Below are positions 1 through 28,888 of a stretch of 28,888 bases of DNA, piece by piece. The notes beneath the pieces are model-generated. The model was given only the letters and a program-made list of their open reading frames with translations. It searched no databases and was not told where the DNA came from. The stretch is taken from IMG/VR virus record IMGVR_UViG_3300012928_001820, positions 1 to 28,888 of that record. One strand, 5' to 3'. The DNA is from a virus. A program made the translations under genes and the position numbers. Every line of letters starts with the position of its first letter. Within the stretch, counting starts at the first letter, position 1.

Positions 1-1798
1 GACTCTTAGGTTCACGTAAAAAAGGAATTTTACCTCTATCTATAAGTAAAAGTTGGTTAGGGCCACCTATTCTAACAGGGGATGAATCTTTTTTAAATTC
101 AATAATGTAAGGGGTGCCCATATTTGCTTGAGTCTGTAAAATTCGATTAGACTCACAATATTTAGTGTTTGGTATATTACATACACCATCGTTGTCAAGT
201 GGTACATATATCCTGTAATCGTCGTTATCCAGGACCACCTTTTTACGTATGTTTACTTTATTATCTGTTTGTTCATATAAATCTTCACCTCTTCTAAAAC
301 CAGGTCTTAATATCCACTCGTCCGAACCTTCACCACCTACCATTGTGATTTCTGGACCGTCACCATCTATTCGCATTATCTTATAAATTCTCTTGTCATA
401 ATCCGTTAAACCAGATTTTGGCATTTTGGGATGATACCTAACACCAAAATTCCATCCAGTAACTACGTATGGTTTGAATAACTGCATGTGTTTAGATGAA
501 CCAAGAGATTTGTGGATTATTATAATTTCATCACCCACATCTAATGTCATGTTTTTTTTTAAATCTTTAGATTCTTGTAAAGACTCTTTACCATACCTTT
601 CTGTAATATCTTTTAAAAGTATATCATAAAGTTGTTCTCCTTCTTCATCACTTAACCCATGTCTTAGTTTTGTATTCTCTACAGAACCTCTAATAACTTC
701 CTCGAAGGACCTACCTTGTTTTATTCTTCTTGCGTTAAGACCAGAAGTCTGTGCATCGATTTCATGGTCTTGAGTATAATATGGTAAACCTTTTAAATCT
801 TCTTCAGTTTCTCCAGGGTGAGTACCCATAACTTCTTGTTCCGCATGTCTAATTTCATGCCTAATATATTCAGTTAAGTAATCTTCTATATGTGTATAAC
901 TTTCAGGTTCCATAAGTGGATTGATAATTAAACCAATTTCTATTGTATCATCACCAGCGTAATAAGCATCTATATTAAATTCATCTTCTATCTCTTCATC
1001 TCTACCAAGAGTTAGTTCTAAGGTGAATGAATAATTTTCTATTGCATAAAGCATTTCATCTGGTCTTAGGTCTTCAGGTAAAAAGTAAGTCTTAGTTTCT
1101 GGTTCAGTAACTGTGTCTTTAACAAGTTTCATAACGTCATCAACCATCATTAAAGTTTCATTATAAAAATCAGTTTGTTCGTTTAAGTTATCTCTACCTC
1201 TATCTAATGATTTTAATTTACCACCTAATTTCTTTATTATATGATTAAACACATTTTTAAATCCTATTATACCCACACCTACAAGAACACTTTTTAAGTA
1301 ACCTGTGGGTGAACCAGGATGTATAAGACCTTGATTTATTAAGAAAAGTAAACCATCTAATATAGGGAAAGCTAAAAATGTAAAAGCTACTACATCAGCT
1401 AATGAGTTAGCTGTATAACCTAAGGATTCACCTATTTTAATTGCTATATCTTCAACCGATTTTAAGAAATCTAAAACTACAGACAGTCCTTTAGTAAGTC
1501 CTTTTTCTCTTATAACCTCCATAAGTTTTTGAACTTTATCTTTATGTCTCCCTACCAAAATCCACATAGCTGTTATGTACAGTAAGATTACATCTTGTTC
1601 GGTAATAGTAGGCATAGTACCAGACATCATTTCTTTAACTGCTGGTAACATAGCTGTAATACCAGTACCAAAGGTAAAAGTACCATCTATAATACCACCT
1701 AAATCCATTAAAGTTTTTTTGGCAACAGAATCTTTTTCTTCTATTCTTTCTAAGATTAATCCTTTTTGATTAATACCATTAATTAGACTGACATTCAT
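1..1798 (-). CDS. Large HExxH metalloprotease-like protein, putative virion protein (C-terminus beyond window)
   Basis: The frame starts at ATG 1798 and stays open to the left edge, giving 599 residues with no stop. Residues 1-195 are rich in hydrophobic helices (roughly 40-60, 68-82, 130-155, 168-182). Residues 314-318 read HEIRH, an HExxH zinc site, followed by HEIDAQ at 345-350, whose Glu346 could be the third ligand as in gluzincin peptidases. Residues 415-505 contain a beta-rich stretch starting VGDEIIII that resembles an SH3-like module. The N-terminus has an ILE tripeptide at 15-17, and LNE at 205-207 separates the membrane-like part from the peptidase part. I infer a head-packaged, possibly processed protein. 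It is divergent from DUF192, and a TATTTAT box lies 16 bases before the start. The peptidase call rests on the motif alone. Confidence 0.7.
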   Translation of the reverse strand, partial: MNVSLINGINQKGLILERIEEKDSVAKKTLMDLGGIIDGTFTFGTGITAMLPAVKEMMSGTMPTITEQDVILLYITAMWILVGRHKDKVQKLMEVIREKGLTKGLSVVLDFLKSVEDIAIKIGESLGYTANSLADVVAFTFLAFPILDGLLFLINQGLIHPGSPTGYLKSVLVGVGIIGFKNVFNHIIKKLGGKLKSLDRGRDNLNEQTDFYNETLMMVDDVMKLVKDTVTEPETKTYFLPEDLRPDEMLYAIENYSFTLELTLGRDEEIEDEFNIDAYYAGDDTIEIGLIINPLMEPESYTHIEDYLTEYIRHEIRHAEQEVMGTHPGETEEDLKGLPYYTQDHEIDAQTSGLNARRIKQGRSFEEVIRGSVENTKLRHGLSDEEGEQLYDILLKDITERYGKESLQESKDLKKNMTLDVGDEIIIIHKSLGSSKHMQLFKPYVVTGWNFGVRYHPKMPKSGLTDYDKRIYKIMRIDGDGPEITMVGGEGSDEWILRPGFRRGEDLYEQTDNKVNIRKKVVLDNDDYRIYVPLDNDGVCNIPNTKYCESNRILQTQANMGTPYIIEFKKDSSPVRIGGPNQLLLIDRGKIPFLREPKS

Positions 1799-1814
1799 TT
1801 ACAAGGTTTTAATA

Positions 1815-1821
1815 ATAAATA
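1815..1821 (-). promoter_or_regulatory. Candidate late-promoter box TATTTAT
   Basis: On the minus strand TATTTAT ends 16 bases before the ATG of the metalloprotease-like gene. The same heptamer precedes six other starts in this window, mostly of putative virion proteins. No -35 element is evident. Function is inferred from position only. Confidence 0.4.
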
Positions 1822-1833
1822 TAATCTTAAAGG

Positions 1834-1840
1834 TATTTAT
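1834..1840 (+). promoter_or_regulatory. Candidate late-promoter box TATTTAT
   Basis: TATTTAT is followed by four bases and then the ATG of the DUF192 gene. A -10-like box this close to the start implies a leaderless or nearly leaderless transcript. Confidence 0.4.
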
Positions 1841-1844
1841 ATGT

Positions 1845-2186
1845 ATGGAATTATCAATAGGTAAAAACATATTACCAATAGAAGTAATGGATACACCTAA
1901 CCAAAAAAGTTTGGGGATGATGGGTAGAAAAAAATTGAATGGTGGAATGTTATTTAATTTCCCCGATGTAGGAGAACAATCTTTCTGGATGAAAAATTGT
2001 ATAATTCCATTGGATATCATTATGTTAGTAGATAATAAAGTGACTAAAATACATTCTAATTGCCCTCCATGTACTACCAATTCCTGTGAAAACTATAAAG
2101 GAATAGGTAATAAAGTATTAGAATTAAATGGAGGAGAATGTAAAAAGTTAGGAATTAAATTAGGAGACACATTAAATTTTATTTAA
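1845..2186 (+). CDS. DUF192 family protein
   Basis: This 113-residue protein matches the DUF192 family along its length. Visible family features are GMMGRKKL near residues 24-31, GMLF, the QSFWMKNCIIPLDI core around 45-58, the HSNCPPC segment, and the closing stretch with NKVLELNGGECKKLGI. The biochemical role of DUF192 is not established. Many bacterial members are exported, but this one has no signal peptide or lipobox, so it should be cytoplasmic. The gene is convergent with the DHH gene and overlaps its 3' end by 8 bases. ATG 1845 is preceded by TATTTAT at four bases. An ATG at 1841 is in another frame and opens only a very short ORF. Confidence 0.82.
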   Translation: MELSIGKNILPIEVMDTPNQKSLGMMGRKKLNGGMLFNFPDVGEQSFWMKNCIIPLDIIMLVDNKVTKIHSNCPPCTTNSCENYKGIGNKVLELNGGECKKLGIKLGDTLNFI

Positions 2187-4092
2187 TCTCTTTACCTATT
2201 TTATTTAACAATTCATGAGCTAAACCAACGTTTTCCATAGCTTTAACCACGTCACTTTTCCCTACAATAGGAATCTTATCAAGTAAACTTTTTAATTTAT
2301 CTAAAATCCCAGGTACTTCATCTAGAGCCAATCTCTCAAGACCTTGTTCTCCCACAAAAGCTGCAAAATCACTGACACCAGTTGGGTCTGGAGCTAACTG
2401 GACTATTCTAGAAGTTAAATCTAAAAGGTCAGAAGTTACACTAAACATTTCTTTTTCTATAAGTTTAAGGTCTTTAGCCGTAGGGTTAGCTTTAAATTTA
2501 TCTAGAGCTATTTCTAGGTCAGTATTATGTTTTTTAACCTCATAAATGTTTTTACCTATTAGTGCTAACATTACTGGCATTCCTACCACACCACTTGCAC
2601 CGATAGCTGCTGCACCTAAATCACCTAACATATCGGAAACAAAAGAAGTTTCTAAAAGTGTTTTCTTTATGTTATATTTAATTTCGTTAATAGAACTTTG
2701 TTCTATTTTTTCTTTAAGTTTTTCTACCATTTGGTTTTGTACCCATTTTACAAATTCCACATAACGAGTTGTTTGACCTGGTTTTTTTCTATAGGAACCT
2801 TGAGGATTTCTAGTCCCTCTTGAAAAAAAGTTAAGCCCACTTACGTTTGTTATACACTTATGTCCACCACTATTGGCTTGAATTACGTCCCAAGCGGACA
2901 CCGTTATTCTATCTAAAATTTGTTTTTGTTCTTCATCGAGTGCTTGCCAAGGAGTGTCTATTATATTAACAGCTTCTCCATAATAAGGAGAATCCATTGG
3001 GGGCATATTATTAAGTTTGTCTTTATACAAAGCAAATAAATCCGAAGTTTTAAAACCTATACTACCTTCATCTGCTTTTGTCTCACCTATTCTTTTTATT
3101 ACTGAAACTGGAACTTGATGTTTTTTAAGTTGAGGTTCAATACTACCTAACACCTCTTGAGCTATATCAGCTAGATTAATACCTTTAAGTGCTCTATCTT
3201 CCTTAAATGGATTACAAGAAGCTTGTACTAACCCCATTGGCCAAGCTATCACTAAAAAGTCAGCGTCTGGATATATTTTAAAAGGTGTATAACGGTCATA
3301 TGAACCAGGTTTAAATAAACTACCTCCCCCATATTGTACTATGATATTACCATCTAAATTTAATTTATCACTTTCTATTTGGGATTGAATATAATCTTCT
3401 TGATTACGTTTCATTTGTTCTGGAGTCGCGAAATTCTCATCTCCAGCGATAGCATTTATATTTTGAAAAATATTCATCAACGAGGGCGAAGACCTATCTA
3501 CTAGTGATTCTAAGAATCCTGGTTTGTTTTTATAAGCCAATAATAGTTTATTGGTTAAAAGTGCTAACATCCATTTATTACTTGGAACAGTACCGTTAGT
3601 GTCAAACTTTTTAATGTAGTTCATGACATCATCTGGTGTTAAACCATGTTTTGCATAATCTGCACTATCTACAGTAGATATTCTCATTATATCATCACTT
3701 GTAAATATATCTTGTGGACTCACAATTTGTGAAAGAGTCTCAACATTAGACCTCGCACCTCTAAACTGAGTTGAAGTGTCATCCTCCACACCAGATTGAC
3801 TATCGTGGTGGTCAGTGTGAATAGTAAACATAGGTTTACCATGAGCAAAATCAACTAATACTTGCATTGTATCCCCTTCAGCTTTAGGTTTAGATACAGA
3901 AAATTCTTTATCACCATATTGTATAACATGTGTATCCACCACATTAATACCATATTTCTCAAGGTATTCTTTCATGGCTATTGCAGATACTACTCCATCC
4001 AGGTCTTGATGAAAATATATTTCAGCTTTAGGGTATCTTTTAGCTATTTTATTAATATCCTTTATGCCACTTTCTTTGATTATCTTTTTCAT
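2179..4092 (-). CDS. DHH/DHHA1 phosphoesterase with C-terminal hydrophobic module
   Basis: This 637-residue protein opens with a DHH phosphoesterase domain: DLDG at 30-33, DFAHG at 81-85 and the signature DHHD at 94-97, which bind two metal ions in this family. SGGH at 408-411 matches the DHHA1 substrate-binding motif. Relatives hydrolyse short RNA or DNA, pAp, cyclic dinucleotides, pyrophosphate or polyphosphate, and the substrate here cannot be told. Residues 468-481 hold INE and LLE tripeptides. They are followed by about 155 residues with a hydrophobic Ala/Gly-rich helix (490-515) and amphipathic helices, not part of usual DHH enzymes. The N-terminus carries IKE at 5-7. The gene lies 16 bases after the endolysin gene and has its own TATTTAT box. 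I infer a head-packaged enzyme, possibly cleaved between its two halves. Confidence 0.82.
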   Translation of the reverse strand: MKKIIKESGIKDINKIAKRYPKAEIYFHQDLDGVVSAIAMKEYLEKYGINVVDTHVIQYGDKEFSVSKPKAEGDTMQVLVDFAHGKPMFTIHTDHHDSQSGVEDDTSTQFRGARSNVETLSQIVSPQDIFTSDDIMRISTVDSADYAKHGLTPDDVMNYIKKFDTNGTVPSNKWMLALLTNKLLLAYKNKPGFLESLVDRSSPSLMNIFQNINAIAGDENFATPEQMKRNQEDYIQSQIESDKLNLDGNIIVQYGGGSLFKPGSYDRYTPFKIYPDADFLVIAWPMGLVQASCNPFKEDRALKGINLADIAQEVLGSIEPQLKKHQVPVSVIKRIGETKADEGSIGFKTSDLFALYKDKLNNMPPMDSPYYGEAVNIIDTPWQALDEEQKQILDRITVSAWDVIQANSGGHKCITNVSGLNFFSRGTRNPQGSYRKKPGQTTRYVEFVKWVQNQMVEKLKEKIEQSSINEIKYNIKKTLLETSFVSDMLGDLGAAAIGASGVVGMPVMLALIGKNIYEVKKHNTDLEIALDKFKANPTAKDLKLIEKEMFSVTSDLLDLTSRIVQLAPDPTGVSDFAAFVGEQGLERLALDEVPGILDKLKSLLDKIPIVGKSDVVKAMENVGLAHELLNKIGKEIK

Positions 4093-4097
4093 ATAAT

Positions 4098-4104
4098 ATA
4101 AATA
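4098..4104 (-). promoter_or_regulatory. Candidate late-promoter box TATTTAT
   Basis: On the minus strand TATTTAT is followed by five bases and the ATG of the DHH gene. It lies inside the 16-base gap after the endolysin gene. Confidence 0.4.
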
Positions 4105-4108
4105 TTAG

Positions 4109-4729
4109 TTAGTTGTCCACACAACCACCATCTCTACAAAATAAATTCGCTGTCTCCTTCCTTCTTTTAGGGTGACCCCAATCCAACTCATTTTCAATCC
4201 AAGACTGAGCACTTTTAAATTTACCAGTTTCAATCTTAGATATCCCTTGAGTCTTTATAAATGCAGAACAACCTGTGTTGTAAACTATATCCGACATGGC
4301 CATATACATACTCATGGTTAATTTTCTTTCATTATGGTCTTTGTCATTTGCTCTAGTTTGCCATCTTTTAATACAATTAGCCGCTTCTTGTATATCAGGT
4401 TTACTTAGTTTTTCAGCTTGTGTAACACTCATTGTTTTATTCATGTAAGCTTTAATAACTGCAGGGTCAGTAGTTCCCCAACCTATAGTTAAGGTACCAT
4501 ATTTGGTCCCTCCCGTATATTTAGGAGGCATCTTCATTTTTTTGTGTTTATTATAGACCCATTTTACTTTATCATCATACACATAAGGAATATGATTACC
4601 TTCCACATCTCCCTCATTTCTTCTTAAATAATCAAATATAGGTTGTCCAGCAGACTTTTTATTCCAGTCATAAAAATTGATAGACTCCTCCTGTTCAATT
4701 AACAAAGTAAGTTGATTTATAAGTTTCAT
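4109..4729 (-). CDS. Endolysin, GH24-type muramidase
   Basis: The 206-residue product resembles phage lysozymes of glycoside hydrolase family 24, which cut the peptidoglycan glycan strand. RRNEG at 36-40 supplies the catalytic Glu39, and TIGWGTT at 81-87 matches the usual glycine/threonine active-site strand. The C-terminal half follows the family pattern: a helix with SDIVYNTGCSAF, then WIENELDW and RRKETANLF. The spacing between Glu39 and the TIGWG strand is longer than in T4 lysozyme, with a Lys-rich insert at 61-70. The N-terminal 20 residues, containing LIE at 10-12, are not part of the enzyme fold and resemble a capsid-targeting peptide, so a virion-borne lysozyme is possible. There is no holin-like gene beside it in this block. 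Confidence 0.85.
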   Translation of the reverse strand: MKLINQLTLLIEQEESINFYDWNKKSAGQPIFDYLRRNEGDVEGNHIPYVYDDKVKWVYNKHKKMKMPPKYTGGTKYGTLTIGWGTTDPAVIKAYMNKTMSVTQAEKLSKPDIQEAANCIKRWQTRANDKDHNERKLTMSMYMAMSDIVYNTGCSAFIKTQGISKIETGKFKSAQSWIENELDWGHPKRRKETANLFCRDGGCVDN

Positions 4730-4733
4730 ACCT

Positions 4734-4740
4734 ATAAATA
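4734..4740 (-). promoter_or_regulatory. Candidate late-promoter box TATTTAT
   Basis: On the minus strand TATTTAT is followed by AGGT and the ATG of the endolysin gene, a spacing of four bases that matches the boxes before the DUF192 gene and the 45-residue ORF at 21380. Confidence 0.4.
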
Positions 4741-4759
4741 CTATATGATGTAATAATGA

Positions 4760-4978
4760 TTATTTTTCAACCTCTCTTTTTAGATACCAAAGAGCTTTCT
4801 CTAAATCTTGTGTGATGTCGTCTTTTTTACCTGCACGTGAAATATATTTAACCACATTACCTAAATTGAAATTCAAGTCCCACGCTTCAATAACCTTTAT
4901 AGCTTCATATGGGTTATCTTCCCCACCATAATGTTTTGGGTGATTAACCCAATTACTTTGTGGTTTCTTCGTCATCAT
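4760..4978 (-). CDS. DUF3310 family protein
   Basis: This 72-residue protein is a nearly complete DUF3310 domain, a small family widespread in phages and sometimes annotated as nucleotide-kinase-like without firm biochemical support. Visible features are NHPKHYG at 12-18, YEAIKVIEAW, the GNVVKYISRAGKK stretch and the closing LEKALWYLKREVE. The first two codons are both ATG (4978 and 4975), so the start could be either. It overlaps the upstream gene by 26 bases, which suggests translational coupling in the leftward operon. Confidence 0.85.
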   Translation of the reverse strand: MMTKKPQSNWVNHPKHYGGEDNPYEAIKVIEAWDLNFNLGNVVKYISRAGKKDDITQDLEKALWYLKREVEK

Positions 4979-5279
4979 TTGATACTGGCATTAATACATC
5001 TTTATATTCTTTTTCTAGATTACCTATTAAATCTAAAACTCTATTAGTTAGGTCTTCTACCTTTTTAACATCTGTTTTAAGTACACTAATTAATTCTACC
5101 TTTGTTTCTATATCACCAGGTAAGACCAATACCTTATAACCAAATTGTTCAGAAAGACCTTTCGCGAAAGATTGTAGTTCTTCTTGTGGAGGTACTCTTA
5201 ATAATTGAACCACTAAGATAGGTTCATATTTTTCATTTAATAAATCTTCTAATTTAGATAGTAGTTTCTTTTCGTTCAT
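4953..5279 (-). CDS. Hypothetical protein, helical
   Basis: A 108-residue protein I do not recognise. It has a charged N-terminal helix, a short alpha/beta-looking middle with the strands ILVVQLLRV and YKVLVLPGD, and a C-terminal amphipathic helix of about 40 residues that could form a coiled coil. There is no membrane segment or catalytic motif. It overlaps both neighbours by 26 bases (5254-5279 and 4953-4978), which supports it as a real member of the leftward operon. Confidence 0.65.
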   Translation of the reverse strand: MNEKKLLSKLEDLLNEKYEPILVVQLLRVPPQEELQSFAKGLSEQFGYKVLVLPGDIETKVELISVLKTDVKKVEDLTNRVLDLIGNLEKEYKDVLMPVSNDDEETTK

Positions 5280-5493
5280 TTTTTTCTATTAATATTAATT
5301 CTGCAATTTTATTCCATTTTTCAGGTAAGTTTAATTTTTCACTTAATAATACATCAACAATATCAGAAGATAAATCATCTTGACTTATTAATGCGTCCGC
5401 TCCACCTATATATTTTTCCAAACCCAACAGACCCCTATCTTCGTAAACACGTATGATATTATCTTTATTTAACCATCTTTTATGAAAACTCAT
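5254..5493 (-). CDS. Hypothetical protein, first gene of the leftward operon
   Basis: A 79-residue, mainly helical acidic protein of unknown function. The start at ATG 5493 is preceded by an A-rich stretch and no Shine-Dalgarno sequence. It is divergent from the DUF932 gene across 90 bases. On the minus strand the closest promoter match is a poor TAnnTTTG variant at 5530-5523, so its promoter is not settled. Confidence 0.6.
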   Translation of the reverse strand: MSFHKRWLNKDNIIRVYEDRGLLGLEKYIGGADALISQDDLSSDIVDVLLSEKLNLPEKWNKIAELILIEKNERKETTI

Positions 5494-5513
5494 ATTTTTT
5501 TTTTAGATTTTAT

Positions 5514-5543
5514 TTGTATTACCAAAATAATTTATTATATTTG
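5514..5543 (+). promoter_or_regulatory. Bacteroidota-type promoter for the DUF932 gene
   Basis: TTG at 5514-5516, a 19-base spacer and TATATTTG at 5536-5543 match the -33/-7 consensus of the Bacteroidota housekeeping sigma factor. This leaves a leader of about 35 A-rich bases before ATG 5584. A host-type promoter suggests expression early in infection. Confidence 0.7.
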
Positions 5544-5583
5544 TACTGTAATCATATTAATAAACACGAATAAATAAATAAAA

Positions 5584-6366
5584 ATGGTAGAAAAAATTAT
5601 GGAACCTTTAACAAAAACTTACATCGAAAACGTAGCACCTTCAGTTTACGCTACAACACCCTCAGATAATGTATCGGATAAATACAGTTTTATCCCCACA
5701 ACCCAAATTATGAATGACCTAGGACAAGAAGGTTGGCAAGTGTATGACGCTAGTCAACGTAACTCTAGAACTGGACAAGGTATGTTTACTAAACATATGT
5801 TGAGATTTAGAAACAATGATGTCCCTATGGTGGATGGTATTGTTCCAGAAATTGTTCTAACTAATTCACACGATGGTCGAAACGCTTTTAACCTACACGC
5901 TGGATTATTTCGTTTAGTTTGTTCTAATGGATTGGTAATTGCAGACCAAACATTTGAAAAAGTTAAAATTAAACATCAATGGTACAACCTTCAAGATGTT
6001 CAACAAATAACTGATAAAGTTGTTACATCTATCCCTAAGATTATGGGGTGTGTTGATGATTTTAAAAACACACAATTAACTGAAGCTGCTAAGAAAGACT
6101 TCGCTAAGAAAGCTATCCTTACTCGTTGGAAAGATGGTCAAGATTATCTACCATTATCAGAAATTCTTAAACCAACAAGAGGTGCGGACCAAGGAAATAA
6201 ACTGTGGGAAGTATTTAACATCATCCAAGAAAAAATTATTCGTGGTGGGATTACCTACTTTTTGGCCTCTGGAAGACAACAAACTGTTAGAGAGTTAACT
6301 AATATTGACCAAAGATTAAACGTTAATAAAAAACTTTGGACTCTAGCTGAAGAGTATGTATCGTAA
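5584..6366 (+). CDS. DUF932 family protein
   Basis: This 260-residue protein resembles the DUF932 family of phages and plasmids, whose function is unknown. Matching features include the early segment with SDKYSFIPT, FRNNDVP, EIVLTNSHDGRNAFNLHAGLFRLVCSNGLV around residues 89-118, and the C-terminal helical part with LWEVFNIIQEKII and GGITYFL. The Ser-His-Asp-Gly then Arg-Leu-Val-Cys-Ser-Asn-Gly pattern is characteristic. The start could be ATG 5584 or the in-frame ATG five codons later. The gene stands alone between a host-type promoter and a strong terminator, so it is probably monocistronic and abundantly expressed. Confidence 0.8.
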   Translation: MVEKIMEPLTKTYIENVAPSVYATTPSDNVSDKYSFIPTTQIMNDLGQEGWQVYDASQRNSRTGQGMFTKHMLRFRNNDVPMVDGIVPEIVLTNSHDGRNAFNLHAGLFRLVCSNGLVIADQTFEKVKIKHQWYNLQDVQQITDKVVTSIPKIMGCVDDFKNTQLTEAAKKDFAKKAILTRWKDGQDYLPLSEILKPTRGADQGNKLWEVFNIIQEKIIRGGITYFLASGRQQTVRELTNIDQRLNVNKKLWTLAEEYVS

Positions 6367-6390
6367 AAAGTAAAAACATAAGTGTAAAGA

Positions 6391-6416
6391 AAAACCCTCC
6401 TACTGGAGGGTTTTTT
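6391..6416. terminator. Rho-independent terminator, probably bidirectional
   Basis: AACCCTCC at 6393-6400, loop TACT, GGAGGGTT at 6405-6412, then T's to 6416. The A-run before the stem gives a U-tail on the other strand, so it can also end the convergent membrane-protein gene. Confidence 0.9.
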
Positions 6417-6428
6417 CATTTAGACATA

Positions 6429-6737
6429 CTATTTTCTGTCAATGATTTTCAACAATAGAATAACTGCAATTAATCCTACAAATCCCGAGTTACCAAGGGA
6501 GTCGATAAGAGCAGTAACATTACCTACTACATCCATACCAAATACAGGTCCACCAAATAATACTTGAACTAAGACCCCTACTGATAGGAAAGTGATTAGT
6601 AAATCAGATACTCCAGTAAAAAATCCTTTAATCATACCAAAAACATTTTCCATTTTATATTTTTTTATCAAAGGTTTAGGTACATACACGCGTTTTGTAC
6701 TAGTGTTTAGAAATATAGTTTCCCATTCACTACTCAC
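6429..6737 (-). CDS. Small two-helix membrane protein with optional N-terminal extension
   Basis: The full frame gives 102 residues from a GTG codon at 6737. A shorter version of 74 residues starts at ATG 6653 behind an A-rich stretch. The shorter part holds two hydrophobic helices (about residues 45-65 and 83-98 of the long form) with a Gly-rich turn, GGPVFGMD, so it should sit in the inner membrane. A holin-like role is possible but unproven. The first 28 residues are polar and carry EWETIF, which is also found at the start of the divergent PcfJ-like protein. Either the longer form is made and shares a recognition tag, or the extension is debris of a duplicated gene start. It ends at a shared bidirectional terminator. 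Confidence 0.65.
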   Translation of the reverse strand: MSSEWETIFLNTSTKRVYVPKPLIKKYKMENVFGMIKGFFTGVSDLLITFLSVGVLVQVLFGGPVFGMDVVGNVTALIDSLGNSGFVGLIAVILLLKIIDRK

Positions 6738-6772
6738 ATAATTAAGGGTTTAGTTTAGAAAAATTAAAACTA

Positions 6773-6780
6773 CAAAGATA
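6773..6780 (-). promoter_or_regulatory. Possible -7 element of a Bacteroidota-type promoter
   Basis: On the minus strand TATCTTTG fits TAnnTTTG and lies 35 bases before GTG 6737. No exact TTG is found at the usual -33 distance, so the match is partial. Confidence 0.4.
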
Positions 6781-6857
6781 TTTTTTTTATCGTAAAAACA
6801 TTTAAAAAAGTCATATCTGGACTTTAAATTCAAGTAACCTTTAATTTTTTTACCCAT

Positions 6858-6909
6858 GACCTAAAAAAAGACCTATGTAAAAATTTATATTTTACGACAA
6901 AAAATAGGT
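6858..6909. promoter_or_regulatory. Nested inverted repeat, candidate operator
   Basis: GACCTA occurs at 6858-6863 and 6870-6875. ACCTAT at 6871-6876 is complementary to ATAGGT at 6904-6909, and between them GTAAAA at 6877-6882 is complementary to TTTTAC at 6890-6895. The right arm abuts the -33 TTG of the PcfJ-like gene promoter. A bound regulator or a cruciform here would affect that promoter. No U-tail follows, so it is not a terminator. Confidence 0.4.
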
Positions 6910-6940
6910 TTGTTTTTATAAAATTTTTTAACTATATTTG
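6910..6940 (+). promoter_or_regulatory. Bacteroidota-type promoter giving a near-leaderless transcript
   Basis: TTG at 6910-6912, a 20-base spacer and TATATTTG at 6933-6940, followed by only four bases before ATG 6945. Transcription would begin at or next to the start codon. Confidence 0.65.
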
Positions 6941-6944
6941 TTTT

Positions 6945-8852
6945 ATGAGTAAGAAAACCACAAAATGGGAAACAATTTTTAAAGATGTAGACGAAAAATT
7001 TGAACTATTATCTTATGAAGACTATAATTTAATTCCTACAGGTGATACTGAAGACGAAGAAGAAGTATTTAACTTGAATGGTAATAGAGTAACCACTCGA
7101 CCAGTTAGTGACCAGTGGGCAAAAAAAACTAGTGTACCTTACGTACAAAAAAAAGATGTTAAGGGTATAAAACATGTGGAGGTGGGGTTCTTTACACCTA
7201 AAGGCGATATCCAATTTATAGGGGAGAAAGAATGGTTAGAAAAATCTGTGAACATACTCAACAGTGCTTTGGTTAGGAGAACAACACTAGTCTTAGAAAA
7301 AAATGAAGATAAGATTAAATTATCTCTATTTAATTTTTGTAAAAGTAGAAGTGTCGGTCATAGGTATTTTGCTAAACAAAGTAATGACATTCACATTACC
7401 TTTAATTTAAAAACTAAAAACTTTTATGTAACCATATCTAATTTTGTTAATCGACGTAAAAGAACTAGCACAACCAAGAACGATTTTTCAAAAATTGTAA
7501 ACATAATTAATCCTTTAAAGTTCATTAATATATTTGGCGGGTTGATACACCCTACCCAACCTAGAACAACCTTTCCGACTAACACACCAACCCCCAAAGT
7601 AGAACCTATAAAAGCTTTGATAGAATTAGTAGAAGAATTAGATGTAGACATTAGTGTGGTTCCACATGATAGTAATTCCCCATCTGAACTATTAAGTGAA
7701 ATTATTGTAAAATGGTTTGTTAAAGTATGGGGAATTAAAACTTCTAACGATTACACTTATTATTTACTCAAACATTATCCCGGGATTAAAAAGTTAAGAA
7801 AATATGATATGAACTTAATTCATACTATATTAGGTGAAAGAGAACTTAAAGGTAAGTTTTACAATAAATTACTTAATCTAGAACCAGAGATTAATATAAC
7901 AGACCTACACTTCCTTCAAAAAACTTTAGGTGATGATGGGGTAAAAAGAATATCGACTCATCTACTAGCTTATAGTAAAAATTTTGAGGATAGTAAATTT
8001 ACCCAACCAGAACATTTAATTACTAATATTGGGTATTGTAATGAACTCTCCAAGTATGAGAAAAATAATATAATTAATATATACAATACCTGTAAAGACC
8101 CTGGAAGGATTACTGGTTTTATAGATTTACTGTTAGACCATTTTAAAATTAAAAATAAACTAAAAGGGCATGGTATCCTTAAAAAGATAAAAGCTAAAAC
8201 CTTGGATAAATTTAACGAGGAACATAGTGAATGGTCTAATTTAGTTCATGAATGTGAAAGAACCACACAAGTCAATTATCTATACCCTAATGATTTTATT
8301 ACTCACATAGAAAAACCTATAGAATTAGACGGGGACACATATTTTGTGAAAGTATTAAAGGATGATAATGATTACTTTAAAGAAGGGCAAATACAAAATC
8401 ACTGTGTACGAACTTATTTGAATAGATACAAATGTATTATAATTTCGGTTAGAAAAAATCATGAAAGTGGAATGGAAAGAATGACTTGTGAGTTTAGGTT
8501 GGATAGAGGAGAAATATACAACTGGGTAGATAGAGGAATAAAGGAAAGTACCCCAAACCTAATTCAAGCGAGAATGAAATACAATAATAATCCTACAGGA
8601 GACTGGGAAGTTGTTATGAAAGTTTTACGAAAAGAGTTTTTAGATTACTCTTGTAAACCTAGAAATAACACAAGACCTATTATTAAAATTAGTAATAAAA
8701 TGACAAACCATATTGAGACTTTAAAATACGATGTAAAAGTTGATAGATTTATAAGTGATGATACGATAACACATGAACACCCAGGGGTTACAGTACCCGC
8801 AACACCCCGGGTTAGACACGAAAATTATATGAGAGATGATTTACCTTTTTAA
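6945..8852 (+). CDS. PcfJ-like domain protein
   Basis: A 635-residue protein whose residues about 446-575 resemble the PcfJ-like family, known from plasmids and phages and of uncertain biochemistry. The recognisable core is FKEGQIQNHCVRTY around 478-491, then IIISVRKN and the strand ERMTCEFRL. The N-terminal 200 residues look like beta-rich segments plus a basic patch (VNRRKRT at 168-174), and 220-440 is helical. The C-terminus after 600 is Pro-rich and probably disordered. The first residues contain KWETIF, shared with the divergent membrane protein. It starts four bases after a host-type -7 element, so the message is nearly leaderless. It is followed by the glutamine synthetase gene after 47 bases. 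Confidence 0.65.
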   Translation: MSKKTTKWETIFKDVDEKFELLSYEDYNLIPTGDTEDEEEVFNLNGNRVTTRPVSDQWAKKTSVPYVQKKDVKGIKHVEVGFFTPKGDIQFIGEKEWLEKSVNILNSALVRRTTLVLEKNEDKIKLSLFNFCKSRSVGHRYFAKQSNDIHITFNLKTKNFYVTISNFVNRRKRTSTTKNDFSKIVNIINPLKFINIFGGLIHPTQPRTTFPTNTPTPKVEPIKALIELVEELDVDISVVPHDSNSPSELLSEIIVKWFVKVWGIKTSNDYTYYLLKHYPGIKKLRKYDMNLIHTILGERELKGKFYNKLLNLEPEINITDLHFLQKTLGDDGVKRISTHLLAYSKNFEDSKFTQPEHLITNIGYCNELSKYEKNNIINIYNTCKDPGRITGFIDLLLDHFKIKNKLKGHGILKKIKAKTLDKFNEEHSEWSNLVHECERTTQVNYLYPNDFITHIEKPIELDGDTYFVKVLKDDNDYFKEGQIQNHCVRTYLNRYKCIIISVRKNHESGMERMTCEFRLDRGEIYNWVDRGIKESTPNLIQARMKYNNNPTGDWEVVMKVLRKEFLDYSCKPRNNTRPIIKISNKMTNHIETLKYDVKVDRFISDDTITHEHPGVTVPATPRVRHENYMRDDLPF

Positions 8853-8899
8853 TCATACTTTGTATATTTTCTTAAAATAAATTTTTTATAACAAACAAG

Positions 8900-9976
8900 A
8901 TGAAAGTAAAATTAGAATACATTTGGTTGGATGGGAATGAACCAACACAAAAGTTAAGAAGTAAAACTAAAATCTGGGACTACGACCCAATGGACAGTCC
9001 AAAAATGCAAGCTAAAAGAACAATGGCTTATAATGGTAGAGTAATACCGTGTCCCGAGGAATTACCTAATTGGAGTTTCGACGGCTCCTCAACCAATCAA
9101 GCAATAGGAAATAAGTCAGATTGTATTCTTAAACCAGTTCACGTTATAATGGACCCACAAAGACTAGATGGGTATCTGGTAATGTGTGAAGTTTTGAATT
9201 CTGACGGTACCCCACACATCACAAATAAAAGATATGACTTGGTAGATGACGACCAATATTGGTTTGGTTTTGAACAAGAATATATCCTTAGTAAAAAGAA
9301 TGGCCCTATAGGTTTTCCTACCGACGGTTTTCCTAAACCACAAGGAGATTATTATTGTGGGTTAGGTGCTGGAAATGTCATAGGTAGAGATATAGTGGAA
9401 GAACATTTACAAGTTTGTTTAGAAGCTAATCTTAATATTACTGGAACCAACGCGGAAGTAATGATTGGACAATGGGAGTACCAATTGTTTGCTGAAGGAG
9501 CTAAGAAAGCTAGTGATGAATTATGGTTATCTAGATTCCTTTTAATTAGATTAACTGAAAAATATGATTTGATGGTAGACTTTAAACCTAAACCAGTAGA
9601 AGGAGATTGGAATGGTTCTGGACTTCACGTTAATTTTTCAAGTGACTTAACCAGAGAAATTGGTGGAGAGCAAATGTTTAATTCTATATGTGAAGAAATG
9701 GGTAAAAACCATCAAGAACATATTGAAGTTTACGGAGAAGAAAATGAAAAAAGATTAACGGGTTTACATGAAACACAACATATTAGTAAATTTAGTTATG
9801 GTGTTAGTGATAGAGGAGCAAGTATTCGTATTCCGATTTCTACTGTAGAAAATGGATGGAAAGGTTATTTAGAAGATAGAAGACCAGCAAGTAATGCTGA
9901 CCCATACTTACTAACTAAAACAATTTACAATAGTTTAGTAATAGCTGAAAATAAATTTAGAACAATAGAAGTATAA
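8900..9976 (+). CDS. glnII: Type II glutamine synthetase
   Basis: The 358-residue protein is a type II (eukaryote-like) glutamine synthetase, which makes glutamine from glutamate, ammonia and ATP. Conserved blocks are all present: SFDGSST at 59-65, FGFEQEY at 122-128 with both metal-binding Glu, TNAEVM at 183-188, EGDWNGSGLH at 234-243 with the ATP-site His243, RGASIRIP at 305-312 and EDRRPASNADPY at 325-336. The length is normal for the type, and no active-site residue appears lost. Some Bacteroidota encode this type, so acquisition from a host is plausible. Two bases separate it from a run of thioredoxin-fold genes. Upstream there is only an imperfect promoter-like TACTTTG at 8856-8862. The enzyme could supply glutamine for nucleotide synthesis in the infected cell. 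Confidence 0.95.
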   Translation: MKVKLEYIWLDGNEPTQKLRSKTKIWDYDPMDSPKMQAKRTMAYNGRVIPCPEELPNWSFDGSSTNQAIGNKSDCILKPVHVIMDPQRLDGYLVMCEVLNSDGTPHITNKRYDLVDDDQYWFGFEQEYILSKKNGPIGFPTDGFPKPQGDYYCGLGAGNVIGRDIVEEHLQVCLEANLNITGTNAEVMIGQWEYQLFAEGAKKASDELWLSRFLLIRLTEKYDLMVDFKPKPVEGDWNGSGLHVNFSSDLTREIGGEQMFNSICEEMGKNHQEHIEVYGEENEKRLTGLHETQHISKFSYGVSDRGASIRIPISTVENGWKGYLEDRRPASNADPYLLTKTIYNSLVIAENKFRTIEV

Positions 9977-9978
9977 TC

Positions 9979-10257
9979 ATGAAATTAACATTATTTAGTC
10001 AATGGGAGTGTAAAACATGTGTAGCTCTCAAAACAAAATTAAAGGAAGAAAATTTAAAATATAAAACTATAGAAGTCTTAGAGCACAGAGAATTATGGGA
10101 AGACATCAGAAAACAACAGTCAAAAATTTATCCGGACACTATAATGTATACTCCCACAATATTATTAGAAAATAAAGGTAAAGGTGTTTATATATCAGCA
10201 GGTAGAGATTTTGATACTGTTGAAGAGGCTTTAGATAAAGTAAAACAATATTTATAA
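9979..10257 (+). CDS. Glutaredoxin-like protein, CKTC active site
   Basis: A 92-residue thioredoxin-fold protein. The first strand LTLFSQWECKTC carries a CKTC redox site at residues 11-14, and the cis-Pro segment YTPTILLEN follows around 57-65. The pattern is glutaredoxin-like rather than thioredoxin-like, with Trp before the Cys. It should reduce disulfides or glutathione adducts, partner unknown. It sits two bases after the glutamine synthetase gene and two before the thioredoxin gene, clearly in one operon. Confidence 0.8.
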   Translation: MKLTLFSQWECKTCVALKTKLKEENLKYKTIEVLEHRELWEDIRKQQSKIYPDTIMYTPTILLENKGKGVYISAGRDFDTVEEALDKVKQYL

Positions 10258-10259
10258 TT

Positions 10260-10571
10260 ATGGAAGTGAATGACAGTACAGTAACCCAAACATTAAAAGA
10301 TAATAAAGTAGTATTATTAGATTTTTGGGCAGAATGGTGTGGACCTTGTAGAGTATTAGGGCCAACCATCGAGGAATTAGAAACAGATTTTGAGGGGAAA
10401 GCATTTGTAGGCAAATTAAATGTTACAGATAACCCAAACACCTCCTCTCAATACAGTGTAAGAAGTATACCAACAGTAATCATTTATAAAAATGGTGAAG
10501 AGGTTGAAAGATTAGTAGGGGTTAGAGACAAAACTTTTTACAAAGATAAACTTAACTATTATTTAAATTAA
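10260..10571 (+). CDS. trxA: Thioredoxin
   Basis: A complete 103-residue thioredoxin. LLDFWAEWCGPCR at about 19-31 carries the classic WCGPC site, the buried Asp is present in DFWA, and SIPTVIIY supplies the cis-Pro. It ends with the usual C-terminal helix. It would act as a cytoplasmic dithiol reductant, for example for ribonucleotide reductase or a phage polymerase, though neither is in this window. It is flanked by two glutaredoxin-like genes with gaps of two and one bases. Confidence 0.95.
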   Translation: MEVNDSTVTQTLKDNKVVLLDFWAEWCGPCRVLGPTIEELETDFEGKAFVGKLNVTDNPNTSSQYSVRSIPTVIIYKNGEEVERLVGVRDKTFYKDKLNYYLN

Positions 10572-10572
10572 A

Positions 10573-10845
10573 ATGAAGACATTATTATTATACTCAGAAG
10601 ATGGTTGCCCTTGGTGTACAAAAATGAAAGGGTTATTAGAAGAAAACAATATTAAGTTTTTAGTTAGAGATATTGAAAGATATGATAAAGAATGGGAAAA
10701 AGTTAGTGAAGAAGCTAAAACTGAATACATTCCCACAGCTTGTATTGTAGACCACGAAGAAAAAAGTAAAACTTATTTAACACCAGATGTAGATTTCGAA
10801 GAAATTGAAGAAGGTGTAGAAAAAATTAAAATATTAATGAAATAA
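10573..10845 (+). CDS. Glutaredoxin-like protein, CPWC active site
   Basis: A 90-residue glutaredoxin-like protein with GCPWCTKMK at about 11-19 and the cis-Pro segment YIPTACIVD near 53-61. The layout resembles the 92-residue neighbour at 9979 (same length, similar helix starting DIERYDKEWEKV), which suggests duplication followed by a change of active site from CKTC to CPWC. It overlaps the next gene by one base (TAATG). Confidence 0.88.
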   Translation: MKTLLLYSEDGCPWCTKMKGLLEENNIKFLVRDIERYDKEWEKVSEEAKTEYIPTACIVDHEEKSKTYLTPDVDFEEIEEGVEKIKILMK

Positions 10846-11456
10846 TGGGATTAGATATTTCATATTACCCCAACGTAAAACGTATACCTGATGAAGAAGT
10901 TCCAGAAGGTGTAGAAGCATTCAACCGAGAGTATGAGGAGTGGGAAAAAAGCAGATTCAATGAAGGTAATAATAATTACTTATATTATTTAGACCCAGAC
11001 CGGGGTTATTTTGGAGGTCATATGAAAGGCATAGAACCTGGTTGGTATGAAGTACCACGAGATGATAGTGGTATTAATTACTTTAGAGCAGGAAGTTATT
11101 CAGGTTATAACACATGGAGAAATGACCTTGCGTTAGCTGCAGGATATGAAGGAGGAGCTGATGAAGTGTGGTCAATGGGTGACCAACTCTATGAACCAGA
11201 TAGTCCACCATTTTTAGAATTAATTAACTTTTCCGACGCGGAGGGAATAATAGGTCCAGACATTAGTAAAAAACTTTATAATGACTTTGTTAATTACGAA
11301 AACAAAGTTAAACAAGAAGTAGATAACTGGTATCTTAAAATACACCCAGAAAAAGCATATGGTGTAGATGACACTAAATGGTTTTTATCTAAATATGAAG
11401 ATTGGAAAAAAGCTTTTGAAGCCGCATCCAAGGGTGGATTTGTTTCTTTCCATTAA
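10845..11456 (+). CDS. Conserved phage hypothetical protein (GLDISYY start)
   Basis: A 203-residue protein that I recognise only as a type seen in phage and bacterial genomes and for which I know no function. Typical landmarks are MGLDISYY at the start, YFRAGSYSGYNTWRNDLA around 78-96, LELINFSDAEGIIGP near 125-139, and a C-terminal helix ending in a Gly-rich GGFVSFH tail. It has no signal peptide or membrane segment. It is translationally coupled to the glutaredoxin gene by a TAATG overlap. Confidence 0.6.
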   Translation: MGLDISYYPNVKRIPDEEVPEGVEAFNREYEEWEKSRFNEGNNNYLYYLDPDRGYFGGHMKGIEPGWYEVPRDDSGINYFRAGSYSGYNTWRNDLALAAGYEGGADEVWSMGDQLYEPDSPPFLELINFSDAEGIIGPDISKKLYNDFVNYENKVKQEVDNWYLKIHPEKAYGVDDTKWFLSKYEDWKKAFEAASKGGFVSFH

Positions 11457-11506
11457 CACTTGTCTATCCATTTTATTTTTCTTATTATTTTATTAAATAT
11501 AAAATT

Positions 11507-11779
11507 ATGGAAGAAGAAAACCCAATCCTAGAACATATTACAGAATTAAATCCAGAAGCTATAGTACTCGATGGTTTAGATGATGCCATAGTTGGAGTAG
11601 GACACTCAAAAGATTTAGAACCTAGGTTGATTTATTCAGTCAACATTATTATATTAACACTTATGAAACGTGACAAAATGACACTACCTGAAGCACAGGA
11701 GTTTTATGACTACAATATAGCTGACGGTTACTTCGGAAATCACGGACCCATATTTTTAGAATTACCAAATAACAATTAA
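11507..11779 (+). CDS. Conserved small phage protein
   Basis: A 90-residue acidic protein of unknown function. It resembles small phage proteins with an LDGLDDAIVGV start, a central helix, and a C-terminal FYDYNIADGYFGNHGPIFLEL segment. There is no catalytic motif. Its 50-base upstream gap is AT-rich without a clear promoter. Confidence 0.6.
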   Translation: MEEENPILEHITELNPEAIVLDGLDDAIVGVGHSKDLEPRLIYSVNIIILTLMKRDKMTLPEAQEFYDYNIADGYFGNHGPIFLELPNNN

Positions 11780-11792
11780 AAAATTACCCAAA

Positions 11793-12038
11793 ATGAAAGA
11801 AAAAAAATTAATGTACAACATGGAAGGAAAAGAATTAATGTACACCGCACTTAAAACTCAATGTAAAGCAGAAAAAGCAGAAGCAGAATTCACACTAAAC
11901 AACTACATGATGAATAGTGTGGGTATTGGAGAACATCCACAACAAGTTGAGGAAGCGATGTCAGCTTTGGACAAACTTGCTGCAGCTACTGACAAACTTG
12001 AAAATCTAAAAAGATTTATGGGAAAATATAAATCTTAA
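11793..12038 (+). CDS. Hypothetical protein, coiled-coil
   Basis: An 81-residue, almost wholly helical protein with Ala/Glu/Lys-rich heptad-like stretches (KTQCKAEKAEAEFTL and a long helix from about 48 to 76). It likely forms a coiled coil. No function is recognised. It lies 13 bases after the previous gene, begins at an A-rich initiation site and is followed by a terminator. Confidence 0.55.
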   Translation: MKEKKLMYNMEGKELMYTALKTQCKAEKAEAEFTLNNYMMNSVGIGEHPQQVEEAMSALDKLAAATDKLENLKRFMGKYKS

Positions 12039-12069
12039 TATAATAGATAAAAAAAATTAAAAAATATTA

Positions 12070-12100
12070 CCCCTGGGGGTTGACGAGGGGGATTTTTTTT
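12070..12100 (+). terminator. Rho-independent terminator
   Basis: CCCCT at 12070-12074 and AGGGG at 12086-12090 form a stem with an 11-base loop, followed by a run of eight T's (12093-12100). It would end the transcript from the glutamine synthetase operon and isolate the Ro60-like gene downstream. Confidence 0.75.
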
Positions 12101-12184
12101 ATATAATTAAACAACGTTAGTGACTTTTACTATTTTATTAACTACTTATAATACTATTCAAAAATTACTTTAACACTAAAAACT

Positions 12185-13627
12185 ATGAATTTACGAGACG
12201 CACTTCAGACACAAGACACAGTAACCGAAAACGGGATGACAACTAACTCATCTACTTTAAATCACTGTGTAGACCTATTCTTTCAGATAGGTGCGATGAG
12301 AGGTATGGACAAGAAAAGACTTGTTTCTAAATTCTCAAAAGCGTATAACGAAGACGCTCTAGTAGCCATGAGAATTTTATTCTGGGCAAGAGACGTAAGA
12401 GGTGGTGCTGGTGAAAGACAAATTTTTAGAGATTTACTAGGTTGGTTGTGTAAAAATCACAGTGATGTACTAAACAAAAATGTTCACTTAATTAGTGAAT
12501 ATGGAAGATGGGATGACATTTTGACACTTGTCGGTAGTACTAACTGTTGGTTGGAACCACTAAACTTAATCAAAACTGCTTTGGAGAACAAAGATGGGTT
12601 ATGTGCAAAGTGGATGCCTAGAAAAGGAGTTAAAGCGAATACTATTAGAAAGTATATGAAAATGACTCCTAAAGAGTACCGAAAAACTTTAGTAGGATTA
12701 ACTAATGTGGTGGAAACCAGTATGTGTTCTAAGGAATGGGAGAATATTAACTATTCTAAATTACCATCCTTGGCATCATCTAGATACCAAAAAGCATTTC
12801 ACAGAAATGACGGGGAAAGATATCGTGAGTATGTAGAGTCTTTGAAAAAAGGAACTGCTAAAATCAACGCGGGAGCGGTGTACCCTTACGACATTACCAA
12901 ATCCATCAAGTTCGGTGACTCTGATGTTGCGAGTGAACAATGGAAAGCTTTACCTAACTATATGGAAGGTTCTGAAGAAAGAATTCTTCCAGTAGTTGAT
13001 GTCTCAGGTTCAATGGGGTGTTTTGCGGGAAATAATCCTAACCTTACTTGTATGGATGTGGCCATCTCCCTAGGTTTATACATTTCGGAAAGAAACATAG
13101 GTCAATTCCAAGATACGTTTATAACGTTCTCGGCACGACCAAAACTTCAAGTCCTTAATGGTAACCTAAGGGATAGAATGAATCAACTAGAACGAGCGGA
13201 CTGGGGTATGAACACTAACTTAGAAGCGACCTTTAAACTAATTTTAGACCAAGCTGTCAAAAACCGAGTTTCACAAGATGATATGCCAACAAAGGTATTG
13301 ATTCTATCAGACATGGAATTTGATACGGCTCTAGGTAAAACTAGAGGTTGTAATTGGGCTGGTGTATCTGAGTGGAATCCAACCGCACAACAAATGATTA
13401 AAGGAATGTATAAAGATGCTGGATACGAAATGCCAGATGTCGTTTACTGGAACTTAAACTCTAGGAATGACAATTTCCCTACTTCAGTTAATGAGATGGG
13501 AACAGCATTAGTATCTGGTTTCTCTCCTTCAATCATGAAAAGTGTTTTAACATGTGAGGAGTTCACTCCTTACAACATGATGATGGAGACTATCGACTCA
13601 CCTCGATACGAACCAATCACGGTCTGA
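12185..13627 (+). CDS. Ro60-like TROVE/vWA-type protein (DUF2828 family)
   Basis: A 480-residue protein with the architecture of DUF2828 and Ro60-type RNA-binding proteins. Residues about 25-220 are helical-repeat-like and contain the family signature RDVRGGAGERQIFR at 69-82 and LISEYGRWDD at 102-111. Residues about 267-450 form a von Willebrand A-like domain with a MIDAS metal site: DVSGSM at 272-277, Thr344 in MNTNLE and Asp376 in LSDMEFD. Ro-family proteins bind misfolded or Y RNAs in a helical-repeat ring closed by the vWA domain. Binding here is inferred. The gene stands alone after a terminator and is followed directly by apparently structured RNA and a tRNA-nucleotidyltransferase-like gene. 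ATG 12185 is preceded by an A-rich sequence. Confidence 0.85.
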   Translation: MNLRDALQTQDTVTENGMTTNSSTLNHCVDLFFQIGAMRGMDKKRLVSKFSKAYNEDALVAMRILFWARDVRGGAGERQIFRDLLGWLCKNHSDVLNKNVHLISEYGRWDDILTLVGSTNCWLEPLNLIKTALENKDGLCAKWMPRKGVKANTIRKYMKMTPKEYRKTLVGLTNVVETSMCSKEWENINYSKLPSLASSRYQKAFHRNDGERYREYVESLKKGTAKINAGAVYPYDITKSIKFGDSDVASEQWKALPNYMEGSEERILPVVDVSGSMGCFAGNNPNLTCMDVAISLGLYISERNIGQFQDTFITFSARPKLQVLNGNLRDRMNQLERADWGMNTNLEATFKLILDQAVKNRVSQDDMPTKVLILSDMEFDTALGKTRGCNWAGVSEWNPTAQQMIKGMYKDAGYEMPDVVYWNLNSRNDNFPTSVNEMGTALVSGFSPSIMKSVLTCEEFTPYNMMMETIDSPRYEPITV

Positions 13628-13628
13628 T

Positions 13629-13822
13629 GGGTAGACCAAAGAATCTCTCCGGCAAAATTTAACTTTAAATCAAAACCAGAGAAGAGAGGTGGAAGTTACT
13701 CCCCACCTGCCAAACTAAACAAGGGGTACTTAGTCTCAGGAGTCCTAAGTAAAATAAGAGTCCACAACTTGATTCTGACTACCCAGAAGATTTGACAATT
13801 ATCGTGACATGTTCACGTTTTT
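13629..13822 (+). ncRNA. Candidate structured RNA downstream of the Ro60-like gene
   Basis: There is no credible ORF here. A closing helix pairs GGGTAG (13629-13634) with CTACCC (13779-13784) and continues with GAATC (13641-13645) to GATTC (13771-13775). Inside are AGGTGG/CCACCT (13687-13692 with 13703-13708), a GGC/GCC pairing (13651-13653 with 13709-13711) and TACTTAG/CTAAGTA (13727-13733 with 13745-13751). A hairpin with a U-tail at 13803-13822 would give a defined 3' end. An alternative 5-bp, 7-base-loop hairpin (13621-13637, GGTCT/AGACC) overlaps the stop codon and competes with the closing helix. I infer a Y-RNA-like partner of the Ro60-like protein. A regulatory 3' UTR is the main alternative. 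Helices were found by eye. Confidence 0.5.
13803..13822 (+). terminator. Weak terminator hairpin ending the structured RNA
   Basis: CGTGA (13803-13807), loop CATGT, TCACG (13813-13817), then five T's. The stem is short, so termination may be partial. Confidence 0.5.
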
Positions 13823-13828
13823 ATAGAA

Positions 13829-13886
13829 AGGAAGGCTACAGCAATCTTAAATTGTAACCAAAATGACGAACAACGACCCCCTTCCT
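13829..13886 (+). ncRNA. Second candidate structured element
   Basis: AGGAAGG (13829-13835) pairs fully with CCTTCCT (13880-13886), enclosing 44 bases. Within them CAAT (13842-13845) can pair with ATTG (13851-13854) around loop CTTAA, while the right half is A/C-rich and unpaired. A strong terminator follows ten bases later. It could be a separate small RNA or part of a longer transcript with the preceding structured RNA. Confidence 0.4.
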
Positions 13887-13895
13887 GAAATTTTT

Positions 13896-13925
13896 AAACC
13901 CTCAATGACGATTGGGGGTTTTTTT
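13896..13925 (+). terminator. Rho-independent terminator
   Basis: AAACCC-T-CAAT (13896-13906) pairs with ATTG-G-GGGTTT (13911-13921) around a GACG loop, with one T-G wobble, and is followed by T's to 13925. It separates the structured RNA region from the nucleotidyltransferase gene. Confidence 0.88.
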
Positions 13926-13980
13926 ATTTGGCCATTTAAAATATTTTCTCTACATTAGTGTTAATAAAAAATTAGAAATT

Positions 13981-14727
13981 ATGCCAAAGATATTTGAAGT
14001 AGGGGGTTGTGTTAGAGATGAGCTACTAGGTGTTCAAACTAACGACATTGATTTCACTTTTGTACTAGACGATATTAATCAGACAGTAGATGAAGGGTGG
14101 GAACAAATGTTGAACCACTTAAAATCCACAGGATTTAAAATATTTTTGGAGACAAAAGATTGTTTTACTGTAAGAGCTAAATTCCCAAAAGGACATCAAC
14201 ACGAAGGGTTAGTTGCGGATTTCGTAATGGCAAGAAAAGAAGTTGGTGTGATTCCTGGTACCAGAAAACCAGTCCTTAGATTGGGTACCTTAGAGGATGA
14301 TTTAACTCGAAGAGATTTCACACTTAACGCTTTAGCAAAAGATTTAGACGGTAACATTATAGATTTATTTGATGGACAACTCCATTTAATTTTAAACTTA
14401 TTGGTTACTCCTTTGGACCCAGTTACCACCTTTTTAGATGACCCTCTTCGTATGATTCGTGCATTAAGATTTCACATTACCAGAGGTTTCCAAATTCACG
14501 AAACTGTATGGGAAGCAATTTTCACTCCAGGTCTTATAGATAAGTTGGAAGAAGTTGTTTCACAAGAACGAATTCAGGGAGAAGTTATGAAAATGATGAA
14601 ACACGATACAGTAAGAACTTTACGATTGTTTTCTAAGATTGATAAAGCAGAACCTAGATTATTAGAAATTATGTTTGGTGGTGACATGTGGTTACTACCA
14701 ACGAACAAAAAACCAAAACAAAGATGA
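13981..14727 (+). CDS. Short tRNA nucleotidyltransferase / poly(A) polymerase family enzyme
   Basis: A 248-residue class II nucleotidyltransferase of the CCA-adding/poly(A) polymerase family. EVGGCVRDELLG at 6-17 and NDIDF at 21-25 form the catalytic site with Asp22 and Asp24, and Asp80 is a candidate third carboxylate. RRDFTLNALA at 110-119 and DDPLRMIRALRF at 153-164 match the nucleotide-recognition region, and ERIQGE is at 196-201. It stops well before the C-terminal tRNA-binding body of usual enzymes (about 400 residues), so substrate choice is unclear. I start it at ATG 13981. The longer frame beginning at TTG 13912 runs through the terminator. Its TGA overlaps the next ATG. Its position after the structured RNA suggests RNA-end repair or 3'-addition. 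Confidence 0.85.
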   Translation: MPKIFEVGGCVRDELLGVQTNDIDFTFVLDDINQTVDEGWEQMLNHLKSTGFKIFLETKDCFTVRAKFPKGHQHEGLVADFVMARKEVGVIPGTRKPVLRLGTLEDDLTRRDFTLNALAKDLDGNIIDLFDGQLHLILNLLVTPLDPVTTFLDDPLRMIRALRFHITRGFQIHETVWEAIFTPGLIDKLEEVVSQERIQGEVMKMMKHDTVRTLRLFSKIDKAEPRLLEIMFGGDMWLLPTNKKPKQR

Positions 14728-14732
14728 GTAAA
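14710..14732 (+). repeat. Start-site repeat, copy 1 of 3
   Basis: A 23-base segment, AAACCAAAACAAAG followed by ATGAGTAAA, spans the start codon of the 59-residue gene. Copies 2 and 3 at 14882 and 15191 are identical. It gives each of three consecutive genes the same A/C-rich initiation region and the same first residues, MSK. Confidence 0.9.
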
Positions 14733-14903
14733 TTAGAAAAACTATATGAACAGTCATTAATGAAGTGGGGATTCGATTGGTTACCAACAACACCACCAGA
14801 CGGTTACTTAAATTCATTTGATAAATTCAAACAAAAGATGGAATCAGATAATGAATTCTATAATAAAGTTGTAAAAGAATTAAACCAAAACAAAGATGAG
14901 TAA
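14724..14903 (+). CDS. Hypothetical protein
   Basis: A 59-residue protein of unknown function beginning MSKLEKLYEQSLMKWGFDWLP, with a Pro-rich turn and a charged C-terminal helix. I prefer ATG 14724, which overlaps the TGA of the nucleotidyltransferase gene (ATGA) and lies within the start-site repeat, over the in-frame upstream ATG 14688 inside that gene. Its last codons overlap the next start by eight bases. Confidence 0.65.
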   Translation: MSKLEKLYEQSLMKWGFDWLPTTPPDGYLNSFDKFKQKMESDNEFYNKVVKELNQNKDE

Positions 14904-14904
14904 A
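14882..14904 (+). repeat. Start-site repeat, copy 2 of 3
   Basis: Identical to the copy at 14710. Here it also encodes the last residues, QNKDE, of the preceding 59-residue protein in another frame, so the bases serve two reading frames. Confidence 0.9.
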
Positions 14905-15192
14905 CAATATAATGTAAAGTATGAAGTAGGGCAAGATGTCTATGTATTAAGAGATAAAAAGATAAGTAAAAATAGGATAGACAAGATTAGAGTTACCGAA
15001 CAACAACCTTATACTAAGGGTAATTCAGATGGAACTCTTACTGAAATGTCGGGTATTGAAATAGATTATCTTATAGAAACAAAAAGAGATTTCATACATC
15101 CACATACAAAAAGTACCCAAAGTTCATACGATTGGTATAGTCAAGAAGATGTCTTTACTAATAAGGATGAATTGATTGTACAAATTGTATAA
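14896..15192 (+). CDS. Hypothetical protein, beta-rich
   Basis: A 98-residue protein of unknown function. The early strand KYEVGQDVYVLRDKKI and the alternating polar/hydrophobic pattern that follows suggest a small beta-barrel or SH3-like fold. It starts within the second start-site repeat and overlaps the upstream gene by eight bases. No motif indicates activity. Confidence 0.6.
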   Translation: MSKQYNVKYEVGQDVYVLRDKKISKNRIDKIRVTEQQPYTKGNSDGTLTEMSGIEIDYLIETKRDFIHPHTKSTQSSYDWYSQEDVFTNKDELIVQIV

Positions 15193-15213
15193 ACCAAAAC
15201 AAAGATGAGTAAA
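15191..15213 (+). repeat. Start-site repeat, copy 3 of 3
   Basis: Identical to the copies at 14710 and 14882. It begins at the stop codon of the 98-residue gene and covers the start of the 142-residue gene. Confidence 0.9.
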
Positions 15214-15633
15214 GAAGAAAAAGGATTGGAGTTATTAAACGAAAAAGGACTGGAAGGAATCCAGTACCTTAAATTAGTGGGGTTTAAACCAGGTTCAGAA
15301 ATGTATGATTTAATTAAACAAGCTGAACAGTTAGGTTACATTCCTAACAATACCGTACAAATAAAACCTATTACATGGTTACCTTATTCTAATCATGGAT
15401 GGGGTAATGGTTATGTTTCAATACAAGAAGGACATAAGTTTTATGAAAAAACTTATTATGAGTTATATGAATTAGGTGTAGACGCGATTGGTGGATTAAC
15501 TTATAGTCAACATGAAGACAGTGGTTGGGTAGTAGGATTTGATACCGCTCATAGTTTCAATAGTAGTAAAATACATGATGAGAATTTTGTTAAGACTGAA
15601 ACTATTGAATTGTTACTTCAGATTTTTACCTAG
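15205..15633 (+). CDS. Conserved phage hypothetical protein
   Basis: A 142-residue protein. The C-terminal two thirds resemble small phage proteins with the landmarks GWGNGYVSIQEGH around 67-79, IGGLTYS near 93-99 and WVVGFDTAHSF near 107-117. I know of no function. The N-terminal 45 residues look like a separate helical segment. It starts in the third start-site repeat, and its 3' end overlaps the convergent membrane-protein gene by 21 bases. Confidence 0.6.
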   Translation: MSKEEKGLELLNEKGLEGIQYLKLVGFKPGSEMYDLIKQAEQLGYIPNNTVQIKPITWLPYSNHGWGNGYVSIQEGHKFYEKTYYELYELGVDAIGGLTYSQHEDSGWVVGFDTAHSFNSSKIHDENFVKTETIELLLQIFT

Positions 15634-15918
15634 TTCTTTTTCTAATTGTTCTATACGGTAGTGAAGTAGAGCGTTCTCTATTTCCATTTTCCTTAACTTA
15701 ATAACTGTTTCTTGGACGGACTCTGGTGGTTCAAACTCAATTATCCAATTATGGTTAGACTCTACAGTTTCCTCCATTCTTGTCATATCCAACCTGAGTC
15801 TGGTTGTTTCTGCAGTTAAACTAAACCATATTCCTGCAATAGAAACCACACCAACAATCATACCTATGAGTGCTTTAACATCTAATTTAATTTGTGATTT
15901 TTCAGAAAGTTCAGACAT
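15613..15918 (-). CDS. Single-pass membrane protein with coiled coil
   Basis: A 101-residue protein with one hydrophobic helix (about residues 15-35) after a short charged N-terminus, then a charged region and a C-terminal heptad-like helix from about 68 to 98 ending in QLEKELGKNLK. This layout suggests an inner-membrane anchor with a coiled coil. A spanin-like or lysis-accessory role is conceivable but unsupported by motif. It lies two bases after the 76-residue gene and probably shares its transcript. Confidence 0.6.
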   Translation of the reverse strand: MSELSEKSQIKLDVKALIGMIVGVVSIAGIWFSLTAETTRLRLDMTRMEETVESNHNWIIEFEPPESVQETVIKLRKMEIENALLHYRIEQLEKELGKNLK

Positions 15919-15920
15919 AG

Positions 15921-16151
15921 TTAACGAGTCTTTAAATAGTCAGTTATTAACTGTACCATACCAGCATCAAAATATCTGGAGTCAAACTCAGCTACTATTT
16001 CACTTGAGTCATCAGTTTCATGGTATACCATATAACGAGGATAATCAAAACCATCAGTATATTCTACAACTAGTTCACCATCTTTATAGTCGGTTCTACT
16101 AATCTCATCAATACTGAACTCTCTTAATAGTTTTCTAATTTGATTTCTCAT
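15921..16151 (-). CDS. Small putative virion protein with (L/I)xE head motif
   Basis: A 76-residue protein beginning MRNQIRKLLREFSIDEIS. This basic amphipathic opening ends in LRE (9-11) and IDE (14-16), the kind of segment seen at the N-terminus of the endolysin, the DHH enzyme and the two large proteins here. The rest looks like a small beta-rich domain, with VVEYTDGFDYPRYMVYH. It has a TATTTAT box 16 bases upstream on the minus strand. Packaging in the head is inference. Confidence 0.55.
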   Translation of the reverse strand: MRNQIRKLLREFSIDEISRTDYKDGELVVEYTDGFDYPRYMVYHETDDSSEIVAEFDSRYFDAGMVQLITDYLKTR

Positions 16152-16156
16152 TTTAT

Positions 16157-16187
16157 TTGTTTTATTAATAAATATTAATTACTTTTG
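16157..16187 (+). promoter_or_regulatory. Bacteroidota-type promoter giving a near-leaderless transcript
   Basis: TTG at 16157-16159, a 20-base spacer and TACTTTTG at 16180-16187, then four bases and ATG 16192. The geometry is identical to the promoter before the PcfJ-like gene. Confidence 0.65.
16168..16174 (-). promoter_or_regulatory. Candidate late-promoter box TATTTAT
   Basis: On the minus strand TATTTAT lies 16 bases before the ATG of the 76-residue gene. It sits inside the spacer of the opposing host-type promoter, so the two directions may exclude one another in time. Confidence 0.4.
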
Positions 16188-16191
16188 AAAT

Positions 16192-16662
16192 ATGGATGAA
16201 ATAATATACATAGTATCTTTTATAATTTTTTTAGTAGGAATCTCAGGTTCTATAGTCCCAGGAATACCAGGCCCATTTATTAGTTATATGGGGTTGGTTT
16301 TAATATACGGAACTACTGATTTTCCTGTGTCTACTGAAATGATGTGGATACTAGGGTTCTTTATGTTATTATCTACTGTAGGTGATTATGTCTTACAGAT
16401 ATTAGGAGTCAAGAAGTTAGGTGGTGGTAAAAATGCCATTAGAGGTACAATAATAGGTACCATAATTGGGTTATTAGTTCCACCTGTAGGGATATTAATA
16501 GGTGCACTGATAGGTGCATTTATAGGTGCACAAAGTGAAACGGATAATGATTCACAAGCTTTAAAAGTTGCTTTAGGTGCATTTGTTGGATTTGTTTTGG
16601 GTACTGTCGTCAAACTAGTTTACAGTATCTATATTATTTATTACGCAATTACATTATTATGA
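16192..16662 (+). CDS. DUF456 family membrane protein
   Basis: A 156-residue integral membrane protein with about four hydrophobic helices. The family signature is visible: GISGSIVPGIPGPFISYMGL near 17-36, GVKKLGGGKNAIRG near 72-85, and Gly-rich helices IGTIIGLLVPPVGILIGALIGAFIGA. DUF456 members are small membrane proteins of unknown role. The last codons overlap the UV endonuclease start by four bases (ATGA), so the two are cotranslated. Confidence 0.85.
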   Translation: MDEIIYIVSFIIFLVGISGSIVPGIPGPFISYMGLVLIYGTTDFPVSTEMMWILGFFMLLSTVGDYVLQILGVKKLGGGKNAIRGTIIGTIIGLLVPPVGILIGALIGAFIGAQSETDNDSQALKVALGAFVGFVLGTVVKLVYSIYIIYYAITLL

Positions 16663-17579
16663 ATTTAGGATACGCTTGTATAAACATGACCCTAAGTGGT
16701 CAAAAACCAAAAATTACCACAAATAGGTCAATGATTAAAAAAACCTTTTTAAGTAAAGGTATTGATTATGCGGGAGAACTAGCGTTATTAAATTGTACGG
16801 ACCTATACAAAATTATACTTTGGAATGTAAAAAATGGTATTAAGTTTTTTAGAGTATCTTCAGATATATTTCCCTGGGCTTCTGAGTACAACATAGAAGA
16901 CCTACCACAGTATGGGACGATTCAAACAATATTAAGTAGTTGTGGTCAGTACTCTAAAGACAACGGTTTAAGACTAACTACACACCCAGGACCTTTTAAT
17001 GTCCTAGTCTCACCGAGAGAACATGTGGTAAAAAATACTATAACTGATTTGACCAATCACGGTAAAGTTTTTGATTTATTAGAATTATCACGCACACCTT
17101 ACAATAAAATTAATATTCATTGTAATGGTGTCTACGGTGATAAAAAGGCAGCTATGGACCGATTCTGTGAGAACTTCAAATTATTACCTGAGTCAGTCCA
17201 GACTCGTCTTACAGTTGAAAATGATGACAAAGCGAGCATGTACTCAGTTAAAGACTTAATGTATATACATGAAAAGATAGGTATCCCAATAGTCTTTGAC
17301 TATCACCACCACAAGTTTTGTACTGGAGGTCTTTCAGAAAAAGAAGCTTTGGAATTAGCAATCTCTACATGGCCTACAGATATTACACCTGTGGTACATT
17401 ATTCCGAATCTAAATCACTACATGAAAGTAATGAAAAAATAAAACCACAAGCACACTCCGACTATGCGGACAAGATACCAGATACCTATGGTAATGACGT
17501 AGATATTATGGTAGAAGCAAAAGCCAAAGAGTTGTCAATATTGAAACATTTAAATCCCCAACCTAGTTTAGTAATATAA
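16659..17579 (+). CDS. uvsE: UV-damage endonuclease (UvsE/UVDE)
   Basis: A 306-residue TIM-barrel endonuclease of the UVDE family, which nicks DNA 5' to UV photoproducts and starts alternative excision repair. Metal ligands expected from the family can be placed: His109 in THPGPF, His154 in NIHCN, Glu187 in VENDD, Asp214 and the His cluster in FDYHHH (214-218), His247 in VVHYSES, His266 in AHSDY and Glu286. RVSSDIFPWASE at 65-76 matches the conserved RxSSDxFP block. It appears full length and intact. It would help the phage repair its DNA. It overlaps the DUF456 gene by four bases. Confidence 0.93.
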   Translation: MNLGYACINMTLSGQKPKITTNRSMIKKTFLSKGIDYAGELALLNCTDLYKIILWNVKNGIKFFRVSSDIFPWASEYNIEDLPQYGTIQTILSSCGQYSKDNGLRLTTHPGPFNVLVSPREHVVKNTITDLTNHGKVFDLLELSRTPYNKINIHCNGVYGDKKAAMDRFCENFKLLPESVQTRLTVENDDKASMYSVKDLMYIHEKIGIPIVFDYHHHKFCTGGLSEKEALELAISTWPTDITPVVHYSESKSLHESNEKIKPQAHSDYADKIPDTYGNDVDIMVEAKAKELSILKHLNPQPSLVI

Positions 17580-17592
17580 TTTACAATTAAGT

Positions 17593-17622
17593 TTGTATTT
17601 TAAAATTATTTTTGTATATTTG
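17593..17622 (+). promoter_or_regulatory. Bacteroidota-type promoter
   Basis: TTG at 17593-17595, a 19-base spacer and TATATTTG at 17615-17622. This places the start of the next gene at ATG 17657, since an upstream in-frame TTG at 17612 lies before the expected transcription start. Confidence 0.7.
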
Positions 17623-17656
17623 TATTGTTCAATTATTCACACTTAATACTTTTTAC

Positions 17657-18226
17657 ATGACAGACCAGGAAACAATACAAAAACTTAAAGACTATACAGG
17701 AGATAACGGATTTCTTAAATCAGTACTAAATGGATACAACCGTTGGGGAAGACTAACCCCAAAACAAATGGAAGCGGTTAAGAAATTTTTCACACCTAAA
17801 AAACCTAAAGGTACTATCAAACCTATTAAAGTTAATGTTGACCTGGTTTTAAAAAGGTATGTGGCAAGAGGAATTTCAGAAGAGTATGACTTAGGTAAAG
17901 TAACACCTATTACTGTTACTGTTTCAGAAATCACTGCACTTACTCCTAAAGCAGTTAGAGTAAAAGGGAAGATGACTTTTACTGATGTTGGGTGTTGTCG
18001 TAATTGTGGAAGAGACCTCACTGATTGGATATCAAAGGCTTCGGGAATGGGACCAGTATGTGCAAAACATCTAGGAATTACAAGACCTACCACCAAATCA
18101 GAGATAGAGGAATTTAATAAGAAATTAAAAGAAAAAATCGAAGAGATGGGTGAGTTTGAGTTTTGGGTCCCTAAATCACAAATTAAAAATGCAATGGGAA
18201 AGATGAAGTATATTCTAGAGTGTTAA
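17657..18226 (+). CDS. Zinc-finger protein (DUF6011-like)
   Basis: A 189-residue protein. Residues 113-138 hold CCRNCGRDLTDWISKASGMG followed by PVCAKH, a treble-clef-like zinc site with Cys114, Cys117, Cys135 and His138. It resembles the DUF6011 type found in phage and actinobacterial proteins. The N-terminal 60 residues are helical and basic (TPKKPKGTIKPIK), and 61-108 look like beta strands. Nucleic-acid binding is plausible but unproven. I use ATG 17657 because a promoter -7 element ends at 17622. It is monocistronic, ending at a strong terminator. Confidence 0.75.
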   Translation: MTDQETIQKLKDYTGDNGFLKSVLNGYNRWGRLTPKQMEAVKKFFTPKKPKGTIKPIKVNVDLVLKRYVARGISEEYDLGKVTPITVTVSEITALTPKAVRVKGKMTFTDVGCCRNCGRDLTDWISKASGMGPVCAKHLGITRPTTKSEIEEFNKKLKEKIEEMGEFEFWVPKSQIKNAMGKMKYILEC

Positions 18227-18233
18227 CAATTAC

Positions 18234-18258
18234 ATGGGACTTAGGTCCCATTTTTTTT
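18234..18258 (+). terminator. Rho-independent terminator
   Basis: ATGGGAC (18234-18240), loop TTAG, GTCCCAT (18245-18251), then T's to 18258. It ends the zinc-finger transcript. Confidence 0.92.
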
Positions 18259-18302
18259 GCATTAGACTTTTCTTAACTGTTATTATTTAGTATAATTATT
18301 AC

Positions 18303-18686
18303 ATGAATTATCACGAAGACGACAGAGCACAAAGATTATTAGATGTATTTCCTTTAGATAAAGGACAAATTAATGTTAGTTATATAAATTCTACAGAACA
18401 CATTGTTGCGTGGCACAAACATGAAAAACAAACTGACTATTGGATTTGTCTGAAAGGAAGTTTAAAAATTGGTTGGGCTACAGAAGAAGATGGATGTGAG
18501 TTTAAATACCTATCAGATAAAAATCCTCAAGTATTAGAAATACCACCAGGTATATATCATGGATATAAAGCTTTGGAACCAGGTACGATTCTTGCATATT
18601 ACGTTACTAGAAAGTATGACCCTAGTGATGAACATAGAGCAAATATTGGAGATTTTGGTGAAGAATGGAAAACAGAAAATAAATAA
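18303..18686 (+). CDS. RmlC-like cupin, sugar epimerase/isomerase family
   Basis: A 127-residue cupin related to dTDP-4-dehydrorhamnose 3,5-epimerase. Visible features are DDRAQRLLDVF at 6-16, IVAWHKHEKQTDYWICLKG near 34-52 with the cupin His residues, and LEIPPGIYHGYKAL near 78-91. It is shorter than full RmlC (about 180 residues), closer to single-domain sugar ketoisomerases. It may act on a nucleotide sugar in surface-glycan or virion glycosylation, but no glycosyltransferase lies nearby. The start follows an AT-rich 44-base gap without a clear promoter and is six bases before the first ClpP gene. Confidence 0.72.
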   Translation: MNYHEDDRAQRLLDVFPLDKGQINVSYINSTEHIVAWHKHEKQTDYWICLKGSLKIGWATEEDGCEFKYLSDKNPQVLEIPPGIYHGYKALEPGTILAYYVTRKYDPSDEHRANIGDFGEEWKTENK

Positions 18687-18691
18687 AAAAT

Positions 18692-19360
18692 ATGAAAGAT
18701 AATATAATTAAAGATTTTAGTTTATACGCTAGAAGTATGAAAAACCCTATAAGTTCTACAACTTTATGGGATTATGAAAATGCCTTAACTCCCTACATCT
18801 TAGAGGAAAGAGAAATGAGAGCAACCCAGATGGACATTTTTTCTAGATTAATGATGGAAAGAATAATATGGTTATCTGGACCAGTAATGGATATAACAGC
18901 ACAAGTGTTACAGGCACAAATAATGTACTTAGATACGATTAATGATGACGACATTACATTACATATAGATTCTCCTGGTGGTTCAGTAAAAGCTGGTTTA
19001 GGTATTGTAGATGTAATGGAATATGTTAAATGTGATATCAGAACTTTAAATACTGGTATGGCAGCATCAATGGGTTCAGTACTATTAGGTGTGGGAACTA
19101 AAGGTAAAAGAAGTTCTTTACGTTACAGTAAAACAATGTTACACCAGTCTAGTGGTGGAGCAGTAGGTAACATCCAAGACGCTCGTATTACTATGGACGA
19201 GTGGGAAAAAACTAACAAGATTTTGTTCGAAATTTTAGGTAAAGCTTGTGGTAAAACAGCAAAAAGAGTAGAAAAAGATGCACAAAGAGACTTGTGGTTG
19301 GATGCACAACAAGCATTAGACTACGGAATAATCGACGAAATAATTCAAAAAAGAAGTTAA
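18692..19360 (+). CDS. clpP: ClpP-like serine protease, copy 1
   Basis: A 222-residue ClpP-type peptidase. IDSPGGSV at 92-99 forms the oxyanion strand, Ser126 lies in GMAASMGS, His151 in MLHQSSGG and Asp200 in AQRDLWL, so the Ser-His-Asp triad is complete. The extra N-terminal 40 residues resemble a propeptide or axial-loop extension. Cellular ClpP forms a tetradecamer fed by an AAA+ partner. A phage ClpP could work with the host ClpX/ClpA, replace a host subunit or act in head assembly. It lies one base before a second, divergent ClpP gene. Confidence 0.9.
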   Translation: MKDNIIKDFSLYARSMKNPISSTTLWDYENALTPYILEEREMRATQMDIFSRLMMERIIWLSGPVMDITAQVLQAQIMYLDTINDDDITLHIDSPGGSVKAGLGIVDVMEYVKCDIRTLNTGMAASMGSVLLGVGTKGKRSSLRYSKTMLHQSSGGAVGNIQDARITMDEWEKTNKILFEILGKACGKTAKRVEKDAQRDLWLDAQQALDYGIIDEIIQKRS

Positions 19361-19361
19361 A

Positions 19362-19961
19362 ATGAAAAAAGAACCAATTTGGGGAGCCAAAGGTGAAGAA
19401 ACCAATGCTTCCAGTGATAGTACAAATCAAATTACAAATGTAGACAACCACATTTATTTCTATTCAGAAGTAGAAAGACCTAAGATGTTGGAATTAAATA
19501 AAAAACTAAATGAATTAGATGTGAAACTTCAAACTACTAGTTTAAAGTTAGGGACAGAATTACCTAAAATTTATCTTCACATTAATTCATATGGTGGTAG
19601 TATTTTTGCAGGGCTTTCAACCCTAGATACGATTAGAAATACAAAATGTGAAGTCGTAACAATTATTGAAGGATGTGCTGCTAGTGCGGGTACAATGATA
19701 AGTGTGGTAGGTAAAGAAAGATACATGCATAAACACGCTTACATGTTAATACACCAATTAAGTGCTGGGAGTTGGGGTAAATATTCTGACCTAGTTGATG
19801 ATATGGAAAATAACACAAGGTTAATGGAGATGATAAAAAAATTATATAAAGAATATACCCAGGTTCCCGATAAAGAATTAGATGAGATTCTCAAACATGA
19901 TTTATGGTGGGACGCAGAAAAATGTTTAGAGTATGGTCTAGTAGATAAAATTTTGGATTAA
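19362..19961 (+). CDS. clpP: ClpP-like serine protease, copy 2
   Basis: A 199-residue ClpP-type peptidase clearly different from its neighbour. INSYGGSIFAG at 74-84 replaces the usual DSPGG, Ser108 lies in GCAASAGT, His131 in LIHQLSAG and Asp180 in KHDLWW, so the triad is kept. It has its own N-terminal extension with a predicted helix at 39-56. Adjacent, non-identical subunits suggest a mixed ring as in cyanobacterial or plastid ClpP/ClpR complexes, except that both here keep the triad. It is followed by a membrane-protein gene after nine bases. Confidence 0.9.
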   Translation: MKKEPIWGAKGEETNASSDSTNQITNVDNHIYFYSEVERPKMLELNKKLNELDVKLQTTSLKLGTELPKIYLHINSYGGSIFAGLSTLDTIRNTKCEVVTIIEGCAASAGTMISVVGKERYMHKHAYMLIHQLSAGSWGKYSDLVDDMENNTRLMEMIKKLYKEYTQVPDKELDEILKHDLWWDAEKCLEYGLVDKILD

Positions 19962-19970
19962 TTACACAGT

Positions 19971-20435
19971 ATGTTAGAAAAATATATACAATGGTTGGAT
20001 AAAATAGCTGTAAGTCTTAGTAAAAAAGGAAACGTTATCCCATTTATTAAAAAACATAAGTGGAAAATGTTAATAATCTTTTTTTTATTTAAAGGATTAG
20101 AAACAATGTATGTTTTATATAAAAGAGGAATGTGTACAAATTGTAAACCTCCCACAGAAAAACAACTTGAAAATTTTGGTGGGGACATAGAAAAATGGAC
20201 ACAATATAATTCTAATTTTAACTTTGTACCATATACAGATTTTAAAACATATTTCTCAGACTTACTTTTCCCATTACTAGTCAATTGGATTGTATTAATA
20301 GTTGGAATTTCAATAATTTATATAACATATAAGTTAGGTCTTAACATCCTTAAAAATATTAGAAGTAGGGTAACTGATAAAATAAAAAATAAAATGGGAG
20401 AACAATTGAAAAAACAAAAATTAAAAAACCAATGA
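19971..20435 (+). CDS. Membrane protein with two transmembrane helices
   Basis: A 154-residue protein with a hydrophobic helix near 33-50, a loop of about 45 residues containing CTNC at 55-58, a second helix near 99-119, and a strongly basic C-terminal tail ([12 protein letters not shown]). Helix count and charge suggest the loop lies in the periplasm and both ends in the cytoplasm. The CxxC could bind metal or form a disulfide. I do not recognise the family. It overlaps the cyclophilin start by four bases (ATGA). Confidence 0.65.
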
Positions 20436-20848
20436 GAATAACAACTGAACATGGAGATATGATAATTTCATTATATGAAGAAACTCCTTTAACTACAAAA
20501 AATTTTAAAAATTTAGTTAATAATAATTTTTATACAGATTTAAATTTTCACAGAGTTATTCCAGGTTTTGTGGTACAAGGTGGTTGTCCCGAAGGTACAG
20601 GAGCAGGTGGACCAGGACATACAATTAAATGTGAAACAAATAGTGAAAAACAATATCATGAAAAAGGTGTTTTATCTATGGCTCATGCAGGTAAGGATAC
20701 TGGAGGTTCCCAATTCTTTATATGTCTTAACAGACATACAACTTCACATCTAGATGGAGTTCATACTTGCTTTGGTAGGGTTATAAAAGGTATAGAAATA
20801 CTTGACAAAATAAAACAAGGAGATAAATTTAATATATTAAAAAAATAA
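20432..20848 (+). CDS. Cyclophilin-type peptidyl-prolyl isomerase
   Basis: A compact 138-residue cyclophilin, which catalyses cis-trans isomerisation at proline. Active-site blocks are present: [13 protein letters not shown] at 39-51 with catalytic Arg41, [15 protein letters not shown] at 83-97 and [12 protein letters not shown] at 106-117. It is shorter than the usual 160-170 residues but lacks no core strand that I can see. No signal peptide, so it is cytoplasmic. It is cotranslated with the preceding membrane protein and lies three bases before a glutaredoxin-like gene, forming a folding and redox cluster with the ClpP pair. Confidence 0.92.
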
Positions 20849-20851
20849 ATT

Positions 20852-21361
20852 ATGGATAAACCTGAAATTTTTATGTACACCATGCCAACGTGTGGTTATT
20901 GTGCTAAAATGAAAAAAGAATTAGATGAAGCTGGAGTTTCATACACTGAAAAAGATTATAAAGAACATAAAAAAGACTGGGACCACGTCAAGTCCCTAAC
21001 TAGAAGTGCAGTCTTCCCGACATTCGAAATCGGGAAAGAATACTTAGTACCAAGTAGAGATTTTTTAAGTCCTAAAGAAGCCATTCAATCCTTACAATAC
21101 TATCAAAATGTAGTTCACAGAGACCAAACTATTGAAGATGTTATAGAATTAATTAAAAATAATATGTACATGACTAAAATGTTAATGGACAAGGTGGATA
21201 GTATAACCAAGAGATTTGATGAAGAAGATAGAAAAAATAAACATCAAGAGGATTTACAAAAAAGAAGAATGGAAGTAGTTGAAAGGAATAAAAAAATGGC
21301 TAAAGAAATAGAAGAAAAAAGAAGAGAACATAATATAAACCCTGGTAATATAAATATGTAA
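20852..21361 (+). CDS. Glutaredoxin fused to a coiled-coil tail, CGYC active site
   Basis: A 169-residue protein. Residues 1-85 form a glutaredoxin-like domain: MYTMPTCGYCAKMKK with CGYC at 14-17, and the cis-Pro in AVFPTFEIG. From about 95 a helical stretch leads into a strongly charged coiled coil (residues 115-160, Lys/Glu/Arg-rich). The tail is unusual for glutaredoxin and may hold it in an oligomer or a complex. It is the fourth thioredoxin-fold protein in the window and is not in the glutamine synthetase operon. Confidence 0.85.
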   Translation: MDKPEIFMYTMPTCGYCAKMKKELDEAGVSYTEKDYKEHKKDWDHVKSLTRSAVFPTFEIGKEYLVPSRDFLSPKEAIQSLQYYQNVVHRDQTIEDVIELIKNNMYMTKMLMDKVDSITKRFDEEDRKNKHQEDLQKRRMEVVERNKKMAKEIEEKRREHNINPGNINM

Positions 21362-21368
21362 ATTAATC

Positions 21369-21375
21369 TATTTAT
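21369..21375 (+). promoter_or_regulatory. Candidate late-promoter box TATTTAT
   Basis: TATTTAT is followed by AACT and the ATG of the 45-residue ORF at 21380, the four-base spacing seen at the DUF192 and endolysin genes. Confidence 0.4.
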
Positions 21376-21379
21376 AACT

Positions 21380-21517
21380 ATGAGAGTACACGTACCTATG
21401 ATTATAAGACACTTAAGTAGTAATCAATTACTAGTCGCAGTACCTGATTACCCACAACCTTTAGTTATGTCATATGAACAATTCGAAAGAGAACAAAGAA
21501 AATACGGACAATATTAA
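21380..21517 (+). CDS. Small hypothetical protein (45 residues)
   Basis: A short ORF that encodes a compact peptide, beginning MRVHVPMIIRHLSSNQLLVAV and ending YEQFEREQRKYGQY. It has two possible strands and a basic helix. Support for it being real is the TATTTAT box with four-base spacing and the lack of any other gene in the 112 bases before 21474. It overlaps the following ORF by 44 bases in another frame. Function unknown. Confidence 0.45.
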   Translation: MRVHVPMIIRHLSSNQLLVAVPDYPQPLVMSYEQFEREQRKYGQY

Positions 21518-21737
21518 ATTCTTTAAAAATCAAAATAAAATATTTGATAAAATAGTAGAGTGCATACTCAAAGACCAAATAAAAGATAGGGAGGACCTCA
21601 AACTTTTTGGTATTACACAACCACAATTACAAAAAGAAGTTGTATGGGCACTTTTCGAAGAAAAGGTAGTTACCACAGAAAACAAAAAAGAAAAACATCG
21701 ACTAATCAATAAATTTCATAGAGCGAATCTTCTATAG
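21474..21737 (+). CDS. Hypothetical basic helical protein
   Basis: An 87-residue, Lys-rich protein with two or three predicted helices (around 16-36, 50-62 and 70-85) and no recognised motif. The first 14 codons overlap the 45-residue ORF, so either the two are coupled or translation begins elsewhere. No later in-frame ATG exists. A small nucleic-acid-binding helical bundle is possible from charge alone. Confidence 0.5.
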   Translation: MNNSKENKENTDNIKFFKNQNKIFDKIVECILKDQIKDREDLKLFGITQPQLQKEVVWALFEEKVVTTENKKEKHRLINKFHRANLL

Positions 21738-21744
21738 TCTCAGA

Positions 21745-21751
21745 TATTTAT
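21745..21751 (+). promoter_or_regulatory. Candidate late-promoter box TATTTAT
   Basis: TATTTAT is followed by five bases and the ATG of the giant multidomain gene, the same spacing as at the DHH gene. Confidence 0.45.
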
Positions 21752-21756
21752 GATTA

Positions 21757-24700
21757 ATGAGACAAAATTCACTAAATATTAATGAAAATATTGACCCAGA
21801 GTTACAATGGGCAATAGATAATCAATACCGAACTAACCCAGAACTAAGGGATGAAATTTTAAGTTCAGTAAGTAGTGATGAACTAGATTCATATGTAGTA
21901 AATGTAGAACATGGTGATGTTAAATTAAAATACCCCCCTGAACAAATATTAGAAAAACTTACAGGATTATCTGATTTAGGTAATGTAGTAACAACCATGA
22001 GAGGTGGTAATGGGGTAGCTATTATTACGGACAAAGATTTGGTTGTTAAAATTACTGGAGATAAAGCAGAATATATAACAGCTAAAGAACTGGAGGGTAT
22101 AGATAGTGAACACATAGTTAAAGTTCATGAAAGTAAGGTTATCGACCCAGACGACCAAAGTATTTATACCGACGATAGTAAACCAGCATATTTAATTATA
22201 ATGGATAAAGTAGATTCTCCCACACCCCAACAAGAAAAAGATTGGTTTGATTGTTGTTGTAGTGAGGATAAACCCATATATGTAGATTTTACTGACCCTA
22301 ATGGTGATGCGGTAGTACATCCACCAGTAGATGATTATGATAAATGTAATAAGATTTATGATGATATAATGAACATTCGAAAAGAGGTTGAAAAAACAGG
22401 AAGAAGGTGGGTAGATATAGGTATAGACAATGTAGGTATGAAGGACGGTAATTACGTATTAATTGATTTGGGAACAAATGACCCACTACCACTTAATGAA
22501 AGTAAAAAAATTATAAACGAAGGATTTTTTGATATTTTAAGTAGTTTATTTAAAAGACCAGAACAAAAAAGTGATACTCCTGACGAGTTAAATCAATATC
22601 TACAACAGTTACAAGATACTTTGGACGAGAATGAAATCTATGACGAAGAGGTTTCCAGATTAGTGGACCAGTTAAAAGATTCAGATTATATAGACCTGGT
22701 AGATTTCCCAACAATGTTAAGAGGATTAGAAAACAAACTTTTAAAAAGTGGGAACAATAATGAAATTGTTATAGACTATTTAAGTAGGTTAAATAAATCA
22801 TTACCCAAAAGAGCTAAATACGAAAAGAAATTACTTCAAGGACAAGTGCCAGAAGACAGTGAGTATTACGATGAAGTAGAACAAGAAAAATCTAGAATAC
22901 CTAAAAAAGTATTTAAAACTGAAAAAGAACTTTTACAAATAGAGTTATTAAAATTACAGGAATGGGTAAAGAAAAATAATGTACCAGTAGTTTTAGTATT
23001 TGAAGGTAGAGACACCGCAGGTAAAGGCTCGACAATTAAAAAATTAACAGAATATCTAGACCCGAGATATTATAATGTAGTAGCTTTAGGTATACCTACT
23101 GAAGATGAAAAGAAAAATTGGTTCCAGAGATATGAAAAATATATTGAACCAGGTAAGATAACCTTTTTTGATAGGAGTTGGTACAATAGAGGAATAGTAG
23201 AACCAGTAATGGGATATTCTTCAAAAGAAGAGTACGAACAGTTTATGAAAGAAGTTGTTCCCTTTGAAAAAAGTTTATTAAGTAGAGGGGTCATACTAAT
23301 TAAGTTTTGGTTATCGATTACTCAAGGAAAACAAGAACAAAGATTTACCATTAGACAACAGTCCCCACTTAAGTATTGGAAATATTCACCAAACGATGAA
23401 GCGTCCAGAGAAAAATGGGATGAGTATACTGACTATAAAGAACGAGTATTAAAAGATACATCACATGGTAATGCTCCGTGGGTAGTTCTAGATTCTAACG
23501 ATAAAAGAGTTTCCGCATTAAATGCTATGAGACATGTGTTAGACCAAGTAGATTATGATGGTAAAGACAGTGAAACAGTACGACCAAAATATCCTGAAGC
23601 TATTAGTACCATTAGAAGAAGATTAGACGAACAAAGTGAAGGGGAAGTTAAGTTTACAAAAAGTGCAGAGAGAGTATTAAACACTGCGTGGTCGATGTCT
23701 AAAAATTCACCACATAAGTTTGTAGAGTTTAGGTCAACCTTAAATAGATTTTTTAATGTACCTCCTACTACAGCTGAAGACTTAACTTTTTTATGTAAAT
23801 ACAATATACAAAGGGGTAATGAAGAAGTAGAAGAATGGGTTATACCCTACATTTATGAATCCACAGTTTACGTTTATGGTGATTATGACACAGAATCTTA
23901 TTATGATGATTGTGATGAAGAAGGTATAAGTGAAGATTATAGACAGGAGTGTGAATGTCAAGAGGGTGAAATTATGGATGAAGAGGAGGAGGAATACAGG
24001 CCTTGTGATGAACAGGAGTTAGAGGATGTCCACTATGATGATGAGTGTGAGTGTAATAGTTGGGAAGACCCAACAATAGAATTATATTATTATCCAATAT
24101 ATAGAAAAACAGTATACAGTACATCTGACCCACATGAGTTAGGGTGTGTATACGACAGTCACCATGACCTAGATGATTATATGGGATGTTTATCAACGGA
24201 TGATGAGGTAGTCGAAGTGATGTCGGAAGAACATGAAGATGATACTGACAGAGTTTTAGAAGAGGACTTTGATTATGATAAAGAACACACCATAGCTGAC
24301 ACATGGGAATATGATATAGACACTGATGATTGGTATGGAAGTTATATGATAAATAAAATAAATGAATTATATCCTGATAAATCAACCCCCACACAATTAA
24401 ATGAAAATAGGTTAGGTAGTAGAGGTAGTGATATTAAAGACATACAACAAAAGTTATTAGATTTAGGTTATGATTTACCAAAATTTGGTGCTGATGGACA
24501 GTTCGGTCCCGAGACTCGTAATGCAATTATAAAATACCAAACAGATAATAATTTAACAGTTGACGGCATAGTAGGTCCTGAGACATCTTCTTTACTATTT
24601 GGAAGTAGTGATAAAAAATATCAAGACACAAGTGATGATGAAATTGTTGGTGACGTTGAACCTAACGTTGATATTAATACTAACACACCAACAGTAATCT

Positions 24701-27700
24701 TTGTAGGTGGTTTAGACACTAGAAGTGGTGACAAATCTTTAAGTCAACAAGAAGCTGATTTAAGAAAAGGTTTAGGTGGTAATTTTAAAATAATTTCACA
24801 CAGGTATACTGATGGTTCTGGTGCTGTTAAATCATTACAACAAAATCCTAACGCTTTTGTTGTTTTATTTAGTGCTGGAGCTAAACACGCTGAAGATTTA
24901 GTTAGTAATATGAGTAATCCATCTAAAATGTATATCGTGGAACCTTACACTTGTAGTTCTACTAGAAAAACAGGTGTTGAAAATGCTATAACTAAAGGTG
25001 TACCTCGAACAAATGTTTTAGGAGGACCAGATAATTGTGTAGGTAAAAATGTAGCTGGAACTTTCAGAAATAGTTATAATGGGAAAAGTCATTGGGACGC
25101 AGTTAGAGGTGTGGGTCAGATAATTAAAAATAATACAAGACTTAATGAACAACAATTATCCATGTTCCCAACTGGACAATGGAGATTACCAGTTGGTGAA
25201 GAAGATGAATTAGAACCATTAGAAAAAATGATACCCGAATCTATAGTCAAGGTAATATTTCAACAATGGGATAAAGAACAACCTCTTGTAATGGACGATA
25301 GGGATTTTAAGTTGTTTGGTCTACCTAACGATGAGAGATTATTATTATATTTAATAGTCAGGTACTTACAAAATACCACCAGACCTATTCCTGTTGGTAG
25401 AGTGTGGGACTGTGATGATTTAGTTTCCTTATTTAATGATGAAGATAGAAGTGCAGCACAGAAGTATTTGTGTGAAGAAGACTTTGATTATGAGAGTATG
25501 TACGGATATGACGAGTGGTACGAGGGGATGTTGGATAACTTAGACGATATGAGTTGGAAATATATTACCACTTTACTTGGTGTAGATAAATCTACAGCAG
25601 AAAAGCTTTTAGATGATAGTTACACAACTGCAGAAGAGGGAGAGATATGGAGAGAAAAAGAAGATGACATTCAGAAGATTAAAGATTTAATGGGATGGGC
25701 CAATGAACGTGCAGCAGCTGACACTACCTTTAATGCTATTAGACAAGATATTAAAGATAAAATAGAAGAACATTTTGAGAATGAAGGAAAATTTGATTAC
25801 GACCATAATGGTAGTATTGTATATGAAATTAAAGGAGACTTAAAAGATTACGTACAAGACCCCGACACTTGGGACAACATAGAAAGATTTAATAACCATG
25901 AAGAGTTTAGAGATAGACACTTACAGGATATTTTATATGATTTTGACTTAAGAAAATCAACCCGTGACGGGAATAATCCTCCTCTTACACGATATACTAC
26001 CTCTGATGTAATATTCAATTTATTCATGGAAAATGATTTCGCAATTTGGTGGGATAGTGAAAAAGATTATTTAGATATTGACGGTAAATTTTTCGACCAT
26101 TACTGGTATCCAGACTATGACTTCAACCAAGATTTTAGGGAGTACATGATGGAGGAATATTATGACGAACTCAGAGGGAATATAAATGAACATGTTAGTG
26201 ACAGTTCTAAAATCTTAAATGAGAATCCAGTCGCTTTAGTAGGAAATATACTTAAAACTCTACCTAAAATAGTGGGTCTGGAGGGTAACATACTTAAATT
26301 GGTAAAGAGTGCAGAATTACCTGTTAATCTAGGTAAAGGTATCAAAGGAGGTAGTATATTCCCTACAGAAGCTTTAACTCTAGCTTCCCAAGGTAATCCT
26401 ACATATAAAAGTTTATTGACGACATTACCCGCAACACTAAAAGATGGAACCAAATTTGCTAAACCACTAAACAAACATTTGGATGATATATTTCTTCAAG
26501 TTAATACAAAGAATAAAGACTTCACAAGAAAATTTAAAGATAGAATAGATAATGTAACGACTACATTTAATAATGCTTCCAACACACCCAGTGCATACCA
26601 AATCCAAGCTCCTGATTTTGGTGGTGGAAAGATTAGTATGAATATGACAATGAAATCACAACACCAGTGGGGAGGAGGTTTTCTAAAGGATTTAGATAAT
26701 GTCCACGACCAGGTGCGTGGGTCACTAAACGTTATAAGTAAAAACAATCCAACCATTACCGCATCCCATCCTGTAATGAAAGCTGGTAAAGATTTCCAGC
26801 GTCAACTCATGAGGATAAGGGGTAATAAGAGTGATGTTGGTGTAAGAAGGTTTTACAAAGAGGTAAGTAAAGGTTCTTCTACTTTTAGTAAAGAACTTGG
26901 TAAATACTTAAAAGACATTGATAAAAACGTAAGTACTATTAAAAAAACAGTTTTACCCACTACTAAAGTAGTAGAACCTGTGGTAAAAACAGTTACCCCT
27001 ACTAAAGCAGTTACGGATGTGGTAAAAACAGTTACTCCCACCAAACCAGTTGTGGATGTGGTAAAAACAGTCACACCTAAAATACAATCTTGGAAACTTA
27101 AGGATTCACCTCATAGTTTTTGGCAGAAAAATTACAAAAAAGGTAAAGATGGGAAAATAATAAATATAGCAGCCGATGGGAAGAAGGTAAGTGAATTATT
27201 TAAGACATTAAAGGCAACCACAAAAATAAGTCCACACAACTTAGGAGACGTAAAATCTTTATCTAAACGTTACACAGATTTTACTAAAGGGTTAGTTAAC
27301 GGTAAACCAATTACAGATAAACCCATGATGCTAAAGGAACTTCAAAAATTTTCTAAAGACATTTCTAAATTCAAAGATAAGATGCTCAATGACCAAAACT
27401 TCAGAAGAGGAAGTAGTTACTCTTTCGGTACCCCGGGGGGGTCATACGGACCAAAGATGAGCTTCAGTCAACAGGGAGAGAGATTTAAAAAGGAATTTTT
27501 ACAGAGGAAAGAAAAATGGGATAAGAGTTGGGACTTGTTAAAAAAGATTGATGATTCAATTTGGTTTCGGTCAGGACAACCAGGGGGAGCGAGCTGGGAG
27601 GATTTGAAGGGGATAGGTGCTAAACATTTTGTAGGAGGTATTTATGAACAAAAAAATTATGATGCTGAGATAGAATTAACGAATAGTGACGCTTACATTG

Positions 27701-28888
27701 AAGAAACACCAATTACAAAACAAGAAGCTAATATTCTTAATTTAGTATTGGATAGATTTAGTATAGAAGAACTTAATGAATTAGTATCAAATGATTTAAC
27801 AGAAATAGGGAGTGAGGTTGAGAATAAATGGATAAATTTTGTTAAGTTAATCGGTGAAACGGCAAATACTCCAGAAACATTTACTAAAAGTACCAGATGG
27901 GCAAAATGGATGTTGGATAACCTTGATAAAGCAGAGTATGTAAATGAAGAAGGTGAAATTATTATTGATTTTAATAATGTGGACATTCTAACTAAAAATT
28001 ACCCTTCGGTTTATGAAGTAGAGGGAGATGAAGCTTTATGGCAAAAAGAATATAGAAACGCCAAAGTATTCATACCAGCATTTGATAGGGACGATGCAAA
28101 TAGTAGAGCTGAAACAAGTTTTTGGGAGTATGACCCTGACTTTGAAACTTATGATTATGGTGACGCGGATTCTGATTATTTTAATATTGAAGATATAGAA
28201 CATTACAATGTTTTAAAAGAACAAATCATAGATACTGAAAATTTACCAGAAGAAGAGATGAGTCCTGACTTAGTTGAAGGTGATAAAGTATTTGTGTGGG
28301 ATATAACGCCTGAACCCAAACCACCAGGTAGTTCCTTTCCACATAGAAATAGTCCTCTTCACAATATCCCTTCCACAGTTATTGGGGTGGTGAGAGAAGT
28401 AATCCCTTTTGATAATCGACAGAGAAGGAGTGAGTACCGAGGAGGTATAAAATACATTATAGACACTTCTTCAGGTTTGATAGGACTATACCAAGGAGTG
28501 GAAGATTATAACCATTATGCCGATGATGGTGGAGGTAGAGATAAGTGGGTTAAACTAAACAAACAAAACCTACAAGAGATTAAAAAAATCACCGACCTAA
28601 AACATATTGAAAGACAAAAAGATTTTACATTAAAAAAATCTTTTATGGAATCAATAAATAATTTAACTGAAAAAGATATTACACCAACCAAAGAAAGTGT
28701 GGTAGAAAGTAGAGTTACATTGTTTAATTACTTAGACGGAATCACAAAGGTTAATCTAATAAAGGAAGAAGAGTTACCTAAGTTTTTAATTGGAGGTAGA
28801 ACTTGGACTGATAGATTTACAGTATCCAGTTCAATAGACTTAGACGACATTAAAGAAAACTCTAATAAGGTAAGAGATATTATACTTA
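21757..28888 (+). CDS. Giant multidomain protein: kinase-like, PPK2, peptidoglycan-binding (C-terminus beyond window)
   Basis: At least 2377 residues with no stop; an in-frame TGA two codons before ATG 21757 fixes the start. Domains: kinase-like at about 75-245, with GGNG at 83-86, Lys98, Asp220 and Asn225 (D-x4-N) and Asp237 in a DFG-like DLG; PPK2 polyphosphate kinase at about 385-598, with Walker A GRDTAGKG at 417-424 and FDRSWYNR at 471-478; an acidic Cys/Tyr-rich stretch at about 697-865; a peptidoglycan-binding repeat at about 888-949; an alpha/beta domain of unknown type at about 978-1122; helical and Thr/Pro-repeat regions; an SH3-like stretch near 2170-2280. INE at 8-10 and further (L/I)NE tripeptides near domain edges suggest a head-packaged polyprotein. 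Binding to peptidoglycan suggests a role at entry. PPK2 makes nucleotides from polyphosphate, or the reverse. Confidence 0.88.
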   Translation, partial: MRQNSLNINENIDPELQWAIDNQYRTNPELRDEILSSVSSDELDSYVVNVEHGDVKLKYPPEQILEKLTGLSDLGNVVTTMRGGNGVAIITDKDLVVKITGDKAEYITAKELEGIDSEHIVKVHESKVIDPDDQSIYTDDSKPAYLIIMDKVDSPTPQQEKDWFDCCCSEDKPIYVDFTDPNGDAVVHPPVDDYDKCNKIYDDIMNIRKEVEKTGRRWVDIGIDNVGMKDGNYVLIDLGTNDPLPLNESKKIINEGFFDILSSLFKRPEQKSDTPDELNQYLQQLQDTLDENEIYDEEVSRLVDQLKDSDYIDLVDFPTMLRGLENKLLKSGNNNEIVIDYLSRLNKSLPKRAKYEKKLLQGQVPEDSEYYDEVEQEKSRIPKKVFKTEKELLQIELLKLQEWVKKNNVPVVLVFEGRDTAGKGSTIKKLTEYLDPRYYNVVALGIPTEDEKKNWFQRYEKYIEPGKITFFDRSWYNRGIVEPVMGYSSKEEYEQFMKEVVPFEKSLLSRGVILIKFWLSITQGKQEQRFTIRQQSPLKYWKYSPNDEASREKWDEYTDYKERVLKDTSHGNAPWVVLDSNDKRVSALNAMRHVLDQVDYDGKDSETVRPKYPEAISTIRRRLDEQSEGEVKFTKSAERVLNTAWSMSKNSPHKFVEFRSTLNRFFNVPPTTAEDLTFLCKYNIQRGNEEVEEWVIPYIYESTVYVYGDYDTESYYDDCDEEGISEDYRQECECQEGEIMDEEEEEYRPCDEQELEDVHYDDECECNSWEDPTIELYYYPIYRKTVYSTSDPHELGCVYDSHHDLDDYMGCLSTDDEVVEVMSEEHEDDTDRVLEEDFDYDKEHTIADTWEYDIDTDDWYGSYMINKINELYPDKSTPTQLNENRLGSRGSDIKDIQQKLLDLGYDLPKFGADGQFGPETRNAIIKYQTDNNLTVDGIVGPETSSLLFGSSDKKYQDTSDDEIVGDVEPNVDINTNTPTVIFVGGLDTRSGDKSLSQQEADLRKGLGGNFKIISHRYTDGSGAVKSLQQNPNAFVVLFSAGAKHAEDLVSNMSNPSKMYIVEPYTCSSTRKTGVENAITKGVPRTNVLGGPDNCVGKNVAGTFRNSYNGKSHWDAVRGVGQIIKNNTRLNEQQLSMFPTGQWRLPVGEEDELEPLEKMIPESIVKVIFQQWDKEQPLVMDDRDFKLFGLPNDERLLLYLIVRYLQNTTRPIPVGRVWDCDDLVSLFNDEDRSAAQKYLCEEDFDYESMYGYDEWYEGMLDNLDDMSWKYITTLLGVDKSTAEKLLDDSYTTAEEGEIWREKEDDIQKIKDLMGWANERAAADTTFNAIRQDIKDKIEEHFENEGKFDYDHNGSIVYEIKGDLKDYVQDPDTWDNIERFNNHEEFRDRHLQDILYDFDLRKSTRDGNNPPLTRYTTSDVIFNLFMENDFAIWWDSEKDYLDIDGKFFDHYWYPDYDFNQDFREYMMEEYYDELRGNINEHVSDSSKILNENPVALVGNILKTLPKIVGLEGNILKLVKSAELPVNLGKGIKGGSIFPTEALTLASQGNPTYKSLLTTLPATLKDGTKFAKPLNKHLDDIFLQVNTKNKDFTRKFKDRIDNVTTTFNNASNTPSAYQIQAPDFGGGKISMNMTMKSQHQWGGGFLKDLDNVHDQVRGSLNVISKNNPTITASHPVMKAGKDFQRQLMRIRGNKSDVGVRRFYKEVSKGSSTFSKELGKYLKDIDKNVSTIKKTVLPTTKVVEPVVKTVTPTKAVTDVVKTVTPTKPVVDVVKTVTPKIQSWKLKDSPHSFWQKNYKKGKDGKIINIAADGKKVSELFKTLKATTKISPHNLGDVKSLSKRYTDFTKGLVNGKPITDKPMMLKELQKFSKDISKFKDKMLNDQNFRRGSSYSFGTPGGSYGPKMSFSQQGERFKKEFLQRKEKWDKSWDLLKKIDDSIWFRSGQPGGASWEDLKGIGAKHFVGGIYEQKNYDAEIELTNSDAYIEETPITKQEANILNLVLDRFSIEELNELVSNDLTEIGSEVENKWINFVKLIGETANTPETFTKSTRWAKWMLDNLDKAEYVNEEGEIIIDFNNVDILTKNYPSVYEVEGDEALWQKEYRNAKVFIPAFDRDDANSRAETSFWEYDPDFETYDYGDADSDYFNIEDIEHYNVLKEQIIDTENLPEEEMSPDLVEGDKVFVWDITPEPKPPGSSFPHRNSPLHNIPSTVIGVVREVIPFDNRQRRSEYRGGIKYIIDTSSGLIGLYQGVEDYNHYADDGGGRDKWVKLNKQNLQEIKKITDLKHIERQKDFTLKKSFMESINNLTEKDITPTKESVVESRVTLFNYLDGITKVNLIKEEELPKFLIGGRTWTDRFTVSSSIDLDDIKENSNKVRDIIL
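26947..27081 (+). repeat. Thr/Pro/Val tandem repeat in the giant gene
   Basis: Units of 39 bases start at 26980, 27019 and 27058 (the last incomplete), with a degenerate unit before them. They encode copies of VVKTVTPTKxVxD. Third-position changes between units show the peptide rather than the DNA is maintained. It is probably an extended linker or a spacer between domains. Confidence 0.8.

Follow-up and report, generated by a model that had tools for sequence, protein, structure and literature searches.

A stretch of viral DNA of 28,888 nucleotides, from a 28.9-kb IMG/VR virus record (hereafter, the window), encodes a polyphosphate kinase of the PPK2 family inside a giant protein of at least 2,377 residues (ORF 21757..28887, + strand; open at the 3' end of the window). 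The PPK2 module is bordered by candidate cleavage sites of the type cut by the prohead protease of phage T4, and the order of the modules varies among relatives. We propose that the protein is a virion-cargo precursor of a T4-like phage, which would be cut by the prohead protease so that, at an early stage of infection, the freed PPK2 would use host polyphosphate to make NTPs; we regard this proposal as evenly balanced between right and wrong. More tentatively, the phage head may carry an energy-regenerating enzyme as one interchangeable cassette of a giant precursor that is cut into separate mature effectors, which would represent a bacteriophage counterpart of the polyproteins of eukaryotic viruses.

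The layout of the giant protein is given in Table 1. Its translation runs from the kinase-like region into PPK2 with no stop in between, and the same in-frame order is repeated at 94% identity in an independent contig (L006), which indicates that it does not result from an assembly join. These observations agree with a previous reading of this DNA made from the sequence alone, which had placed the PPK2 motifs in frame with a kinase-like domain. The span assigned by that reading (residues 75-598) nevertheless crosses the natural units of the protein (kinase-like region, residues ~61-245; PPK2 module, residues 256-625). In L006, the homologous chain goes on for about 40 residues past the window edge.

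Table 1. Features of the giant open reading frame. Arrows mark the candidate cleavage positions.
Feature	Position (nt)	Strand	Remarks
N-terminal peptide MRQNSLNINE↓	21757..21786	+	candidate cleavage site, residues 8-10; not NE in L223
Kinase-like region	21937..22491	+	residues 61-245; motifs and spacing only
Candidate prohead-protease sites LNE↓S and INE↓G	22492..22521	+	residues 246-255
PPK2 module, predicted mature cassette	22522..23631	+	residues 256-625; N-terminal helical domain and PPK2 core
N-terminal helical domain of PPK2 module	22579..22839	+	shared by phage homologs
PPK2 catalytic core	22903..23568	+	residues 383-604; PF03976 match
Candidate site LDE↓Q	23623..23631	+	residues 623-625; L010 equivalent is LNE↓E
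Module X, no assigned function	23632..24405	+	residues 626-883; candidate site LNE↓N at end
Inserted cassette with PG_binding_1	24406..25149	+	residues 884-1131; PG_binding_1 at 889-945; candidate site LNE↓Q at end
Module Y, no assigned function	25150..26190	+	residues 1132-1478; candidate site INE↓H at end
Inserted cassette N	26224..27648	+	residues 1490-1964; window only; after candidate site LNE↓N (1487-1489)
Module Z, no assigned function	27649..28887	+	residue 1965 onward; incomplete at window edge

The PPK2 module is, by sequence and predicted fold, an intact class I-type enzyme under purifying selection (dN/dS ~0.04 relative to two relatives), and its activity is predicted. The motifs GRDTAGKG (Walker A), DRSWYNR (within FDRSWYNR) and SNDKR, which had been called intact, were all found. 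The profile search placed the segment in Pfam PF03976 (E = 1.2e-73; 247.9 bits), and the best PDB matches of the window protein were PPK2s, class I entries ranking first. Across 31 aligned phage sequences, the columns of G-RD-AGKG, of DRSWYNR and of the lid are invariant. Class I is assigned by the asparagine that follows Walker B, and PPK2 enzymes are reversible (PMC8776046). This asparagine of DRSWYNR is found in the window and in every aligned phage homolog, which suggests NDP to NTP as the expected preferred direction. The structure prediction led to the same family: a model of residues 256-625, based on an alignment of 28 window and viral sequences, reached a mean pLDDT of 82 and matched the PPK2 of F. 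tularensis (PDB 5LL0) with a TM score of 0.93 (2.0 A over 240 columns; 49% identity where aligned). In this model, the 17 residues that directly follow INE↓ are predicted to be disordered, as an accessible cleavage site would be.

The module shares its core, Walker A motif, DRSWYNR asparagine and fold with the class I enzymes of F. tularensis (5LL0/4YEG) and S. meliloti (SMc02148; 3CZQ/6DZG). Unlike these enzymes, it presents an additional N-terminal helical domain, lies in a giant phage ORF and is flanked by protease-like sites. The helical domain was not found in the three nearest bacterial PPK2s that we checked. The best viral structural match (A0A8D9CF65 in BFVD; 419 aa, 40% identity) is annotated as a "thymidylate kinase" of an uncultured marine phage and is apparently the same type of protein under another name, but it is of stand-alone size and does not belong to a giant ORF.

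Upstream of PPK2, residues 61-245 form a putative kinase-like domain, with resemblance at the level of motifs. The residues K98, D220, N225 and D237 highlighted by the sequence-only reading were all found, at kinase-like distances from one another (D to N +5; N to D +12), and the region, which stops just after DLG and has no C-lobe, is under purifying selection (dN/dS ~0.05). A protein-kinase domain was not recovered, however: the Pfam search returned no match for this region, PF18762 (Kinase-PolyVal) did not match at E ≤ 10 and the PDB profile search yielded nothing relevant. The AlphaFold model, for which just 3-4 near-identical homologs were available as input, was unusable (pLDDT 38). In one further contig (L224, positions 1-611; 3300030061_002851), the kinase-like region is interrupted where residue 214 would lie, and the sequence beyond this point is unrelated, reflecting either a chimeric contig or a true recombination within the kinase-like domain.

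The comparison of relatives revealed that cassettes are shuffled around PPK2. The window presents the order K-PPK2-X-PG-binding cassette-Y-N-Z (K, kinase-like region), L006 the order K-PPK2-X-Y-Z and L223 the order K-X-Y-Z, in which PPK2 is missing; L007-L010 present X-PPK2-Y-Z'. Module X is thus N-terminal in L010 and C-terminal to PPK2 in L006 and in the window. The natural variant without PPK2 (L223) diverges exactly at LNE↓, and the peptidoglycan-binding cassette of the window (PF01471, E = 9e-17) is missing from L006 with junctions at LNE↓. The joins of the window protein read PLPLNE↓SKKIINE↓GFFDIL, IRRRLDE↓QSEGE, TQLNE↓NRLGS, TRLNE↓QQLSM, GNINE↓HVSD and KILNE↓NPVAL. The prohead protease of T4 (gp21) recognizes the motif L/I-X-E (PMC9026906). 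Both borders of the PPK2 module (INE↓G and LDE↓Q) fit this motif, a fit of statistical nature given how short the motif is.

The [IL]NE motif was found nine times in the window protein against 1.66 expected from shuffled sequences (none of 2000 shuffles reached this count). Using alignment blocks of at least 60 aa, 13 of the 42 homology-block ends were located within 10 aa of an [IL]NE motif against 2.5 expected (P = 6e-7, a nominal value because block ends are not fully independent); most block ends lie farther away. Of 14 non-redundant homologs, 13 present an [ILM]xE site within the 40 aa preceding the PPK2 module, relative to a control rate of 0.40 (P = 6e-5; sites anchored on alignment columns, an anchor chosen after a first version of the test, with several homologs mis-anchored, had given P = 0.03). 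The exception is homolog L126, which presents no such site before the PPK2 module. What lies upstream of PPK2 varies by clade, from short tags to an SH3-looking domain or other modules, and the site is still there. The description of PPK2 as fused to the kinase-like domain is correct for the ORF; the fusion itself is probably a precursor state, because its borders bear sites resembling those of prohead proteases and cassettes are gained or lost at these positions. As a separate observation, the SH3-looking domain ahead of PPK2 in other clades (L096, L097, L101, L103 and L105) is short and reads P.VKEGD.I.LV.M, and module Z of the window contains a similar stretch (EGDKVFVWD).

Nine of the ten larger contigs with PPK2 encode both a capsid protein of the T4 gp23 family (E ≤ 2.4e-62) and an S77 prohead protease (E ≤ 1.1e-23). 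Their capsid proteins carry ENQASHLINE↓A/S or a similar sequence at the predicted end of the propeptide, and those of the megaphages carry HQINE↓NAY, HSINE↓NAY and HQMNE↓NVG; all full-length capsid proteins of these contigs present [IM]NE there. Comparison predicts these capsid sites, at a position comparable to SFLTE↓AEIG of T4; the T4 sequence was compared by eye, as the automatic alignment had gaps there. In a second, overlapping set of capsid proteins, INE was found in 40/40 of those with a readable motif context. Searches of the contigs of the window's clade with Pfam families and home-built profiles detected neither an S77 protease nor a convincing capsid gene. This is best explained by the contig ends, since the left end of G001 shows synteny with a part of G014 that lies ~6 kb away from the capsid gene of G014, and since G006 ends inside its protease gene. 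The nearest relatives of the late-sigma-like gene of G001 with a capsid gene on the same stretch (83-84% identity) read THLINE↓ATSS.

In three megaphage records (634-735 kb), PPK2 is stand-alone and its N-termini read MINNFIKFINE↓E, MISNYDNFMNE↓S and MPVYNFHKFINE↓E, tags that may correspond to the capsid-targeting sequences of T4, which they resemble. The internal proteins of T4 carry capsid-targeting propeptides of 10-19 residues that are removed (PMC9026906); IPI starts with MKTFKEF and presents ITE↓A further along. Many other proteins of the megaphage LR756502 start alike (e.g., MIKKWNQFINES and MLRKYGQFINEE), and [ILM]NE is 2.8-fold enriched in the first 30 aa of its proteins (P = 6e-11), against 0.8-fold in the bacterial control. 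A looser N-terminal motif was enriched 1.73-fold in G001 and 1.48-fold in the bacterial control; because this motif is also enriched in bacterial controls, we relied only on the stricter [ILM]NE test for the megaphage. In the window's own clade (G001), the tag enrichment is weak, hardly above the bacterial control, and the N-terminus of the window protein is not clearly of the capsid-targeting type. In contig G014, PPK2 is found among many proteins tagged with sequences such as MKKVVRLTESDLTRIVKRVINE. The border motif, the capsid propeptide motif and the tags of the megaphage PPK2s lend comparative support to the earlier suggestion of a putative head-packaged protein.

Two further observations concern tagged genes. 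A dense run of genes in G014 (2547-46174; L180-L182), whose products start with RLTESDL..IVKRVI.E or MKYLITESQL, resembles an array of packaged proteins. A DHH-like protein of the window (2179-4092, - strand) presents the short tag MKKIIKE↓S, with other copies in W01 (91808-94084) and G006 (69625-71880); its megaphage homolog starts with MLRKYGQFINE↓E and its G006 homolog carries a C-terminal peptidoglycan-binding domain.

In the model that we propose, the giant precursor would enter the prohead core, where a T4-type prohead protease (present in relatives) would cut after the glutamates of [IL]-[ND]-E. Within the head, cutting would free PPK2 (approximately residues 256-625) along with the adjacent modules, and the freed pieces would be ejected together with the DNA. 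PPK2 might then work in the class I direction, using host polyphosphate to turn NDPs into NTPs during the takeover of the cell. Alternatively, PPK2 could be an ordinary intracellular auxiliary metabolic enzyme, uncleaved within a multidomain protein or stand-alone, with [IL]xE reflecting a linker preference or chance. The report of viral ppk2 as an expressed auxiliary metabolic gene (PMC13188868) agrees with this possibility, as do the weak tag enrichment in the window's clade and the homolog without a site (L126). However, the counts and placement of the motif, the capsid propeptide motif and the tag enrichment of the megaphage would then all be coincidences, and we view this alternative as unlikely, although it deserves serious consideration. 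It is less probable still that the protein is packaged without being a polyprotein, i.e., that short N-terminal pieces are cut or long propeptides (the kinase-like region and others) are lost, leaving one main product in the head. Such processing has precedents in SPN3US, where propeptides of 111-254 residues are removed and cut into pieces (PMC10052503), and in the T4 internal proteins with their loss of 10-19 residues, but purifying selection on the upstream kinase-like region is strong and PPK2 is also found behind other, unrelated upstream modules.

A packaged PPK2 might also serve chiefly in conflict or in the manipulation of nucleotide signals (NTP pools against NTP-depleting defences, or consumption of polyphosphate) rather than in general energy supply. 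This possibility, which we consider improbable, is compatible with the reversibility of PPK2 (PMC8776046) and with polyvalent proteins being mostly conflict effectors (PMC5512222), but PADLOC returned no match to a defence family. Finally, the precursor could be processed, not by a T4-type protease, but by the two ClpP-like proteases encoded in tandem just upstream (18692-19961). These genes match PF00574 (E = 1.9e-56 and 2.1e-30), the first is labeled as a head maturation protease by PHROG and, in G001, G002 and L223, both remain close to the precursor gene. Nevertheless, the relatives encode a genuine S77 protease as well as a capsid protein that bears the same motif, the ClpP-like gene of LR756502 is ~80 kb away from PPK2 and ClpP is not known to cut at a fixed L/I-X-E; we consider this explanation very improbable.

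The proposed cargo precursor can be compared to two known systems. It shares the L/I-X-E motif, the short tags (in megaphages) and the T4-type capsid and protease (in relatives) with the internal head proteins of T4 (IPI-III and Alt), which are cut by gp21. These T4 proteins are separate and small with one propeptide, whereas the window encodes one ORF with many candidate sites and enzymatic cassettes, whose packaging we infer. Polyvalent proteins (Iyer et al. 2017; PMC5512222) are likewise giant multidomain phage proteins with movable cassettes, a peptidoglycan-related domain and a kinase-like region without a C-lobe, to which that of the window can be likened. However, neither PPK2 nor polyphosphate appears there, their kinase profile PF18762 fails on the window, and they are released by embedded peptidases, whereas release in the window would apparently depend on a separate prohead protease. 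In the prohead-protease literature considered here, proteolysis usually results in the removal of propeptides (PMC10052503), and several retained products from one precursor would therefore be new. If the model is true, large T4-like phages bring a ready source of ATP/GTP that needs only host polyphosphate, and takeover could therefore start before new protein synthesis. The match of L/I-X-E to the end of the capsid propeptide would also constitute a sequence rule by which head cargo could be predicted in huge phages that have not been cultured, among them megaphages >630 kb, for which we found no virion proteomics.

Although PPK2 enzymes had been presented as normally stand-alone cellular proteins, they are not rare in phages: a two-pattern scan of IMG/VR identified 348 loci encoding a PPK2 relative. 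Virus-encoded ppk2 has already been reported as an auxiliary metabolic gene (PMC13188868 and work cited there); the part of that report considered here takes a host-metabolism view and describes neither virion packaging nor a precursor architecture. Viral PPKs are thus known, and what is new here is the cassette architecture and the predicted packaging. In the open-access literature searched, we found neither a virion-packaged PPK2 nor a comparable prohead-protease polyprotein. Among 110 PPK2 cores placed in a tree, a branch with 100/100 support unites 34 phage sequences with three from marine bacteria and separates them from 73 bacterial sequences. The three marine-bacterial PPK2s, of normal length and lacking the N-terminal helical domain, fall beside two megaphages with weak support. 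The tree does not establish strict monophyly of the phage PPK2s, and a single acquisition by phages is neither excluded nor proven. We discarded the PPK matches of "Acinetobacter phage MD-2021a", which look like bacterial chromosome (ubiB and recBC neighbours).

Several other genes were identified in the window, all on the + strand. These encode a PcfJ-like protein (6945-8852; PF14284, E = 1e-11), whose family name is linked to plasmids, a glutamine synthetase-like protein (8900-9976; PF00120, E = 2e-13), also found in L003 (12346-13341), a member of the phrog_850 "RNA-binding protein" family (DUF2828/DUF7788; 12185-13627) that is highly conserved in relatives, the UV-endonuclease UvdE (16659-17579; E = 3e-65), the two divergent ClpP-like proteases in tandem (18692-19360 and 19362-19961), which are adjacent in relatives too, and a cyclophilin-type prolyl isomerase (20432-20848; E = 5e-40). 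A homolog of the glutamine synthetase-like gene (59% identity) is located ~1.4 kb upstream of the PPK2 gene in the megaphage LR756501.

Follow-up and report, generated by a model that had tools for sequence, protein, structure and literature searches.

The window analysed here is the whole 28,888-nucleotide stretch of IMG/VR record IMGVR_UViG_3300012928_001820. It ends in a giant putative polyprotein ORF (nt 21,757–28,887, plus strand, 2377 aa) with an open 3' end, beyond which the homologue in L001 extends for about 40 aa. The chain consists of several unrelated domains, all on the plus strand: module K (residues 11–245, nt 21,787–22,491; no Pfam match), a PPK2 polyphosphate kinase domain (residues 383–604, nt 22,903–23,568; Pfam E = 1.2e-73), module X (residues 626–867, nt 23,632–24,357), a PG_binding_1 domain (residues 889–945, nt 24,421–24,591; Pfam E = 9e-17), module Y (residues 1132–1475, nt 25,150–26,181; kept in four homologues, no Pfam match) and modules Z, W and GD. 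Module Z is confined to the window protein and is absent from the homologues compared. No peptidase family was found in the giant chain by the Pfam domain search. An earlier first-pass annotation had named kinase-like, alpha/beta and peptidoglycan-binding domains; of these, only the last is borne out by Pfam. PPK2 is likewise a genuine Pfam domain. Two genes on the minus strand encode the left protein (nt 2–1798), with LNE 205–207 (nt 1178–1186) between its hydrophobic and HEIRHAEQ (zincin-like) parts, and the DHH protein (nt 2179–4092), with INE 468–470 (nt 2683–2691), and both of these tripeptides lie where they had been reported. Neighbouring proteins carry M23, SLT and lysozyme-like domains.

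The tripeptide (L/I)NE begins at residues 8, 246, 253, 868, 881, 1129, 1476, 1487 and 2006 of the giant protein, exactly as in the first-pass annotation. INE 8–10 (nt 21,778–21,786) closes a short N-terminal leader, MRQNSLNINE, and is aligned with IKE in G001 (the main contig of the nearest relative), SGE in G016 and LQE in G017. LNE 246–248 (nt 22,492–22,500), at the K/PPK2 junction, is aligned with LTE in G001, LNE in G016 and LKE in G017, with different modules downstream, and INE 253–255 (nt 22,513–22,521), at the start of the PPK2 module, is identical in G001 and G011. INE 868–870 (nt 24,358–24,366) is the first of two sites at the junction between X and the peptidoglycan-binding block, the start and end of which are marked by LNE 881–883 (nt 24,397–24,405) and LNE 1129–1131 (nt 25,141–25,149). 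INE 1476–1478 (nt 26,182–26,190) lies at the Y/Z junction, where G001 has INE followed directly by W, and LNE 1487–1489 (nt 26,215–26,223) at the start of module Z. LNE 2006–2008 (nt 27,772–27,780), within module W, had already been set apart from the others, and in agreement with this it is not kept in the more distant homologues G016 and G017; it is probably a chance occurrence and not a cleavage site. Judged by their sequence, three more junctions belong to the set of predicted sites: LDE 623–625 (nt 23,623–23,631), at the PPK2/X junction and outside the earlier list, where G011 has LNE followed by module Y and not X; IYE 1962–1964 (nt 27,640–27,648), at the Z/W junction; and LKE 2153–2155 (nt 28,213–28,221), upstream of a 'GD' module (SPDLVEGDKVFVWD). 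All nine (L/I)NE and the three further junctions conform to L/I-X-E. Predicted structures of residues 1–640 and 866–1500 were poor (mean pLDDT 45.8 and 47.5; small alignments) and were discarded; residues 236–275, around LNE 246 and INE 253, are unstructured in the discarded model, an observation that carries little weight at such pLDDT.

Composition would give 1.63 ± 1.27 (L/I)NE in the giant ORF, close to the two roughly estimated earlier, and none of 1000 composition shuffles reached the nine observed. Eighteen order and single-residue variants of the motif showed no excess in this ORF, all having counts of 0–4, for example (L/I)EN 1, EN(L/I) 2, N(L/I)E 2, (L/I)DE 2 and (L/I)ND 1. The general form (L/I)xE is barely raised (35 vs 28.3, with a fraction of 0.096 of shuffles reaching 35). 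The rest of the window (34 further ORFs that do not overlap and are 60 aa or longer) has 5 (L/I)NE vs 4.75 expected, two of the five being those of the left and DHH proteins. Since the nine sites are not encoded uniformly (6 distinct 9-mers), a DNA-level repeat was rejected as the source of the motif. Background proteins of the nearest relative show (L/I)NE at about 1.6-fold over composition (89 vs 54.8, 247 ORFs), and the excess in the giant ORF stands after correction for this. Among the 250 ORFs of that relative the largest excesses are in a 2007-aa second polyprotein, the scaffold and the homologue of the giant protein, and in distant homologues the count is near chance (G016, 2 vs 1.17; G017, 3 vs 1.74). 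Chance, or the composition of an AT-rich, N/E-rich protein, is a next to negligible explanation: composition does favour L, I, N and E, and (L/I)xE overall is not significant, but the shuffles, the flat order variants and the coincidence of the sites with alignment boundaries (P = 0.003–0.007, detailed below) all argue against it.

Comparison with homologues indicates that modules have come and gone at these sites. The peptidoglycan-binding block between LNE 881–883 and LNE 1129–1131 is missing from the G001 and G016 homologues, in which the LNE that ends X abuts the same QQ(L/M)(S/T)(M/L)FPTG that follows LNE 1129–1131 in the window. The block between INE 1476–1478 and IYE 1962–1964 is missing from the G001 homologue, and module X is upstream of PPK2 in G011 and downstream of it in the window protein. 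Other chains related to the giant protein carry HD-like and PAP2 domains. Across all 27 HSPs, 4 of 14 alignment-boundary clusters have an (L/I)NE no more than 5 aa away (null 0.55, P = 0.003), and a boundary lies 15 aa or less from 7 of the 9 (L/I)NE (null 1.57, P = 0.007). The same result was obtained with 22 of the 27 HSPs, a set that left out both of G001_2007, those of G011_538 and G016_938 and one of G017_3039. Six polyprotein chains have 22 'GD' modules between them, and every one of these has an (L/I)xE no more than 18 aa upstream (null 5.46, maximum 13 in 2000); the pattern was written after the sequences had been inspected, and some of the 22 are mutually orthologous. Thirty junction tripeptides were also tallied but, being hand-picked, are not counted as evidence. 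L002 matches residues 70–214 at 97% and then diverges where the window has no (L/I)xE; as the divergence lies near the contig end, it may be a chimera.

Orthologous junctions vary in the middle residue (LNE/LTE/LKE; INE/IKE/LQE) and mostly keep L/I and E. Because the corresponding junctions of some homologues read LKE, LTE, LQE or LDE, the general site predicted from these alignments is (L/I)xE, with LNE as the form favoured in this lineage. This variation also bears on the possibility that the tripeptides are scars of gene fusion, that is, leftover capsid-targeting leaders which mark borders in one working chain but are no longer cut. Stand-alone PPK2 proteins in three uncultured huge phages do have a leader at the same border, of the T4-like targeting type and ending in (I/M)NE (KFINE, NFMNE and KFINE), so that fusion would leave (I/M)NE there; the records of all three match S77, with scores under the family threshold. 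Unused linkers should, however, lose the motif, whereas L/I and E mostly persist while the middle residue is swapped, and (L/I)xE is kept by all of the GD modules in otherwise divergent linkers. The fusion-scar explanation is therefore thought unlikely.

Clear T4-like leaders were seen only in other S77-bearing relatives. The leader of the giant protein is off the T4 consensus, and the T4-type N-terminal leader is not enriched in the window lineage (2 of 169 ORFs in G001, none of 31 in the window). In G017, five (L/I)NE lie near residues 5–15 among 211 ORFs. A weaker leader type, present in 16 of 250 ORFs where control stretches have it in 6 of 250 and 3 of 202, is a lead only.

An S77 protease was found neither in the 28.9-kb window fragment nor in G001 alone, and Gp23 was not found in G001. 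This is attributed to contig truncation and not to real absence; G001 and G016 end beside tail genes, and in G017 and G018 those genes adjoin the capsid gene. The contig G018 comes from the metagenome that also yielded G001, which it overlaps by 156 bases (155 identical); it encodes a gp21-like S77 protease, an (L/I)NE-rich scaffold (5 vs 0.44) and a gp23-like capsid protein in which the T4 maturation site reads INE. The lack of a prohead protease in the genome, which the first-pass annotation had named as the finding that would speak against cleavage, was thus not encountered in the nearest relative. The more distant contig G017 carries polyprotein homologues, S77 protease, scaffold (8 (L/I)NE vs 0.59) and capsid protein together, and its Gp23-like MCP (Pfam E = 1.1e-74) has INE aligned with the FLTE↓A site of T4 gp23. 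INE occupies the T4-like maturation position in 80 of the 80 related MCPs retained. No S77 protease was detected in G011–G015 (0 of 5), all short fragments. One is present on G002 alongside a piece of the giant protein, but that piece diverges at residue 214 and is interrupted by the end of the contig, so G002 was not taken to prove that the two occur together.

These proteins weigh on two further explanations. The giant ORF could encode a virion or lysis protein of several domains that always stays whole, LNE being a preferred linker or helix-cap tripeptide; an entry or lysis role would suit its peptidoglycan-binding domain and the M23, SLT and lysozyme-like domains of its neighbours, and the N4 virion RNAP is described as packaged without processing in passages of PMC5512222. 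A linker preference would not, however, place the tripeptide at the cleavage position of every retained capsid protein, nor rank the scaffold among the three richest of 250 ORFs, and such a protein is judged highly improbable. Alternatively, cutting could be due to a zincin-type peptidase encoded next door, as has been proposed for polyvalent proteins. HExxH motifs are present in neighbouring proteins only, not in the giant chain: HEIRHAEQ in the left protein and HELVHHKQ in a 436-aa neighbour in L001, the latter with a weak Pfam Peptidase_M78 match (E = 0.018, below cut-off). Iyer et al. propose, in the relevant passages of PMC5512222, that MPTase domains process such proteins. On the other hand, the left protein has the same tripeptide itself, and the sites not only fit L/I-X-E but are found again in the scaffold and at the capsid-protein position of T4-like maturation; a motif shared by giant protein, capsid protein and scaffold points to a single protease, S77. 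Processing by a neighbouring zincin is accordingly regarded as very unlikely.

The preferred reading is that the giant ORF encodes a virion-internal cargo polyprotein of a T4-like marine phage, cut at (L/I)xE by an S77 prohead protease, and on comparative sequence grounds this is considered likely. The proposal of a polyprotein cut by a prohead protease had been made in the first-pass annotation; it gains support from the protease, the motif in capsid protein and scaffold and the module swaps, but its LNE rule gives way to the general (L/I)xE. We infer that the polyprotein would enter the prohead core, where the gp21-like protease, encoded elsewhere in the genome, would cut (L/I)xE linkers, in this lineage mostly (L/I)NE, on the C-terminal side of the Glu. 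Cleavage before DNA packaging would turn module K, the PPK2 polyphosphate kinase, module X, the peptidoglycan-binding block and other modules into individual proteins, and these would then be injected into the next cell to take up their presumed roles in the host. The wider idea, that this lineage (genome size at least about 245 kb, from the largest single contig) packs a host-takeover kit as string-of-beads polyproteins of 1100–3000 aa, with the capsid protease freeing the enzymes during maturation and the (L/I)xE linker doubling as module joint, is somewhat favoured. A single leader would bring equal amounts of many enzymes into the head, and modules could be inserted, lost or shuffled at the joints without breaking processing.

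The lack of a shared domain usually makes the internal cargo of phages difficult to spot. Should the head-protease motif delimit modules, sequence alone would suffice to catalogue the cargo of T4-like huge phages one module at a time, and the borders would show where to clone. The dsDNA phages would gain a polyprotein strategy with capsid-protease processing, and the shuffling of cargo modules would have a simple account. With a polyphosphate kinase among the probable injected enzymes, early-infection energy or nucleotide supply, or depletion of host polyphosphate, becomes a testable idea. Among open PMC papers, no description was found of a phage polyprotein divided by its own prohead protease, nor any paper on phage-encoded PPK2 or on polyphosphate kinase with a jumbo phage or virion.

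In T4, gp21 processes the prohead-core and internal proteins gp22, gp67, gp68, IPI–III and Alt, as well as gp23 and gp24. The present system resembles it in its S77 protease, the conserved His and Ser motifs of which match in alignment, in a Gp23-like capsid protein whose site has the corresponding position, in a scaffold full of sites and in the short leaders (10-residue form) of related phages. The predicted cut motif is likewise shared, T4 gp21 being described as cleaving after L/I-X-E (PMC9026906). It differs in that every internal protein of T4 has its own gene and sheds a terminal propeptide, while here many unrelated modules follow one another in a single chain, each border having a site. 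Head maturation in phiKZ and SPN3US (gp175/gp245) is also similar, as a divergent gp21 relative there cuts many internal ejected proteins after Glu, the SPN3US motif being given as AXE (PMC10052503); in the passages of that account dealing with cleavage, the cuts take off propeptides and do not divide multi-enzyme chains. Polyvalent proteins (Iyer et al. 2017, PMC5512222) are, as portrayed in parts of that work, large chains of unrelated enzymatic modules that are mosaic among relatives, and are thought to be delivered together with the DNA and to be cut by a zincin within the chain or, in occasional cases, by a C-terminal assemblin-like peptidase. The giant protein resembles them, but with no peptidase domain found in its chain and the matching protease a separate head gene, it would be processed in trans by the head protease.

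The window is an IMG/VR fragment of 28,888 b, and its last gene (nt 21757-28887, + strand) is open at its 3′ end and specifies a giant protein of 2377 residues. The first-pass annotation had counted nine (L/I)NE tripeptides in it where about two would be expected, and had read them as prohead-protease cuts in a polyprotein. All nine were found in place; shuffled versions of the protein contain 1.63 on average, nine or more being reached in 0 of 1000 shuffles. Eighteen alternative orders or single-residue variants of the tripeptide occur only 0-4 times each, and in all other ORFs of the window together there are five (L/I)NE against 4.75 expected. The codons differ from site to site, so the motif belongs to the protein, and a DNA repeat is ruled out as its source. 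Pfam searches of the giant protein, whole and in pieces, returned above cut-off only polyphosphate kinase 2 (PPK2; residues 383-604, E 1.2e-73) and a peptidoglycan-binding domain (residues 889-945, E 9e-17). Comparison with relatives splits the remainder into modules K, X, Y, Z, W and GD.

These relatives sit in viral contigs: the main contig of the nearest one (G001, 194,481 b; 90% identity to the window protein across the first 886 residues), four contigs (G011-G014) each with a homologue of 1115-1116 aa, and the more distant G016 (190,908 b) and G017 (245,874 b). Related chains in these contigs include a PAP2 domain (above cut-off) and an HD domain (just below cut-off). The peptidoglycan-binding block is absent from G001, where module X ends in PTKLNE and runs directly into QQMSLFPTG; at the same place the window has LNE, the block, a further LNE and QQLSMFPTG. 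Module Z is also absent from G001: there RGNINE adjoins QKNYDAEIEL, a stretch that the window has downstream of module Z and IYE. The order in G011 is X, LNE, INE, PPK2, LNE, Y, with X before PPK2 rather than after it as in the window. What follows K differs: PPK2 in the window and G001, X in G016, a GD module in G017, in every case with (L/I)xE ahead of it. When boundaries were set blind to the motif from all 27 local alignments, four of the 14 resulting clusters lay within 5 residues of an (L/I)NE (0.55 expected, P 0.003), and seven of the nine (L/I)NE lay within 15 residues of a boundary (1.57 expected, P 0.007).

The GD module (~110 residues, pattern NPxLxxGDxIxVID) is present in many copies in two second polyproteins, of 2007 aa (L001:19292-25315, in G001) and 3039 aa (L095:5366-14485), with (L/I)xE ahead of each copy. 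Across six polyprotein chains, (L/I)xE occurs within 18 residues upstream of 22/22 GD modules (null mean 5.46, maximum 13 in 2000). Since the middle residue of the junction tripeptides may be N, K, T, Q, R, D or H, the rule is (L/I)xE, the same by which T4 gp21 recognises its sites (PMC9026906). Against a cleavage reading, the motif is only a tripeptide, and (L/I)xE by itself is barely enriched in the giant protein; the G016 and G017 homologues, whose sites are other (L/I)xE, contain (L/I)NE at close to the chance rate; G016 has SGE at the leader site; and the giant-protein piece on G002, the first contig found with a gp21-like (S77) protease, stops near the contig end where no site lies. This piece (L002:3-611, at the end of the 12-kb contig) matches giant-protein residues 70-214 at 97% before an unrelated tail, the join being a true mosaic or an assembly chimera. 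The left protein of the window (2-1798, - strand) looks like a second, smaller polyprotein because it has a GD-like module behind LQE. It carries an HExxH motif (HEIRHAEQ), as does a neighbouring protein of G001 (HELVHHKQ; L001:16612-17922), and by this motif both may be zincin-type peptidases. Two adjoining putative ClpP-like proteases of 222 and 199 aa (window 18692-19961) are encoded upstream of the polyprotein, next to genes for glutaredoxin-like and thioredoxin-like proteins.

No match to S77, the family of the gp21-like protease, was obtained in the window or G001, but the family is present in G017 (E 3.6e-24, above cut-off), a single contig in which two long homologous chains, a scaffold and a Gp23-like capsid protein are also encoded, and in G018 (E 6.9e-25, above cut-off), again with scaffold and capsid protein. 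G018 surfaced in the capsid search and is from the same metagenome as G001; its end and the start of G001 share a 156-base overlap with 155 identities, and the gene order agrees with G017. The overlap is strong evidence, short of proof, that the two belong to one genome, and as G018 carries S77, its absence from G001 is best read as a contig break. A 621-aa protein in G018 (53794-55659) and G017 (225736-227601), with what is presumably a DnaK-like start (VIGIDLGTTNSCV), contains 3-4 (L/I)NE.

With T4 gp23 from the public record as alignment reference, its site FLTE/A aligns with HLINE/A in G017, QLISE/A in Mel-JY01 and GLNE/N in another S77-bearing clade. Among the matches listed, INE stands at the T4 site in 80/80 capsid proteins kept, followed by A, S, G, T or N in 79 and Q in one; the other clade has LNE there in 7/8 and LME in 1/8. 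Scaffolds hold eight and five (L/I)NE against 0.59 and 0.44 expected. Ranked by excess among 250 ORFs of G001 and G018, the 2007-aa polyprotein leads, ahead of the scaffold and then the giant homologue, while the other 247 hold 89 against 54.8, a background ~1.6-fold over composition.

The border seen in the chains recurs in stand-alone proteins. PPK2 homologues are encoded on their own in three uncultured huge phages (LR756502, LR756501, LR745206), with leaders ending KFINE, NFMNE and KFINE, respectively; another module of the 2007-aa chain is also separate there, behind DKLNE, FLILE and FLIQE. The T4 targeting leader is ten residues, of which 4 and 7 serve targeting and 8 and 10 processing (PMC9026906). 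Leaders of this shape (e.g., MKSLNEFLNE, MKSYKSFLNE) open 16/148, 8/113 and 6/204 ORFs in three S77-bearing record sets, the first containing near-identical contigs, against 5/836, 2/504 and 2/1089 for internal Met stretches. They are not enriched in the window's own lineage, where a different type at residues 3-24 of G001, G018 and G017 ORFs (MKIKLSEEQYKKLMNE, MKIRITESQYNLILE, MKIVITEEQLQKILKIKSTLNE) is ~2.5-fold over control stretches (16/250 vs 6/250). In the other S77-bearing clade (L017-L024, L060, L061, G009), many small proteins start with almost the same ten residues (MKSLNEFLNE, MKALNEFLNE, MKQLNNFLNE); this leader may be a head-targeting tag, and if so cargo could be listed by it.

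The simplest account, which we consider probable, is that the giant chain is a cargo polyprotein that would be located in the prohead and cut there by the gp21-like protease, its products then being injected. A phage enzyme chain divided by a prohead protease is not described in the literature searched. The polyvalent proteins of Iyer et al. (PMC5512222) look similar, but they embed their peptidase, a zincin or in some cases an assemblin-like peptidase at the C terminus, whereas none was found in the giant chain. In its working the proposed system resembles T4 internal-protein processing, although the T4 internal proteins are encoded by separate genes.
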